Origin: Paludibacter propionicigenes WB4
GTDB taxonomy: Bacteria; Bacteroidota; Bacteroidia; Bacteroidales; Paludibacteraceae
Direction: 5' to 3'
Assembly (NCBI RefSeq): GCF_000183135.1
Contig: NC_014734.1
Location: 1,240,001-1,304,000 of the forward strand
DNA length: 64,000 nt
The position numbers and the translations under genes were made by a program. The notes under the pieces are model-generated. The model saw nothing but the letters and a program-made list of their open reading frames with translations, made no database searches and had not been told where the DNA came from. Shown one piece after another: positions 1-64,000 of the stretch (position 1 is its first letter; every line of letters begins with the position of its first letter).

Positions 1-1271
1 TTCACTAAGCCGCCGTTGTCTTTTAGAGTCATTACGTAGGTAGGTATATTATTGATGTTGTACGGAATTGGCGCAGATGCAGAGAATCCTTTTTCCTGTA
101 CCTTTCCCTTAGCCGAATTTTGGGCGGCATATTCCGTAGCACCGCTTTGTTTATACCAAACTGCTTTCTTGGTACGGGTATTCACCAGTACAAAACCCAC
201 TGTCGATTCGTCGGAACCTACCGATGTTAGTCCGGTATACCAGTATGCGTTGTTGTCATCGCCGTAAACCAGCGAAACAGGTTCGGTGATCTTCAGTTTG
301 TTTTCGTTGGAAAAATTCCAGTATCCTTTTACATACTCTCCCCAGTTGTTTAGCTGTGTTTCGATAAACTCTCCCGGCTGAATTCTATCGACCCATTTAG
401 GCGTGTTGGCAATTGAATAATCATTAATTTCGCCGGTCTGAGCATTTACAATTACTACGCCTTGCGCTTCTTCTCCTGCGAAACCAATGGTCTTTTTGTA
501 TTTTGTTACGACCCAGTATGGAATTCCGGCATCATCAATTTCGAACGAATAGTCAGTCAACCCCACATTCCAATAACCGTGAAAATAAAGATAGCGTTCC
601 AGATTATCGAAAAAGTACGCTTCGGACTGATATTTTATGAACACTTTCTTACCGTCGATTTCCTGCACCAGTTTTACATCGCGTTCGTTGCAAGCATTCA
701 CCATCACATAACCATTGGTTCCTTCCATATTCTTTTGCCATTTGAAAAAACCCGAGTGCAACAGTGGAGCCACCCAGTACAAATCGTTTTTTACTTTTTG
801 GATATTAAACGTTCCAAGCGTCACCTGGCTACCCAGTGCAGGTTGCGATCCCAGCACCTTATCGCCCAGCAATTGCGCCAGCGACTGATCTACGACCCTT
901 ATTTTCTCAATAGAAATGGGTAACATATGGTTTGACAGATTAGATTCTGTTTCTACTTTGCCTATTAAATTACGGTAATCGTCGGTACGCAGTAATGCCC
1001 AACTGGTAATAAATGGGACAATGGTGATATAAACAGCCACAATCACCAAAATGATTAGAGGTATTTTACCCGGTTTATCTATTTTCAGCGTAGGAGCATT
1101 GTTTTTTCCGGCAATAATTTTGAAAGGACTGTTCAAAAGCGTCCAAATTCCGGTTAAAATCAGGACTACAATCGGAAAGCCTGTAAATCCGAAATTTATA
1201 GTCGGCATTACTGTGTAGAGCAAAATGCTTGCAACAATCAATACTAAAATGGCATCCCTTAGTTTTTTCAT
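1..1271 (-). CDS. Membrane-anchored protein of unknown function (C-terminus beyond window)
   Basis: Seen: reads leftwards from an ATG at 1271 and stays open to the window edge, so about 423 residues are present and the C-terminus is missing. Three hydrophobic segments lie at about residues 5-20, 24-46 and 72-92. From about residue 95 the chain is hydrophilic and would by the usual pattern lie outside the cytoplasmic membrane. That part has recurring blocks such as VVIVNAQTGEIND and FVLVNTRTKKAVWY, suggesting repeated beta-rich modules of about 100 residues, perhaps PepSY-like. I do not recognise a named family. It stands alone: the next gene to the right, also leftward, ends at 1320. The frame is uninterrupted over 1.27 kb with ordinary codon use, so it is a real gene. 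Confidence 0.75.
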   Translation of the reverse strand, partial: MKKLRDAILVLIVASILLYTVMPTINFGFTGFPIVVLILTGIWTLLNSPFKIIAGKNNAPTLKIDKPGKIPLIILVIVAVYITIVPFITSWALLRTDDYRNLIGKVETESNLSNHMLPISIEKIRVVDQSLAQLLGDKVLGSQPALGSQVTLGTFNIQKVKNDLYWVAPLLHSGFFKWQKNMEGTNGYVMVNACNERDVKLVQEIDGKKVFIKYQSEAYFFDNLERYLYFHGYWNVGLTDYSFEIDDAGIPYWVVTKYKKTIGFAGEEAQGVVIVNAQTGEINDYSIANTPKWVDRIQPGEFIETQLNNWGEYVKGYWNFSNENKLKITEPVSLVYGDDNNAYWYTGLTSVGSDESTVGFVLVNTRTKKAVWYKQSGATEYAAQNSAKGKVQEKGFSASAPIPYNINNIPTYVMTLKDNGGLV

Positions 1272-1319
1272 TTGGAGTTATTTTTTATTTATATTCGAGT
1301 TATAAAGATACAATATATA

Positions 1320-1754
1320 TTACTGGTCATTGTTTGGCAGATAATCTTTTTTTGTTTCGACTAATATCTGAATTATTTTATCCAGTTTTTCCACTTCAAT
1401 ATTCTTCAACAAGACTGCCAATGCTTCAATTTCCTTTTTTGCATCTACATTTGTCTTGTAATCCTCTTCTGCATGTAATCGATCACGTTCATTTTGTCTG
1501 TTTTGAGACATCATGATAATAGGTGCCGCATAAGCTGCCTGCGTTGAAAATAAAAGATTGAGCAGTATAAACGGATAAACATCCCAATGATACACAAAAC
1601 CAATCATGTTCAGTATCATCCAAGCCACAACTAGTACAGTTTGGATAATTATGAAATTCCATGATCCCATACCTTTTGCTACAGTATCGGCTATCCTATT
1701 ACCAAAACTCAATGACTCTATATGCTTCGTATGCCAGTTTCTTTGGTTTTCCAT
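1320..1754 (-). CDS. DUF1003 family membrane protein
   Basis: Seen: 144 residues from the ATG at 1754. An earlier in-frame TTG at 1787 would add an AT-rich, unconvincing leader. The N-terminal third carries RIADTVAKGMGSWNFI, then two hydrophobic segments at about residues 35-55 and 62-80 joined by a short loop containing HWDVYPFILLN, then a charged coiled helix (QNRQNERDRLHAEEDY) and a Lys/Glu-rich tail. This order (GSW motif, two membrane helices, YPFILLN, QNR helix) is the DUF1003 signature. Family function is unknown. The gene is monocistronic, 48 bp upstream of the neighbouring leftward membrane gene. Family call is firm; the role is open. Confidence 0.85.
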   Translation of the reverse strand: MENQRNWHTKHIESLSFGNRIADTVAKGMGSWNFIIIQTVLVVAWMILNMIGFVYHWDVYPFILLNLLFSTQAAYAAPIIMMSQNRQNERDRLHAEEDYKTNVDAKKEIEALAVLLKNIEVEKLDKIIQILVETKKDYLPNNDQ

Positions 1755-2005
1755 TTTGTTGGATTTTAAATGATTATAAAAAAACAAAGATAGTAAAGAT
1801 TATTGCAATAAGAATAATACATATTATTGCTGTCCATTATTTTTTTGTTTCTGTTTCAAGTATTTTGTTTCGATATTTGAAAAATACCCAATACCCTTTA
1901 TCTACAAATAATTTAGTTAGAATTGTTCTTTGTTGAGTAGCTTAGTTCTATATTTTAAGGAGCATTTATTAAATGGCAACAATAATATATATTGGAAGTT
2001 TCTTG

Positions 2006-2039
2006 ATTCTCAATCTAAAACTGTTTTTAGATTGAGAAT
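2006..2039. promoter_or_regulatory. Perfect 15-bp inverted repeat upstream of mutA
   Basis: Arms ATTCTCAATCTAAAA (2006-2020) and its exact complement (2025-2039) enclose a 4-nt loop. It lies about 130 bp before the mutA start and about 85 bp before the candidate -7 element, with no rightward gene ending nearby that it could terminate. A regulator site or a leader hairpin are both possible. The rest of the 1755-2168 gap is AT-rich and shows no gene. Confidence 0.5.
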
Positions 2040-2125
2040 ATTTCAAAAAAATAGAGTTATTCTCCATTGCTGAAATTTTTCTCTAATTACTTGCAAAAAA
2101 ATTCTTCTAACTCAACAGAAAGTAG

Positions 2126-2133
2126 TAATTTTG
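2126..2133 (+). promoter_or_regulatory. Candidate -7 element of the mutA promoter
   Basis: TAATTTTG matches the Bacteroidota TAnnTTTG element 36 bp before the mutA ATG. No TTG sits at the expected -33 distance, so this rests on the -7 match alone. Confidence 0.4.
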
Positions 2134-2168
2134 CACCCGCTTAGAATTTACGAAAATCAATATATATT

Positions 2169-4061
2169 ATGGCAGAAAAAAAATTGAATTTATTGGCTGA
2201 TTTCCCATCGGTTAGCGCACAGCAATGGATGGACAAAATCACAGCCGACCTCAAAGGAGCTGATTTCAACAAGAAGCTTGTTTGGAAAACAAACGAAGGT
2301 TTTAATGTATTGCCTTTTTATCGTGCAGAAGACATTGAAGGATTGCAAACTAAGGATGCAGCTCCGGGTGTTTTCCCATTTGTACGCGGAACAAAGGCCA
2401 ACAACGAATGGTTTGTTCGTCAAGACATTGTTGTAGAATCGGCTAAGGAAGCAAATGCAAAAGCTCTTGAGGTACTTTGTAAAGGTGCAACATCACTTTG
2501 CTTTATTCTGAAAAAAGAAGATTTAAGTCCAGCCTACATTGCTACTTTGTTGGAAAACATTCAGGCAGAATGCGTGGAACTAAACTTCCGTATTTGTGTA
2601 AATGCTGCTGCTCAATTAGCAACTATTCTTACCGATAACTTCAAAGCTAAAGGCTACGATGTAAAAAAATTGCAAGGTTCAATCGGATTTGATCCAATTA
2701 ACCGCATGTTGCAAGCCGGTAAAGAACTTACCAAAGAAGAAATTGTGGCCAAAGCAAAAGGACTTATCGAGGCTGCTGCAGGATTACCATTCTACCGTGT
2801 AATTGCCGTTAATGCTACTACCCTGAACAATGCCGGTGCTTTTGTGGCTCAGGAATTGGGTTATGCCTTGGCTTGGGGTAACGAATACCTTTCGTCACTT
2901 GTCGAAGCGGGAGTAGATACTTCATTGGCTGCAAAAAAAATTAAATTCAATTTCGGTGTTGGTGGAAACTATTTCATGGAAATTGCAAAATTCCGTGCTG
3001 CCCGTTTACTTTGGGCTAAAATAGTAGATGCTTATCAACCTGAATGTCGCGTTGCAGATTGCAAAAGCACCGTTAACGGTATTTGCAAATGTGCTGCTAA
3101 AATGCGCATTCATGCCGAAACATCTATTTTCAATAAAACTATCTTTGATGCTAATGTAAACATGCTTCGTACTCAAACTGAAGCTATGAGTGCTACGCTG
3201 GGTGGCGTTAATTCGCTTACAGTGTTGCCTTATGATGTTACTTTCAAAGCATCTGACGAATTCTCTGAACGTATTGCCCGCAACCAACAATTACTATTGA
3301 AAGAAGAATCTCACTTCGACAAAGTAGTTGACCCTGCTGCCGGTTCATATTATATAGAAACATTGACTAACGAAATTGCGGCTCAGGCATGGAAACTTTT
3401 CCTTGAAGTAGAAGACAACGGAGGCTTTTATGCTGCTGTTACTTCTGGTTCTATTCAGCAAGCTGTTAAAGCAACTGCTGCAGGTCGTTTAAAATCTGTG
3501 TCAAGCCGTCGCGAAGTATTGTTAGGAACCAACCAGTTCCCTAACTTTAGCGAAGTAGCTGCAGCCAAGGTTCAGATTGAAACTGTAGAAGATTGCGGTT
3601 GCACAAAAGGAACTGAAAAACTATTACCTGTACGTGGAGCTTCTGAATTTGAAGCCTTGCGTTTTGCAACTGAAAAAGCGGCTAAACGTCCAAAAGCATT
3701 TATGTTGACTATTGGTAGTTTGGCTATGCGTTTGGCACGTGCTCAGTTCTCTTGTAACTTCTTTGCATGTGCTGGTTACGAGGTGGTTGACAATCTTGGT
3801 TTTGCCACTGTTGAAGAAGGTGTTGCTGCTGCTCAGGCGGCTGGTGCCGATATTATTGTTCTTTGCTCAAGCGACGACGAATATGCAGAATTAGCTCCTG
3901 CAGCATTCAAAGTTATCAACGGAAAACAACTTTTCGTAGTAGCTGGTGCTCCTGCTTGTACCGAAGATTTGAAAGCTATTGGAATTGAGTATTTTGTAAA
4001 TGTAAAAACCAATGTGCTTGAGACTTTGAAAACGTTCAATAGCAAATTAGGAATCAACTAA
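2169..4061 (+). CDS. mutA: Methylmalonyl-CoA mutase small (beta) subunit
   Basis: Seen: 630 residues, the usual length of the beta subunit. An N-terminal TIM-barrel domain (about 40-460; GNYFMEIAKFRAARLLWAKIV near 265-285) is followed by a flavodoxin-like B12-binding fold (about 500-630). The family's cobalt-binding DxHxxG motif is replaced by a degenerate stretch around SLAMRLARAQFS, as expected for the non-catalytic subunit. Known: the beta subunit pairs with MutB to interconvert succinyl-CoA and (R)-methylmalonyl-CoA, the step leading to propionate in Bacteroidales fermentation. mutB follows after 108 bp in the same direction. The ATG at 2169 is preceded by an A/T-rich leader and no Shine-Dalgarno sequence, normal for this phylum. 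Confidence 0.95.
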   Translation: MAEKKLNLLADFPSVSAQQWMDKITADLKGADFNKKLVWKTNEGFNVLPFYRAEDIEGLQTKDAAPGVFPFVRGTKANNEWFVRQDIVVESAKEANAKALEVLCKGATSLCFILKKEDLSPAYIATLLENIQAECVELNFRICVNAAAQLATILTDNFKAKGYDVKKLQGSIGFDPINRMLQAGKELTKEEIVAKAKGLIEAAAGLPFYRVIAVNATTLNNAGAFVAQELGYALAWGNEYLSSLVEAGVDTSLAAKKIKFNFGVGGNYFMEIAKFRAARLLWAKIVDAYQPECRVADCKSTVNGICKCAAKMRIHAETSIFNKTIFDANVNMLRTQTEAMSATLGGVNSLTVLPYDVTFKASDEFSERIARNQQLLLKEESHFDKVVDPAAGSYYIETLTNEIAAQAWKLFLEVEDNGGFYAAVTSGSIQQAVKATAAGRLKSVSSRREVLLGTNQFPNFSEVAAAKVQIETVEDCGCTKGTEKLLPVRGASEFEALRFATEKAAKRPKAFMLTIGSLAMRLARAQFSCNFFACAGYEVVDNLGFATVEEGVAAAQAAGADIIVLCSSDDEYAELAPAAFKVINGKQLFVVAGAPACTEDLKAIGIEYFVNVKTNVLETLKTFNSKLGIN

Positions 4062-4094
4062 TTCCATTCTTCAATTAATTGTAAAATAACTGTG

Positions 4095-4163
4095 TACTCG
4101 TTTACTCGTCGACTTGTTTAATTTTTTGTAACTTGTAACCTGTAACTTGTAACTCGTAACTAA
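4095..4163 (+). repeat. Short-period repeat array in the mutA-mutB gap
   Basis: Two abutting arrays. 4095-4120 has an 8-bp period (TACTCGTT, TACTCGTC, GACTTGTT). 4129-4163 has an exact 7-bp period (TAACTTG, TAACCTG, TAACTTG, TAACTCG, TAACTAA). The second ends 6 nt before the mutB ATG. The word TTGTAAC recurs, in the same orientation relative to the coding strand, directly before mazG, ligA and engB. Confidence 0.9.
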
Positions 4164-4169
4164 AACAAT

Positions 4170-6293
4170 ATGAAACCAAATTTCAAAAATATAGATATTA
4201 AAAATGTAGCTGCTTCATCTACTCCTGAAGTAGATAGCAGCTGGCTTACTGCCGAGTTGATTCCGGTGAAGCCTGTTTATACAAAAGAAGATATAGCCGG
4301 TATGGAGCACTTGAACTATGCTGCAGGTCTTCCTCCTTACTTGCGCGGACCTTACTCAGTAATGTACGCTATGCAGCCATGGACTATCCGTCAGTATGCC
4401 GGGTTCTCTACAGCTGAAGAATCAAATGCATTCTATCGTCGTAACCTGGCTGCAGGTCAAAAAGGTCTTTCGGTAGCATTCGACTTAGCTACACACCGTG
4501 GCTACGATGCCGATCACGAACGTGTGGTAGGTGACGTTGGTAAAGCGGGTGTTTCTATCTGTTCTATCGAGGATATGAAAGTATTGTTCGATGGAATTCC
4601 TTTGAATAAAATGTCTGTTTCTATGACCATGAATGGTGCTGTACTTCCTATTCTTGCATTTTATATCAATGCTGGTTTGGAGCAAGGTGCTAAACTGGAA
4701 GAAATGGCCGGAACTATCCAAAATGATATTTTGAAAGAATTCATGGTGCGTAACACTTATATTTATCCACCTAAATTCTCGATGAAGATAATCGCTGATA
4801 TTTTCGAATATACTTCGAAAAACATGCCTAAGTTCAACTCTATCTCTATCTCGGGTTACCACATGCAAGAAGCAGGTGCAACTGCCGATATTGAATTGGC
4901 TTACACTTTAGCTGACGGTCTTGAATATCTTCGTGCCGGCGTTAATGCAGGTATGGATATCGACTCGTTCGCTCCACGTTTGTCATTCTTCTGGGCAATC
5001 GGTATGAATCACTTTATGGAAATTGCCAAAATGCGTGCTGCACGTATGTTGTGGGCAAAAATCGTAAAACAATTCAATCCTAAAAACCCAAAATCACTGG
5101 CATTGCGTACACACTCGCAAACTTCAGGTTGGTCGTTGACCGAGCAAGATCCGTTCAACAATGTTGGTCGTACTTGTATCGAAGCAATGGGTGCTGCCTT
5201 GGGTCATACTCAATCACTTCACACCAATGCGTTAGATGAAGCGATTGCATTACCAACCGATTTCTCTGCTCGTATTGCCCGTAATACTCAGATCTATATC
5301 CAACAGGAAACTGACATCTGCCGTGAGGTTGACCCATGGGCAGGTTCTTACTATGTTGAGTCTTTGACTAACGAATTGGCCGAAAAAGCCTGGGCGTTGA
5401 TAGAAGAAGTAGAAAAACTGGGTGGTATGGCTGCTGCTATCGAAACCGGTATTCCAAAAATGCGTATCGAAGAAGCTTCGGCTCGCACACAGGCTCGTAT
5501 CGACTCAGGTAGTCAGGTTATTGTAGGTGTTAACCAATACCGCTTGGAAAAAGAAGATCCAATCGATATTTTGGAAGTAGACAATACAGCCGTTCGTATT
5601 CAACAAATCGAACGTTTGAAACAATTGCGTGCTAATCGTGACGAGGCTGCCGTACAAGCTGCCTTGGCTGCTATTACCGAATGTGCTAAAACCGGAAACG
5701 GTAACCTATTAGAATTGGCTGTAGAAGCAGCAAGAGTTCGTGCTTCGTTGGGCGAAATCTCTGACGCTTGTGAAGCCATTGCAGGTCGTTATAAAGCAAC
5801 AATCAGAACTATTTCAGGCGTGTATTCATCAGAAACTAAAAACGATGCAAATTTCATCAAAGCTTGTGAGCTGACTGAGAAATTTGCCAAGAAAGAAGGT
5901 CGTCGTCCACGTATCATGATCGCAAAAATGGGTCAGGATGGTCACGACCGCGGTGCGAAAGTAGTAGCTACCGGTTATGCCGACTGTGGTTTCGACGTAG
6001 ATATGGGACCATTGTTCCAAACTCCTGCCGAAGCTGCAAAACAGGCTGTAGAAAACGATGTGCACGTTATGGGTGTTTCTTCGTTGGCTGCAGGTCACAA
6101 AACATTGGTACCACAGGTTATTGCTGAACTTAAAGCATTAGGCCGTGAAGATATTATCGTTATTGCAGGTGGAGTTATTCCAGCGCAAGACTACGATTAT
6201 CTTTACAAAGCCGGTGTAGCAGCAATCTTCGGCCCTGGTAGCCCGGTTGCGAAAGCAGCTTGCACTATCATGGATATTTTGTTAGAAGACTAA
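4170..6293 (+). CDS. mutB: Methylmalonyl-CoA mutase large (alpha) subunit, B12-dependent
   Basis: Seen: 707 residues, the full family length. The N-terminal half carries the substrate-binding barrel ([18 protein letters not shown] near 70-87, [14 protein letters not shown] near 103-116, [12 protein letters not shown] near 311-322). The C-terminal B12 domain has DGHDRG at 590-595, with His592 as the expected axial cobalt ligand, followed by GVSSLAAGH and GGVIPAQD. Known: catalyses the adenosylcobalamin-dependent carbon-skeleton rearrangement between succinyl-CoA and methylmalonyl-CoA as an alpha-beta dimer with MutA. Its 5' leader is the heptamer array above. The stop codon runs into an AACCCCTAAA repeat and a strong terminator hairpin. 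Confidence 0.97.
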
Positions 6294-6322
6294 ACCCCTA
6301 AATCCCCTAAAGGGGACTTAAA
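6291..6322 (+). repeat. AACCCCTAAA...AGGGGACTT intergenic repeat
   Basis: The mutB stop codon TAA reads directly into AACCCCTAAATCCCCTAAAG and then GGGACTTAAAG. The core CCCCTAAAGGGG recurs at 36139-36153 (again at a stop codon) and several times at 52690-52885, in both orientations. Confidence 0.75.
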
Positions 6323-6324
6323 GA

Positions 6325-6357
6325 AAAACGGACTTACCATTGAGGTAAGTCCGTTTT
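6325..6357 (+). terminator. Terminator after mutB
   Basis: AAAACGGACTTACC and GGTAAGTCCGTTTT form a perfect 14-bp stem with a 5-nt loop, followed by CTATTTTT. The stem sequence is nearly the same as that of the terminator at 12914-12957. Confidence 0.85.
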
Positions 6358-6604
6358 CTATTTTTGGAGAATTATTATAGATGCGTAATACAAAAATTAT
6401 TGAAATCTACTTTTCAAATTTCATTTACGCTGATTATTTGATTTCAAATTAAGAAAAAACCATTTTTCATGTTGTGAAACATAATTAACGACACACTATT
6501 TATAAAATTTACACTTAATTTTGCAGTGGATTTAAATTGTCAATATGTATAAATTTGCAATTGACATATAGATTACCTTTAAACTCCATCCAACTACAAA
6601 TCTC

Positions 6605-9319
6605 GTGAAAAAATTCTTCGACAACCTTCCAACAATGCTATTGTTGATGTTTTGTTGTTTTTCAGCTTTAACCAAGGCTCAGCAAAACATGACCTTAAAA
6701 AGAGATACTACACAATTAGTATCCTTCGATATTTTAGCTCCTAAAATTGAAACAGCTAATCATATCAAATTATTCTACAAATCCGAGTGGTTTGCGAATA
6801 AACGATTTAGAGAATCTCTCTCTCAATTACCGTTAGATGAATGCTTGACAGTAGTTAAACGTGTTTCTGAATTGTCCTATATAAAAATAAATCCTGCTTT
6901 GTATGTTTTTGTTCCAATAGAGATACGTAACTTCTCGGGCAAAAAGAACAGTAAAGGTGTACTTTTAATTGGAGATGAGGAGGATTTTGGAAAATATACA
7001 AAAGCAACTATTTCAGGTAAAATTATTGATGCCAGAACGGGCAAACCTTTACATAATGCACGGATAAGTATTGACAAAATCAATCTAAACTCAACAACTG
7101 ATACTGATGGAAACTACAAATTTACAGTACCAGTAGGAGAGTATGATCTGAGACTAAATTATACTGGTTTTGAAGAAGATAATAGAACGGTGAAAATTGG
7201 AGGAAATGGGATAGTCGATTTTGAGTTATCAGAGAAAACGATTAGATTGAAAGAAGTTGTAGTCACAGATAAAGCTGTTGATCTTAATGTAATTCGGACA
7301 CAGATGAGTCTGATTAAGTTTAATGCAAAGACTGTCAAAGAGCTACCCATGTTCTTGGGAGAAAAAGATATTATGAAGAGTATTACATTGCTCCCCGGAG
7401 TACAATCAACCGGTGAATTTGGAACAGGTTTTTACGTACGTGGAGGTGGCTCTGATGAAAATCTTATTTTGATAGAAGATGTTCCGATGTTTAATTCATC
7501 GCACATGTTTGGATTGAGCTCTGCCATAAACTCTGATGGAGTTAATAATGTGACGCTATTAAAAGCAGGAATCCCTGCAAAATATGGAGAAAGAGCATCA
7601 TCGGTTATGGATATTCGTTTAGGAAATAATGTAGATCATGTATCTGTTAAAGGTGGTATTGGTCTCTTGAATTCACGATTGAATCTGGAATTACCCCTTT
7701 TTGATGGAAAAGCCAGCTTATTGGTTGGAGGAAGAAGCACTTATTCTAACTGGTTATTACATGCTATGCCTGATGCAGATTTAAAGAAAAGTTCTGCTAG
7801 TTTTTATGACTTCAATGCTTTGTTTACCATGAGAATTGACCCCAAAAACAGCTTATCGATTTTTGGATATTTCAGCAATGATATGTTTAGCTTTAGCAAA
7901 AATTCGCCATATCAATACAATAATGTACTTGCTTCTATAAAATATTCACACACATTTAATGATAAATTATCTTCGTTGCTAATATTAGGTCTAAGTCAAT
8001 ATCGAAATAATGTAAGCCAATCGGATACTTTGAAACCTACTGAAGCATATAAAATAAGTTCGTCAATAAATTATAATACTTTAAAGCTTAATTTTGCCTG
8101 GTTACCAAATGATAAGCATTCAGTTGATTTTGGTATAAACTCCATTCTATACAAACTTCAACCCGGTATCATGTCACCTCTTGGTTCATTGTCGGATGTG
8201 ATAACTCAGACAACCAATAAAGAAAAAGCGCTGGAAACAGCAGCTTACATTAGTGACAATATTAATTTTTCACCCAAAATAAGTGCTGAGGTAGGTTTAC
8301 GATTGACTCAATATGCAGATTTAGGACCAAGCAACGTATTTATTTTCAAAAATAATGCTCCCAGAATTTCAGAAAACATTACAGATACCATTAACTATGG
8401 CGCCAATAAAATTGTAAAGTGGTACACAAGTCTTGAACCAAGGCTTTCTTTTCGTTACTCTTTTGACAAAGTCAGATCAGTCAAATTCAGTTACAATAGA
8501 GCCAGTCAGTTTATTAACCTGATATCAAATACGGCTGTAATGTCTCCGACCGATGTATATAAATTGAGTAGCCCGAATGTACCACCGCTTATTTGCAATC
8601 AGTTTGCTCTTGGATATTTTAGAAATTTCAAGAATAACGCTTTTGAAACTTCAATAGAGATATATTACAAAAAACTCAACAATATCGTTGAATATAGAGA
8701 TGGGGCAAAAATACTATTAAATAACTCGTTGGAGTCTGACTTGCTGAAAGCTTCAGGCTATAACTATGGTGCAGAGTTTTATGTCAAGAAAAATACCGGC
8801 AAATTAACCGGTTGGGCTAGTTATACCTATTCCCGGTCTAAGCGTCATACAACAAGTCCATTTGTGGAAGATCAAATTTATGGGAATAAGTATTATCCTT
8901 CTAATTTTGATAAGCCTCACAATATCGTAATTAACGCCAACGTACATTTAACCAGAAGATGGAGATTTGCCGCTACGTTTAATTATAACACAGGAAAGCC
9001 GATTACTTTACCTGAACTAAAGTACAATTATAATGGTCGACAGTATGTGTATTATTCAGATCGTAATAAATATCGTCTATCCGATTACCATCGACTGGAC
9101 ATTGCTATTACATTTGATGAAACTTTAAAATTAAGACAGAAATGGAAAGGAAGCTGGACGCTATCGATAATAAACCTTTATGGGCAAAAAAACCCCTATT
9201 CGATTTTTTATAAATCGGCTTCGTCCTTGGAGTCACAATTTCGTCAAAGTGTCAACTTATACAAAATGTTCATAATTGAAAGACCAATACCTACTTTTAC
9301 TTACAATTTCACATTTTAA
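6605..9319 (+). CDS. TonB-dependent outer-membrane receptor with STN-like and carboxypeptidase-regulatory N-terminal domains
   Basis: Seen: 904 residues from a GTG at 6605, which keeps the KKF n-region of a signal peptide; the hydrophobic core is about residues 9-24 and cleavage likely after LTKA. Residues about 35-105 look like a short secretin/TonB N-terminal domain (STN). About 135-215 is a carboxypeptidase-regulatory beta-sandwich (SGKIIDARTGKPLHNARISI). A plug domain follows (GVQSTGEFGTGFYVRGGGSD, near 267-287), then a beta-barrel to the C-terminal aromatic FTYNFTF. Known: such receptors import large ligands using TonB energy. No FecR or ECF sigma gene is adjacent, although an STN-like domain often implies such signalling. 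TAnnTTTG-like elements occur at 6516-6523 and 6550-6557. The gene heads a four-gene run and is visibly AT-richer than mutAB. Confidence 0.88.
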   Translation: MKKFFDNLPTMLLLMFCCFSALTKAQQNMTLKRDTTQLVSFDILAPKIETANHIKLFYKSEWFANKRFRESLSQLPLDECLTVVKRVSELSYIKINPALYVFVPIEIRNFSGKKNSKGVLLIGDEEDFGKYTKATISGKIIDARTGKPLHNARISIDKINLNSTTDTDGNYKFTVPVGEYDLRLNYTGFEEDNRTVKIGGNGIVDFELSEKTIRLKEVVVTDKAVDLNVIRTQMSLIKFNAKTVKELPMFLGEKDIMKSITLLPGVQSTGEFGTGFYVRGGGSDENLILIEDVPMFNSSHMFGLSSAINSDGVNNVTLLKAGIPAKYGERASSVMDIRLGNNVDHVSVKGGIGLLNSRLNLELPLFDGKASLLVGGRSTYSNWLLHAMPDADLKKSSASFYDFNALFTMRIDPKNSLSIFGYFSNDMFSFSKNSPYQYNNVLASIKYSHTFNDKLSSLLILGLSQYRNNVSQSDTLKPTEAYKISSSINYNTLKLNFAWLPNDKHSVDFGINSILYKLQPGIMSPLGSLSDVITQTTNKEKALETAAYISDNINFSPKISAEVGLRLTQYADLGPSNVFIFKNNAPRISENITDTINYGANKIVKWYTSLEPRLSFRYSFDKVRSVKFSYNRASQFINLISNTAVMSPTDVYKLSSPNVPPLICNQFALGYFRNFKNNAFETSIEIYYKKLNNIVEYRDGAKILLNNSLESDLLKASGYNYGAEFYVKKNTGKLTGWASYTYSRSKRHTTSPFVEDQIYGNKYYPSNFDKPHNIVINANVHLTRRWRFAATFNYNTGKPITLPELKYNYNGRQYVYYSDRNKYRLSDYHRLDIAITFDETLKLRQKWKGSWTLSIINLYGQKNPYSIFYKSASSLESQFRQSVNLYKMFIIERPIPTFTYNFTF

Positions 9320-9325
9320 AAACAT

Positions 9326-10453
9326 ATGGTAATGAGTTATTTAAAAAACACATGCTTAGTTCTGTTGCTTATAGCAACCTTCAATAATTGTACAGAAATT
9401 TATAATCCGAACATTATTTCTGATACTAAAGCTTTGATTGTAGAAGGTCTAATTACAAATGAAGCGGGGCCGTATACTATTAGGCTCACCGAGGCCGTGA
9501 CTTTTTCTTCTGATTCAATAATTGATTCAAAAAACGTTACGGGAGCTAAACTTACTATTACTGATAGTGAAGATCAAACTTACATGCTCACAGAACCAAA
9601 AGCAGGAAATTATGTCACTCCGGTAAATTTTACGCCAAAAGTTGGAAATTCATATAAGCTACATATCACAACAAAGGATGGTAACAAATACGAATCTAAT
9701 GAAGAAACTCTTTTGCCTCCTCAGACTTACGATAGTATTCACGTTATTCATGCAACAGAGAGCTATATGGACAATAATAACTTAAAAAATGCTGAAGGAG
9801 CAAATGTGCTCGTTGATCTTTTTAAATCAATATCAAAATCGGATATAGTTCCGGCATGCAGATTTTCTAATAAAATCACTGTTCAGTATCGTTATACTAT
9901 GCCTGTTTATGATGATGCAGGAAATATAACGCCTTATTTTCACTGGAACTATTTCGGCTGGAGAACCTTTAATTTGAACGATATTGAGAATATTACTCCC
10001 GAAAAATCAACTTCAGCAAGCCCCTTAATTAAAAATCATTCTATTGGTTTTACTCCGTTTTCTCCGTTAAATTACGGTTTTATTATGCCTATTCAAGCTC
10101 CACTTGTTCTCTATCTGAGAGTAAACCAATATACTGTAAACAATGACTCTTATCGTTATTTCAAAACGGCAAATTCCCAGTTATCAGCGAGTGGTAAATT
10201 ATTTGATCCTATTACTACCCAGCTTCAGGGAAATTTAAGATGTGTGAGTAATTCGTCAAAAATTATACTTGGTCTGTTTGAAGTATCATCAGTTATGCAT
10301 CACGCTTTTGTGGTGAATGGATCACAATTAAGCGAAAATGTATCTATAAGAAAAGCTCCGGTTATAGATATACCTGCAGATAAGGCTTTTTCAGAAAAAG
10401 TTGATGAAATAAATGGGACTGCAACACCGCTTCCAAATTGGTGGGAGCATTAA
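9326..10453 (+). CDS. DUF4249 family lipoprotein
   Basis: Seen: 375 residues with an N-terminal hydrophobic run (LVLLLIATFNNC) ending at a Cys near residue 23 that fits a Bacteroidota lipobox. The mature start has IYNPNIISDTKALIVEGLIT, followed by AGPYTIRLTEAV and an Ig-like beta-rich first half, the recognisable DUF4249 pattern. Known: DUF4249 proteins are regularly encoded directly after TonB receptors with carboxypeptidase-regulatory domains and are probably surface or periplasmic partners. Function is otherwise unknown. It begins 6 bp after the receptor; a second in-frame ATG at 9332 is an equally good start. Confidence 0.82.
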   Translation: MVMSYLKNTCLVLLLIATFNNCTEIYNPNIISDTKALIVEGLITNEAGPYTIRLTEAVTFSSDSIIDSKNVTGAKLTITDSEDQTYMLTEPKAGNYVTPVNFTPKVGNSYKLHITTKDGNKYESNEETLLPPQTYDSIHVIHATESYMDNNNLKNAEGANVLVDLFKSISKSDIVPACRFSNKITVQYRYTMPVYDDAGNITPYFHWNYFGWRTFNLNDIENITPEKSTSASPLIKNHSIGFTPFSPLNYGFIMPIQAPLVLYLRVNQYTVNNDSYRYFKTANSQLSASGKLFDPITTQLQGNLRCVSNSSKIILGLFEVSSVMHHAFVVNGSQLSENVSIRKAPVIDIPADKAFSEKVDEINGTATPLPNWWEH

Positions 10454-10468
10454 TAAAAGTAATTTACA

Positions 10469-12184
10469 ATGATATTAAAGAGGATATTCTTCATAATATT
10501 AATGCAGCAGCTTGCATTAATGTATTGCAATGTAAAAGCTGAAAAAACGTGTTCCGAAATTGCGTACCTGCAAACTGACAGAACGGCTTACATTGCCGGT
10601 GAATCGGTTTTTTATAAACTGTATGTGTTGGATGAAGTTTCGAAAAAACGTTCGGAGCTCAGTAAGGTCGGCTACATTGTATTAAGAACAACTAATTCGG
10701 ACGTGGCTTTAAAATTCCGGGTCAACATTCATGAAGGCATGGCTGATGGAAGTCTGGCATTACCTGACACATTGACATCGGGTGTATATCAAATTGTTGC
10801 TTTCACAAGTGCAATGAAGAATCTGGGTGATGACCATCTTTTTCATAAGGTGATAACAGTTGCCAATAGATTTGATAAAGCATTGGATTTTAAACTGATT
10901 CTATCAACATTGCAGGACACTGTTTCATCGCAGAAAAATTCTGAACTTAAGATTAGTACAGACAAGAGCATATATAATTGTGGTGAGAAAGTGACTGTCA
11001 ATCTGGGTCGAACTAATTCGAAAGCAAACGTATCTGTTTCTGTTTTTGAAGAATCTAAAATACCTTCAATCTATAAATCGATTGCACAGGCTTTAAATGA
11101 CTCATCGATTAGCCGGGACAAAAATCAGTTAACCGGCTATTATTCTCCCGAGTCTAAGGGTAAAATACTGAGAGGAAGTGTTGTTGATGCGAAAACAAAA
11201 CAGAAAATCAAGAATGCAATAGTTTTATTGTCGTGTATAGATACCATTCCAAATTTAGAGTATGCAGTAACCAATTCCAATGGATTGTTTCAAATGCTGC
11301 TAGGTGAGTATTATAATGGCAAGGAATTGTTTCTGACAATTAAAAATATTCTTGAGAATCAGAATTGGGAAATAAGAACCGAAGATGAGTTTGCACAATC
11401 TGAAAAATGGAAACCATCATTAATGTCCTCAAATGCAAATATCAAAGAATTCATTGTAAAAAGTCAAAATCTGGTTTACATAAACAAATCCTATAAATTA
11501 GAGAAGAGTGTAAACTCAAAGCAACAAACCGAACCTAGAATAATTGTTCCAAGGTTTTATTATTGCCCGGTAATCACGGTATTGCCATCGGACTTTGTAC
11601 CGTTAGACAGTTTTCCGGAAATAGCAGTAGAAATACTTCCACAAGTAAGGGTAATTAAAGAGAAAGGTAAATATCATGTTCAACTGGTTAATGAATTATC
11701 AAGAGGTCATCAAAACAATGATCCGGTAATTTTTCTTGATGGAGTATATCTGGATGATGTAAACAAAATAATTAAGCTGGGATCAGAAGAAATAAAAAAA
11801 ATAGATATCATTACGTCGGAAAGAGCTTTTGGTGATTTGGTTTATTCCGGTGTTATATCCATTACCACCAAAACGAATGAGATGATTAATTCTAAGCCTG
11901 CATCTCATTCATTTCGGGTAAAGAATGACAATATAAATTCCGGGGCAAATCTTGTTCCTGATAATTCAGTGCCTGACAAGAATAGTCCTTTTCTCAGACA
12001 GTTGCTATATTGGAATCCAAATCTTGGGTTAAACTCAACCGCTGATACTAATTTTGAATTTTACACCTCAGACAATTCGGCAAAGTTTATTATAAAAGTT
12101 GAAGGTATTTCTGAAGATGGAACGCCTATTAGTGCCAGTTCTGCTATACAAGTTGAGAACCAAATTAATGTTACAGATAAATGA
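10469..12184 (+). CDS. Secreted macroglobulin-like (MG2) protein ending in a TonB plug-like domain
   Basis: Seen: 571 residues. A signal peptide (about 1-24) is followed by YLQTDRTAYIAGESVFYKLY (near 33-52), the hallmark of MG2-type bundles in Bacteroidota secreted proteins. A beta-rich middle includes a carboxypeptidase-regulatory-like stretch, LRGSVVDAKTKQKIKNAIVL. A C-terminal part (about 395-475) reads like a TonB-receptor plug: NDPVIFLDGVYLDDV, then an IDIITSERAFGDLVYSGVIS run. No barrel follows. Known: related proteins are often longer, about 800 residues or more, so this is a compact version. It sits 15 bp after the DUF4249 gene and overlaps the next start by 4 bp, so it is co-transcribed. 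A role in handling the receptor's ligand or assembly is inference. Confidence 0.7.
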   Translation: MILKRIFFIILMQQLALMYCNVKAEKTCSEIAYLQTDRTAYIAGESVFYKLYVLDEVSKKRSELSKVGYIVLRTTNSDVALKFRVNIHEGMADGSLALPDTLTSGVYQIVAFTSAMKNLGDDHLFHKVITVANRFDKALDFKLILSTLQDTVSSQKNSELKISTDKSIYNCGEKVTVNLGRTNSKANVSVSVFEESKIPSIYKSIAQALNDSSISRDKNQLTGYYSPESKGKILRGSVVDAKTKQKIKNAIVLLSCIDTIPNLEYAVTNSNGLFQMLLGEYYNGKELFLTIKNILENQNWEIRTEDEFAQSEKWKPSLMSSNANIKEFIVKSQNLVYINKSYKLEKSVNSKQQTEPRIIVPRFYYCPVITVLPSDFVPLDSFPEIAVEILPQVRVIKEKGKYHVQLVNELSRGHQNNDPVIFLDGVYLDDVNKIIKLGSEEIKKIDIITSERAFGDLVYSGVISITTKTNEMINSKPASHSFRVKNDNINSGANLVPDNSVPDKNSPFLRQLLYWNPNLGLNSTADTNFEFYTSDNSAKFIIKVEGISEDGTPISASSAIQVENQINVTDK

Positions 12185-12888
12185 AACACTACATAAACAT
12201 ATTATTGCTGTTAGTTTGCATTACAGCAAATGCTCAGACCAATGTTATTCAGATAATTCCTGATATTGATTCAACTTTCAACTCTAAGTTGACAGGTGAA
12301 TACTTCTATGAAAATACGCATTATATTGGCGAGCAGTTTTTCAATAAAGACTGGACGGAAGGGGATATTTTATTATCGAACGGCACAATGATTTACAAAA
12401 AGTCATTAAAATATAGTGGCTTGTTGGATGAACTTATATGGTTGAACTCACTGAATTATGGAAAATTTAAACTCGATAAATCATCTATTAGCGAATTCTG
12501 GCTGAAAAACATATCGGAGAATGATATTCACTTTAAACGAATTAATGCAAGTGATACAAGTGCTATTCGGAGATCAGATATCTTTGCTGAAGTAAAAGTT
12601 GAAGGTAAATTCTCATTGTATATTCAGCGCAAAGTGTCCGTGATTGGCTCTGAAAATGTAAGAAACGATAATACATTAACTAGTTATGATGATCTAAAGA
12701 ACACCCCCAGGTATTATATTAAGCTTCCTTCTAATCAGTATTTAATGCTGACTAAGATACGACGCAGGGCATTTCTCAGACTATTTCCCGAAGACAAGAA
12801 AGCCATCAATAAACTTATCAAAGACAATCATTTGAAGATTAAGATTGAGTCTGACTTTGTAAAGTTGATTGAATTAATGAACCAATAA
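12181..12888 (+). CDS. Secreted protein of unknown function, last gene of the TonB/DUF4249 locus
   Basis: Seen: 235 residues. A clear signal peptide (KHYINILLLLVCITANA, cleavage near residue 18 before QTN) precedes a mixed alpha/beta chain with no motif I recognise. Aromatic and Lys residues are frequent and there are no cysteines in the mature part. The ATG overlaps the preceding stop (ATGA), indicating translational coupling with the MG2 protein. A hairpin terminator follows 25 bp later, closing the operon. A periplasmic or surface accessory of the receptor is likely from context only. Confidence 0.72.
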   Translation: MKHYINILLLLVCITANAQTNVIQIIPDIDSTFNSKLTGEYFYENTHYIGEQFFNKDWTEGDILLSNGTMIYKKSLKYSGLLDELIWLNSLNYGKFKLDKSSISEFWLKNISENDIHFKRINASDTSAIRRSDIFAEVKVEGKFSLYIQRKVSVIGSENVRNDNTLTSYDDLKNTPRYYIKLPSNQYLMLTKIRRRAFLRLFPEDKKAINKLIKDNHLKIKIESDFVKLIELMNQ

Positions 12889-12913
12889 ATGAGTCGCAGC
12901 GCAGAATGGCTTC

Positions 12914-12957
12914 AAACAGAAAACGGACTTACCTCGAGGCAAGTCCGTTTTCTGTTT
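12914..12957 (+). terminator. Terminator closing the TonB/DUF4249 operon
   Basis: AAACAGAAAACGGACTT pairs with AAGTCCGTTTTCTGTTT (17 bp) around a smaller inner stem. The ACGGACTTACC half is shared with the terminator after mutB. Confidence 0.82.
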
Positions 12958-13105
12958 GTTTATTCATATTCTATTTTAAATTACTACTAGCATCTGATGC
13001 TCCGGATAGTTGGCTAGCTTCATTTTTCTCACCGGTCAGAGATTTGCGATAGCGAAGACTTCGCCGAACTAACTTAATGCCGCCAAACTACGTTGAACAA
13101 GGGTG

Positions 13106-13116
13106 TGTTATAAGCC
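13106..13116. repeat. 11-bp inverted repeat, left copy (TGTTATAAGCC)
   Basis: Exact inverse of GGCTTATAACA at 14690-14700; the two frame the lipoprotein gene between them. On the minus strand the site reads GGCTTATAACACACCCTTG then TTCAACGTAGTTTGGCGGC, which resembles the 5' arm of an integron attC-like site. Confidence 0.6.
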
Positions 13117-13129
13117 TTTTTTTTTCTCT

Positions 13130-14638
13130 TTAATATTGCGTTTCAGGTAATGATTTTTTAAAAAGTTCTATGTCTTCTGTAGAACAAATCTTCAAAACAA
13201 CGTGAACATCGTCTTTCGAGTCAAATTTACAAATACCTTCAATAGTATAAGGGAATTTTTTCTTTTTATCTTTATAACAGAAATTCCATTCTACATCTTG
13301 TCCGAATAGTAAACCTTTTTTCTTTTCTACAATAACAGGTTCATCACTTTGATTATAAATGTAATTCGGGTGATTTCCTATATATACTAACATACTTGAT
13401 TGTGGTTCACTAAAATGAACCAGTTTATTAAATACAAATACTCTAAAATCAGTACCGATATTTTTAGTGTAAATTAACCCAGTAGGTTTGTTGATAGAAA
13501 TTTTCCGGTGTTGCGTTTTTATTTGAACTATTTCTGCTTTAGAATATAGTTGTTTACTTCCAGCTTGAATACTTTTAATTATCTCATTTGCTAATTTCTG
13601 ATAGTTTCTTAAGTTATACCATGCATTACTGTTAATATCAAAGCTCAAATATAGAATTGTATTATCGCAATTCTTCACAAAAGCAGATTTTAGCCACAAA
13701 TTTCCATTGTCATCGAGTTTGAGCTTATGTGGTTCAATTACATAAATACTTAAGTCTTTCTTTATAAAAATATTCTTTAAGCTATACTCTGAATTTCCCC
13801 AAGACTTAACTATTTTAGCGACATCAGCTTTCATGTTCATTGATGCTAAACAGTTGAAGTCGGTTACATTAAACATGAACGATTGTTTGTTCTTCTCAAA
13901 TACTACATCTTGCTGATCTTCACACTCTATCTTCAATCCTTCTGGTAGTTTTACTTTTAATCTATTTCCGAGTATGCCAAATGACTCTTTAGTCGTATTT
14001 ATTGGAAATACAGAATCAATTTCTGACTTTCCTAAATAAAGACTTTTCGAATCTACTGTATCACGAAGTAAGATTGTAAACTCTTTTATTTTGTCATGAC
14101 CATATACAAATTTGAAATATTTAAATAATAACCGATTTATATAGATGTCGTTTGTGAAATAGGATGTAGGTAATGAATCAGGAATTTCTTCTTTCTTGTT
14201 AATACAAAATTCAATTCCCAAATCCCCATAATAAAACTTTATCTCATCTGATTTTTTGCTGAATCTCCAATGTGGAGTACCATAAATTTTTAGAAGATCA
14301 TTAAATGTCATTGATTGAATATCAAATCCTTTTGATGTTTTTCCATAAAAGTTTCTATCAAAATTTATAAATTCAATTCGTCGTTTTTTATTATAGCATA
14401 TGTGATAGAAGGAAATTCCAAGCTTTTCATAATAGTCTTCGATAGAGTAGTTATTATGGTTGATTTGCTTATAATCAGTTCCAAATAATTTGTATATTTC
14501 AGACTTTGTTGTTCTATACAAAACTATATTTTCAAAACCAATACCTTCTTTTACAATGATATGTTTTGTCTCTTTCTGATTGCACGAAGTCAGAATGAAA
14601 AATGAAAAAAGACACAATAAATAAAAATTATTTTTCAT
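13130..14638 (-). CDS. Lipoprotein of unknown function
   Basis: Seen: 502 residues, with a signal peptide and a good lipobox (FFILTSC, Cys19). The mature chain is AT-rich in codon choice (many Lys, Asn, Ile, Phe). It may have two halves, the second beginning with IKLPEGLKIE-type hydrophobic/charged alternation. I recognise no family. It is the only gene between convergent and divergent gaps and is framed by an 11-bp inverted repeat. Together with the base composition this suggests acquisition as a single-gene cassette (inference). The start ATG at 14638 gives the signal peptide directly, so the start is secure. Confidence 0.75.
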   Translation of the reverse strand: MKNNFYLLCLFSFFILTSCNQKETKHIIVKEGIGFENIVLYRTTKSEIYKLFGTDYKQINHNNYSIEDYYEKLGISFYHICYNKKRRIEFINFDRNFYGKTSKGFDIQSMTFNDLLKIYGTPHWRFSKKSDEIKFYYGDLGIEFCINKKEEIPDSLPTSYFTNDIYINRLLFKYFKFVYGHDKIKEFTILLRDTVDSKSLYLGKSEIDSVFPINTTKESFGILGNRLKVKLPEGLKIECEDQQDVVFEKNKQSFMFNVTDFNCLASMNMKADVAKIVKSWGNSEYSLKNIFIKKDLSIYVIEPHKLKLDDNGNLWLKSAFVKNCDNTILYLSFDINSNAWYNLRNYQKLANEIIKSIQAGSKQLYSKAEIVQIKTQHRKISINKPTGLIYTKNIGTDFRVFVFNKLVHFSEPQSSMLVYIGNHPNYIYNQSDEPVIVEKKKGLLFGQDVEWNFCYKDKKKKFPYTIEGICKFDSKDDVHVVLKICSTEDIELFKKSLPETQY

Positions 14639-14689
14639 AGATTACTTTCTCTTTCGTACATTAATTTTCTATCCCGCATTTTTTTAAAT

Positions 14690-14700
14690 GGCTTATAACA
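14690..14700. repeat. 11-bp inverted repeat, right copy (GGCTTATAACA)
   Basis: Perfect inverse of 13106-13116. The rest of the 14639-14974 gap is non-coding. It includes one copy (14859-14895) of a CTCCGCT...CTCGTCCC repeat that recurs at 15685-15730 and 15905-15950. Confidence 0.6.
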
Positions 14701-14974
14701 ATTTATATCGGCACCTGCCCTTATACAAACTTTAGTTTTATAACTAATGGGGGGTTATTTATCTTTCACCGTCCAAAGTTAATAATTATTTTGGGGTTTA
14801 AGTGGTTTTATGTAAAAAAATGGTGGTTTACATTAAAAAAGTGAATAGTACACGAATCACTCCTCCGCTACACTCGTCCCTTTACATCACAGGAACTGCC
14901 CGAACCATTGCTGCCCGATATACGTTTCAGTAATCAGTGCTACCGGACGATACGTAAATCCCTGCTTCCGGTGA

Positions 14975-15005
14975 TTGTCGGGCTCGGTAGAATACTGTAT
15001 TTTTG
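14975..15005 (+). promoter_or_regulatory. Promoter of the CDF-like gene (TTG-N20-TATTTTTG)
   Basis: TTG at 14975-14977 and TATTTTTG at 14998-15005 match the Bacteroidota sigma consensus with 20-bp spacing, 23 bp before the ATG. Confidence 0.75.
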
Positions 15006-15028
15006 CAACACAGAAAAAAGAAACAACC

Positions 15029-15664
15029 ATGTCAACAACTGAAGAAAAATTATACCGGCAGGCCTATGCCTTAAGCCTGTTCACCATATTTTACAATGTA
15101 GCCGAAGGAATAATATCCATGCTTATGGGCTACGAAGACGAAACCCTGACCTTGTTTGGTTTCGGGGTCGATAGTTTTATCGAAGTGATGTCGGGCATAG
15201 GCATTGCCGTAATGATTTTGCGCATCAGGCAAAACCCCGACAGCCCCAAAAGCAACTTCGAAATAAAAGCCCTGAAAATAACGGGAACTGCATTTTATAT
15301 GCTCTCGGTAGGTTTACTGGTGGGAATTATTACGAACCTTATCAACCATCATAAGCCTGAAACCACCCTGTGGGGCGTCATCATCTCGGTAGTGTCTATC
15401 GTGGTGATGGTATGGCTTATGAATGCTAAGAAAAAAGTCGGCAGGGGGCTAAATTCGGCAGCCATCATAGCCGATAGCAATTGCACCAAAGTGTGCGTTT
15501 ACATGTCGCTGGTTCTGCTGGCTTCGAGCCTCATATACGAGTTCACCGGATTTGCCTATGCCGACGTGATAGGTACCGCCGGGCTGATCTATTTTTCCAT
15601 ATCCGAAGGGAAAGAAGCCTTCGAAAAAGCCAAAGGAAAAGCATGCGCCTGCGATAAATGCTGA
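15029..15664 (+). CDS. CDF-like cation transporter core with Cys-rich tail
   Basis: Seen: 211 residues from the ATG at 15029. About six hydrophobic segments are present. The second carries GFGVDSFIEVMSG and the fifth AAIIADSNCTKVCVYMS. These positions correspond to the paired metal-site motifs of cation diffusion facilitators (DxxxD and HxxxD), but the second here is CxxxC. There is no cytoplasmic C-terminal domain; instead the protein ends in KACACDKC. Known: CDF proteins export divalent metals in exchange for protons. Related small Bacteroidota proteins are annotated as cation transporters without proof. The gene is monocistronic under a good promoter. Membrane topology is firm; transport activity is inferred. 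Confidence 0.75.
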   Translation: MSTTEEKLYRQAYALSLFTIFYNVAEGIISMLMGYEDETLTLFGFGVDSFIEVMSGIGIAVMILRIRQNPDSPKSNFEIKALKITGTAFYMLSVGLLVGIITNLINHHKPETTLWGVIISVVSIVVMVWLMNAKKKVGRGLNSAAIIADSNCTKVCVYMSLVLLASSLIYEFTGFAYADVIGTAGLIYFSISEGKEAFEKAKGKACACDKC

Positions 15665-15684
15665 GAGAAAGTGTGGTAGAATAA

Positions 15685-15950
15685 AACCCCTCCGCTGCGC
15701 TCGTCCCCTTGTATCAAGGGGACATCAGAGAAGTGCGGGATAGTTTACCATAAATAAATTTAGTGACTCCGAACAACCGCTCCAAGCGATTTGTTGGCTA
15801 AAGGAGTAAAAGAGCGTCAGCTAACCCGTCAATTTTCGATCACTGATGTTCTTCCCTTTCCTAAAGGGAAGTGCCCGTAAGGGCGAAGGGTTTATTCTTT
15901 ATAAAAACCCCGCCGATGCGCTCGCTCTCTTACCGTAAGGGGACAAATGA
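15685..15950. repeat. Intergenic repeat cluster (CCGCTGCGCTCGTCCCC type)
   Basis: The 15665-16223 gap has no credible gene. It contains two copies of a repeat (15685-15730 and 15905-15950) of the form AACCCC-TCCGCTGCGCTCG-TCCCC, each closed by an inverted AGGGGAC. Between them are hairpins such as CCTTTCCTAAAGG (15854-15866) and GCCCGTAAGGGC (15873-15884). TATGTTTG at 16068-16075 is a possible -7 element for the kinase gene. Confidence 0.6.
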
Positions 15951-16223
15951 GGTATTCGGGGAAATTTTGTGTCGTAATTTGTAGTTTAAATCCCCGCAAA
16001 CTGCCGTTTGAAATCACAAAAAAACGCTTTGAATACTCAAAATGATCAATAATATAAATTGATTGTGTATGTTTGCATGCCAAAAAATCTAAGAACAGCA
16101 TCAAGTGCATGTAACCAATGCAAAATCACACAAAAAAAACATCATTATGAATAGTCAATGAAAAAGCTGGAGACACCCATATTTAATTAAACCTAATTTT
16201 CAATTAGCATAAGATAATTCAGG

Positions 16224-18653
16224 ATGACCCGGCAATTCAACACAAAGCGCACACTTATTACTACCCTTATTATTCTTACATTACTCCTGACCTGGTATAT
16301 CAGTTATAGTACCGAGCAGGGAATGCGTAATGACTTTTTGATTCAAACCCAGATAGGAGCCAATTCAATAGACGCTAATCTGGTAAAAAAACTTACGGGT
16401 ACTCCGGCCGATTTAAAATCGCCGGAATATCGCCAGCTCAAACAGCAGTTTGCCAACATAATAAAAGTGAACAAACAGCTGCATTTCGCCTATTTAATGG
16501 GCGTTAGACCTAACGGCAAAGTATTTTTCTACGTCGATGATAAGCCCGATGGAGACCGCGAGGGATCAGCTCCGGGAAGTCCCTACGACGAAGCCCCTAA
16601 AGAATTTAATGAAGTGATGCGAACCGGTGTCCCGGTTGTACAAGGCCCCTCGTCCGATAGTTGGGGTTCGTATGCCAGCGGTTGCGCCCCTGTAATCGAC
16701 CCCAAAACGGGGAAAACAATAGCCATCTTTGCCATAGATTTTGCAACCGGTTCGTGGTACTGGGATATTGCGTTGCATTCTGCCCTGCCCGTCGGACTGG
16801 GAGTTGCGCTGATGTTGGTAGTCATATCTTTTTTTATTACGAAGCAAAACAGTATTTTGCTAAAGAAAAGCGAAGAAAGATACCGCTTTATGTTCGACAA
16901 CAATCCCCAGCCCAATTGGATTTTCGATATGAAAACGCTGGCATTTCTGGAAGTAAACGAAGCTGCCATAAAACATTATGGTTACTCCCGGGAAGAATTC
17001 CTGTCCATGACATTACAAGATATTCGTCCACCTAAGGACTTACCTTTGCTGCTCAATGATATCAGACTGTCGTCCGTTAACGGACTTTATAAGGCCACTG
17101 AACGGAGGCATATCAAAAAAAACGGTGATTTAATATACGTTGCTATTGCTTCGCATACGGTCATCTTTAATGGTCGGAAATCAGCACACATTTTAGTACA
17201 TGACATCACTGATCGTATACTGACAGAAGCAGAACTGATAAAAACCAAAAACGAACTGGAAAAACTTTATAACAATATGGATGAAGCTGTATTGTCGGTC
17301 GATCTGATCCATATGAAAACGCTTTATGCCTCCATTGCCAACCAAACCGTATTCGGACGTTCGCCGGCTGAGTTTTTAGACAATCCACGCTTGTGGTTTG
17401 ATGTCATTCATGCCGAAGATAAACCCAAAGTAGAAACCGATTTTCTTGTGCTATACTCGGGCGAAAAACTTAATCATGAATACAGAATCATCCGCCCCAA
17501 TGGAGATATTCGCTGGATTGAAGCCAAAATAAAACCAACCCTGGACGAAAACGGAAACCTAATCCAGATAGATGGTATAGCCTATGATATTACATACCGT
17601 AAAGAAATAGAAACCAAACTGCTGGAATCGGAGATAAATTTCCGTCGCTCTATTGCCGAATCACCTGTAGGCATACGTGTAGTTTCGGTAGCTGGAAAGA
17701 CAGTTTATGCCAATAAAGCCTTCCTCGATATTTACGAATTCGACTCGTTGGAAGAATTTACAAGCACACCGGCAAAAAACCGCTACACCCCCGAAAGTTA
17801 TATACAACATCTTCAAAGAAAGGAAAAAAGAAAAATTGGCATCGAAGAATCCGATTACGAAATAGGTATTATTTGCAAAAATGGGAATATACGGTATGTA
17901 AAAGTATCGTATAAAGAAATACTGTGGAATGGCACGATACATTTTCAGGTAGTAAACATAGACATCACCGAACTCCGTAAGTCAGAAGAACAGTTGCGCA
18001 AGTTTGCTTCCTATCTTCAGAATATCCGGGAAGAAGAAAAAGTGTCGATAGCCCGCGAAATACATGATGACCTGGGGCAGATATTAGTTGCTCTCAAAAT
18101 AGACATGGGCATGCTGAAACAAAGAGTGTCTAAAACAAACGTATTTGATCAGTCCTCGGATATATTGCTCAAATTTGATGACATTGTTGATTTAATCAAC
18201 AAAACAATCGTCACTACCCGAAGAATAATGAATGGCCTCCGGCCCGAGTTACTTGAAATGTATGGCTTCGTAGGAGCAACCAAAGATTATCTCCGCGAAT
18301 TTGAAGACAGGCATCAAGTAAAATGCGAATTTGTTTCCAACGATTCAGATATTGAAATGACACCCCAACAATCACTGGCATTTTTCAGAATCTTTCAGGA
18401 AGCAATGAATAATGTAGCTAAACATGCCAAAGCAACATCGGTCAAAATACAACTTCAACATACGGACAATAAACTGAGCCTGGAAATTACCGATAACGGT
18501 GTAGGGCTTGATAAAGATAACCAAATCAGACCTGACTCTTACGGTATGATTGGAATGAAAGAACGGGTCATTTTGCTGGATGGCAAACTGGATATCATCA
18601 GTGCAACAGGTAAAGGCACTTGTGTTCGAATAGAAATACCTTATTACACTTGA
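16224..18653 (+). CDS. PAS-domain sensor histidine kinase, NarL/HisKA_3 type (orphan)
   Basis: Seen: 809 residues. TM1 (about 9-27), an extracytoplasmic sensor region (about 28-185, with FAYLMGVRPNGKVFFYVDD), TM2 (about 188-208), three PAS/PAC modules (about 215-335, 345-465, 470-590), a HisKA_3 dimerisation domain (REIHDDLGQ, phospho-acceptor His614) and a HATPase domain (QEAMNNVAKHAKA as N-box, DNGVGL as G1 box, GKGTCVRIEIP). Known: this class phosphorylates LuxR/NarL-type response regulators. No response regulator is encoded nearby, so its partner is elsewhere. A terminator follows at 18685. The start ATG at 16224 places positively charged residues before TM1. Confidence 0.93.
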   Translation: MTRQFNTKRTLITTLIILTLLLTWYISYSTEQGMRNDFLIQTQIGANSIDANLVKKLTGTPADLKSPEYRQLKQQFANIIKVNKQLHFAYLMGVRPNGKVFFYVDDKPDGDREGSAPGSPYDEAPKEFNEVMRTGVPVVQGPSSDSWGSYASGCAPVIDPKTGKTIAIFAIDFATGSWYWDIALHSALPVGLGVALMLVVISFFITKQNSILLKKSEERYRFMFDNNPQPNWIFDMKTLAFLEVNEAAIKHYGYSREEFLSMTLQDIRPPKDLPLLLNDIRLSSVNGLYKATERRHIKKNGDLIYVAIASHTVIFNGRKSAHILVHDITDRILTEAELIKTKNELEKLYNNMDEAVLSVDLIHMKTLYASIANQTVFGRSPAEFLDNPRLWFDVIHAEDKPKVETDFLVLYSGEKLNHEYRIIRPNGDIRWIEAKIKPTLDENGNLIQIDGIAYDITYRKEIETKLLESEINFRRSIAESPVGIRVVSVAGKTVYANKAFLDIYEFDSLEEFTSTPAKNRYTPESYIQHLQRKEKRKIGIEESDYEIGIICKNGNIRYVKVSYKEILWNGTIHFQVVNIDITELRKSEEQLRKFASYLQNIREEEKVSIAREIHDDLGQILVALKIDMGMLKQRVSKTNVFDQSSDILLKFDDIVDLINKTIVTTRRIMNGLRPELLEMYGFVGATKDYLREFEDRHQVKCEFVSNDSDIEMTPQQSLAFFRIFQEAMNNVAKHAKATSVKIQLQHTDNKLSLEITDNGVGLDKDNQIRPDSYGMIGMKERVILLDGKLDIISATGKGTCVRIEIPYYT

Positions 18654-18684
18654 TTATTTTATCAAGTACACTTTTTTAGAGAAT

Positions 18685-18716
18685 AGAGCGGAGTTTAAAC
18701 TACCGCTCTTTTTTTT
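18685..18716 (+). terminator. Terminator after the histidine kinase
   Basis: AGAGCGG and CCGCTCT form a stem (with a further AGTTTAAACT self-complementary loop) followed by eight T. Confidence 0.88.
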
Positions 18717-18785
18717 CTTTGAATCAAAACTTTTATCCTGCAGAATCATTATACAACTGGTAGATCATCTTTAAAACCAAACGCA

Positions 18786-19664
18786 ATGAATAAGCAACGA
18801 TCAATTGAACAAATTATACCGCCACCTCCTGCTCACATGGTGGGCGACGGATTCAGGGTACACAATTTTTTCCCCAGCACCGGAAGAATGAATATCCAAC
18901 GCATGAGTCCGTTTTTTCTGCTCGATTATGGAGCTAAAATAGAATTTCCTCCTTCGGATACACCACGCGGTGTCGGAGTGCATCCCCATCGTGGTTTTGA
19001 AACGGTGACTATCGCCTACAAAGGGCGGGTGGCTCATCACGATAGCGCCGGAAATGCCGGAATAATCGGCGAAGGCGATGTGCAATGGATGACGGCTGCT
19101 TCGGGTATTCTCCACAAAGAGTATCACGAAGCTGAATGGAGTAAGGTCGGAGGCGAATTTCAAATGGTACAATTGTGGGTAAATCTGCCTGCCAAATTCA
19201 AAATGAGTAACCCTAAGTACCAACCGATTCGTCGCAGTGAATTCGGTCAATTCGCTTTGCCCGACGGCAACGGAGTTATTGAAATCATTGCCGGCAATTT
19301 CAACAATACAAATGGCCCGGCCACTTCCTTCACGCCCATCGAAATGTATAACGCCCGGCTGAAAAAAGGTGCGAAAGTTCATTTTTCGTTACCGCAAAAT
19401 TACAATACAGGCTTTGTTATTATTGAAGGGTCGGTAACTGTCAATGAAAGATCTGTTGCAACCGATCATTTCGTATTGTTTGCCAACGATGGAACGGATA
19501 TTTATGTAGAAGCTACTGAAGATGCTATCGTACTTGTCCTAAGCGGTGAACCGATACAGGAACCGATTGTACCTTACGGACCATTCGTTATGAATAGCAA
19601 ACAGGAAATCGTCGAAGCTTATGACGATTGGAATAGCGGGAAATTCGGAGTTTTGGAAGATTGA
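18786..19664 (+). CDS. Pirin family protein
   Basis: Seen: 292 residues, two cupin halves. The N-terminal cupin has HPHRGFETVT (near 76-85), then HHDSAG and a distal Glu in GILHKEYHEAEW, giving the His/His/His/Glu metal site of pirins. The opening PPPAHMVGDGFRVHNFFPS is the usual pirin start. The C-terminal half is the second, non-metal cupin. Known: bacterial pirins bind iron and some act as quercetin 2,3-dioxygenases or as modulators of central metabolism; the substrate here cannot be told. It is a single gene between the kinase terminator and a short heptamer array. Confidence 0.92.
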   Translation: MNKQRSIEQIIPPPPAHMVGDGFRVHNFFPSTGRMNIQRMSPFFLLDYGAKIEFPPSDTPRGVGVHPHRGFETVTIAYKGRVAHHDSAGNAGIIGEGDVQWMTAASGILHKEYHEAEWSKVGGEFQMVQLWVNLPAKFKMSNPKYQPIRRSEFGQFALPDGNGVIEIIAGNFNNTNGPATSFTPIEMYNARLKKGAKVHFSLPQNYNTGFVIIEGSVTVNERSVATDHFVLFANDGTDIYVEATEDAIVLVLSGEPIQEPIVPYGPFVMNSKQEIVEAYDDWNSGKFGVLED

Positions 19665-19675
19665 TATTTTATTTA

Positions 19676-19696
19676 GTTACGAGTTACAAGTTACAA
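19676..19696 (+). repeat. Heptamer array (GTTACGA, GTTACAA, GTTACAA)
   Basis: Three 7-bp units, 12 nt after the pirin stop. The same word lies next to mutB, mazG, ligA and engB. Confidence 0.8.
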
Positions 19697-19723
19697 AGCC
19701 GATTCGTATGAATATTACAGATA

Positions 19724-19754
19724 TTGTAAATTAGAGTTATTTTATTTACATTTG
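19724..19754 (+). promoter_or_regulatory. Promoter of the DUF418 gene inside a perfect inverted repeat
   Basis: TTG at 19724-19726 and TACATTTG at 19747-19754 have 20-bp spacing. The -7 element fills the loop of a perfect 19-bp inverted repeat (19729-19747 / 19756-19774) that ends 2 nt before the ATG. A start about 7 nt past the -7 element would leave only the right arm in the RNA, so the repeat probably acts as DNA, for example as an operator. Confidence 0.7.
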
Positions 19755-19776
19755 CAAATAAAATAACTCTAATTAT

Positions 19777-20943
19777 ATGACTGAATCATCCTCTCCCCGC
19801 CTCCATGTGGTAGATGCACTCCGTGGCTTCGCCATAGTTTCGATTATGCTGCTGCATAATCTTGAACATTTCGATTTTTATTTTAAGCCCACCAACCTGC
19901 CCGGTTGGATTATTCCTATTGACAATGCCATATGGGACACCCTGTTTTTTCTTTTTAGCGGAAAGTCTTACGCTATATTCGCCCTGCTTTTCGGGCTTAC
20001 ATTTTTTATTCAGGACAACAATCAGCAGAAGAAAGGCAACGATTTCCGTGGACGTTTTGCGTGGAGGCTTTTGCTGCTGCTCGGTTTCGGGCTTATCAAT
20101 TCTGCGTTCTATCAGGGCGACATACTCACCATATATGCGCTGCTAGGCTTTTCGCTTATACCTGTAGCACGCCTCAGCAATAAAACGGTGTTTTGGATAG
20201 CGTTGATACTAATGCTGCAACCCTTAGAGTGGTTCAACGTTATTGCAGGAATGATACATCCCGTGGCCAAACTCCCCGGCCAGGCTTCGTGGGCTTACTT
20301 CGACAAAGCTGCCGAATATGTACCCGGGCGGTCTTTAATCAATACACTGATAGGCAACTCCACCAACGGAAAAACAGCCGTACTCCTCTGGACATGGGAA
20401 GTCGGAAGAGTATTTCAGACAATGTCACTGTTTATGCTGGGCATGCTGGCCGGTCGCAAATACCTGTTCAGTACTTCCACACAAAGCACCCGTTTCTGGA
20501 AACTTACACTCATAAGCGCTGCGCTGGCGTTCATTCCCCTGTTTATCATCAAAAACGGAATCCCTGCCTGGATTTCCGTCCAATCTGTTACACGCCCACT
20601 AAGCACCATCGTCAGCACATGGTCCAATCTGGCATTTATGCTCGTGTTGGTTTCCGGTTTCTATCTCTTGTACGAAAAATTCGCCGGACGTGTACTCAAC
20701 GTGTTCAGCGCATTCGGTAAAATGAGCATGTCAAACTACATTATGCAGTCCATCATTGGGTCATTTATCTATTATGGCTTCGGACTGGGGCTTTACCAGT
20801 ACACCGGAGCTACCTACAGCCTGCTGATAGGTTTGCTGCTGGCTGTTTTGCAGGGAATTTTCAGCAGTTGGTGGATGAAAAACCATCGGCAGGGACCACT
20901 GGAAAGTATCTGGCATAAACTTACGTGGATTGGCTCCAATTAA
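19777..20943 (+). CDS. DUF418 (YeiB-like) multi-pass membrane protein
   Basis: Seen: 388 residues with about 9-10 hydrophobic segments. The N-terminus has RLHVVDALRGFAIVSIMLLH, the YeiB/acyltransferase-3-like opening. The C-terminal half has FGKMSMSNYIMQSIIGSFIY and GPLESIWHKLTW, the DUF418 signature. Known: this family is widespread in the cytoplasmic membrane and has no proven activity; similarity to membrane acyltransferases is distant. The gene is monocistronic, with its own promoter in an inverted repeat and a terminator at 21011. Confidence 0.9.
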   Translation: MTESSSPRLHVVDALRGFAIVSIMLLHNLEHFDFYFKPTNLPGWIIPIDNAIWDTLFFLFSGKSYAIFALLFGLTFFIQDNNQQKKGNDFRGRFAWRLLLLLGFGLINSAFYQGDILTIYALLGFSLIPVARLSNKTVFWIALILMLQPLEWFNVIAGMIHPVAKLPGQASWAYFDKAAEYVPGRSLINTLIGNSTNGKTAVLLWTWEVGRVFQTMSLFMLGMLAGRKYLFSTSTQSTRFWKLTLISAALAFIPLFIIKNGIPAWISVQSVTRPLSTIVSTWSNLAFMLVLVSGFYLLYEKFAGRVLNVFSAFGKMSMSNYIMQSIIGSFIYYGFGLGLYQYTGATYSLLIGLLLAVLQGIFSSWWMKNHRQGPLESIWHKLTWIGSN

Positions 20944-21010
20944 AAACTTCATTTTTGCATACAACTTACATAAAAAGTCTATTTACACATAAATATTCGC
21001 TATTTTTTGA

Positions 21011-21047
21011 ATAAACCTCCTCTTATTGCATAAAAGAGGAGGTTTAT
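21011..21047 (+). terminator. Terminator after the DUF418 gene
   Basis: ATAAACCTCCTCTT pairs with AAGAGGAGGTTTAT around a short loop, followed by TTC and T-rich sequence. Confidence 0.88.
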
Positions 21048-21120
21048 TTCATTTATCTGTCACATCCCGCTGAACAATTTATAAGTCCGCGTGTTTAAAA
21101 ATTAGATTTACAGCTTTAAA

Positions 21121-21151
21121 TTGCTTTTAAGCTTATTTTTCATTATATTTG
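21121..21151 (+). promoter_or_regulatory. Promoter of the acn-gltA operon
   Basis: TTG at 21121-21123 and TATATTTG at 21144-21151, spacing 20 bp, 39 bp before the acn ATG. Confidence 0.75.
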
Positions 21152-21190
21152 CGATTGAAGTGATTACAATTTGATTAAAAATACAAAATT

Positions 21191-23446
21191 ATGGTTTTTG
21201 ACGAAGAAATGATTCAGCGTTTATACGCTTCCCTCCCCGAAAAAATTGCTCAGATTAAGAATAAACTACAACGGCCGCTCACGCTGACTGAGAAAATTCT
21301 CTATGCTCACCTGGCGGAAAACGAACCCATTGAAAATTACAATCGTGCCGTTGATTATGTCAATTTTTCGCCCGACAGAGTGGCTATGCAGGATGCTACC
21401 GCCCAGATGGCCTTGTTACAATTAATGAATTCCGGTCGTAAAACCGTGGCCGTACCTTCCACCGTGCATTGCGACCACCTTATTCAGGCACATATAAAAG
21501 CCGAAACTGACCTTAAAACAGCTAACGAAACCAACCGCGAAGTATACGATTTCCTTAGCGCAGTTTCCAATAAATTCGGAATCGGATTCTGGAAACCGGG
21601 TGCAGGTATCATTCATCAGGTGGTTTTCGAAAACTACGCTTTTCCCGGTGGAATGATGATTGGAACCGACTCACATACCGTCAATGCCGGCGGAATGGGC
21701 ATGATAGCCATTGGAGTAGGCGGTGCCGATGCAGTGGATGTAATGGCAGGAATGCCCTGGGAGCTTAAAATGCCAAAAATCATAGGGGTTAAACTTACCG
21801 GAAAACTTTCGGGATGGGCTTCGCCTAAAGATGTTATTCTGAAACTGGCAGGTATACTGACAGTAAAAGGCGGTACAAACGCCATCATTGAGTATTTCGG
21901 CGAAGGAACTGCATCGATATCGGCTACCGGAAAAGGAACTATATGCAACATGGGTGCCGAAGTAGGTGCCACCACCTCAGTATTTCCGTTCGATGCAAAA
22001 TCGGTGGAATACCTCAAAGCAACGGGCAGAAGTTCCGTGGCCGAACTGGCTCTGAAAAACGCTGATCATCTGCAAGCCGATGCCGAAGTAATTGCTAACC
22101 CCGAACAATATTACGACCGACTGATAGAAATCAACCTCAGCGAGCTCGAACCCTATATCAACGGTCCTTTCACACCGGATTTAGCTTATCCTATTTCGGA
22201 ATTTGCCAAAGCGGTAAAAGAAAAAGGCTATCCGCAAAAAATGGAAGTCGGACTTATCGGTTCATGTACCAACTCATCATACGAAGACCTGACACGTGCG
22301 GCCTCGGTGGTAAAAAAAGCCAAAGAAGACGGACTACAAGTACAGGCTCAATTTATTATTAACCCCGGTTCAGAACAGGTACGCTACACCGCCGAACGCG
22401 ATGGAGTGCTGGCCGAATTCGAATCGGTTGGCGGTATCGTTATGGCCAACGCCTGCGGACCCTGTATCGGTCAGTGGAAACGCGAAACCGACCAACCTGA
22501 ACGCCCAAATTCCATCATCACCTCGTTCAACCGCAACTTTGCAAAACGTGCCGATGGCAACCCCAACACACACACCTTTATCGGTTCGCCGGAGGTGGTC
22601 GCCGCCCTCACCGTAGCCGGCGACTTGTGCTTTAACCCGCTTACCGACTCGCTTATAAACGCGAAAGGCGAAAAGGTGAAACTTACCGAACCATCAGGAT
22701 ACGAATTGCCAGCAAAAGGATATGCTGTAGAAGATGCCGGTTACATAGCTCCTGTAGCTGATGGAAGCAAGGTGGTAGTAAACATCAGTCCTGAATCCAA
22801 ACGGTTACAGATACTACAACCCTTCACCGCATGGGATGGTAAAGATTTGATTGAACAACCGCTTCTGATCAAAGCCACCGGAAAATGTACCACTGACCAC
22901 ATATCGATGGCAGGTCCCTGGCTGAAATTCCGCGGACATCTGGATAATATTTCCGACAACATGCTTATAGGTGCTGTGAATGCCTTCAACAATAAAACGA
23001 ATGCGGTGCTTGATCCTTCAACTGGCGAATATGTAGCCGTACCGGCCTTGGCACGCAAGTACAAAGCCCAGGGCATAGGCTCGGTGGTGGTAGCAGAGGA
23101 AAACTACGGCGAAGGCTCCAGCCGCGAACATGCAGCCATGGAACCACGCCACCTGAACGTAAAAGCCATTCTGGTAAAATCTTTTGCCCGCATACACGAA
23201 ACAAACCTGAAAAAACAGGGCATGCTGGCACTTACTTTTGCCGACAAGAATGACTACGACAAAGTACGCGAAGACGACCGTATCAGTATCACCGGTCTGA
23301 CCACCTTTGGCCCCGGTAAAAATCTTCAGATAGTGTTAACTCACTCCGATGGAACTACCGAAAGTTTCGAAGTATTACACACCTACAATCAGGCTCAAAT
23401 TGACTGGTTTAGAGAAGGTAGCGCTTTAAATGCCATGCAAAAATAA
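21191..23446 (+). CDS. acn: Aconitate hydratase (mitochondrial-type, 4Fe-4S)
   Basis: Seen: 751 residues, the length of mitochondrial-type aconitases rather than the ~890-residue AcnA/IRP type. Iron-sulfur ligands are in [13 protein letters not shown] and [11 protein letters not shown]. Substrate-binding phrases include [11 protein letters not shown] near residues 158-168 and the swivel-domain [16 protein letters not shown]. Known: isomerises citrate to isocitrate in the cytoplasm. It is the first gene of a cluster with gltA and icd that forms the oxidative branch to 2-oxoglutarate. The gltA start follows after 97 bp. Confidence 0.96.
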
Positions 23447-23543
23447 AAAAACAAGAATTTGTGAGTCTTTAAAAAACAAAAATCATCAACAGCGTGTTAA
23501 TGTAGTAATGAGAAGAAATAATAACAATATAAAACCTAAGGTC

Positions 23544-24899
23544 ATGGAACAAGATTATTTAATTTATAAATTATCAGAGACGATAAAAACCACCAGCAGA
23601 ATAGACAAAGAACTGTTCACCCAGTTCAATGTGAAGCGTGGTCTGCGTAACGAAGACCACTCCGGAGTATTAGTCGGACTTACCAAAGTGGGAGACGTAG
23701 TAGGATACGAAAAATTACCCGAAGGCGGACTGAAAGCTATTCCCGGAAAACTATACTATCGTGGTATCGACGTTGAAGATTTAGCTAGTGGCCTTGCAAA
23801 AGAAAACAGACTGGGATTTGAAGAAACAGCATTCCTGCTTCTTTCAGGTTATCTGCCAGATGCAGAAGAACTGATTACGTTCAAAAAAATCCTGTACAGT
23901 GCTATGCCGCTCAACCAAAAAGCGACGATGAACATCATCGATCTGGAAGGTCAGGACATTATGAATATATTAGCACGCAGCGTGTTGGAGCTTTATACCT
24001 TCGACCCTAATCCGGACGATATCTCACGCGATAATTTGATTCGCCAGTCTATTGAACTGATTGCAAAATTCCCAACTATTATTGCTTACGCTTACAATAT
24101 TCTTCGCCACAGTCAACAAGGGCGCTCGTTACACATTCGCCACCCGAATGAGGATATGTCGTTGGCAGAAAATTTCCTTTACATGATGAAGGGGCCGAAC
24201 AACTACACCGAACTGGATGTAAAGATTCTGGATTTAACCCTTATTCTTCATGCCGACCACGGTGGTGGTAACAACTCTACATTTACCGTACGTGTTACAA
24301 GTTCTTCGCAAACCGATACCTATTCATCTATCGCAGCTGGCATTGGTTCGCTGAAAGGTCCGCTACATGGTGGTGCAAACATCAAAGTGGTTCAAATGTT
24401 CGAACACCTGAAAACAGCCATAAAAGACTGGACAAATGTGAAGGAAATTGATGCTTACTTAAAGAAAATGCTTAACAAAGAAGCATACAACAAGAGTGGT
24501 CTCATTTACGGTATCGGTCATGCGGTATATACAATCTCCGATCCACGTGCACTAGTGCTCAAAGAAATGGCACGTCAAATGGCTGAAGAAAAAGGTCTGC
24601 AAAAAGAATTTGAGTTCCTGCAATTGCTTGACGAACGTTCAGTAAAAGCGTTCATGTCGTTCAAAGGTGATGATATCAACAAACAGGTTTGTACCAATGT
24701 CGATTTCTATTCCGGATTTGTGTATGACGCCATTGGTCTTCCAACCGAAGTATTTACTCCGCTTTTTGCAATGGCTCGTATCACCGGATGGACTGCTCAC
24801 CGTATCGAAGAATTAAACTTTGCCAGCAAACGTATCATCCGCCCTGCTTACAAAAACGTAGGCGAAAAAAGACCATTTACACCCTTGAAGGATAGATAA
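23544..24899 (+). CDS. gltA: Citrate synthase
   Basis: Seen: 451 residues from the ATG at 23544 (MEQDYLIYKL). A start at 23430 would overlap the acn stop and add a basic, low-complexity leader. Catalytic regions are HADHGGGNNSTF, GPLHGGAN and GIGHAVYTISDPRA. The long N-terminal region before YYRGIDVEDLASG fits the roughly 450-residue citrate synthases of Bacteroidota. Known: condenses oxaloacetate with acetyl-CoA. It lies in one transcription unit after acn; a four-helix-bundle gene with its flanking arrays separates it from icd. Confidence 0.93.
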   Translation: MEQDYLIYKLSETIKTTSRIDKELFTQFNVKRGLRNEDHSGVLVGLTKVGDVVGYEKLPEGGLKAIPGKLYYRGIDVEDLASGLAKENRLGFEETAFLLLSGYLPDAEELITFKKILYSAMPLNQKATMNIIDLEGQDIMNILARSVLELYTFDPNPDDISRDNLIRQSIELIAKFPTIIAYAYNILRHSQQGRSLHIRHPNEDMSLAENFLYMMKGPNNYTELDVKILDLTLILHADHGGGNNSTFTVRVTSSSQTDTYSSIAAGIGSLKGPLHGGANIKVVQMFEHLKTAIKDWTNVKEIDAYLKKMLNKEAYNKSGLIYGIGHAVYTISDPRALVLKEMARQMAEEKGLQKEFEFLQLLDERSVKAFMSFKGDDINKQVCTNVDFYSGFVYDAIGLPTEVFTPLFAMARITGWTAHRIEELNFASKRIIRPAYKNVGEKRPFTPLKDR

Positions 24900-24910
24900 G
24901 ATAAATTAAA

Positions 24911-24959
24911 GGACAAAGGTCTAAAGTCAAAGGACAAAAGTCCACAGTCTTTAGACCTT
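24911..24959 (+). repeat. Heptamer array, left flank of four-helix-bundle gene 1
   Basis: Seven 7-bp units: GGACAAA, GGTCTAA, AGTCAAA, GGACAAA, AGTCCAC, AGTCTTT, AGACCTT. It starts 11 nt after the gltA stop. Its GGTCTAAAGTCAAA core is the inverse complement of the array on the other side of the next gene (25345-25377). Confidence 0.85.
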
Positions 24960-24977
24960 TGAATTATGCCAAAGTGT

Positions 24978-25346
24978 ATGAGAAACTTTGAAGAACTAAG
25001 AGTATGGCAAGATGCTCGTTTATTGGTGAATGACATTTACAAAATGACTGCAACTTGTAAAGATTATGGTTTCAAAGATCAAATACAAAGAGCTGCTGTT
25101 TCTATAATGAATAATATCGCAGAAGGATCTGAATCTGGTTCTGACCCATTATTTGTTCGTTATTTAAAAATTGCAAAAGCAAGTTGTGGCGAAGTAAGAA
25201 GTATGCTCTTTCTCTGTGAAGATTTGCATTATTGCTCTGCAGACACAGCCATTAGTCTTAAAAACAGAGCAATATTGATTTCATCATCCATCCAGAAACT
25301 AATTGAATATTTAAACAAGTCAAATAATCAGGAATCAAAATCTTAG
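24978..25346 (+). CDS. Four-helix-bundle protein (S23/IVP family)
   Basis: Seen: 122 residues from the ATG at 24978 ([10 protein letters not shown]); an ATG at 24966 adds four residues. The family pattern is clear: [13 protein letters not shown] in helix 1, [20 protein letters not shown] at the helix 2-3 turn, [16 protein letters not shown] in helix 3. Known: this fold was first found as open frames in 23S rRNA intervening sequences and is shared by the Avd accessory protein of diversity-generating retroelements; its role as a free gene is unknown. It interrupts the gltA-icd cluster. Its stop codon falls at the edge of a heptamer array inverted with respect to the one before its start, so gene and flanks look like one inserted unit. 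Confidence 0.9.
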
Positions 25347-25377
25347 ACTTTTGACTTTAGACTCAAGACTACAGTAC
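25345..25377 (+). repeat. Heptamer array, right flank of four-helix-bundle gene 1
   Basis: AGACTTT, TGACTTT, AGACTCA, AGACTAC, AGTAC: a 7-bp period that begins at the stop codon of the small gene and ends exactly at the icd ATG. Confidence 0.85.
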
Positions 25378-26604
25378 ATGAAAGAAAAAATTAAAGTAAC
25401 AAAACCGGTCGTTGAACTTGACGGCGATGAGATGACCCGCATAATCTGGGCATTTATTAAAGAACAACTTATCCTCCCTTACCTCGATCTGGATATCAAG
25501 TATTACGATTTGGGAATTGAAAATCGCGATTTGACCAACGATGAAGTAACCATTGAAGCAGCCAACGCTATCAATAAATACAATGTTGGAATTAAGTGTG
25601 CCACTATTACACCCGACGAAGCGCGTGTTGAAGAATTCGGTCTGAAAAAAATGTGGAAATCGCCTAACGGAACTCTCCGCAACATCATTGGTGGAACCGT
25701 TTTCCGTGAACCGATTATTTGCAACAACGTGCCGCGTTACGTGCAAGGCTGGACTAAACCTATCGTTATCGGTCGTCATGCATTTGGTGACCAGTACAAA
25801 GCCACCGATACAGTGATTAAAGGCAAAGGAACTCTGAAAATGACCTTTACCAATGAAGCTGGCGAAACCAAAGAATGGGAAGTGTATAACTTCAACGGCG
25901 ATGGTGTAGCCATGACCATGTACAATACCGACGAATCAATCTACGGCTTTGCGCGCTCTTCTTTTCAGGTAGCGTTGGAGAAAAAGTGGCCATTGTATCT
26001 ATCAACAAAAAACACCATTTTGAAAGCTTACGACGGACGCTTCAAAGACATTTTTCAGGAAGTGTACGAAAAAGAATTTCAGGCTGCATTTAAAGAGGCC
26101 GGAATTACATACGAGCACCGCCTGATTGATGACATGGTGGCTTCGTGCATGAAGTGGAACGGCGGATTTGTGTGGGCTTGTAAAAACTACGACGGTGATG
26201 TACAATCAGACACCGTGGCACAAGGATTCGGTTCGCTTGGATTAATGTCATCCGTACTTGTTACACCCGATGGAAAAACCGTAGAAGCCGAAGCAGCTCA
26301 CGGAACAGTAACCCGACACTACCGTCAGCACCAACAGGGCAAGCAAACTTCGACTAACCCTATCGCTTCAATCTTTGCCTGGACTCGTGGACTCATGCAC
26401 AGAGCTAAGCTGGACAACAATCCTGAATTGCAGAGCTTCTGCGAAAAACTGGAACAGGTATGTATTGAAACAGTTGAAGCCGGAGAAATGACCAAGGATT
26501 TGGCTATTCTGATTTACGGCGAAGGTGTTACCAACGCCAACTATCTGAGTACAGAAGGATTTTTAGCTGCACTTAAACGCAATCTGGATAAGAAACTGGC
26601 GTAA
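25378..26604 (+). CDS. icd: NADP-dependent isocitrate dehydrogenase (eukaryote-like dimeric type)
   Basis: Seen: 408 residues from the ATG at 25378 ([10 protein letters not shown]); nine further upstream residues would be encoded inside the repeat. Family features are [13 protein letters not shown] near 12-24, [32 protein letters not shown] and ADDMVASC-like [13 protein letters not shown]. This is the type II dehydrogenase related to eukaryotic IDH1/2, not the E. coli type. Known: converts isocitrate to 2-oxoglutarate with NADPH. It completes the acn-gltA-icd set. Its 5' leader is the repeat array itself, with no gap to the start codon. Confidence 0.95.
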
Positions 26605-26622
26605 GAATTAAATCGCAGATAG

Positions 26623-26664
26623 AAACATAAAAGGAGCAACTGAATAGTTGCTCCTTTTATGTTT
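26623..26664. terminator. Bidirectional terminator between icd and rpoD
   Basis: AAACATAAAAGGAGCAACT and AGTTGCTCCTTTTATGTTT make a perfect 19-bp stem with a GAAT loop, lying between the convergent icd and rpoD genes. Both sides are A/T-rich. Confidence 0.92.
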
Positions 26665-26690
26665 TCAAGAAAATCGTACTATCGTTCCGA

Positions 26691-27554
26691 TTAACCTAAA
26701 AATCCTTTTAATAATTTACTTTTAGCATTGGGTCTCAATTTCCGAATCGCTTTTTCTTTGATTTGTCGCACGCGTTCACGTGTCAAACCAAATTCGTCGC
26801 CTATTTCTTCCAGTGTCATTTCCGCCACACCAATTCCAAAGAATTTTTTCACTATATCGCGTTCTCTGTCCGACAAAGTAAATGCCAGTACGCGCTCTAT
26901 TTCTTTAGAAAGTGATTCGTTAATCAACACACGGTCTGCATTCGGAGAGTCATCGTTAATCATTACATCCAACAAGCTGTTGTCCTCGCCTTCCACAAAC
27001 GGTGCATCCACAGAAATATGACGACCTGAAACTTTCATCGTGTCGGCAATTTTATCTACCGGAATATCCAGTACATCTGCCAATTCTTCGGGTGAAGGTT
27101 TACGCTCGTTTTCCTGCTCAAATTTGGAAAAAGCTTTGTTGATTTTGTTTAATGATCCTACCTGATTAAGCGGTAAACGAACAATACGTGACTGCTCAGC
27201 CAAAGCTTGTAAGATAGACTGACGAATCCACCAAACTGCATACGAAATAAACTTGAATCCACGTGTTTCATCGAATTTTTCGGCAGCTTTAATCAGTCCA
27301 AGATTGCCTTCATTGATTAAGTCCGGTAGACTGAGGCCTTGATTTTGGTACTGTTTTGCTACTGAAACAACAAAACGTAAGTTAGCACGTGTCAGTTTTT
27401 CCAACGCTATTCTATCACCTGCGCGGATTCGTTGAGCCAACTCAACTTCTTCTTCAACAGTAATAAGATCTTCGCGTCCTATCTCTTGGAGGTATTTGTC
27501 AAGAGATGCACTTTCACGATTCGTGATTGATTTGGTAATTTTTAATTGTCTCAT
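26691..27554 (-). CDS. rpoD: RNA polymerase primary sigma factor, short Bacteroidota type
   Basis: Seen: 287 residues: region 1.2 ([20 protein letters not shown]), region 2 ([20 protein letters not shown], then [20 protein letters not shown] and [13 protein letters not shown]), region 3, and region 4 with the helix-turn-helix [20 protein letters not shown]. It lacks the long acidic region 1.1 of proteobacterial RpoD, as is typical for the phylum. Known: this factor recognises TTG / TAnnTTTG promoters, which are the ones seen in this window. It is a single gene with its own promoter of that type, facing icd across a shared terminator. Confidence 0.95.
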
Positions 27555-27576
27555 TTTATTGATGAAAATTAGCTTG

Positions 27577-27606
27577 CAAAAGTAGCATTTTTTTTTGGTT
27601 TTACAA
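27577..27606 (-). promoter_or_regulatory. Promoter of rpoD (TTG-N19-TACTTTTG)
   Basis: On the minus strand, TTG (27606-27604) and TACTTTTG (27584-27577) have 19-bp spacing, 22 bp before the rpoD ATG. The rest of the 27555-27881 gap shows no gene beyond the terminator below. Confidence 0.78.
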
Positions 27607-27820
27607 AACCGAAAAATCCAAAAGAATTATGACCTTTATTTCTATGCTAACAATTTATATTCAAGTAAGTTTATAAAACGGAAACGGTTTACCGAATTTG
27701 TATTCATATTAGCAAAAATAAACATCAGAGCACATCAAGTTGGTTTGAAATCGCCCCGAAACATTTGCTATTTTATCATTAACGCAACAGCGTTGAAATT
27801 GTTTCTGATTGTTGAAAAAT

Positions 27821-27859
27821 AAAACACACAAACCCTTTTTAGCGGATTTGTGTGTTTTT
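27821..27859 (-). terminator. Terminator after degP
   Basis: AAAACACACAAA and TTTGTGTGTTTT form a 12-bp stem, extended by a partly paired CCC/GG section, just past the degP stop on the minus strand. Confidence 0.85.
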
Positions 27860-27881
27860 CAGATCAATATTAAGCAACAGT

Positions 27882-29399
27882 TTATTCAGCTAAATCTATC
27901 GCCAGATACACCACCCTGCCGTTAGGATAAGCTCCTGCAATATACAGTGGTTTTTCTTTCTCTCCGTTATTCATCACATCTTCATAAGCTTCCTGAACAT
28001 CTTCGGCCGAGCGTATGGTTTTATTATTTATCTTGAGGATAATAAATCCGGCTTTAATTCCCTGATCGGTCAGTTTTCCTTTGGAAAGTGATTTAATTTC
28101 AATACCATAATCCAGTCCCAGACGGTCTTTGGTCTTTGAATCCAATTCTTTAAATGTGGCTCCCAACACATCTTTACTGTTTTCCGATTTTACCACATTA
28201 AAGTTACCTTGCGTATTTTTAAGCTCCACTCTCAATTTTTCCTCTGAGTCGCCTCTCACAACAGTAACCGTTATTTTATCACCAGGGCGGTAACGAGCAA
28301 CCTGTTCGCGCAACTCAGCTGATGATTTGACGGCTGTACCGTTCACGTTATTAATTACATCACCTACTTTTATTCCGGCGGCTTTTGCTGCACTCTGATC
28401 AGTTACCTCATCAACATAGGCACCCTCAAGAGTTTTCAGCTTCTTTTCTTTTGCCAGCTTACTGTCAATATCACCAATCTTAACTCCCAACAGCGCACGT
28501 TGCACCACTCCATATTGACGAATATCAGACACCACCTTTTGAACTATGCTTATCGGTACAGCAAATGCATAACCTGAATAAGCACCGGTTTGCGAAGCTA
28601 TGGCTGCATTAATTCCAACCAACTCGCCTCGGGTGTTCACCAACGCACCTCCACTATTGCCCGGATTAACAGCTGCATCGGTCTGAATAAATGACTCAAT
28701 TGCCATTTTAGTATTGATAATATTGATGTTACGCGCTTTGGCACTAACTATACCTGCCGTAACAGTAGATGTCAGATTAAACGGATTGCCTACTGCCAAC
28801 ACCCATTCACCTACCTTCAACTCATCAGAATTACCAAATGCAATGACTGGTAAATCCTTAGCATCTACTTTGATCAAAGCTATATCAGTATTAGGGTCGG
28901 TTCCTACCACTTTTGCTTTAAAGGTACGTTTATCATTCAGCGTAACTTCTATGTCGGTAGAACCTTCCACAACGTGATTGTTTGTAACGATATATCCATC
29001 ATTCGATATAATCACGCCTGAACCTACGCCCTCTCTCATAGGAGGTTCATCGGTAGCTCCTCTCCTGGAGCGTGGGCTTTGTTGTGGTTGCCCGAAGAAA
29101 TAATCAAAAAACGAATCATCAGGATATCCTCCGAATCGCTGAACCCTTATAGGACTTTTTGTCTTAACGTGAACCACCGCATGTATGCTTAATTCTGCAG
29201 CAACAGTGAAGTCGGTTTCCATTGCATTGGCTGCATGCGCAAATTTGGCATAAGTTACCGGCAGTTTATTTTCCTGAACTGTCAGGCTATCTCCTTTTTG
29301 TGAAACTAAATTTGTGGTCAGATTGGTTGCCACACTCACCGCAACGACTAAACCGAAAAAGCCGAGCGTTTTCATTCTTTTTGTTGCATTCATATTCAT
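27882..29399 (-). CDS. degP: Periplasmic serine protease Do/HtrA
   Basis: Seen: 505 residues. The N-terminal membrane/signal segment is TLGFFGLVVAVSVATNL (about 11-27). A trypsin-like domain has the triad His in NNHVVEG (about 141), Asp in TDIALIKVD (about 172) and Ser in NPGNSGGALV (about 249). Two PDZ domains follow (about 300-395 and 405-500; DVINNVNGTAVKSS and FIILKINNKTIRSAEDV). Known: degrades or refolds misfolded envelope proteins. Two closely placed ATGs (29399, 29393) are possible starts. It lies between eno and rpoD, all leftward, each with its own terminator. Confidence 0.94.
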   Translation of the reverse strand: MNMNATKRMKTLGFFGLVVAVSVATNLTTNLVSQKGDSLTVQENKLPVTYAKFAHAANAMETDFTVAAELSIHAVVHVKTKSPIRVQRFGGYPDDSFFDYFFGQPQQSPRSRRGATDEPPMREGVGSGVIISNDGYIVTNNHVVEGSTDIEVTLNDKRTFKAKVVGTDPNTDIALIKVDAKDLPVIAFGNSDELKVGEWVLAVGNPFNLTSTVTAGIVSAKARNINIINTKMAIESFIQTDAAVNPGNSGGALVNTRGELVGINAAIASQTGAYSGYAFAVPISIVQKVVSDIRQYGVVQRALLGVKIGDIDSKLAKEKKLKTLEGAYVDEVTDQSAAKAAGIKVGDVINNVNGTAVKSSAELREQVARYRPGDKITVTVVRGDSEEKLRVELKNTQGNFNVVKSENSKDVLGATFKELDSKTKDRLGLDYGIEIKSLSKGKLTDQGIKAGFIILKINNKTIRSAEDVQEAYEDVMNNGEKEKPLYIAGAYPNGRVVYLAIDLAE

Positions 29400-29612
29400 C
29401 TTTTTTAATTAATTATTTAATACATTTTACCTAGGGCTTTATAATTCAAACCCCTAATCTGTCTGCCATTTCTACAGCGAAAATATACAAAAGTTGTACC
29501 TCGCAATTAAACTCAAACAGATATTTGAATATAATTAACTTTCATTTTTTCGGGCTTAACGCGTATTAACGAAGAGGAATTTGTTCGTAAAAAAATCTGA
29601 AAATATTGAACA

Positions 29613-29645
29613 AAAAAAGCCACCCTTTTTGTCAGGTGGCTTTCT
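29613..29645 (-). terminator. Terminator after eno
   Basis: AAAGCCACC and GGTGGCTTT form a 9-bp stem with a 10-12 nt loop; on the minus strand it is followed by a T run. The rest of the 29400-29686 gap shows no gene. Confidence 0.85.
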
Positions 29646-29686
29646 ATAAAAGTCATATTTTTCCTCGTTGAGGTAATTGATCCAGC

Positions 29687-30979
<1,293 letters not shown>

Positions 30980-31093
30980 TTATGAAATTTGTTTTATGAT
31001 GATTGATTTTATATCATTATTAACGCCTCCGAACGAAAAATGTTCGGGTAAAAGGACATAAAACAACACAAGACTCAGTTCCAAAAAAAGTAG

Positions 31094-31101
31094 TATTTTT
31101 G
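31094..31101 (+). promoter_or_regulatory. Candidate -7 element of the DUF4197 gene
   Basis: TATTTTTG, 21 bp before the ATG; no convincing -33 TTG. Confidence 0.45.
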
Positions 31102-31122
31102 TATCAAATTAAAAACTATAAT

Positions 31123-31893
31123 ATGAAACGATTTATCCTTCCGGTCATCATATCTTTTACACTTTTATCGTGTGCTCAACTACAGCAGGTGGCCAACCAA
31201 ATATCGACCTCACTGCCTTCAACAACAAGCAAAACAGTAACCAATACTGAAAATATTTCCGGTTTGAAAAGCTCTCTCAGTGTAGGGATAGAGCATGCTG
31301 TATCTAATCTTGGAGTAGAAGATGGATTTTATAAAAATGCTGCCGTCAAACTATTATTACCTCCGGAAGCGCAAACCATTGTTGATAATGCAAAACTAAT
31401 TCCGGGTGGTCAGGCTTTGGTTGACAAGGCTATCCTTTCGCTCAACCGCTCTGCCGAAGATGCTGTAAAAGAAGCAACACCTATTTTCAAAACAGCTATC
31501 ACAAGTATGACCATTACTGATGCTATGGGAATTTTGTTTGGAAATAATAATGCCGCAACAGAATATCTTAAAAAGACCACCTACTCGCAACTGAGAGCTG
31601 CATTTGCTCCCAAAATAAAAGCATCTCTCGACAAACCCTTGGTTGCAAACGTGTCAACAACCAAAACATGGAACTCACTTACATCGGGATATAATACAGT
31701 TGCAGGGAGCACAGTTGGTTCGATTTCAGGATTGAAGAAGGTGAATGTCAATCTGGAAAACTACGTTACCGAGAAAGCACTTGACGCCCTGTTTATGAAA
31801 GTTGCTGCCGAAGAAAGTGCCATCCGCACCAATCCTGCCGCGCGTGTAAACGATTTATTGAAAAGGGTTTTCGGGCAGTTGGATAAGAAATAA
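31123..31893 (+). CDS. DUF4197 family lipoprotein
   Basis: Seen: 256 residues from the ATG at 31123. The signal peptide and lipobox (IISFTLLSC, Cys17) are followed by a mainly helical domain: GLKSSLSVGIEHAVSNLG, LLPPEAQTIVDNAKLIPGG, LNRSAEDAVKEATPIFKTAI and ALDALFMKVAAEESAIRTNP. These are the conserved blocks of DUF4197. Known: members are envelope lipoproteins of unknown function in Bacteroidota and Proteobacteria. It is a single gene divergent from eno. Confidence 0.92.
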   Translation: MKRFILPVIISFTLLSCAQLQQVANQISTSLPSTTSKTVTNTENISGLKSSLSVGIEHAVSNLGVEDGFYKNAAVKLLLPPEAQTIVDNAKLIPGGQALVDKAILSLNRSAEDAVKEATPIFKTAITSMTITDAMGILFGNNNAATEYLKKTTYSQLRAAFAPKIKASLDKPLVANVSTTKTWNSLTSGYNTVAGSTVGSISGLKKVNVNLENYVTEKALDALFMKVAAEESAIRTNPAARVNDLLKRVFGQLDKK

Positions 31894-31907
31894 ACAGCAC
31901 TCCGCAA

Positions 31908-31970
31908 ATTATACCCGATAAGGTATAATCGAGTCCAAATAAAACCATATTATACCCGAAAGGGTGTAAT
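31908..31970. repeat. Two tandem TTATACC palindromes
   Basis: ATTATACC/GGTATAAT (31908-31929, loop 6) and ATTATACCC/GGGTGTAAT (31949-31970, loop 4) are similar hairpins on a 41-bp spacing between convergent genes. A mutated CCCTTTAGG...AGGGGTT element follows to about 32039. They may terminate the DUF4197 transcript. Confidence 0.65.
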
Positions 31971-32043
31971 AAAATAGAACAAAGTCTTGTTCCCCTTTAG
32001 GCTTCGGCGTGAGCTCAGTCGAACGGGGTCAGGGGTTGTATCC

Positions 32044-34500
32044 TCACTCAAACTCCACCACCGTAACACCGGCACCACCAAACTGGATATGTTCGTCGCG
32101 ATAGGTCCGAATGCCGTGGGTGGTTCCAAGATACTGACGAATCATCTGGCGTAACGCTCCGGTACCCGTTCCGTGCAAAATACGAACCGATGCCACACCT
32201 ACCATCACGGCATCGTCGATAAAATACATCACAGCCTGCAACGCTTCGTCGCCACGCATACCGCGCACATCTATTTCCGACTGAAACGTGAGTTTGCGCT
32301 GACGAACTTCGTCGGTAGCCGTGCTGCCCAACGATTCGTATTTACGTGCTTCCTTCTTTAACTGATTATTGCTGATAGCTTCCAGCTGGTTCAGCTTCAC
32401 TGTCGACTTCAGATTACCAAAAGCCACCAATGCCTGCTTGTCCTGCATTTCAATAATAGTTCCGGTAGCCGTTTGTCCTTTCATACGAACGTTGGAACCT
32501 ATTTTGAGGGTTTCGTGTTCAGCATTTGAGGTAGGGACAGGTCGTGACCTGTCCTTATGAATTGGTTTTGGAATTTGGACAGGTCGCGACCTGTCCCTAC
32601 CCGTTTCCGGTTCGTTTCCAATTTTCTTTTTAAAATCATCCAACTCCTTTCGCACCGCTTGTGTTCGAACCTTTTCGGCTTCGGCTTCTTTTATCTGCCG
32701 TATGGTGTTTTCAATCTTCGCATTGGCTTCATTCAACAGATTTTTGGCTTCATCTTTCGCTTTGTTCGTAATTTCCTTACGCTGCTTATCAATGCCGGCC
32801 ATCTCTTCTTCGTACTTAGCCAGTGTCTCTTCCAACCGCTTCTCTTTCTGACGAATTTGCTGGCGTTTGTTTTCCCAATAGCGTTTGTCGCGAACAATAT
32901 CCTGCAAATGCTTGTCGTAATCCAGGTGCTCCGCTCCCACTTTCTCGGCAGCTTCGGCAATCAGGTCTTCGGGCAAACCGATCTTACGGGCAATCTCTAC
33001 GGCAAATGAGCTCCCCGGATTACCAATGCTCAGTTGGAAAAGCGGTTGTAGGTGCTGACGGTCGTAGAGCATAGCTCCGTTTACAATACCTTCGGCATCT
33101 TCGGCGTAATGTTTCAGGTTGGTATAGTGCGTGGTTATCACCCCAAAAGCCAGGTTTTGGTTGAATCGTTCCAGCGTGGCTTCGGCAATGGCTCCACCAA
33201 TCATAGGCTCTGTTCCCGTTCCAAATTCATCAATCAACAGCAAGGTTTTAGGATTGCTGTTTTTGATAAAAAACTTCATGTTCAGCAAATGTGAACTGTA
33301 AGTAGAAAGATCATTTTCGATAGATTGTTCGTCGCCAATATCAATAAACAGCCGTTCGTAAATACCGGCTCGACTACTATCGTGCAACGGCACCAGCAAT
33401 CCGCACTGAAGCATGTATTGCAGCAGCACCACTGTTTTCAGGCACACCGATTTACCGCCGGCGTTCGGACCCGAGATAAGCAGAATGCGTTGTTTCTCAT
33501 TCAGCGTAATATCCAGCGGTACAATTTCTTTTCCTTGTTTTTTGAGCGAAAGGAACAATAAAGGATGAATGGCTTTCGCCCATTCCAACTGACAACAATC
33601 GTCGACCCGTGGTTTAATAGCCTTGATATCTAAACCAAAAAGAGCCTTGGCACGCAGAAAATCAATCTGACCCAGAAAATATTGTGAAGAGAAAATAGAT
33701 TCGGTATACGGACGAACAAAGTTGGTAAAGTCTACCAGAATGCGCATTACCTCCCGACGCTCCTCCCCTTCCAGTTCCCTGACGCGATTGTTGGCCTCTA
33801 CTACTTGCTGAGGTTCTATGAAAACCGTTTTTCCGGTGGCCGATTCATCGTGCACAATACCGTTTACCTTGCGCTTAAAAGCCGGCGAAACGGGAATCAC
33901 CAACCGACCCTCGCGCATGGTAGGTGCCACATCTTTTTCCACATATCCATCGGCCTGCGCCTGACGCAGAATGGAATTAAGCGTACGTGAAATGCCACTT
34001 TGCACCTGAAAAATATCTTTTCGTATACGGGCTAGCTCGGGCGAAGCATTGTCCTTTATCTTTCCGAATTTATTCAGGATGGCATCAATCCTATTGACAA
34101 TCAAAGGAAAAGTTTCAACTTCACTCACCAACTCATGCAAATGCGGATACACTTCCGCTTCGTGCTTGGTCAGAAAAGCAACCAACAAGCGGACAGCTTC
34201 CAATGCACGCCGAAGATCAAAGACCTCCAGCTCATCAAGAAACAGCCCCTCCACCCTGATGCGCGACAAAGCCGGACGCACATCGTAAAAGTCACCGATA
34301 GGCAGTTCGTCGGCATTGGTAGTGAGCACACGCAGCATCTCGTCGGTCTGACTAAGCAAGCGCATCACATCGGCATAGTCCGACGAAAATTGGATTTCAT
34401 CTACTTTCTCTTCACCCAAGGTACTCACGCATTTGTCTTTCAACAATTGGCGAATGGTGGTAAAAGCTATTTTTTGTTCGAAATGATCTGGATAAAGCAT
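32044..34500 (-). CDS. mutS2: Endonuclease MutS2
   Basis: Seen: 818 residues. The MutS core and clamp occupy about 1-320. The ATPase has a Walker A (ISGPNAGGKS, near 340) and Walker B (LLLIDEFGTGTEP). A long Lys/Glu coiled coil (about 520-625) and a KOW-like linker (GSNVRMKGQTATGTIIEM) lead to a C-terminal Smr nuclease domain (about 735-818; IDVRGMRGDEAL and RILHGTGTGALR). Known: MutS2 suppresses homologous recombination and in some bacteria rescues collided ribosomes. Residues about 633-656 are encoded by an inserted palindromic repeat and read DRSRPV twice. The 5' leader contains a heptamer array 8 nt before the ATG. Confidence 0.94.
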   Translation of the reverse strand: MLYPDHFEQKIAFTTIRQLLKDKCVSTLGEEKVDEIQFSSDYADVMRLLSQTDEMLRVLTTNADELPIGDFYDVRPALSRIRVEGLFLDELEVFDLRRALEAVRLLVAFLTKHEAEVYPHLHELVSEVETFPLIVNRIDAILNKFGKIKDNASPELARIRKDIFQVQSGISRTLNSILRQAQADGYVEKDVAPTMREGRLVIPVSPAFKRKVNGIVHDESATGKTVFIEPQQVVEANNRVRELEGEERREVMRILVDFTNFVRPYTESIFSSQYFLGQIDFLRAKALFGLDIKAIKPRVDDCCQLEWAKAIHPLLFLSLKKQGKEIVPLDITLNEKQRILLISGPNAGGKSVCLKTVVLLQYMLQCGLLVPLHDSSRAGIYERLFIDIGDEQSIENDLSTYSSHLLNMKFFIKNSNPKTLLLIDEFGTGTEPMIGGAIAEATLERFNQNLAFGVITTHYTNLKHYAEDAEGIVNGAMLYDRQHLQPLFQLSIGNPGSSFAVEIARKIGLPEDLIAEAAEKVGAEHLDYDKHLQDIVRDKRYWENKRQQIRQKEKRLEETLAKYEEEMAGIDKQRKEITNKAKDEAKNLLNEANAKIENTIRQIKEAEAEKVRTQAVRKELDDFKKKIGNEPETGRDRSRPVQIPKPIHKDRSRPVPTSNAEHETLKIGSNVRMKGQTATGTIIEMQDKQALVAFGNLKSTVKLNQLEAISNNQLKKEARKYESLGSTATDEVRQRKLTFQSEIDVRGMRGDEALQAVMYFIDDAVMVGVASVRILHGTGTGALRQMIRQYLGTTHGIRTYRDEHIQFGGAGVTVVEFE
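32531..32600. repeat. Palindromic repeat element inserted in frame in mutS2
   Basis: Two copies of a 20-bp palindrome, GGACAGGTCGTGACCTGTCC (32535-32554) and GGACAGGTCGCGACCTGTCC (32577-32596), are set as an inverted pair with outer GTAG/CTAC ends and a 22-bp centre. The gene stays open through it and gains two DRSRPV hexapeptides in the linker between coiled coil and Smr domain. Confidence 0.9.
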
Positions 34501-34507
34501 TTTTTTA

Positions 34508-34542
34508 GTTGACAGTTGAAAATTGATAGTTGACAGTTAAGG
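34508..34542. repeat. Heptamer array before mutS2
   Basis: GTTGACA, GTTGAAA, ATTGATA, GTTGACA, GTTAAGG: five 7-bp units starting 8 nt upstream of the mutS2 ATG. Confidence 0.85.
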
Positions 34543-34576
34543 TTTGTATGTGGTTAATGGTTTTGATTCGTTGAAT

Positions 34577-34722
34577 AGTCCGTAGGACTTATATATCCAT
34601 AGAATAAACAAATTTGCATATTTATTGTCCGTAGGACATTCACAGTTTAGTCTATTTATCCCCTGCGGGGAATTCGTTGTATCTGTTTTTCATTTTCTAT
34701 TGATATATATTCCCTACGGGAA
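34577..34722. repeat. Four 13-bp palindromes with differing arms
   Basis: AGTCC-GTA-GGACT (34577-34589), TGTCC-GTA-GGACA (34626-34638), TCCCC-TGC-GGGGA (34659-34671) and TTCCC-TAC-GGGAA (34710-34722). Each has 5-bp arms and a 3-nt centre, at start-to-start spacings of 49, 33 and 51 bp. The arms change together. Confidence 0.75.
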
Positions 34723-34746
34723 ATAACTCATTGTAATTACAAACGT

Positions 34747-35037
34747 GAGACTCTTATTTTTTCGTTTTTTGAGAGCATCACGATTTTTAGGCTCTTATTT
34801 TTTCGTCATTTGCTAACATTTCAAAAGTTTTAGGCTTAAAAATTCGTCATTCTTTGACATTATAAAAGTTTTAGGCTCAAAAATCCGTCGTTTGCTAACA
34901 CAATAAAAATTTCAGGCCTATTTTTTTGTCATTTGCTAACAATATAAAAGTTTTGGTCTTGAAAATTCGTCATTCTTTGACAATATAAATGTTTTAGACT
35001 CAAAAATCCGTCGTTTGCTAACAGTTCGAAAGTTTAG
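34747..35037. repeat. Seven-unit tandem repeat, 40-44 bp period
   Basis: Units start at 34747, 34791, 34834, 34875, 34916, 34956 and 34998. Each opens with GCTC/GCTT-type sequence followed by AAAAATCCGTC or TTTTTTCGTC, then TTTGCTAACA or TTCTTTGACA, and closes with AAAGTTTTAG. Two sub-types alternate, so a three-unit higher-order repeat (34834-34955 and 34956-35037 on) is visible. It ends 8 nt before the next gene's stop codon. Confidence 0.85.
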
Positions 35038-35044
35038 AGCTCAA

Positions 35045-35833
35045 TTAAGGCTCATTCGCCTTTAATTGATTTTCGCGCGCTGATTCTTCACGGTACTTTT
35101 CGTATTGCTTCAATATAAAATGATCGTAATCCAAACCGGGATATTCCTGCATATTTTCTTTAATCAGATAGCGGTTTAATTCTTTACAATCATCAAAATA
35201 ATCATCCCAACTCATCCCCACTAAGATATCGTAATGTAACCATTGATCGGGAGTAAGCGTCTCGGTCTGTTCACCAAAATATTGAAGCACCAGCATATAT
35301 ACTACATTCAGGAATTCATCTCTCTCCTGGTTCAGTTCTTTTAATCCTATCAAATCCTCCTGATACGACTCTTCAACAACCTGTTCGTATATTCTCAACT
35401 GTTCGGCGTTGAGCTGCAATTTGTCGTATTCAATCACCGTTTTATGTGCCTCGTAAGGTTTAGTGTATAACTCCACATATTGGTCATAATCATCAAATCC
35501 TTCCTTAAAGTCTTTTCCTTTCTCCACTTTCTCGAAAAAATTCACCAATCGCATGGACAAAGTATTGGCATCTCCTTCCATAGCTTCGAATACCCAGTTT
35601 ACATGCCAGATGTGAATATAAGGCTTTATTCCGGGATATTGCTTTTCGAACAATTCTTTCAGTTTTTCCTTCAGTGCAGCCGCCAATGGAAATTGCAACA
35701 AAACAAACTTGCTGTATAATTCCATATATTTCCCTATTGAGTCCATTAGTCTATCCAGATCAACACCCAATTGTTCACGTAATCTTTCTTTCGATTCGTC
35801 TTTTTCGTCTTCTTCAGGAATATGCTCTTCCAT
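35045..35833 (-). CDS. Acidic cytoplasmic protein of unknown function
   Basis: Seen: 262 residues, strongly acidic, with no signal peptide or membrane segment. The N-terminus is highly charged (EEHIPEEDEKDESKERLREQ) and predicted helical. The rest is a helical, Tyr/Trp-rich chain with LHYDILVGMSWDDYFDD near residues 200-216. I recognise no family. It stands alone between the 42-bp repeat array and the three-way-junction element and has no obvious promoter match. Codon use is like that of its neighbours, so it is a real gene. Confidence 0.75.
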   Translation of the reverse strand: MEEHIPEEDEKDESKERLREQLGVDLDRLMDSIGKYMELYSKFVLLQFPLAAALKEKLKELFEKQYPGIKPYIHIWHVNWVFEAMEGDANTLSMRLVNFFEKVEKGKDFKEGFDDYDQYVELYTKPYEAHKTVIEYDKLQLNAEQLRIYEQVVEESYQEDLIGLKELNQERDEFLNVVYMLVLQYFGEQTETLTPDQWLHYDILVGMSWDDYFDDCKELNRYLIKENMQEYPGLDYDHFILKQYEKYREESARENQLKANEP

Positions 35834-35934
35834 TGTTGTTCTTTTTTATTATTAAACAGAATAGAATTAAGTAGTTTCCAATATTTAATGATCTGTTTCT
35901 ATCACAATAGCACACATAGAAATAATGAGGGAAA

Positions 35935-36029
35935 AAGACTTAGGTCACATAGTAAAAGTATCTGACGATACTTTTGCTCAGTCTGAAATTATCCCGGTAT
36001 TCGGGATAATACTATGTGCTCTTAGTCTT
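35935..36029. ncRNA. Three-way-junction inverted-repeat structure (possible structured RNA or palindromic element)
   Basis: An outer 20-nt stem (35935-35954 with 36010-36029, 16 of 20 paired) encloses two perfect hairpins that abut it. The first is AAAGTATC-TGAC-GATACTTT (35955-35974); the second is ATTATCCCG-GTATT-CGGGATAAT (35988-36010). They are joined by a 13-nt linker. The CTAGTTGAAACTAG hairpin and a doubled AACTAGTGTG follow at 36039-36063. There is no coding potential in the 35834-36144 gap. Whether it is transcribed is unknown. Confidence 0.55.
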
Positions 36030-36138
36030 ATATCTTCTAGTTGAAACTAGTGTGAACTAGTGTGGCAAAAAACATTGCAAATAATTATCATCTACTTAAG
36101 TACACTATGAATTTTAAACAGAACCCAATCTTCAAAGT

Positions 36139-36153
36139 TGCCCTTTAGGGGTT
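36139..36153 (-). repeat. CCCCTAAAGGG repeat at the mazG stop codon
   Basis: On the minus strand AACCCCTAAAGGGC supplies the last two codons (Asn, Pro) and the TAA stop of mazG. Confidence 0.7.
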
Positions 36154-36939
36154 CTTTCTCTCTTGCACCTTCGCTTCGTCCCAAATCACATCCATCTCGG
36201 CCAGGGTCATATCTTTCAGATTTTTTCCTATGGTAAGCGTTTTGGATTCCAGGTAATTAAAACGGCTGATAAACTTCCGATTGGTACGTTCCAGCGCATT
36301 TTCGGGGTTTATATCATACAGTCGGGCAGCATTTATCAGGCTGAACAGCATATCGCCAAACTCGGCTTCCATTTTGTCTTTGTCCTTCGCAGCAACTTCC
36401 GCTTTGAACTCATCAATCTCTTCCTGTACTTTATCCCAAACTTGTTCACGCTCCTCCCAGTCGAAACCCACACTGCGGGCTTTGTCCTGAATGCGGTGCG
36501 CTTTGATAAGAGCCGGAAGTGCATCGGGCACCCCGGAAAGGACGGTTTTATTTCCACCTTTCTCTTTCAACTTCAATTGCTCCCAGTTTTGCTCTACCGT
36601 TTTGGCATTGTTGGCTTCGGTTTCGCCAAAAACATGGGGATGTCGGTAAATCAGCTTTTCGTTTAGCGATTTACATACATCATAAATATCGAAATCGTTA
36701 GTCTCACTCCCCATCTGTGCATAGAACACTACATGTAATAATAAATCACCGAGCTCTTTACGAATGGAAGGCATTTCCTTTTTTATAATAGCATCCACCA
36801 GTTCGTAGGTTTCTTCTATTGTCTGAATACGAAGACTATCAAATGTTTGTTCTTTGTCCCACGGGCATTTGGCACGTAGTTCGGTCATTATTCCAAGAAG
36901 TCGTTCGAATTCCTGAAGTTTTTCGGGTGTAGTATGCAT
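36145..36939 (-). CDS. mazG: Nucleoside triphosphate pyrophosphohydrolase MazG
   Basis: Seen: 264 residues with two MazG domains. The first has CPWDKEQTFDSLRIQTIEET then YELVDAI (about 25-55) and the metal-binding KELGDLLLHVVFYAQM. The second has EEIDEFKAE and EAEFGDMLFSLINAARLY (about 170-215). Known: hydrolyses NTPs to NMP and pyrophosphate, cleaning aberrant nucleotides and modulating the stringent response. The start codon lies 9 nt downstream of a GTTACGA heptamer array, and the stop codon lies in a CCCCTAAAGGG repeat, so repeats touch both ends. The opposing ABC operon begins at 37263. Confidence 0.95.
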   Translation of the reverse strand: MHTTPEKLQEFERLLGIMTELRAKCPWDKEQTFDSLRIQTIEETYELVDAIIKKEMPSIRKELGDLLLHVVFYAQMGSETNDFDIYDVCKSLNEKLIYRHPHVFGETEANNAKTVEQNWEQLKLKEKGGNKTVLSGVPDALPALIKAHRIQDKARSVGFDWEEREQVWDKVQEEIDEFKAEVAAKDKDKMEAEFGDMLFSLINAARLYDINPENALERTNRKFISRFNYLESKTLTIGKNLKDMTLAEMDVIWDEAKVQERKNP

Positions 36940-36947
36940 ATTATATG

Positions 36948-36976
36948 GTTACGAGTCTTTTGTTACGAGTTACAAG
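36948..36976. repeat. Heptamer array before mazG
   Basis: GTTACGAGTC, then GTTACGA and GTTACAA. On the mazG coding strand it reads TTGTAAC, TCGTAAC as before mutB, ligA and engB. Confidence 0.8.
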
Positions 36977-37044
36977 CCGGTCATATCAGGTAAGATATTC
37001 GTTATTTTAGTAATTACCGGATTGTCAGAATTTGAATTTATGTG

Positions 37045-37052
37045 CAAAGGTA
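37045..37052 (-). promoter_or_regulatory. Candidate -7 element of mazG (TACCTTTG)
   Basis: TACCTTTG on the minus strand, about 105 bp before the mazG ATG, upstream of the heptamer array; no clear -33 TTG. If used, the array is in the transcribed leader. Confidence 0.4.
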
Positions 37053-37177
37053 AGCATTTTTAGGTTTGAATTCATTTATCTCTAATTAGTATCTTTTAAA
37101 ATTGATTTCAAACAACACTGATAATCAGAGCATAAAAAATATTTTCTTTTGATTAACAATAATTAACTATAAAAGCA

Positions 37178-37207
37178 TTGGCAGAATAAAAACTTGAAAT
37201 ACTTTTG
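37178..37207 (+). promoter_or_regulatory. Promoter of the ABC-GntR operon
   Basis: TTG at 37178-37180 and TACTTTTG at 37200-37207, spacing 19 bp. Just downstream, GTGTACTATTTCACTAACAC (37210-37229) is a loose palindrome with GTGT/ACAC ends and could be the site of the operon's GntR regulator. Confidence 0.7.
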
Positions 37208-37262
37208 CGGTGTACTATTTCACTAACACACTAAATCAAACAACCTAAAATAATTCACAATT

Positions 37263-38099
37263 ATGGTAAATGTACAAAACGTAACGTTCAGTTACACCAG
37301 ACGAACCGAGCTGCTCAGTAATCTGAGCTTAAAACTCGAAGCAGGACGCATACACGGCTTGCTGGGCAAGAATGGCGAAGGTAAAAGCACGCTGTTGAAA
37401 CTTATCTCAGGACTGGATTTTCCGAAATCCGGATCGATAGACACACTTGGATTCAACCCGGTTAAACGAAATCCGATAATGCTTCAGGAGATATTCTTCT
37501 TACCGGAAGAATTACCTCAACTTACGATGAGTATTGAAAACTATGAGAAAGTATATGCACCTTTCTATCCAAGTTTCAGTACCGAACAATTTAACGCCTA
37601 CCTGAAAGAGTTTGATATTGACAACAAAAAATCAATGATCAACAAACTTTCACACGGACAGAAAAAGAAAATCTTCATAGCCTTTGGGTTAGCCACCAAT
37701 ACCAAATTACTATTAATGGATGAACCTACCAATGGACTGGATATTCCTTCCAAAGGACAGTTTCGACGCATGGTGGCTTCGGCTATCGACGAAAACCGTT
37801 GTCTGATTATCTCCACCCATCAGGTTCACGATTTGGACAGTCTGATTGATAGTATCACAGTGATGGAAAAACACGAAATTGTGTTCAACCAACCGATAGA
37901 AGAGATTACAAAAAAACTGTATTTCCGGGTAGCAGAACGTGACGACAAAGATGAAAGCGTAATCTACGGTGAAGACACCCTCCGCGGATTGTATCAGGTT
38001 TGCGAAAACAAAACCGGCGAAGAAAGTAAACTGGACATTGAACTTTTGTTCAACGCCATTTTGAGTGAGAAAAATAAAATTGTAAAACTTTTTAATTAA
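37263..38099 (+). CDS. ABC transporter ATP-binding protein
   Basis: Seen: 278 residues. Walker A is GLLGKNGEGKST (near 35-46), signature KLSHGQKKKI, Walker B LLLMDEPTNGLD, and H-loop ISTHQVHD. A C-terminal extension of about 60 residues has no motif. Known: it fits the YtrB/CcmA-like group of ABC-2 ATPases that pair with a separate permease and are often preceded or followed by a GntR regulator. The permease gene follows after 10 bp and the GntR gene comes third. Substrate is unknown; envelope stress or lantibiotic-type export is a common guess for such operons. Confidence 0.92.
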   Translation: MVNVQNVTFSYTRRTELLSNLSLKLEAGRIHGLLGKNGEGKSTLLKLISGLDFPKSGSIDTLGFNPVKRNPIMLQEIFFLPEELPQLTMSIENYEKVYAPFYPSFSTEQFNAYLKEFDIDNKKSMINKLSHGQKKKIFIAFGLATNTKLLLMDEPTNGLDIPSKGQFRRMVASAIDENRCLIISTHQVHDLDSLIDSITVMEKHEIVFNQPIEEITKKLYFRVAERDDKDESVIYGEDTLRGLYQVCENKTGEESKLDIELLFNAILSEKNKIVKLFN

Positions 38100-38109
38100 C
38101 CCCAGGAAT

Positions 38110-38874
38110 ATGAATACAATATTAGACATAAATCGTTTAGGACTTTTACTCAAACGATATTTCGTTGAGAACAAAAAGCGCGAGTTGACTTTTTGGGGAA
38201 TAGCCACGGTAATCTTTGTGCTTATACATTTGACCAGTTCAAGTGATAAATCTGGGCTTGTAGAAGTTTTCTTGTATATCTCCGGATTAATTTTTGCTGC
38301 CAGAACGTTCAAAATTTTCGGATATACCCCCGGTGGAATGCACTTCCTGCTGATTCCGGCTACCCATTTCGAAAAGCTGGTTTCAGGTATTATTCTCAAC
38401 ACTTTCTATTACTTTGGAATGATGATGATTACCTACACTGTTGGTACCGTATTTGGAATCGTAGCCGGTAATATTTTCTTTGAAACAAGTAACCCTATTC
38501 AGTTTGCATTTTTCCATTTCGACCCGAATATAAATATAGCAGGTCATGCCGGCGAAAATTTATTCAGCAAATTTATTGCATTTGCACTTATTCAATCGGT
38601 ATTTATGGTTGGTTCACTTTATTTTAAGCGCAATGCTGCCGGTCAGACATTTCTGGCACTATCAGTATTTTTTATTATTCTGGGGATCATTGAATTACTC
38701 CTATTAAAAGCAACATTTGGAACTTATCATCTGAATGGACAAATGATTAACCTATCGATCTCAGGAGATGACATACTATTTAGAAGCAAAATGGTAGGTA
38801 ACATAATAAAATACTCACTGATACCATTTTTCTGGATTGTAGCTTATTTCCGCTTAATCGAAAAACAAGTATAA
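38110..38874 (+). CDS. ABC-2 type membrane permease component
   Basis: Seen: 254 residues with about six hydrophobic segments (near 35-47, 58-75, 100-125, 165-180, 190-215, 225-245) and no enzymatic motif. The N-terminal NRLGLLLKRYFVENKKRE is a cytoplasmic basic helix as in ABC-2 permeases of the YtrC type. Partnership with the upstream ATPase is inferred from the 10-bp spacing and shared transcription; it ends 4 bp before the regulator gene. Confidence 0.8.
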   Translation: MNTILDINRLGLLLKRYFVENKKRELTFWGIATVIFVLIHLTSSSDKSGLVEVFLYISGLIFAARTFKIFGYTPGGMHFLLIPATHFEKLVSGIILNTFYYFGMMMITYTVGTVFGIVAGNIFFETSNPIQFAFFHFDPNINIAGHAGENLFSKFIAFALIQSVFMVGSLYFKRNAAGQTFLALSVFFIILGIIELLLLKATFGTYHLNGQMINLSISGDDILFRSKMVGNIIKYSLIPFFWIVAYFRLIEKQV

Positions 38875-38878
38875 GATT

Positions 38879-39247
38879 ATGGAATTCAAAGAAACACAAG
38901 CCATTTACCTGCAAATAGGCGATTATATATGCGAACAGATTTTGCTGAGCCGCTGGAAAGAAGGCGACCGCATTCCTTCTGTCAGGGAATTGGGAGTAGA
39001 CTTGCAGGTTAATCCCAATACAGTGATGCGCACATTTGACTTTCTGCAAAACAACGACATCATATTCAACAAACGTGGAGTTGGATATTTTGTAGCAGAA
39101 CAGGCCAACGAGAAGATTATTAAATATCGCAGAAACCAGTTCATGGATCATGAACTCCCGGTATTTTTTAAGAATATAACTTTACTCAATATGAACTTTG
39201 ATGATTTAAAAGTTCAGTACAACGAATACATCAAAAATAATCAATAA
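38879..39247 (+). CDS. GntR-family regulator, YtrA type
   Basis: Seen: 122 residues. A winged helix-turn-helix (KEGDRIPSVRELGVDLQVNP, then NTVMRTFDFLQNNDIIFNKR) is followed by only a short helical tail. The absence of a ligand-binding domain is the mark of the YtrA subfamily. Known: YtrA regulators repress their own ABC operon and release it under cell-envelope stress. Here it is the third gene of the operon rather than the first. A GTGT...ACAC site beside the promoter is a candidate operator. Confidence 0.92.
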   Translation: MEFKETQAIYLQIGDYICEQILLSRWKEGDRIPSVRELGVDLQVNPNTVMRTFDFLQNNDIIFNKRGVGYFVAEQANEKIIKYRRNQFMDHELPVFFKNITLLNMNFDDLKVQYNEYIKNNQ

Positions 39248-39260
39248 ATTCTTTTTCAAT

Positions 39261-39497
39261 ATGAAAACATCTGAAAGAGTACCAAAAGCCATCGTTGTTA
39301 TAGCTGTTGTAGGTATTAGTTTGCTTTACAACATGAGAGATAAGAGTTTATTTACAACCTCATTTCGGGGAATGAGCTCAGAATTTGAAGAAATGCAAAT
39401 AAACGCTGACTCAGCAAAAAGGGGAGAAAATAAGCTGTTTATTTACACCAAATCAATCATCAACACCAGTATTCAACATCTAATTTCGAATTTATGA
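39261..39497 (+). CDS. Small single-pass membrane protein, operon member
   Basis: Seen: 78 residues with one hydrophobic segment (AIVVIAVVGISLLY, about 11-24) and a polar tail; no known family. It starts 13 bp after the regulator gene and its stop overlaps the next ATG (ATGA), which supports translation as part of the operon. Confidence 0.6.
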   Translation: MKTSERVPKAIVVIAVVGISLLYNMRDKSLFTTSFRGMSSEFEEMQINADSAKRGENKLFIYTKSIINTSIQHLISNL

Positions 39498-39682
39498 AAA
39501 CAAGCAATAAATTACTGTTAGGCCTATTTACTCTCATCGTTTTAGCGATGATAACAGGCACATTAAGATTAAAACGTGATTTCAAAAAACACGCCGACAT
39601 CCAAAACAGCACCACCACGATTCAGACAGACAGCACTACAAATGATTCTGATTCTGCTTCTGTACATATTAACATCAACTAG
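39494..39682 (+). CDS. Small single-pass membrane protein with Thr/Ser/Asp-rich tail
   Basis: Seen: 62 residues: a MKTSNKLLLGLFTLIVLAM membrane anchor and a low-complexity outer tail rich in Thr, Ser and Asp. Its first residues (MKTS) repeat those of the preceding gene, so the two may be paralogues. It is the last gene before a strong terminator. Confidence 0.6.
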   Translation: MKTSNKLLLGLFTLIVLAMITGTLRLKRDFKKHADIQNSTTTIQTDSTTNDSDSASVHININ

Positions 39683-39712
39683 TGTAAAAACACCTGTAAT
39701 CGAAAACTGAAC

Positions 39713-39758
39713 CTAAGCCCCTGCACTCAAACTGAGCTGTACAGGGGCTTAGTTCTTT
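39713..39758 (+). terminator. Terminator of the ABC-GntR operon
   Basis: CTAAGCCCCTG and CAGGGGCTTAG form an 11-bp stem, followed by TTCTTT. Confidence 0.88.
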
Positions 39759-39841
39759 AAAATTATCGGAATAACTCATTGTCTATTCAGAGCTTTTTAT
39801 TATGTTTACAGTCACATAAACAAATAGACAATCCTCTGAAA

Positions 39842-40099
39842 ATGAAACAAAAACCATCATTACTCTTTTGTCTGATTATGGATTTACTCGGCTCGGCATC
39901 GTATTTACTCCCGGGAGTTGGCGAATGGTTCGATGTCCTTTGGGCGCCGATTTCTGCTTTTATCTTCTACCGTGCATTTGGTGGCAAAACCGGTAAAATC
40001 GGGAGTATTATCAACTTTTTGGAAGAAGTAATTCCTTTTACCGATATAATTCCCACATTTACCCTGGCATATATTTACAACAGAATAAAAAAACAATGA
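39842..40099 (+). CDS. Small membrane protein of unknown function
   Basis: Seen: 85 residues from the ATG at 39842. Two or three hydrophobic stretches (LLFCLIMDLLGSASYLLPG; FDVLWAPISAFIFYRAFG; FTDIIPTFTLAYIY) with a conserved-looking PGVGEWFDVLWAP loop. I recall similar small Bacteroidota proteins but no function. Its stop overlaps the start of the amidotransferase gene (ATGA), so the two are co-translated. Confidence 0.7.
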   Translation: MKQKPSLLFCLIMDLLGSASYLLPGVGEWFDVLWAPISAFIFYRAFGGKTGKIGSIINFLEEVIPFTDIIPTFTLAYIYNRIKKQ

Positions 40100-40797
40100 A
40101 AAGAACTATCAATATACATACATTTATGCACGTTCCGTTTGAGGGACTTGGCTGCATAGAGCAATGGATAAAAGACAATAATCATTCAGTTTCGTACACC
40201 CGTTTTTATGACAGTTACAAATTGCCCGATATGGACAGTATCGACTGGTTAATTGTCATGGGTGGTCCGATGGGAGTATACGATGAATCGATATATCCCT
40301 GGATGGCTGAAGAAAAATCGTTTATCCGTCAGGCTATTGAGAGCGGGAAAACGGTCATTGGAATATGTCTGGGATCTCAACTGATAGCCGAAGTACTGGG
40401 AGCGAAAGTATATCCCAACAAGCAGAAAGAAATTGGTTGGTTTCCGATTCATCTTTCGGAGCAAGCCAAGGCAAATACTCTGTTTGATGACTTTGAAAAC
40501 ACATTTCCGGTATTCCACTGGCATGGTGACACCTTCGATTTGCCAGCAGGAAGCACGCACCTTATCAGCTCCTATACGACAAAAAATCAGGCCTATTTGT
40601 ACAACGAAAAAGTACTGGGCTTACAATTTCACTTTGAAGTAACAGAACAAACTTTAAAAGGAATGATAGATAACGGAATGAATGAATTAGTGGAAAGCTC
40701 TACAGTTCAGTCTGCCAATCAAATTCTGCAGCAAACTCAAAACATAGCCGTCAATAACGAAAAAATGTTTCAGATACTGGATTATCTGGCTAAATAA
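40096..40797 (+). CDS. Class I glutamine amidotransferase-like protein (GMP synthase-like)
   Basis: Seen: 233 residues. WLIVMGGPMGVYDE (near 52-65), nucleophile Cys in VIGICLGSQLIAE (near 92), catalytic His in GLQFHFEVTEQ (near 178) and a downstream Glu complete the triad. Known: stand-alone members are annotated as GMP-synthase-like and some hydrolyse gamma-glutamyl compounds; no synthase domain is attached here. It is coupled to the small membrane protein upstream by a 4-bp overlap. Confidence 0.88.
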   Translation: MKRTINIHTFMHVPFEGLGCIEQWIKDNNHSVSYTRFYDSYKLPDMDSIDWLIVMGGPMGVYDESIYPWMAEEKSFIRQAIESGKTVIGICLGSQLIAEVLGAKVYPNKQKEIGWFPIHLSEQAKANTLFDDFENTFPVFHWHGDTFDLPAGSTHLISSYTTKNQAYLYNEKVLGLQFHFEVTEQTLKGMIDNGMNELVESSTVQSANQILQQTQNIAVNNEKMFQILDYLAK

Positions 40798-40816
40798 GCA
40801 AACCGCTCACAAAGTG

Positions 40817-40840
40817 GCAGTAAGAGAAACTTCTTACTGC
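40817..40840. terminator. Shared terminator between convergent genes
   Basis: GCAGTAAGA and TCTTACTGC (9-bp stem, 6-nt loop). The right arm contains the stop codon of the leftward serine hydrolase gene. Confidence 0.75.
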
Positions 40841-42042
40841 TTATTTATGGCATCTATTCCGGCATTTAACCAGATTTCAATGTCCTTGGGATAGTTTTGC
40901 TCGACATCATACTCGGCTTCACGTTCCTTACCGAGGCGAACAATAACTGCATCCAACTTAGGAATAACGAGAATATACTGCCCCAACATTCCTCTGTAAT
41001 TAATAATGTCCAGACCTCGATATTTCAGCAGCCAGAACTGATAACCGTAGAACGAACAAGGAATAGGTTCTCTGTAGGTAGTTTCGTCGGGACGAAGCTT
41101 TCGGGTGAATTTTAACCACGTAGCCGGCGTAGTTGCAGCTTTGATATAGTTGGAGTCAACAACCTGAACGCCATCCCACTTTCCTTTATTCAAGATTAGC
41201 TGACCCAAGCGGGCAAAGTCACGGGCATTGGAGTTAAAACAACAATACGCCTTTTCCATACCGTCTTTATGATCGAGCGACCATTGAGCATCCTCTTCGG
41301 CATGAATGGGAGTCCACAATTTTTCGGAAGCGTAATCGGCAATATTCTTACCCGTAGCTTTTTGCAATACGAAAGCCAGCATTTGAGTTACACCGCTTTG
41401 ATAATTAAATCGCTCACCCGGTTTTTCAATCAGCTTTTCGGTCAGTGCCAGTTTCCACAGGTCATTTCCATAATAAGCCTGCGTGGTTTTGGAGAAAAGT
41501 GAACTGTACGATTCGTCCCAGTCAACACCTGCACTCATGGTCAACAGATCTTTTATGCTAAGAACTTTGCCATCAAAAGAAGTCCACTCAGGCAAAAAAT
41601 CGCTAACCGGCTGCTCTACACTTTTTATTTTCCCATCGGTAATGGCACATCCAATCAACAACGAAATAACGCTCTTGGCCATCGAAAATGAGTTAGTCAG
41701 ACTAAGCGGACTATAATTCTTCCAATACTGCTCTAAGATTATCTTATTGTGCTGAACAACAACAAATCCTATGGTTTTGTATTTCGTAAAATCAGCTTCG
41801 AATTCCGGTGAAATTTGCTTACTATCCACATCGGGAGCAAAATCCCACGGTTGCGGATCATCGGCTTTCACGACCCTGTTTGCAAAAATTGTATATTGAT
41901 CAATCTTCGGCATCCAGTGAATTAGAGACTTGCGAACATAATAATTACCCGGCAATATTAGAAAAATACCTGCCCCGACAATCAGTGTCAAAAGCAGATA
42001 TAACGTAATTTTCCTGAAAGTAAATTTCTGAGAAGTTTTCAT
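40834..42042 (-). CDS. Membrane-anchored serine hydrolase, beta-lactamase/DD-peptidase fold
   Basis: Seen: 402 residues. One N-terminal membrane segment (LYLLLTLIVGAGIFLIL, about 13-29) is followed by a class C beta-lactamase-like domain. SxxK is SMAKSVISL (Ser near 120), the Tyr motif is FNYQSGV (near 210) and a late YRGMLGQYI segment replaces the usual KTG. Known: this family includes esterases, amidases and peptidases; specificity cannot be read. It is the last gene of a leftward group after dapA, 18 bp from it. Confidence 0.85.
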   Translation of the reverse strand: MKTSQKFTFRKITLYLLLTLIVGAGIFLILPGNYYVRKSLIHWMPKIDQYTIFANRVVKADDPQPWDFAPDVDSKQISPEFEADFTKYKTIGFVVVQHNKIILEQYWKNYSPLSLTNSFSMAKSVISLLIGCAITDGKIKSVEQPVSDFLPEWTSFDGKVLSIKDLLTMSAGVDWDESYSSLFSKTTQAYYGNDLWKLALTEKLIEKPGERFNYQSGVTQMLAFVLQKATGKNIADYASEKLWTPIHAEEDAQWSLDHKDGMEKAYCCFNSNARDFARLGQLILNKGKWDGVQVVDSNYIKAATTPATWLKFTRKLRPDETTYREPIPCSFYGYQFWLLKYRGLDIINYRGMLGQYILVIPKLDAVIVRLGKEREAEYDVEQNYPKDIEIWLNAGIDAINKQ

Positions 42043-42060
42043 AAAGCGTTTTGTTTTACC

Positions 42061-42954
42061 CTAACATTTTATATTCAACTCATTGAGAACTAATCGTATT
42101 TTCTCGTAAGTTTTAATCGTATTGGGAACCAAAGGCAGGCGCAACTTATTTTCGATAAAGCCCATAACGGCAAGCATACTTTTTACTCCGGCAGGATTTC
42201 CTTCGACAAAAAGGAGCTGTATTAATTCGGTAAAATGATAATGTATTTGTCGGGCGCTATCGTAATCGCCTTGTTGCGCGAGGCGCACCATGCGGCTGAA
42301 TTCACGTGGGAATGCATTTCCGATAACCGATATTACTCCAACAGCTCCCAGCGTTATCAACGGGAATGTTATACCATCATCGCCGGAAATAACCATGAAA
42401 TCTTTTGGTTTATTCTTGATGATATCGTCGATTTGTGTAAAGTTGCCTGAAGCTTCCTTGATGGCACAAATATTATTGAATTCCTTGGCAAGTCGCAATG
42501 TGGTTTCAGCCAGCATATTCACACCGGTACGTCCCGGTACGTTATAAAGTACCACTGGTAGTGGTGAAGCTTTCGCAATAGCCGAATAATGCTGATAAAG
42601 GCCTTCCTGAGAAGGTTTATTGTAATATGGAGTAACCGATAATATCGCATCTATTCCAGTAAAATCGGAAGTTTTTAATTTTTCAACAACAGCTTTGGTA
42701 TTGTTTCCACCCAATCCCAAGACGATAGGCAACCGGCCGGCATTGCACTGAACCACAAAACGGGTTACATCTTCTTTTTCCTGTTCTGTCAGTGTTGGGG
42801 TTTCAGCAGTTGTGCCGCATACCACCAGGTAATCAGTCCCATTTTTGATAAGATGTTCCACCAGTCTGGCAAGCCCATCGAAATCAATTGATTCATCACT
42901 TTTAAAGGGTGTTATCAGCGCCACACCCATTCCTGTCAGTTTATTATTAATCAT
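42061..42954 (-). CDS. dapA: 4-hydroxy-tetrahydrodipicolinate synthase
   Basis: Seen: 297 residues, TIM-barrel. GTTAETPTLT (pyruvate-binding Thr pair), catalytic Tyr in VLYNVPGRTG (near 134) and Schiff-base Lys in CAIKEASGN (near 163). Known: condenses pyruvate with aspartate semialdehyde, the first step to diaminopimelate and lysine. It lies downstream of the DUF6913-like gene and ligA in the same direction, with a possible own promoter at 42980-42987. Confidence 0.96.
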   Translation of the reverse strand: MINNKLTGMGVALITPFKSDESIDFDGLARLVEHLIKNGTDYLVVCGTTAETPTLTEQEKEDVTRFVVQCNAGRLPIVLGLGGNNTKAVVEKLKTSDFTGIDAILSVTPYYNKPSQEGLYQHYSAIAKASPLPVVLYNVPGRTGVNMLAETTLRLAKEFNNICAIKEASGNFTQIDDIIKNKPKDFMVISGDDGITFPLITLGAVGVISVIGNAFPREFSRMVRLAQQGDYDSARQIHYHFTELIQLLFVEGNPAGVKSMLAVMGFIENKLRLPLVPNTIKTYEKIRLVLNELNIKC

Positions 42955-42979
42955 CGGTATAAGGAATACAATTTGTTTG

Positions 42980-42987
42980 CAAAAGTA
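42980..42987 (-). promoter_or_regulatory. Candidate -7 element of dapA (TACTTTTG)
   Basis: TACTTTTG on the minus strand, 26 bp before the dapA ATG; no clear -33 TTG. Confidence 0.5.
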
Positions 42988-42992
42988 CTGCT

Positions 42993-43565
42993 TTAATCTT
43001 TAGTTTGTATGCTTTTGAGGTAAAAAATTATCTGATCAAAAAGGTATGTTTCATCTATCTGATTTTCGGTGGATGCAGCATCCTGAAATGTTGCTTTTAT
43101 ACCCTCGGTATCAAGTACAAAATCGAATATTGGCAAATCGGTTTTATGCACCCCGGTTTTCATGGTTGCTTTGGCATACATCGCAATATATTCCAACGTT
43201 ACAATGGGTTGCAACGAAAGATCTATCATCAGATCAAACTCCTGATCCTCCAACTCATTGATAAACGACTGAATCGGCTTCCTGAAAAAGTCGGTTTGCT
43301 TGTGATGCAGAATTCTAAATTCGGGCAGTATAGCAGTTTCAACCTCTTTTTTATTGATAAATCCCCATGCAGATACTTTTTTCCCATCTGCTTGAAGCTG
43401 AGTGATAATCTTACGTATGTTTACGTTCTTTTCCTGAAGATCACTTTCAAAAAGCAAGAGTATGTTTTTGGCCTTATCGTAACTCACAAATCGATGACTG
43501 CGGGGTGTTTCACTCAGGTATTTTTGAGCCCTTTTATGAAACAAATAACTATTTAATTTCTTCAT
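42993..43565 (-). CDS. DUF6913-like protein
   Basis: Seen: 190 residues, soluble, opening with a basic helix (LNSYLFHKRAQKYLSE). A Rossmann-like alternation follows (NILLLFESDL, KVSAWGFINKKE, DLMIDLSLQPIVTLEYIA), with YAKATMKTGVHK near residue 135. Known: Bacteroidota genomes place this family between ligA and dapA; function is unknown. It starts 12 bp after the ligA stop and is surely co-transcribed with ligA. Confidence 0.78.
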   Translation of the reverse strand: MKKLNSYLFHKRAQKYLSETPRSHRFVSYDKAKNILLLFESDLQEKNVNIRKIITQLQADGKKVSAWGFINKKEVETAILPEFRILHHKQTDFFRKPIQSFINELEDQEFDLMIDLSLQPIVTLEYIAMYAKATMKTGVHKTDLPIFDFVLDTEGIKATFQDAASTENQIDETYLFDQIIFYLKSIQTKD

Positions 43566-43577
43566 GTTTTTCTTTCT

Positions 43578-45611
<2,034 letters not shown>

Positions 45612-45614
45612 TCA

Positions 45615-45642
45615 GTTACAAGTTGCTGGTTACAAGTTACAA
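45615..45642. repeat. Heptamer array before ligA
   Basis: GTTACAA, GTTGCTG, GTTACAA, GTTACAA: four 7-bp units between the ligA promoter and its start codon. Confidence 0.85.
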
Positions 45643-45687
45643 GACTCCGGGTTATTTTATCTATAAAACAGAGACTATCTTTATATG

Positions 45688-45718
45688 CAAAAATAGGAAT
45701 TTACACACAAGTAAACAA
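45688..45718 (-). promoter_or_regulatory. Promoter of ligA (TTG-N20-TATTTTTG)
   Basis: On the minus strand, TTG (45718-45716) and TATTTTTG (45695-45688), spacing 20 bp. The rest of the 45643-45856 gap is AT-rich and without a gene. Confidence 0.72.
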
Positions 45719-45856
45719 GCAAAAGGGTAACAGGGTTGGAAATAAACAAAAGTTTATTGATTTCCACTTAGAATACTTACAGAACGATTTCTTTAGCAAT
45801 AAGTGTAAAGTGGCAATTTAAAACCGATTTTTGGGAGATGCTATACCATTTACAAC

Positions 45857-47098
45857 CTATTCGTACCGGATAATCTTGGCAGGATTAATTTTGGTAATAA
45901 GATACGACGGCCCAACCATCATCAAAAGCGAAGCAACAAGCGTTCCGAGATTGAGTAGCAGAATATACAACCAGTTGAAGCTAACAGGAACAGTGGCTAC
46001 GTAATAAGACTGCGGATCGAGCGGGATGATACCTGTAAAGTATTGAATAGCACAGAGCGAAAGGCCTATCACATTGCCCCACAACATACCCTTGCCAATG
46101 AGAAATGCCGAGTGATAAAGAAATATCTTTCTCACAGACCAGTTGGTAGATCCCATCGACTTGAGAATTCCAATCATGTTGGTACGCTCAAGAATCAGAA
46201 TAAGTAAACCCGAAATCATATTGAAACCCGCTACTGCAAGCATTAAGAGAAGGATAACCCACACATTCATGTCCAACAAACTGAGCCAACTGAAAATCTG
46301 CGGATTGAGTTGTTTGATGGTTTGTGTGGTATACGCATTGCCCTCTTTGTTGAATTTGTTGGCCGTAACGTCATAAACCTTATCGCCCAATTCGTCAATG
46401 CGGTTGAAATCATTGACAAGAATTTCCAGTCCGCTGAAAGAATCCTGCGACCAGTCGTTAAGCGCTTGCACTTGACGCATGTCGGCAAGGATAAACAGTT
46501 TATCGTATTCGATGAAGTTAGTAGAATATATACCTACAATTTTGAACTTACGAGCCCGGACTTTTTCCTGTATGAAGTATGTATAGAAGCTGTCGCCCAA
46601 CTTTAATCCTAACAGATTAGCCAGGTATTTCGACAAAACTACCTGATTTCCGGGTGTTGCTCCCGACACATCCAGCACATTGCCTTCAACCAAATTGGAT
46701 TTGAAAAAATCCCAGTTGAAACCTTTGTCTATTCCTTTTATCACAACGCCCTGAAACTCTGTATCGGTTTTGATAATGCCCGGCTTGGTCGCAAAACGCT
46801 GAACGTGCTTCACCCCGTCAATAGCCGTGATTTTGTTCATCAACGCTTTATCTACTTTGATAGGATTGGTCTCAAATGTATTGTTATTATCAAAGTTAGA
46901 AACCTGAATATGCCCTCCAAACCCAATGGTTTTATTGCGGATTTCGGTTTTAAATCCGATAACTACCGCAACGGAAATAAGCATAACAGCCAACCCCAAG
47001 GCTATACCAATGGTGGCTATACGAACGGCAGGACGAGAAACATTTTTCTTGCCCTGCTGAAAATGAATGCGTTTAGCTATGAAATATTCTAGAGACAC
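45857..47098 (-). CDS. LolC/LolE-like ABC transporter permease (FtsX/MacB fold)
   Basis: Seen: 413 residues from a GTG at 47098. One membrane helix (about 25-47), a large periplasmic domain (about 50-275) and three more helices (about 280-305, 325-350, 370-395), with the closing GPSYLITKINPAKIIRYE. The opening SLEYFIAKRI is typical of lipoprotein-releasing permeases. Known: such proteins extract lipoproteins or act as mechanotransmission ABC permeases with a separate ATPase; none is encoded next to it. An octamer repeat array begins 4 nt before the GTG. An upstream ATG is lacking, so the start is tied to the repeat. Confidence 0.87.
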   Translation of the reverse strand: MSLEYFIAKRIHFQQGKKNVSRPAVRIATIGIALGLAVMLISVAVVIGFKTEIRNKTIGFGGHIQVSNFDNNNTFETNPIKVDKALMNKITAIDGVKHVQRFATKPGIIKTDTEFQGVVIKGIDKGFNWDFFKSNLVEGNVLDVSGATPGNQVVLSKYLANLLGLKLGDSFYTYFIQEKVRARKFKIVGIYSTNFIEYDKLFILADMRQVQALNDWSQDSFSGLEILVNDFNRIDELGDKVYDVTANKFNKEGNAYTTQTIKQLNPQIFSWLSLLDMNVWVILLLMLAVAGFNMISGLLILILERTNMIGILKSMGSTNWSVRKIFLYHSAFLIGKGMLWGNVIGLSLCAIQYFTGIIPLDPQSYYVATVPVSFNWLYILLLNLGTLVASLLMMVGPSYLITKINPAKIIRYE

Positions 47099-47101
47099 GG
47101 T

Positions 47102-47183
47102 GGTTGATTAGTTGATTGGTTGATTGGTTGATTGGATGATTGGATGATTGGATGATTGGTTGATTGGTCAAGTGGTTGATTGG
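47102..47183. repeat. Octamer array, left flank of four-helix-bundle gene 2
   Basis: Ten 8-bp units: GGTTGATT (five), AGTTGATT, GGATGATT (three), GGTCAAGT. It lies between the permease start codon (4 nt away) and an inverse stretch, CCAATCAACTAATCAACC (47216-47233), that runs into the small gene's stop codon. Confidence 0.92.
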
Positions 47184-47227
47184 TTTTACACAACTGACTA
47201 ATTCAACTCATTTGACCAATCAACTAA

Positions 47228-47617
47228 TCAACCATTAAGTTTACTTGATTGATTTAGCTTCATTTTCTGCAAATAGGCAATGTATCCGTTAAGCAGTTTT
47301 AAACATAAAATATATTGATTCCTGAAATTATTGAATTGTTCATCAGAAATATAATTTTCATCCGTTGCACAAATCATATGATCTAAAGTTTCCGTTAGAG
47401 AACCACGAGCCTGACGGCAAAATTGAATATTCTCCTGATAATGATAACGTCCATGTCCTTCTGCGATATTAGCAGTAATTGATCTGGTTGCACGAATTAA
47501 CTGGTCAACAATACGGTACTTTTCTTCTGATGGAAATGATTTTAGAACTATCGAAACTTGTTTCCTCAAATTTCGACATTCTTTCCAAACTTCTAATTCT
47601 TCAAAATTATTTACCAT
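47228..47617 (-). CDS. Four-helix-bundle protein (S23/IVP family)
   Basis: Seen: 129 residues with the family blocks FEELEVWKECRNLRKQV (helix 1), QLIRATRSITANIAEGHGRY (helices 2-3) and FCRQARGSLTETLDHMI (helix 3). It is a second, divergent member; the first is at 24978-25346. Known: fold shared with 23S rRNA intervening-sequence proteins and DGR Avd proteins; stand-alone function unknown. The stop codon (TGA, 47228-47230) is part of the repeat word, and the gene sits between GGTTGATT and AACCAATC arrays, which are inverse complements. It parts the permease gene from the aminotransferase gene. Confidence 0.92.
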   Translation of the reverse strand: MVNNFEELEVWKECRNLRKQVSIVLKSFPSEEKYRIVDQLIRATRSITANIAEGHGRYHYQENIQFCRQARGSLTETLDHMICATDENYISDEQFNNFRNQYILCLKLLNGYIAYLQKMKLNQSSKLNG

Positions 47618-47658
47618 ACTTTTGCTCTATTAATCTATTCAACTAAAAGAACTTACTC

Positions 47659-47698
47659 AACCAATCAACTAATTAACCAATCAACCAATTAACTACAT
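47659..47698. repeat. Octamer array, right flank of four-helix-bundle gene 2
   Basis: AACCAATC, AACTAATT, AACCAATC, AACCAATT, AACTACAT: 8-bp units, inverse complement of the array at 47102. The last T is the first base (plus strand) of the aminotransferase stop codon. Confidence 0.9.
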
Positions 47699-48897
47699 CA
47701 AATCGTCCGTCCCGGATAAGCCTGCAAAGCCTTGCCCAGCACAATCAGCGCATGTTTCAGATCTTCTTTATCCAACACATAGGCAATGCGGACTTCATCT
47801 TTTCCCAAGCCATCTACCGTGTAAAACCCTGAAGCCGGAGCCATCATTACCGTGTAACCTTCATACTCAAAGTCGGAAAGCAACCATGCACAGAATTTAT
47901 CGGCATCGTCAATCGGTAAACGGGCAACTGTGTAGAATGCACCCATTGGAATAGGAGAATAAACACCGGGAATGCGGTTCAAACCGTCAATCAGAAACTT
48001 ACGGCGTTCCACATATTCGTTATACATTTCGAGCATGTATTCCGCAGAAGTATTCATCGCTGCTTCGGAAGCTATTTGCCCCAACAAAGGCGGACTAAGG
48101 CGTGCCTGACAGAACTTGATAACGTTTTTACGCACATCCTTGTTCTTTGTTACCAATGCACCAATTCTGACACCGGTCATGCTGTAACGTTTAGACACCG
48201 AATCAATCAGTACCACATTTTCCTCAATCCCATCCAGATGGAAAGCCGAAATATAAGGCGCACCGGTATAACAAAACTCGCGATACACTTCGTCGGAGAA
48301 AAGATACAAGTCGTATTTCTTCACCAAGTCGCGAATTTTATTCATCTCGGAGCGGGTATACAGATAACCGGTCGGGTTATTCGGATTACAAATCAGAATT
48401 CCCTTCGTTTTGGGCGTGATAAGTTCCTCGAATTTTTCAACTGAAGGCAATGCAAAACCCTCTTCGATAGAAGACACAACAGGTTTTACAATAGCTCCTG
48501 CAGCAATTGCAAAAGCTGTATAATTGGCGTATGCCGGCTCCGGCACAATGATTTCATCACCCGGATCGAGACAGCTCATGAAAGCAAAATTCACGGCTTC
48601 AGAACCTCCCGTGGTAACAATGATATCATCCTCCGTTACATCAATATTGAAAGAATGATAATAAGCTGCCAGTTTGGTTTTCAGGCTTCGTATACCGTCG
48701 CTCGGACTATATTCAAGCACGGTACGATCAATGTTACGAATCGCATCCAACGCGACTTGCGGCGTCTTCAAATCGGGCTGACCGATATTAAGATGGTACA
48801 CTTTGATACCGCGTGCTTTGGCTTTGTCGGCCAGCGGAACCAGTTTACGAATAGGCGATTCGGGCATTGCCTGCCCCCGTTGTGAGGTGTGTGGCAT
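47698..48897 (-). CDS. Pyridoxal-phosphate-dependent aminotransferase, class I/II
   Basis: Seen: 399 residues from the ATG at 48897 (MPHTSQRG). IGQPDLKTPQ and VLEYSPSDGIRSLK near the N-terminus, TTGGSEAVNFAF (near 96-107), ICNPNNPTGYLYT (near 168-180), SDEVYREFCY and the PLP Lys in DSVSKRYSMTGVRIG (near 233). Known: fold type I, aspartate/aromatic aminotransferase-like; the exact amino acid is unclear. Its start lies 7 nt past a heptamer array and its stop codon touches an octamer array. Confidence 0.92.
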   Translation of the reverse strand: MPHTSQRGQAMPESPIRKLVPLADKAKARGIKVYHLNIGQPDLKTPQVALDAIRNIDRTVLEYSPSDGIRSLKTKLAAYYHSFNIDVTEDDIIVTTGGSEAVNFAFMSCLDPGDEIIVPEPAYANYTAFAIAAGAIVKPVVSSIEEGFALPSVEKFEELITPKTKGILICNPNNPTGYLYTRSEMNKIRDLVKKYDLYLFSDEVYREFCYTGAPYISAFHLDGIEENVVLIDSVSKRYSMTGVRIGALVTKNKDVRKNVIKFCQARLSPPLLGQIASEAAMNTSAEYMLEMYNEYVERRKFLIDGLNRIPGVYSPIPMGAFYTVARLPIDDADKFCAWLLSDFEYEGYTVMMAPASGFYTVDGLGKDEVRIAYVLDKEDLKHALIVLGKALQAYPGRTI

Positions 48898-48903
48898 ATT
48901 TTC

Positions 48904-48938
48904 AGTTTTCAATTATCAGTCAACAGTTATCAGCATTA
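48904..48938. repeat. Heptamer array before the aminotransferase gene
   Basis: AGTTTTC, AATTATC, AGTCAAC, AGTTATC, AGCATTA; on the coding strand the units read GATAACT, GTTGACT, GATAATT, GAAAACT. Confidence 0.78.
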
Positions 48939-49055
48939 GCTATAAAAAATGCTTTGTACCATCGAGTGAAATACATATTATTAATAATGGCTGCAAAATT
49001 AGTGAAATTTACCCGAGAAAAAAAGAGATTTGATTACAAGTTGAAAGTAAGTTGG

Positions 49056-49192
49056 TAGTAGGTAGTTCCTAGTAGGTAGTAAGAGGTAAGTAGAGAATTG
49101 ATATTGTCAACAGTAATCAAAAAGAATGGTCATGAGTTTATAGTCTCAGATTTTCTATAAACTATTTACTACCGACTACTTACTAGCCACTA
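49056..49192. repeat. Inverted pair of heptamer arrays without a gene inside
   Basis: The left array (TAGTAGG, TAGTTCC, TAGTAGG, TAGTAAG, AGGTAAG; 49056-49093) and right array (ACTATTT, ACTACCG, ACTACTT, ACTAGCC, ACTA; 49161-49192) are inverse complements in word. They enclose 67 bp with no frame. The right array contains the stop codon of the TonB receptor gene. Confidence 0.85.
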
Positions 49193-51667
49193 TTTCAAAT
49201 CCACCATTATCTTCAAATTGAGCTGACGTCCGGTAAGATAATTGGGCACTGCCAGTTGTTGATTATGAACATCAGTAATCCAATAATATGAATTCACATT
49301 TTTGATGTCCAACAAATTGAACACTTCCACGTTCAACCAGATGTTTTTCACATGTTTCAACCACGATTTATTCATTGTTTTATCCACTCCGTTAATCAAC
49401 ACCCGGGAAGCTCCGATGTCCACCCGTCGGTAAGGAGGAGTGCGAAATGCCGAACGGAACTGAACGCTCTTTACGGGACAGAATGGCAAACCATCCGACC
49501 AAACCAATTTCAATTGCATTTTATATTTCGGATTATTGGGCAGGTAATCCTGAAAAAGCATGGAGAAAGTATATCGTTGCTCACCCGGACTTGCCACCCA
49601 CCCCGGATAAACGGTTTTGGATGTCAGTATTTTTCCGTCCGCGTCGTAAGTATGGCTCACATACGAATCGCCAATAATATCCTGTTTCGCATTCATCAAT
49701 GACAGGTTAATCCAGGAATCGGCACCCGGCACCAACTCGCCATAAAGTTTGAAATCCATGCCGGCGCTATACGCTTTGGCATCATTTTTTCCTGAATAAA
49801 CAATCTGAACATTATCTACAGAATAAGATATCAACCGGTCAATAAGTTTCAGATAAGCTTCGGCTGTGAATTTAAATGGTCGCCCCCAGGCACGAAAATA
49901 ATGATCACCTCCCAACACAAAATGGAGCGAACGTTGCGCTTTGATGCGGTTATTCAATCGAATATTTACATTTCCCAACGCATCGGTAAGTGTATCTCTG
50001 ATTTCTTTGTAAAAAGGCGTTTGATAATAAACTCCCGTAGCAAAACGAAAACTGTAATCGCTTTTCCAACGAGGCAGATACGAGAATGCTATACGTGGAC
50101 TCACAAGCAATTCATTATTGAAAGTCCAGTAATTTGCCCGCAATCCTCCGGTAAACGAGAAAGATCCTGCATCCGAGTTCCATTTATAGGTATCCTGATA
50201 AAAAGCAGTTGAACGCCAGGTAGACAATTTATTGCTTGCCTTCAGATTATAAAACACATTTACATTTTCATCGCTGTATGGCAGCGAGTATCCCACGGAG
50301 TCGCGCAACTCCCACTCATTTATTTTGTCTGAAATTATTTCATTCTGAATATTGACGCCCCACCTCATTTTATGATTCGCCACATCGTATTCTCCCCGAT
50401 GTGCCAGATTGGCAACAGTGGCTTTCAGGCGGTTTCGGGCATGCTGAAGATAAGTTCCTATTCCCAACGGGTCTCCGGCCGGTTTTGCAGGATCAGCATC
50501 GAGTTGTGCTTCATTGATTATATATTCACCCGAAATATCGTAGGTTTCATTCTCATTGGTAGAAAACAACGATCCAAGCAAGCTCAGTTTCATCCCCTTA
50601 ATGGGTTTATAATTATAGGTAAGCGCCCCAAAAGCCGTACGAAACAAGTCTTTTTCCTGTCCGTCAAAATAAATAACTAAATTACGGGGAGTTTGATACG
50701 TTCCGAATTTAGTTTCGCGCGTTTGTGGTACGAACTGATAAGAGTTTTGAGAGAAATTTCCCAAAAAGGTTATTTCCGACTTCGGCGAAAGGTTGTACGT
50801 GAGATAAGTCTGATAATCCAGAAAATCCGGTTTATATTCAGCCTTGGTATCGAGTGTGCCCAGCAGATACGATGATGTTTTGTACCGAACACCGTGCATC
50901 TGTGAAAACCGCTTGTTAGCTGTTCCGACATAGGCCGAAGCTCCGAGTAGACTCACTGAAGCCGAAGCCTCGAATTCTGTTGGCTTTTTATATTGAATAT
51001 CCAGCACAGACGACATCTTATCACCGTATTTGGCATCAAATCCACCAGCCGAGAATGAGACCTTTTCCACCATATCGGGATTAATAAAGCTCAAACCCTC
51101 CTGCTGTCCCGCACGAATAAGTAACGGACGATAAACCTCAATGCCATTGACATAAACCGCGTTTTCGTCAAAGTTACCGCCACGAACATTATACTGCGAA
51201 CTCAGTTCATTGCTGGAACTAACGCCTGTAAAAGTGATGAGGTATGATTCAATTCCCCCTGAAACATTAGGGATAACACGAAATTTGGAAGGATCAAGCA
51301 CATCGAGCGTAGAGTTTTGCCTGCGTTGGCCTATTACATTCACCTCGGTAAGCTGATTGGAAGCGACAGGCAACTGCACCGATATTTGCAGCACAGACTG
51401 ATGAGGTTGTATGGTATGTTTAATAGTTCGGTAACCAACCATGGAATAAACCAACTTTACCGAATCTGTTGCCTTTAGTGACAACTCATAATATCCGTTC
51501 TGATTGGTAGTGGTACCTACTGCCGAGTTTTCTACCCGTACATTGGCCAACTCAACGCCCCTTTTATTCGTATCAATCACGTATCCGTATATTCGCACAT
51601 TGGTTTGTGCCCACATGCTTACAGACAACAATAAAAGACAGAGGATATAGAGGAGCTTTTTATTCAT
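49190..51667 (-). CDS. TonB-dependent outer-membrane receptor with carboxypeptidase-regulatory domain
   Basis: Seen: 825 residues. Signal peptide (LLYILCLLLLSVSMWAQ, about 4-20). A regulatory-like beta-sandwich (RIYGYVIDTNKRGVELANVR, near 25-44) occupies about 24-105. A plug (SSELSSQYNVRGGNFDENAV, near 153-172, then a KYGDKMSSVLDI run) precedes a 22-strand type barrel ending in LNLKIMVDL. Known: energised import of metal chelates, corrinoids or other large ligands. It is the last gene of a leftward run with a FecE-like ATPase 28 bp upstream, a FecCD permease and a binding protein, so it is the outer-membrane port of that system. The final residues abut a heptamer array. Confidence 0.92.
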   Translation of the reverse strand: MNKKLLYILCLLLLSVSMWAQTNVRIYGYVIDTNKRGVELANVRVENSAVGTTTNQNGYYELSLKATDSVKLVYSMVGYRTIKHTIQPHQSVLQISVQLPVASNQLTEVNVIGQRRQNSTLDVLDPSKFRVIPNVSGGIESYLITFTGVSSSNELSSQYNVRGGNFDENAVYVNGIEVYRPLLIRAGQQEGLSFINPDMVEKVSFSAGGFDAKYGDKMSSVLDIQYKKPTEFEASASVSLLGASAYVGTANKRFSQMHGVRYKTSSYLLGTLDTKAEYKPDFLDYQTYLTYNLSPKSEITFLGNFSQNSYQFVPQTRETKFGTYQTPRNLVIYFDGQEKDLFRTAFGALTYNYKPIKGMKLSLLGSLFSTNENETYDISGEYIINEAQLDADPAKPAGDPLGIGTYLQHARNRLKATVANLAHRGEYDVANHKMRWGVNIQNEIISDKINEWELRDSVGYSLPYSDENVNVFYNLKASNKLSTWRSTAFYQDTYKWNSDAGSFSFTGGLRANYWTFNNELLVSPRIAFSYLPRWKSDYSFRFATGVYYQTPFYKEIRDTLTDALGNVNIRLNNRIKAQRSLHFVLGGDHYFRAWGRPFKFTAEAYLKLIDRLISYSVDNVQIVYSGKNDAKAYSAGMDFKLYGELVPGADSWINLSLMNAKQDIIGDSYVSHTYDADGKILTSKTVYPGWVASPGEQRYTFSMLFQDYLPNNPKYKMQLKLVWSDGLPFCPVKSVQFRSAFRTPPYRRVDIGASRVLINGVDKTMNKSWLKHVKNIWLNVEVFNLLDIKNVNSYYWITDVHNQQLAVPNYLTGRQLNLKIMVDLK

Positions 51668-51695
51668 GCGTGAGCGTATTTATCGAAATTCAGAT

Positions 51696-52679
51696 TCAAT
51701 GATCAGCAAAGATACATTCCAGTTCCAATAAAAACTCTTCCACCGTGCTGATGTTTTTATCGTTAAGTAGCCAACCGTTTTCCGTAACCAGAATATGAAC
51801 ATCAGCATCCTGAACTACCGCATAGCCGGCACGTGCCAAAGCACGAAAAGTCCAGTACATACGGGTTTTATCGCCTGACACCCACACTCTTTTTGTCATC
51901 GGATAGTTCATCGAAAAGTTTCCGTTCGAAGCATTAAAAAAGTAAGACTTGCTCTCAAAAGCCCGGTTGAAACTGCCATTAAACACCAAATCTTCCGGGA
52001 CACCGCACTCTACACCGGTATCGGCACTCATCAACCAGATCCGGTCGGCAGCTTGCAGCGCCAAATCCAGCTCATGGGTGGAAAGCAAAATGGCTTTGCC
52101 TGTTTTATGCGCCAATCGGTGAAGCAACAACATTATTTCTACCCTGTTGGGCAAATCAAGATGTGCCGTAGGTTCATCGAGCATGATAATGGGCGTATCC
52201 TGCGCCAATGCTTTAGCTATCATAGCTCGCTGACGTTCACCATCGGACAATTCGTTGATATTCTGATGAATCTTATGTCCCAAGTGTACCATTTCTATGG
52301 CTTCACGTATCACAGCATCTTCTTCGTCGGTGATATTTCCCCACCAGTTGCTGTGTGGATGACGCCCCAGCGACACCAGATTATACACCGTGGCATTTTC
52401 AATCTCAATCCGTTCAGTGAGTACCAATGCTATCAGTAAGGCCTTTTCCTGCTGTTTCAGGCGGATAATCTCACGTTCATCAATAAAAGTTTTGCCCAAC
52501 ATCGGTTTTTGCAAACCGGCAAGTGTCCGCAGCAAAGTAGATTTTCCACTCCCATTCGGACCGATAAGACACACCAATTCACCGGCCCGCAACTGCAAAT
52601 TGAGTCGCGACTGAATAATATCGGTTCTTCCTTTTTTGGAATACCCGATGGATAGATTTTGGGTGGTTAGAATGCTCAT
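51696..52679 (-). CDS. FecE/BtuD-like ABC transporter ATP-binding protein
   Basis: Seen: 327 residues. Walker A is IGPNGSGKSTLL (near 38-49), signature ELSDGERQRAMIAKA, Walker B IIMLDEPTAHLD, H-loop LLSTHELD. A C-terminal extension of about 80 residues (from about 245) is found in Bacteroidota members. Known: powers FecCD-type permeases for iron chelates, haem or cobalamin. The permease gene is upstream, separated by a 210-bp block of CCCCTAAAGGGG repeats, and the TonB receptor is downstream. Confidence 0.92.
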   Translation of the reverse strand: MSILTTQNLSIGYSKKGRTDIIQSRLNLQLRAGELVCLIGPNGSGKSTLLRTLAGLQKPMLGKTFIDEREIIRLKQQEKALLIALVLTERIEIENATVYNLVSLGRHPHSNWWGNITDEEDAVIREAIEMVHLGHKIHQNINELSDGERQRAMIAKALAQDTPIIMLDEPTAHLDLPNRVEIMLLLHRLAHKTGKAILLSTHELDLALQAADRIWLMSADTGVECGVPEDLVFNGSFNRAFESKSYFFNASNGNFSMNYPMTKRVWVSGDKTRMYWTFRALARAGYAVVQDADVHILVTENGWLLNDKNISTVEEFLLELECIFADH

Positions 52680-52689
52680 AGACTCATAG

Positions 52690-52882
52690 ACCCCTAACCC
52701 CTAAAGGGGAATTAAATTAGATTTGTATTGTATATAACCCCTAGCCCCTAAAGGGGAATTAAGTTAGTATAAGTTTTTATTTTATTATTTCAACATTTGA
52801 ATTATCCCAATTAAAGAAACTTGGTCTTTAAGCCCCTTCAGGGGTTTGGGGTTTCCTCCTCCCCTTTAGGGGCTAGGGGTTC
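52690..52882. repeat. CCCCTAAAGGGG repeats as an inverted set
   Basis: Direct copies AACCCCTARCCCCTAAAGG (52690-52715 and 52736-52763, each ending GGAATTAA) face inverted copies CCCCTTCAGGGGTTTGGGG and CCCCTTTAGGGGCTAGGGG (52832-52882) across an AT-rich centre. No gene lies in the 52680-52888 gap. Confidence 0.8.
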
Positions 52883-52888
52883 TCTTTT

Positions 52889-53884
52889 CTATCTCCGTTT
52901 TAATATTATCCAAATAATAATAGGTGCACCAAACAGCGCACTGACGGTATTAATTGGCAACGTATATGTTGGTATTTGAGTAATAATATCGCAGATAAGC
53001 AACAAGGAAGCACCGCATAAAATTGTAGCGGGTAACAACACTTTATGGCTCGACACTTTAAAGAGTCCGCGTGCAATATGCGGAATGGCTACCCCAACAA
53101 AAGCAATAGGTCCGGTAAAAGCGGTAATGCCTCCTGCCAGTAACCCTGTGGCTATAACGATCAGAAAACGTGTTTGTTGAATGGAAATGCCCAGTCCGCG
53201 AGCATAATTTTCGCCAAGAAGCAAACCGTCAAGGCGCTTTTGCAATGAAAAAGCCATGCCTAACCCTATCAGTACCACCGGGAGCAATACAGTCATGTAA
53301 GTCCAGGTCACGGCGCTCAGGCTACCGAATGTCCACATTACAAAGAGCTTAATAGCATCGGGATTGCTAAAGTTCTGCAACACGCTGACCAATGAACCTG
53401 CAATGGTGCCAAACATCAACCCTACTATTAGTAACGAAACGGCATTATGCACCTTAAACGACACACCTACCACCAGTATCAACACCACCGATGCACCGAC
53501 AATGGCCGACACAATCAGAGCCCAACCGCTGCTGACAAATGCGACAGGAAGAAAAGTTGCCGCCATCATGACCAACGCCACACCCAGACTGGCACCCGAA
53601 CTGACTCCGAGAATATACGGATCGGCCAGCGAATTGCGAAACAGCGTCTGCATCATCAAACCCGCTACCGACAACGAAGCACCTGCCAGCACCGCCGTAA
53701 TGGCTTTAGGCAAGCGGAAGTTGAGTAATATTTCGGAATTAATTCCATCCCCACTCTTCCTGAAAAACACGTCGATAATCTCGCTCAACGATATGTGAAT
53801 GCTTCCCCAAGCTAAATCGACCAGAAAAAGCCCCACTGCAAGGAGTGAAAGAATAAGAAATAGTATAAGGGAACGGGATTTCAT
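52889..53884 (-). CDS. FecCD/BtuC-like ABC transporter permease
   Basis: Seen: 331 residues from the ATG at 53884. About nine or ten hydrophobic segments. Family blocks are FRLPKAITAVLAGASLSVAG (near 55-74), QTLFRNSLADPYILGVSSGA, GAITAFTGPIAFVGVAIPHI-like GGITAFTGPIAFVGVAIPHI and the closing PIIIWIILKRR. Known: forms the membrane channel for siderophore, haem or cobalamin import. The upstream small membrane protein gene ends 39 bp away and the ATPase follows across the repeat block. Confidence 0.93.
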   Translation of the reverse strand: MKSRSLILFLILSLLAVGLFLVDLAWGSIHISLSEIIDVFFRKSGDGINSEILLNFRLPKAITAVLAGASLSVAGLMMQTLFRNSLADPYILGVSSGASLGVALVMMAATFLPVAFVSSGWALIVSAIVGASVVLILVVGVSFKVHNAVSLLIVGLMFGTIAGSLVSVLQNFSNPDAIKLFVMWTFGSLSAVTWTYMTVLLPVVLIGLGMAFSLQKRLDGLLLGENYARGLGISIQQTRFLIVIATGLLAGGITAFTGPIAFVGVAIPHIARGLFKVSSHKVLLPATILCGASLLLICDIITQIPTYTLPINTVSALFGAPIIIWIILKRR

Positions 53885-53922
53885 TAAAAAAACTTTAAAA
53901 TACAATTATTACTCAGCTGATT

Positions 53923-54591
53923 TCAGTTATTCTCTATTACTTTTAGCCAATAAAGAGGAAACTTCATAAATATCTTTGTCTCGTTAGTCTGAAAGTCCAG
54001 CCCTACAGGTACATTCAAAAACGAAGCCCTTTCGACAACCGGATTCAACTCTGTCAATTTTGATTCAAACAAGCATTCATTTTCATCTGAGGAGTAAAAA
54101 TACAATCGTTCATTATCCAGAATTAATCTGCCATACGTTCTAAACATTATTGAATCTTCATAATACGCAGAATCTGTGAGTGACAGATCATCCAGCTCTT
54201 GATTTCCGGTTGATTTGACTAGTTTTTTAAACTTCAAATAACCGGTATTATCTGAAGCGTTACCCCGAAAGAATCCGACCAACGTGAACACGGCAACGAA
54301 AGACAGAGATCGCATCAAATCAACCTGTTGAGTTCTAATTAGCGTAAAGAAAGCCATGAACGTGCCAAAAAACAACCCATAAGATAAACCGTAAACCAGA
54401 AATCGAATTCTGAATAACCATTGGGGAGGATTTGAATAATCCCGAATCATATATACCAGAAAATTCAATCCCAGTGCCAGTACGATAAACTGAGCTATTG
54501 AAGAGTAAGAAAAATGTTCTGATTTATCGAAAGACAAAACAAAAGTAAGTGCAAAAAGTAAAAAGACTGCCAGGATTATGATTTTCTTCAT
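53923..54591 (-). CDS. Membrane protein of unknown function inside the uptake gene cluster
   Basis: Seen: 222 residues with four hydrophobic segments (about 3-20, 31-49, 65-87, 92-108) and a soluble C-terminal half (about 110-222) rich in beta-prone stretches: LILDNERLYFYSSDENECLF and VGLDFQTNETKIFMKFPLYW. I do not recognise a family; the C-terminal half recalls GRAM/PH-like folds only vaguely. It is placed between the repeat arrays and the permease gene in the same direction. Whether it belongs to the transporter is unclear. Confidence 0.65.
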   Translation of the reverse strand: MKKIIILAVFLLFALTFVLSFDKSEHFSYSSIAQFIVLALGLNFLVYMIRDYSNPPQWLFRIRFLVYGLSYGLFFGTFMAFFTLIRTQQVDLMRSLSFVAVFTLVGFFRGNASDNTGYLKFKKLVKSTGNQELDDLSLTDSAYYEDSIMFRTYGRLILDNERLYFYSSDENECLFESKLTELNPVVERASFLNVPVGLDFQTNETKIFMKFPLYWLKVIENN

Positions 54592-54699
54592 ATTACAACT
54601 CTACATTTTAGGCTTTCCCAATCGCGGGGATATTTATATTCGTAATCAAACAAGCATTCAAAATCTTCTGAATTATTTTTTTCCCCTCTCCAAATACCG

Positions 54700-54882
54700 T
54701 CCGAACTTTCGGAATCCTTCGCTGAGGGGTCAACCATACTTTCCGAACTCACGGAGATTGCCGTTGATAGCTCATAGGTACTTTCCGAACTTTCGGAATT
54801 AACCATTGAGGGGTCAGCGGAGCTTTCCGAACTCTCGGAATCCTTCGCCGAGGGGTCAACCGTACTTTCCGAACCTTCGGAC
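54700..54882. repeat. 42-bp period palindrome array, first block (TCCGAAC type)
   Basis: Five 15-bp cores (TCCGAACTTTCGGAA and variants) start at 54700, 54742, 54784, 54826 and 54868, exactly 42 bp apart. They are separated by 27-bp spacers that are partly alike (CGCCGAGGGGTCAACCGTAC type). The block opens after ATACCG and closes with CGGACGG. Confidence 0.95.
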
Positions 54883-54908
54883 GGCTTTTCCATTATCCTG
54901 AAATACCG

Positions 54909-55091
54909 TCCCAACGTTGGGAATCTCCTTCCGAGGCATCAAACAAGCTTTCCCAACGTTGGGAATGTTGTTCCGAGGGGTCAACGAAACTTTCCCAACC
55001 TTGGGATTTAACCAATGAGCCCTCAACTATCCATTCCCAACCTTGGGAATCTCTCGCCGAGGGGTCAGCGGAGCTTTCCCAACCTTGGGAC
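54909..55091. repeat. 42-bp period palindrome array, second block (TCCCAAC type)
   Basis: Five 15-bp cores (TCCCAACCTTGGGAA and variants) start at 54909, 54951, 54993, 55035 and 55077, exactly 42 bp apart, with 27-bp spacers like those of the first block. It also opens after ATACCG and closes with TTGGGAC. Both arms of every core differ from the first block at the same position (G/C exchange), so pairing is kept. TACCTTTG on the minus strand (55106-55113) could drive transcription through both blocks. The remaining gap to 55303 shows no gene. Confidence 0.95.
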
Positions 55092-55303
55092 GCAATTTTC
55101 GATGCCAAAGGTACTAAATAATCTCAATTTATTAACTCAACTTGTACAAAAAAGAGGGTATCTCAAAAGAAAGCAGGAACGTAAAAACTGCAAATCGACA
55201 CAAAACACAGATTACTGATATAGTGACATCTATAAAAATGACATTTGCGAAAATTTGTGTGATTTGCGTTCAAAAAAGCACTTATTGGACAGCTACCCTA
55301 GAG

Positions 55304-56431
55304 CTATTTCAATTTTTCAACATACGTAAGGATATATCCCGGCAAAATTTCGGGATGCAGAATGGCAATCATATCCGAAAGCAATAAATCGGGGCGTGCC
55401 ACAGCACTCTCCCAAAAATCATTGGCCGTGGAAGGCAACAGGCGCTTATTGATATTATAAACCTGCTTTAGTTGCACCGGGCGGAAAAGTGCGTGTTTCG
55501 AATCGGCCTTCACCAGCTCGTCCAGCGAATTAAAATTACAATTCAACCACACGTCGGTCTGCGAAAAGTTTTTCAACACCGTTTCCACATTCAGCGGCAG
55601 ACTTCCGGCCGTAGTGTCGTTGGCATAAAAATAGCGGCTACCTGCATCGGCAAAGAGTTTGCCCATAAAATTACGCCCCGACGGCATATACCATGTTCCA
55701 CGGAAATTGGAGCCCACCATGATGTTGGGTTTCGTTTTTACCCCGGCAGCTTTCGCTTTTATGTCGTTGTATCGCTTATCCACATCGGCAAAAATGCTGT
55801 CGGCCTGTTTCTCTTTATTGTAAAATGCCGCCACAAATTTGATCCATTCTGCCCGTGCCAACAGCGAAGTTTCCATCCATTCGTTATTAAACAGTACAGG
55901 AATTCCGGCTTGCGAAACACGTTGTGCGTAGGGATCATTCTGGTTATAGCCGCTCATCATCAATGCTCCGGGCTTTAGTTGCAGAGTTTTCTCTACATTG
56001 ATGGTAAAGGCATCGCCCAAATCGGCAATCCGCCCTTCGGCAAAGCGTTTGTTGATTTCTTTATTGTAGATAATGCGTGGCGAGCAAACGCCCACAATGG
56101 TTTCCACCTGCCCCAGCAAGCTCAAAAACTCAAAATGAGTGACCGACGTGGCAACCAAGGTACGAAGCGGAACCTGCACCTTTGTGCCATCGGAAGGTGT
56201 CTTCACGGAAGCATCTTTCACTAGATAGTAACGGGCATACACCGTGCCTTTCACCCACGGACTGTATACAATCACTTCTTTATAATCAGGGAAATACTTT
56301 ACGGCAAATCCCTGCGCATAACTAAGTTTCAATGTGTCGTTGGTTTGTGCATTGGTCGTTTTGGCACTTTTGGGAGTACACGAAAACAAAAAGCAAAGGA
56401 AAAGTAGTGGAATAAGAAAAATCTTTTTCAT
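55304..56431 (-). CDS. Substrate-binding lipoprotein of a FecCD-type ABC importer (BtuF-like)
   Basis: Seen: 375 residues from the ATG at 56431 (MKKIFLIPLLFL). Lipobox LCFLFSC gives Cys18. The two-lobed class III binding-protein pattern is visible: VEKTLQLKPGALMMSGYN, GIPVLFNNEWMETSLLARAE and an inter-lobe helix (about 200-225). The family's metal-chelate-binding type matches the neighbouring FecCD permease and FecE ATPase. Known: delivers iron chelates, haem or cobalamin to the permease. Cobalamin is attractive because MutAB in this window needs B12, but no cobalamin riboswitch is visible upstream. Confidence 0.88.
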   Translation of the reverse strand: MKKIFLIPLLFLCFLFSCTPKSAKTTNAQTNDTLKLSYAQGFAVKYFPDYKEVIVYSPWVKGTVYARYYLVKDASVKTPSDGTKVQVPLRTLVATSVTHFEFLSLLGQVETIVGVCSPRIIYNKEINKRFAEGRIADLGDAFTINVEKTLQLKPGALMMSGYNQNDPYAQRVSQAGIPVLFNNEWMETSLLARAEWIKFVAAFYNKEKQADSIFADVDKRYNDIKAKAAGVKTKPNIMVGSNFRGTWYMPSGRNFMGKLFADAGSRYFYANDTTAGSLPLNVETVLKNFSQTDVWLNCNFNSLDELVKADSKHALFRPVQLKQVYNINKRLLPSTANDFWESAVARPDLLLSDMIAILHPEILPGYILTYVEKLK

Positions 56432-56450
56432 CGGTTGTATATTTAAACGC

Positions 56451-56506
56451 AAAAACCGCAGAGCCGAATGGTCCGCGGTTATTGGATTATGGAAACTATG
56501 CGGTTT
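56451..56506 (-). terminator. Candidate terminator between the MFS gene and the binding-protein gene
   Basis: AAAACCGCA (minus strand, from 56506) pairs with TGCGGTTTTT (to 56451), with an inner AACCGCGG section; T-rich end in the leftward direction. Confidence 0.6.
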
Positions 56507-56553
56507 TATTTCTTTCCGCAAAGATAATAGGAAATTATGAACACCGAATTATT

Positions 56554-58059
56554 TTAATGTACGTTTTTGGTAGTAGCCGAAGCACCGGCCGACGATTCGG
56601 GTTCATGTACAAATATCCAGAACACCACCGACGCAGCCACTAACAATCCGCAAAAGATATACAGCAACTGATGGTTACCGGTGGCTTTAATAACGTTGGC
56701 CACACCGTTGCTCATCATCTGAGGCAATACGACTGCTAAATTAAATACACCCATATACAAACCCATTTTGGCCGGATTCACGCGTTCGCTCATAATGGCA
56801 AACACAATGGAAATAACCGCCGACCAACCGATACCCACAAGGAACATACCGATATAAAAGTCGAGCTCTACCCTGCTGAAATAGGCAATATAGAAATAGC
56901 CGATTACCGAAAAGATAAGCGCCCCGATGTAAGTCCTGACCCGACCAATGCGCTTGGCGATGGATTGTAATATCAAGGGGAAAATAGCCCCGATCAGGTT
57001 GAGGATAAAGAAACCGAGCGAAACAATATTCCCCACCGACGAAGCCGGGGTTTGCGTTGCGCCCGTGAGTTTTTCGGCAAACCAGTTGGCGGTAATGCCT
57101 TTTAGTCCGATGTTGGGGAGAATTTGATTCTCGATAAAAAAGCCGGAAAGAATAAACATGCTCTGAAAAGCCACCCAGGTAAACGAGTGCGCAAGCATGA
57201 TTTTTTGAAACTCATTGCGGTTCGACGGATGTTTAATTCCCTGAACAATGATGATAATGCCAATGATGACCGAATAAAGTAGTGCGGCAATCAAAACCGG
57301 ATTGTGCCACGCGCCCAACGCTTCGGGGAAAAAGTGGAAAAACAGGCTGAAAATGCCAAACACCAAAAATCCATACAGCGGAAATATTTCCTGAAATATC
57401 TGCCAAACACCAAACTTCTCCTGATTTTCGGACAGAGCAGCTTCCTGTTCTTTTTTTTCCTGAATAAACAGAATGGGAAACACAGCGGTGAGAAACACAA
57501 TGCCAGCCGCAATGTACAACAGCATTTCATTTCCAAAAAGCATGGATAAAAAGTAGGCAAATACGCCGAAAAAGCCCGAAATGATCTGCATCCACACATA
57601 ACCGGCGGTGCGCACTTTGCCTTCGGGGGTCAAGTCGGCAATAATGGAGCGGGCGGGGTTGAAAGTTACGTTGACCGACAAGTCGAGGAACAAAGCGATG
57701 ACGGACGCAATGAGGATAATGTCCGAAATGCCCGTGATATGCGAAATACCCCGAATGTGAGGCAGTGTAAGGAAAGCAATGCTGCTGACCATGCCACCAA
57801 TAATGATAAACGGCCTGCGACGACCACCCATAAACCAGACATTATCGCTCAACAGGCCCACGATGACCTGCCCAAAGATACCCGCAATGGGTCCGGCCAA
57901 CCAAACGAAGGCTACATCGTGAATGTCCAGATGATATTTATTGGAAAGTATCCAGCTCAGTGCGGCAATTTGAGTGGATAACGCAAAACCAACTGCCGTG
58001 GCAGGCAGCCCGAGCAACGCCAGGAAAGCATTGCTCATTTTCTTTTGAATGTTCAGCAT
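56554..58059 (-). CDS. MFS sugar transporter (SLC45/GPH-like)
   Basis: Seen: 501 residues, 12 predicted membrane helices in two groups with a Glu/Lys-rich loop (QEKKEQEAALSENQEKFG) between them. GLLSDNVWFMGGRRRPFIII near residues 68-87 is the MFS loop 2-3 motif. FNPARSIIADLTPEGKVRTA and MSERVNPAKMGLYMGVFN are typical of the sucrose/maltose-type branch. Known: proton-coupled sugar uptake. No glycosidase or sugar regulator is adjacent, so substrate is open. It is leftward, upstream of the binding-protein gene, probably separately transcribed. Confidence 0.85.
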   Translation of the reverse strand: MLNIQKKMSNAFLALLGLPATAVGFALSTQIAALSWILSNKYHLDIHDVAFVWLAGPIAGIFGQVIVGLLSDNVWFMGGRRRPFIIIGGMVSSIAFLTLPHIRGISHITGISDIILIASVIALFLDLSVNVTFNPARSIIADLTPEGKVRTAGYVWMQIISGFFGVFAYFLSMLFGNEMLLYIAAGIVFLTAVFPILFIQEKKEQEAALSENQEKFGVWQIFQEIFPLYGFLVFGIFSLFFHFFPEALGAWHNPVLIAALLYSVIIGIIIIVQGIKHPSNRNEFQKIMLAHSFTWVAFQSMFILSGFFIENQILPNIGLKGITANWFAEKLTGATQTPASSVGNIVSLGFFILNLIGAIFPLILQSIAKRIGRVRTYIGALIFSVIGYFYIAYFSRVELDFYIGMFLVGIGWSAVISIVFAIMSERVNPAKMGLYMGVFNLAVVLPQMMSNGVANVIKATGNHQLLYIFCGLLVAASVVFWIFVHEPESSAGASATTKNVH

Positions 58060-58203
58060 AGTATTTTAAGATGTACAGTTTATCAAATAAAATACAATGA
58101 TATTCATTTTCGCCGACAATACAGCGCTAACTTAAAACCCGAATAGAAAAACCTGGCGCAAACGTTTTCTGAAAACACCTTTAGTGTTATAAACTTCGTA
58201 ATC

Positions 58204-58345
58204 TTTGCCTTCGGCGACATTCGCTTCGCGTTAATTAGTCTCTCCTTCATCAAGTCCGGATATTGTATCTAAACGCCGAAGGCAAATAACAATTAATAAC
58301 GCGAAGCGAATATCACGAAGTGATATTCGTCGAAGACGAATAACT
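58204..58345. repeat. Palindromic mosaic (interleaved inverted repeats and CGAAG-centred hairpins)
   Basis: TTTGCCTTCGGCG (58204-58216) is the exact inverse of 58274-58286, and TTCGCTTCGCGTTAATTA (58220-58237) is nearly the inverse of TTAATAACGCGAAGCGAA (58292-58309); the two pairs interleave. Then ATCAC-GAA-GTGAT and TTCGTC-GAA-GACGAA follow (58312-58341). No gene lies in the 58060-58343 gap. Confidence 0.75.
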
Positions 58346-58940
58346 ACAAAGTCTTATTAATTCCCTCGATATAGCCTAGTATTTCATCACGACCGGTACG
58401 TTTTTCGGACGAGGTGAGGAAAATTGGTGGCAGCTCTTCCCATTGTTCGGACAATTTATCTTTATAGGCCTGCACGTTCGATTTTCCTTTGGCATGCGTC
58501 AGTTTATCCAGCTTGGTGAATACGATAGAAAACGGAACACCGTTCTCGCCCAGCCATTCCATAAATTCCAGGTCGATTTTCTGGGGCTCGTGCCTGCAAT
58601 CGATCAAAAGGAACAAACATGTCAGTTGCTCGCGGTTCAAAATATAACTTTCAATAATGTCCTGCAACTGGTCGCGCATCTTTTTGCCGGCAGTAGCGTA
58701 ACCATATCCGGGCAAATCGACCAGATGCCAGTTTTTGTTGATCAGAAAATGATTTATCAACAGCGTCTTCCCCGGTCTCGACGAAGTCATGGCCAAATCC
58801 TTGCGGTTGCAAAGCATGTTGATCAACGACGATTTGCCCACATTGGAGCGTCCGATAAAAGCATATTCGGGCAATTTACTATCGGGGCATTTCAGATAAT
58901 CAGTGTTGCTGATTATAAATTCGGCAGATTTTATATCCAT
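58344..58940 (-). CDS. engB: Ribosome biogenesis GTPase EngB (YsxC/YihA)
   Basis: Seen: 198 residues. G1 [12 protein letters not shown] (near 31-42), G3 DLPGYGYA (near 75), G4 TKLDK (near 134) and G5 TSSEKRTG. Known: assists late assembly of the large ribosomal subunit. The ATG at 58940 is preceded by a GTTACRA heptamer array 11 nt away. Downstream lies the palindromic mosaic. Confidence 0.96.
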
Positions 58941-58950
58941 AATAATTTTA

Positions 58951-58980
58951 GTTACGAGTTACAAGAAAAGAAGTTACAAG
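58951..58980. repeat. Heptamer array before engB
   Basis: GTTACGA, GTTACAA, an 8-nt break, GTTACAA; on the engB coding strand it reads TTGTAAC, TCGTAAC. Confidence 0.8.
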
Positions 58981-59014
58981 TTTACCGTGCAGAAGTTCAA
59001 ACGATTCAACGCCA

Positions 59015-59042
59015 TTATCAACTATCAATTGTCAATTATCAA
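59015..59042. repeat. Heptamer array overlapping the symporter stop codon
   Basis: TTATCAA, CTATCAA, TTGTCAA, TTATCAA. The symporter's last residues (QLIIDN) and its TGA stop (59025-59027) are encoded inside this array. Confidence 0.85.
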
Positions 59043-60482
59043 CTGTTTGTCCGACACCATCCACATGCCTGCAAAGGTAATCAATCCGTTTATCATCAGC
59101 AATTCGTAGCCAAGTGGGTACTTAAACAAGGTGCTGGTGAGTAAATTCAGACCAAAACACAACAGCGGTGAAGCCACTGCCACATAAGGCACCAGCTTGT
59201 CGCGGACAGGTCGTTTGGTAAACAGTCCAAAGGCAAACATGCCCAACAAAGGTCCGTAGGTATAGGAGGCAATGGTATAAATGGCGTCGATAATACTTTT
59301 GTTATTCACCGCTTTAAAAACAAGTATGATCAGCACAAACAGCACCGACACCCCGATGTGCGTAAAGCGGCGTTTACGTTCGGCCACGCGGGGAGTATTG
59401 CGCTGAACACCCAGAATGTCGACTGCAAACGAGGTGGTGAGCGAAGCCAAAGCCGAATCGGAACTGGCAAAAGTGGCTGCAATGATGCCTATTACGAACA
59501 GAAAAGTGACCACCGGCCCCAGGTATTGCGTAGCAAACAAAGGCAAAATATCGTCGGACGAAGCAGGCAGGGTAATATTGTTTTTGGCAGCCAGCATCAG
59601 CAGCATGGCGCCCAGTGTGAGGAACAACAAATTGAGCGGCACAAACGAAAAGCCGTACCAATACATGTTTTTCTTGGCGTCGCGCAGACTTTTGCAGGTA
59701 AGGTTTTTCTGCATCATGTCCTGATCGAGGCCGGTCATGACGATGGCGATAAATATGCCGCTGAAAAACTGCTTGAAGAAGTTTTGTTTCGAGTGCCAGT
59801 CGTCGAATACAAACATGCGGGCATGTCCGCCGTTAATCAACCGGGTACTGAACTCGCTCAGGTTCATGTCCAACTGTTTCGACACCTGAAAAACCAACAA
59901 AATGAGAGCCGAAATCAAACAAACCGTTTGCAAAGTATCGGTCCACACAATGGTTTTGATGCCACTTTGGTGCGTGTACAGCCAAATGAGAAAAACCGCC
60001 ACGGTGGCCGTCACCACAAAAGGCACATGCCACGAGTCGAAGATGATATATTGCAGAATAAGTATGACCATATAAAGACGTACGCCCGACCCCACGGTGC
60101 GCGAGAGCAAAAAGAACGAAGCACCTGTTTTATACGTGTACGTTCCGAAGCGTTGCTCCAGATAAGTGTAAATACTCGTGAGGTTGAGGCGGTAATAGAG
60201 CGGAAGCAGCACGTTGGCAATAATCAGGTAGCCGAAAAAGAACCCGAAAACCATTTGCATATACGTAAACTGCGTGCTACCCACCCAGCCCGGCACCGAC
60301 ACAAAGCTCACGCCCGAGATGGACGAACCGAGCATGCCGATGGCTACCACCCACCAGGGCGATTTGCGGTTTCCGAGAAAGAATGCATCATTGTCGGTGC
60401 TCTTGCGGCCTACAATGTACGAAATAAGCCAGAGCGCCGAGAAGTAAACGACTATGATTAATAAAATGGAAATACCCGACAT
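59025..60482 (-). CDS. Sodium:solute symporter (SSS family)
   Basis: Seen: 485 residues, about 12-13 membrane helices. GSSISGVSFVSVPGWVG (near 52-68), RFGTYTYKTGASFFLLSRTV and SSDSALASLTTSFAVDILG (near 335-353, the conserved Na+-site helix) place it in the SSS family. Known: Na+-coupled uptake; members carry sugars, sialic acid, proline and others, so the substrate is open. The C-terminal end is encoded by a heptamer array, so its last six residues may be a recent replacement. Divergent from recR. Confidence 0.9.
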   Translation of the reverse strand: MSGISILLIIVVYFSALWLISYIVGRKSTDNDAFFLGNRKSPWWVVAIGMLGSSISGVSFVSVPGWVGSTQFTYMQMVFGFFFGYLIIANVLLPLYYRLNLTSIYTYLEQRFGTYTYKTGASFFLLSRTVGSGVRLYMVILILQYIIFDSWHVPFVVTATVAVFLIWLYTHQSGIKTIVWTDTLQTVCLISALILLVFQVSKQLDMNLSEFSTRLINGGHARMFVFDDWHSKQNFFKQFFSGIFIAIVMTGLDQDMMQKNLTCKSLRDAKKNMYWYGFSFVPLNLLFLTLGAMLLMLAAKNNITLPASSDDILPLFATQYLGPVVTFLFVIGIIAATFASSDSALASLTTSFAVDILGVQRNTPRVAERKRRFTHIGVSVLFVLIILVFKAVNNKSIIDAIYTIASYTYGPLLGMFAFGLFTKRPVRDKLVPYVAVASPLLCFGLNLLTSTLFKYPLGYELLMINGLITFAGMWMVSDKQLIIDN

Positions 60483-60654
60483 AAGCAGAATACGCTAACA
60501 GAATGCGCTTATGATTAATAATTTGAGAGTAAGCAGCCCACAGCGATTTGTCATCATAATGAAGTTCCGCCGGGGCTAAGCTGCCACAAAAATAGCTAAA
60601 AATAGCTGAAACAAAATGCAGTAGATAAAAATAGTTTAGAACCGGTTTTTTTTC

Positions 60655-60662
60655 TATTTTTG
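60655..60662 (+). promoter_or_regulatory. Candidate -7 element of recR (TATTTTTG)
   Basis: TATTTTTG, 74 bp before the recR ATG, in the divergent gap; no clear -33 TTG. Confidence 0.4.
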
Positions 60663-60736
60663 CATTCGAATATAAAGAGCAGTGTTCTATCCCGTTTATT
60701 GACACCGATAGCTGTTCTCAGAAACTATTCACCGAA

Positions 60737-61360
60737 ATGAGTCTACAACAATTTTCTTCTTCGCTGCTCGAAAATGCAGTCAATGAATTTGCTAAACTTC
60801 CCGGCATAGGGCGTAAAACGGCATTGCGACTGGTGTTGCATTTGCTTAAGCAGTCGGAATACGAAGTGGAGGTGTTTGGCAAAGCATTTATTCAGCTACG
60901 GAGCGAAATTCAGTATTGTACCGTTTGCCATAATATATCGGACACCGAAATTTGCCAGATTTGCAGTAATCCGTCGCGCGACCACGAGACGGTTTGCGTG
61001 GTGGAGAATATCAAAGATGTGATGTCCATCGAAAATACACAGCAGTTTCGTGGATTGTATCATGTGTTGGGCGGCATTATTTCGCCCATGGATGGTGTGG
61101 GACCCAAAGACCTGGAAATTGAGAGCCTGATAGAACGGGTGCAAACCGAAAATGTAAAAGAAGTGATTCTGGCACTTAGCACTACCATGGAAGGCGACAC
61201 CACTAACTTCTACATTTTCCGCAAACTGGCTCCGCTGAACATAAAAATAACCACCATTGCCCGCGGCATAGCCATTGGCGACGAACTGGAATACGCCGAC
61301 GAAGTTACGCTCGGCCGTTCGATATTAAACAGAGTAGAATTTACCAATTCATTTAAATAA
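60737..61360 (+). CDS. recR: Recombination mediator RecR
   Basis: Seen: 207 residues. Helix-hairpin-helix ([20 protein letters not shown], near 18-37), four-Cys zinc finger ([16 protein letters not shown], near 57-72) and Toprim domain ([14 protein letters not shown], near 84). The closing [12 protein letters not shown] is characteristic. Known: works with RecO and RecF in loading RecA at gaps. A small membrane-protein gene follows after 20 bp. Confidence 0.96.
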
Positions 61361-61380
61361 AAAACACACAAGAAAAAAAC

Positions 61381-61833
61381 ATGGAAAAAGTAGTCAAAAG
61401 AATTTATTTTGCTTATTCTCTTATTTATACGGCTGCAGTATTAAGTGCTATGATTGGCTATTTAATCAACATGAACCGCACAACAAGTGTTGATCCTAAA
61501 AGCTCGGAAAGTATAGTCTTATCAACAATTGTTATTCTGTATATTATCATCTCCATTCCTGCGGCATTAGCCCTCTTTCATAAAAATACAAAGAAGTGGG
61601 CAGCCATTGAAGATAACTATACAAAAATCAATAAATATGTAGCCGGTGCTATATGGCGTTTATTGGCTATTGGCTTTGGCTTTGTTCTGAGTGTTATTGT
61701 CTTCAATTTTATTCGCACTGAATCGATGATTTTTTGTGCTCTGATTGCGGCCGTAGCACTAATCTTCTGTAAACCAACCGAACGAAAAATAACTTCGGAT
61801 CTGAAACTGGAAGAAGATGATACTGAAGAGTAA
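61381..61833 (+). CDS. Four-helix membrane protein of unknown function
   Basis: Seen: 150 residues with four hydrophobic segments (about 8-27, 43-64, 85-107, 112-128), a short basic loop and an acidic tail (LEEDDTEE). No known family. It starts 20 bp after recR and probably shares its transcript; the link is likely only positional. Confidence 0.7.
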   Translation: MEKVVKRIYFAYSLIYTAAVLSAMIGYLINMNRTTSVDPKSSESIVLSTIVILYIIISIPAALALFHKNTKKWAAIEDNYTKINKYVAGAIWRLLAIGFGFVLSVIVFNFIRTESMIFCALIAAVALIFCKPTERKITSDLKLEEDDTEE

Positions 61834-61886
61834 AAACCGGCAGTAATTCTTTTCTGATTTTAAACATTATAACTTTCAAACTAATT

Positions 61887-62312
61887 ATGGTTATAGCAGT
61901 AGATTTCGACGGAACCATTGTCACTCACGAATATCCGAATATAGGGAAAGAAATTCCATTTGCTATTGACACGCTTAAGCGATTGCAGCAAAGCCCTGAC
62001 AATTTGTTAGTTTTATGGACTGTAAGAGAAGGCGTTGAATTGAAAGAAGCCGTTGAATTTTGTCGTAGCCGGGGATTAGAGTTTTACGCTGTCAATAAGA
62101 ATTACCCCGAAGAATCGGCTGAGCATCCGGAGCCGCGTAAATTAAAAGCCGATTTATTTATCGACGACAGAAATCTTGGTGGTTTACCCGATTGGGGAGT
62201 GATTTACCGAATGATAATGAACGGTAAATTCTTCGACCCGATTACCAACGATATTGAGCCTGAATATCAGCTACCTAAGAAAAAAGGACTTTTTAAATCA
62301 TTGTTCGGATAA
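61887..62312 (+). CDS. HAD-superfamily hydrolase, BT_0820 type
   Basis: Seen: 141 residues. HAD motif I IAVDFDGTIV (near 3-12), a motif II-like LWTVREG (near 44), Lys in AVNKNYPEES and motif III/IV FIDDRNLGG (near 92). The compact capless form matches the Bacteroides BT_0820 group. Known: members are small phosphatases of unproven substrate. It lies between recR's follower and the acetyltransferase gene, all rightward. Confidence 0.85.
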   Translation: MVIAVDFDGTIVTHEYPNIGKEIPFAIDTLKRLQQSPDNLLVLWTVREGVELKEAVEFCRSRGLEFYAVNKNYPEESAEHPEPRKLKADLFIDDRNLGGLPDWGVIYRMIMNGKFFDPITNDIEPEYQLPKKKGLFKSLFG

Positions 62313-62349
62313 TTATCCTGCGTATAATCAAGCAAAACACTTTACTGAA

Positions 62350-62895
62350 TTGTTAGAAAACGAACACATATTGCTAAGAGCCGTAGAGCCTGAAGATCTG
62401 GATAAATTATATGCCTGGGAAAATAATGCTTTGCTATGGGATGTAGGCAATACGCGCAATCCATATTCGCGTTTTGTTTTAAAACAATACATTGTTGATT
62501 CCGCCAAAGACATTTATGAGAATAAACAACTACGCTTGATGATAGAGAGTCGCACAAGCGGAGAAACTGTGGGAACAGTTGATTTGTTTGATTTCGACAT
62601 CCACAACAGCCGCATCGCTCTGGGATTATTTGTTGACAGCGCTTTTCAGGGCAAAGGATTCGCAAAAGCCAGTTTACACCTGATTGAAGAATATGTTTTT
62701 AATTACCTGAAAATAAATCAGCTTTACTGCCACATAGCGGAGTCAAATACTGCCAGTCGCCGTATGTTCGAGCAAGAAGAATATGAGACAAATGGCGTAT
62801 TGAAAAACTGGATCAAAACAATTGACGGTTACGAAAACATAATTGTTTTTCAATTATTCAGAGATACTTTTCTGAACAGACAAAAACAGAAATAG
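62350..62895 (+). CDS. GNAT-family N-acetyltransferase
   Basis: Seen: 181 residues if the TTG at 62350 is used (LENEHILLRAVEPEDLDKLY at the start, as in relatives). An ATG at 62254 in the same frame would add 32 residues but overlap the HAD gene by 59 bp. Domain blocks are GTVDLFDFDIHNSRIALGLF, the acetyl-CoA loop DSAFQGKGFAKAS (Q-x-x-G-x-A type) and HIAESNTASRRMFEQEEYE. Known: the RimJ/RimL or SpeG-like branch acetylates protein termini or polyamines. Convergent with manA, 0 bp apart. Confidence 0.83.
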   Translation: MLENEHILLRAVEPEDLDKLYAWENNALLWDVGNTRNPYSRFVLKQYIVDSAKDIYENKQLRLMIESRTSGETVGTVDLFDFDIHNSRIALGLFVDSAFQGKGFAKASLHLIEEYVFNYLKINQLYCHIAESNTASRRMFEQEEYETNGVLKNWIKTIDGYENIIVFQLFRDTFLNRQKQK

Positions 62896-63867
62896 TTACT
62901 CAATATAGATTTCCAGCAAAGTCACTTCACCATCCGGCATCAACCCAAGCTCGTTTATACAGGCGGGAATCAACACGGTATCTCCTTTTCCCATCACTGT
63001 TTTTTCGCCGGCATATTCAATAACAAAACTACCTTCGACACACATATACGTTACGAAAGTATCCAGCGTTCCGTAGTTTCGGGTCACAGGCGCATCAAAA
63101 CGCAATGTATTGGTAGTAAAGTATTCGCATTTCACCAACGGAGTAATTTCATTTAACTGAGCATTATAAGCAATCTTTGGGTTTTCAGTGGCTTCAAAGT
63201 TTATCACATCAAGCGCTTCCTCAGTATGCAGCTCACGTTCATTGCCATTATCATCTTTTCGTTTATAATCGTAAATTCTGTATGTAATATCACTGCTTTG
63301 TTGAATTTCGGCCACCATCACTCCTTTTCCAATAGCATGGACCAATCCTGCTGGAATGAAGAAAACATCTCCCTTTTTTACCGGAATTTTCTGCAACAAA
63401 TTTTCGATTTTATCATCTTCAAGCGCATCAAGATATTCATCTCTTGAACAATTTTTGCTGAATCCGATAATCAGCTCTCCTCCTTCATCAGCATTCAACA
63501 CATACCACATTTCGGTTTTCCCGAAAGAATTATGGCGTTCAGCTGCCACTTCATCACCTGGATGAACCTGAATTGACAGGTTTTCATTTGCATCAATCAG
63601 CTTAAAAAGCAAGGGAAAAAACAAACCATATTCGTCGTAAATAGCATCACCTACCAATTCACCCATGTAAATCTCAACCAACTCGGTGAGACTGTTACCT
63701 GCTAGCAGCCCATTGACCACTACAGATTCATCGCCTTCATAACCTGACAGCTCCCAGCTTTCGCCCAGCTTGTGAGTGTCAGCCGGCTTACCGTATAAAT
63801 CTTTTAGTTTAGTTCCACCCCAGATTTTATCTTTTAAAATGGGAGCAAATTTTAATGGATACAACAT
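62896..63867 (-). CDS. manA: Mannose-6-phosphate isomerase, class I
   Basis: Seen: 323 residues from the ATG at 63867 (MLYPLKFAPILKDKIWGG). Zinc ligands lie in NLSIQVHPGDEVA, GKTEMWYVLNADEG and AGLVHAIGKG. This is the shorter Bacillus/Bacteroides form. Known: interconverts mannose-6-phosphate and fructose-6-phosphate, feeding GDP-sugar synthesis or mannose use. Its stop codon abuts the end of the convergent acetyltransferase gene. Confidence 0.94.
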   Translation of the reverse strand: MLYPLKFAPILKDKIWGGTKLKDLYGKPADTHKLGESWELSGYEGDESVVVNGLLAGNSLTELVEIYMGELVGDAIYDEYGLFFPLLFKLIDANENLSIQVHPGDEVAAERHNSFGKTEMWYVLNADEGGELIIGFSKNCSRDEYLDALEDDKIENLLQKIPVKKGDVFFIPAGLVHAIGKGVMVAEIQQSSDITYRIYDYKRKDDNGNERELHTEEALDVINFEATENPKIAYNAQLNEITPLVKCEYFTTNTLRFDAPVTRNYGTLDTFVTYMCVEGSFVIEYAGEKTVMGKGDTVLIPACINELGLMPDGEVTLLEIYIE

Positions 63868-63966
63868 ATTAAAATAGGTATTACAAAGAAAAAAAATGAA
63901 CAATTAATACTCTTATCATGTCGATATATTAACTGTTCATCCTTCTTATTTACTATGAAATATTTG

Positions 63967-64000
63967 TTATTCTTCTTTCACTCGCTTTGCCAGATTTTGT
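63967..64000 (-). CDS. Possible 3' end of a leftward gene (edge fragment)
   Basis: On the minus strand a frame enters from the right edge as QNLAKRVKEE followed by TAA (63969-63967). Only 11 codons are visible, so this is a weak call based on natural-looking composition. Confidence 0.3.
   Translation of the reverse strand, partial: QNLAKRVKEE

Follow-up and report, generated by a model that had tools for sequence, protein, structure and literature searches.

The twin palindrome array described here belongs to a class of phased palindrome arrays spread across Bacteroidota, and within this class symmetry is conserved while the letters are not. The array lies in a stretch of 64,000 nucleotides from Paludibacter propionicigenes WB4 (NC_014734.1, positions 1,240,001 to 1,304,000; hereafter the window, with all coordinates counted from its first letter). 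The observation is real and more general than first noted, and the array is probably a palindrome-cluster element with an unexpected partner gene, which encodes a DUF6261 protein (PF19775). Our tentative preference, at slightly less than an even chance, is that these are helically phased dyad arrays acting at the DNA level, in which template-switch correction or selection for symmetry keeps the arms alike.

Block 1 of the window array (54699..54882, neither strand assigned) consists of five TCCGAA..TTCGGA palindromes with outer bases G..C, and its units start at 54700, 54742, 54784, 54826, and 54868. Block 2 (54908..55091, likewise unstranded) consists of five TCCCAA..TTGGGA palindromes with the same outer bases, starting at 54909, 54951, 54993, 55035, and 55077. 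The spacing within each block is exactly 42 bp, and the two sets of four 28-bp spacers occupy 54714..54867 and 54923..55076 with units 2–4 in between. Phase is kept across the inter-block linker (54882..54908), where 41 bp lead from the last unit of block 1 to the first unit of block 2. The first-pass annotation had recognized ten palindromic cores on this strict period, with the arms changed in concert, one word per block, and ATACCG ahead of both blocks. The ten units and their period stand, whereas the cores are 14 bp rather than 15 bp, or 16 bp when a flanking T..A is included in some units. Arm position 4/11 is indeed switched throughout, being G-C in all five units of block 1 and C-G in all five of block 2. 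Pairing holds at 5/10 in nine and at 6/9 in eight of the ten units; the poorest is the imperfect unit 2 of block 1, TCCGAACTCACGGA. ATACCG does precede each block, each block runs from an opening GTCC to a closing GGAC, and the inner units carry TTCC/GGAA or near variants. Reading by eye, we also noted a weaker dyad near the midpoint of some block 1 spacers (e.g., CCTTCGCCGAGGG).

At 42 bp, the longest TCC-N8-GGA chain was five in the window and one in each of 200 shuffles that preserved dinucleotides (a few of these fell short of full length by up to 0.5%); the array is not a product of chance. It shares short repeats and regular spacing with CRISPR. CRISPR spacers are unrelated and unique, whereas those of the window show partial relatedness (the alignment of block 1 spacers 1 and 4 scores 26 over 28 bp, and the remaining block 1 pairs score 15–17), and the repeat word differs between blocks. 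When the genome itself was scanned as a single contig of 3,685,504 bases, 9 of 17 pattern matches fell at the window locus on the plus strand and two more were the same sites on the minus strand. BLAST of the whole window array against this genome found no other convincing copy. The few other array loci of the genome have words that differ from those of the window, except for L305 near 2,527,266, which has the block 1 word; at approximately 2760–2940 of that locus, TTCCGAA..TTCGGAA occurs in part of the units, and no DUF6261 match was found there at an E value of 1e-4. At approximately 2708–2765 of L304, near 2,465,208, a palindrome pair TCCAC..GTGGA is 41 bp apart.

The twin array is intergenic. 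Downstream on the minus strand (53923..54591) lies a gene for a 222-aa protein with a hydrophobic N-terminal part, which is not DUF6261 and has a weak LNT_N match under the curated cut-off. The upstream neighbor (55304..56521, minus strand) encodes a periplasmic binding protein (Peripla_BP_2). The nine window proteins within 49–61 kb that were scanned against Pfam include transporters, a GTPase, and similar proteins. The array had been placed in a transport gene cluster, but this location looks incidental, since flanking genes are of many kinds at the ten loci where neighbors were looked up. Rfam returned nothing at the gathering score for 53800–57500, DUF6261 had no match in the window at an E value of 1, and the window pair is an orphan without a DUF6261 gene. 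Approximately 15 bp ahead of block 2 on the minus strand, at 55106..55113, is TACCTTTG, a promoter-like box of the Bacteroidota type. Judging from this box, minus-strand transcription of the array is plausible.

Other repeats were observed in the window as well. A second tandem array (34802–35023), AT-rich and with a 41-bp period, lies between a 262-aa gene and a gene that we presume from its sequence to be mutS2-like; it could represent a diverged array of this class. Two palindromes (GGACAGGTC..GACCTGTCC; 32532–32600) lie 42 bp apart within the frame of the mutS2-like gene, and 8-bp tandem repeats (TGGTTGAT and TCAACCAA) are located at 47101–47185 and 47657–47693.

A search of Bacteroidota genomes for such palindromes, which the first-pass annotation had proposed, found similar arrays across Bacteroidota. 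The window-type word was matched in 19 of 393 same-order genomes, its own included, with chance and unrelated matches among them. A wider pattern was matched in 12 of 54 chosen genomes, and a further pattern applied to a collection of 84,980 species returned at least 117 stretches, all 117 of them usable. The window and 100 loci (L070–L169) contain 110 chains of at least three units, each with 3 to 11 units; in this count the window's two blocks are one chain, and at a few loci two chains out of phase with each other were counted. Reading by eye, and omitting the orthologous copies L076 and L077, seven window-like blocks with G..C ends have five units (the two window blocks, two at L072, and one each at L074, L075, and L081) and two have six (L073 and L071, the latter with one 13-base unit). 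The intergenic regions that contain arrays include tandem, convergent, and divergent ones. Among the 110 blocks, 32 are clearly intergenic, 11 are at contig edges, and 67 overlap open frames of at least 110 aa from automatic calling, most of which are short. No description of such arrays was found in the open-access literature, and one may exist elsewhere.

To what extent the paired arms covary was determined from 68 blocks, assigned to Bacteroidota by record title and drawn from 80 of the at least 117 pattern loci (L101, which repeats L081, was left out). The inner eight bases of these blocks were unselected, and the blocks contain 62 consensus words. Position 4/11 is Watson-Crick in 50 of the 68 blocks (25.5 when shuffled) and position 5/10 in 41 (19.1 when shuffled), values that 0 of 5000 shuffles reached in either case; pairing at 6/9 occurs in 28 blocks, and 480 of 5000 shuffles were as high. 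A further set (L170–L206), unfiltered and with all taxa taken, gave 33/42, 25/42, and 13/42 for the same three positions, the first two again with 0 of 5000 shuffles as high. For 18 blocks labelled non-Bacteroidota, 4/11 pairing was 6/18 and 5/10 pairing was 11/18 (shuffled 5.0, 17 of 5000 as high), though this control is impure because two of the 18 come from L135, an uncultured bacterium that matches a contig of G107, a genome of the window's order. Random single-arm changes without block-wise uniformity, which the first-pass annotation had named as the outcome that would speak against it, were not encountered; other arrays show the same concerted pattern as the window. The uniformity is not absolute, however, since single-arm inner changes separate close relatives and L105 mixes C-G and G-C units, with all seven paired. 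The unit changes between G219 and G300, read by eye, are at inner positions, some of them in a single arm and none at 4/11. We considered whether the twin array is unusually conserved between these two genomes and discarded the idea: its 95.6% identity over 431 bp is not exceptional beside flanking windows with values of 77.9 to 96.6%.

The words are more uniform than the sequences that separate them. Spacer identity is below 0.62 in 14 of 46 blocks, including the window and G219-type arrays, and the mean word identity of these 14 is 0.88 (positions 4, 5, 10, and 11), while their spacers are at 0.35–0.61 versus 0.30–0.42 when shuffled. For example, word identity is 0.90 at L072 with spacers at 0.36 (0.30 shuffled) and 1.00 at L081 with spacers at 0.52 (0.33 shuffled). 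In addition, the block 1 spacers of the window resemble the L081 spacers on the reverse strand (scoring as high as 22 across 28 bp) although the word differs. We infer from this likeness that the switch of word may have occurred in block 1. Ordinary tandem duplication is also at work, since spacers are near-identical in many other blocks. These near-identical spacers would be expected of a neutral minisatellite, just as a period divisible by 3, the block 1 frame that is open on the minus strand, and the 67 blocks that overlap called frames would be expected of protein-coding 14-residue repeats. However, the reading frame of the window array shifts at the 41-bp linker, the block 2 frame hits a stop just past the block, many related arrays have a 41-bp period, and the window-like arrays combine uniform words with diverged spacers. 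We find a coding repeat or a neutral minisatellite hardly credible. Taken together, the related spacers, the word differing by block, and the words that stayed uniform while spacers diverged uphold the initial view that the array is neither CRISPR nor an ordinary minisatellite.

The spacing of the units may reflect the geometry of the double helix. With the spacing left free between 26 and 56 bp, three TTCC-N8-GGAA units were matched in 13 of 295 genomes. From the coordinates of the places listed, the spacing is 41–43 bp in 11 of these genomes, 32 bp in G085, and 33 bp in G055, values that are near four and three helix turns; reading by eye, several of the 11 have inner bases that do not form a palindrome. 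The inter-block distances at three twin loci are 41 bp (window), 42 bp (L075), and 82 bp (L072). Furthermore, a second dyad peaks exactly at mid-spacer (21 bp), at 0.51 versus 0.27 for shuffled spacers, in 58 blocks that had been filtered for A-word pairing, with the midway dyad itself unselected. With orthologues dropped, the pairs of the mid-spacer dyad at distances 2–9 are 0.43–0.62 Watson-Crick. The arrays consist of dyads of approximately 16–18 bp every 20.5–21 bp, in which strong A words, 41–42 bp apart, alternate with weaker B words. Dyad autocorrelation of seven Paludibacter leaders placed a lag of 21 or 42 first in five, with other lags for L303 and L307, and the top lag of 21 or 42 does not exceed shuffles in the L071 leader. 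It should be noted that most searches required the 41–42 bp period, which could be inherited rather than maintained. Dyads of 16–18 bp, helical phasing, and a uniform word within a block could also describe tandem operators for sequence-specific dimeric regulators, with one regulator per word. However, 62 words in 68 blocks would need many regulators, and similar DUF6261 proteins have unrelated words upstream; we consider operators very improbable.

Neither the 21-bp second dyad nor the link to DUF6261 was part of the first account of this array. Flank scans found PF19775 adjoining the arrays L070 and L071 of the same genome, and also L078 and L081, and a profile built from these four proteins was used to find DUF6261 beside other arrays. 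Expressed as locus counts rather than as genome-wide enrichment, an array lies 5′ of a DUF6261 gene within 400 bp at 12 of the 117 pattern-selected loci listed (L101, L102, L103, L124, L130, L150, L156, L173, L174, L185, L187, and L206; the L124 record is titled Fibrobacter), 3′ at one (L182), and far away at L113 and L116. Pfam confirms ten of the proteins, from nine 5′ loci and L182, with DUF6261 as the sole family above the cut-off; the scanned set was without L102, L150, and L174, which are cut by contig ends. An array 5′ to DUF6261 was not found at the other 105 of the 117 loci, some of them short or contig-cut, and DUF6261 may therefore be a user of the arrays rather than their partner. 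Among the neighbors of 75 palindromic loci, DUF6261 is the largest BLAST-related group, with eight loci, all of them with the array 5′, and the next two groups have three loci each. At loci without DUF6261, arrays are 5′ of 32 and 3′ of 43 neighbors within 250 bp, with no 5′ preference. A second neighbor group with 5′ arrays (at 103–178 bp) is formed by proteins of approximately 320 aa at L083, L090, and L199; the two members scanned had no Pfam match.

The DUF6261 genes that were reached by homology to L070, among the matches listed, all have palindromes 5′: TTGCTCA..TGAGCAA at L303 in the same genome, TTCTC..GAGAA at L307, and GTCCCA..TGGGAC at L308. The period in these leaders is clear at L308, secondary at L303, and weak at L307. 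At L080, a DUF6261 remnant is fused to the array. DUF6261 proteins that are 63% identical have unrelated words while proteins that are 33% identical share a word, which indicates that the symmetry rather than the word persists. Just before the DUF6261 start, a TCTTA..TAAGA dyad is conserved in Paludibacter (L070, L303, L307, L078, and L308). The structural model of DUF6261 is composed entirely of helices (pLDDT 91, pTM 0.60). A sequence search of the PDB found nothing at an E value of 1, and Foldseek of the model against the PDB and viral models found no match at 0.001. The best VIA-align Z score, 9.6, was with a helical sensor domain; unrelated helical bundles are stated to give scores of this size, and we claim no fold. 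PADLOC matched neither the window gene nor any of three DUF6261 proteins, and the open-access literature on DUF6261 yielded a mention in a mutation table only. No toxin role is known for DUF6261.

The position of the arrays 5′ of DUF6261 could be that of a leader RNA, in which a string of hairpins in the 5′ untranslated region acts like a type III antitoxin RNA or as an RNA regulator of DUF6261. In a scan with a loose consensus and no shuffle control, a promoter-like TAnnTT(T/C)G box was found upstream of the array at 11 of 16 DUF6261 loci and at none between the array and the start codon. By this arrangement the array would lie in a transcribed leader, and it may be transcribed. The compensatory arms are consistent with a leader RNA, as is strong folding (z < -4 in 51 and z < -2 in 55 of 58 blocks), but the z-scores do not discriminate between RNA and DNA because palindromes fold on either strand. 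Over distinct units, there are 23 G.T and 32 A.C mismatches in the 58 blocks, and 3 and 9, respectively, in blocks oriented by tandem or same-strand genes; polarization within blocks is not significant (0.10). In the sense A words of DUF6261-linked arrays, with L303 left out, A.C mismatches exceed G.T (G.U in RNA) by 18 to 7, while the B words have 41 G.T and 35 A.C and no A.C excess. Hence, neither the 58 blocks nor the DUF6261-linked arrays have an excess of sense-strand G.U in the A words, which lends no support to sense RNA hairpins and fits action at the DNA level without proving a DNA function. In addition, the sense strand folds more stably than the antisense strand in 6 of 17 DUF6261-linked arrays and less stably in 11, and 9 of the 110 blocks are between convergent genes. 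A leader RNA is in our estimate possible but doubtful. The all-helical prediction for DUF6261, without a confident structural relative, speaks neither for nor against an RNA enzyme. Single-sequence folding of the window also gave a mirrored pairing of units (1 with 5, 2 with 4). A block-wide mirrored hairpin was rejected in seven five-unit blocks, where mirror spacers are no more complementary than others, with a mean score of 12.04 versus 12.59 for non-mirror, 13.04 for self, and 10.82 for shuffled spacers.

A protein-linked comparison is with type III toxin-antitoxin systems. In toxIN, cptIN, and tenpIN, one promoter serves a protein gene and, immediately 5′ to it, several tandem repeats of some 34–53 nt (PMC6315513); the arrays share with them the repeats in front of a protein gene. 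The array repeats are palindromic, whereas type III repeats are pseudoknots. The partner of the arrays is the predicted all-helical DUF6261, most arrays are without such a gene, and the A words are without a sense-strand RNA signature. No toxin of a known type III family was found among ten array neighbors searched against Pfam and three against PADLOC.

A different explanation is that the arrays are REP/BIME-like, non-autonomous mobile palindromes that are spread by a hairpin-recognizing transposase and have no host function. As described elsewhere (PMC2817692), such elements are intergenic clusters of regularly spaced palindromic units, sometimes of two types, and BIMEs have several palindrome types in which pairing is preserved when the sequence changes. 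The window array is likewise an extragenic palindrome cluster with preserved pairing. The tandem, convergent, and divergent settings of the arrays are consistent with mobility, as are the homologous, colinear blocks at two loci of G219 and the absence of the L075 array from the matching site of a related species (G002), where 110 bp rather than 525 bp separate the conserved flanks; in G300 these flanks are on separate contigs. In contrast to REP/BIME, no one unit sequence was found in many copies across a genome. Few copies were found per genome, without a genome-wide word; the 21/42-bp phasing is strict; words are switched block by block; and the arrays are linked to DUF6261 without a clear dependence on a RAYT/Y1 transposase. 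The Y1 family PF01797, scanned in 41 of the 54 genomes, is matched in 9 of 12 genomes with a match to the wider array pattern and in 26 of 29 without one. The three array genomes without PF01797 (G424, G064, and G093) are drafts, and the words of G093 are not palindromic inside. The genome of the window has four PF01797 matches, none of them beside an array among the neighbors scanned. On balance, we judge mobile palindromes without a host function to be unlikely. The arrays also resemble the BrickBuilt MITE of Porphyromonas gingivalis, in that both are Bacteroidota intergenic tandem repeats predicted as long stem-loops. According to its description (PMC4596501), BrickBuilt has 23-nt repeats without spacers between leader and tail ends, and no BLASTn match outside its species. 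The arrays have instead a 42-bp period with spacers, a switched word, and a second dyad, and the window array does not follow the BrickBuilt layout of 23-nt units without spacers, leader, and tail.

Our preferred reading, a DNA-level array of phased dyads, would work as follows. The array would act as double-stranded or locally extruded DNA, with its dyads on one face of the helix and recognized by shape or as hairpins rather than by a fixed word. As such, it would be a cis-acting regulatory or architectural element, for which DUF6261 is the best candidate partner where present. When one arm changes, hairpin-templated (quasipalindrome) synthesis may copy the change to the partner arm, or selection for symmetry may retain it. 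Exchange among the mutually complementary arms of neighboring units could then spread one word through a block while the spacers drift. In yeast, quasipalindrome template switching is reported to turn imperfect inverted repeats into perfect ones (PMC3820800). Such switching could apply array-wide because every arm can pair with every other. For the window locus, template switching is what we would infer by analogy, and selection for symmetry explains the same data. The window pair itself, which has no DUF6261 gene, would be a copy that was dispersed or left behind.

It is conceivable, although doubtful, that array and DUF6261 form an undescribed two-part system, in which the protein reads the shape of the lattice, loci drift to their own words, and detached arrays are satellites or decoys. 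Regardless, the arrays are a countable class of bacterial repeats in which symmetry is kept and sequence is not, and their natural covariation data offer a test of how palindromic arms stay alike in DNA. With them, DUF6261, a family without an assigned function, gains a recurrent genomic partner.
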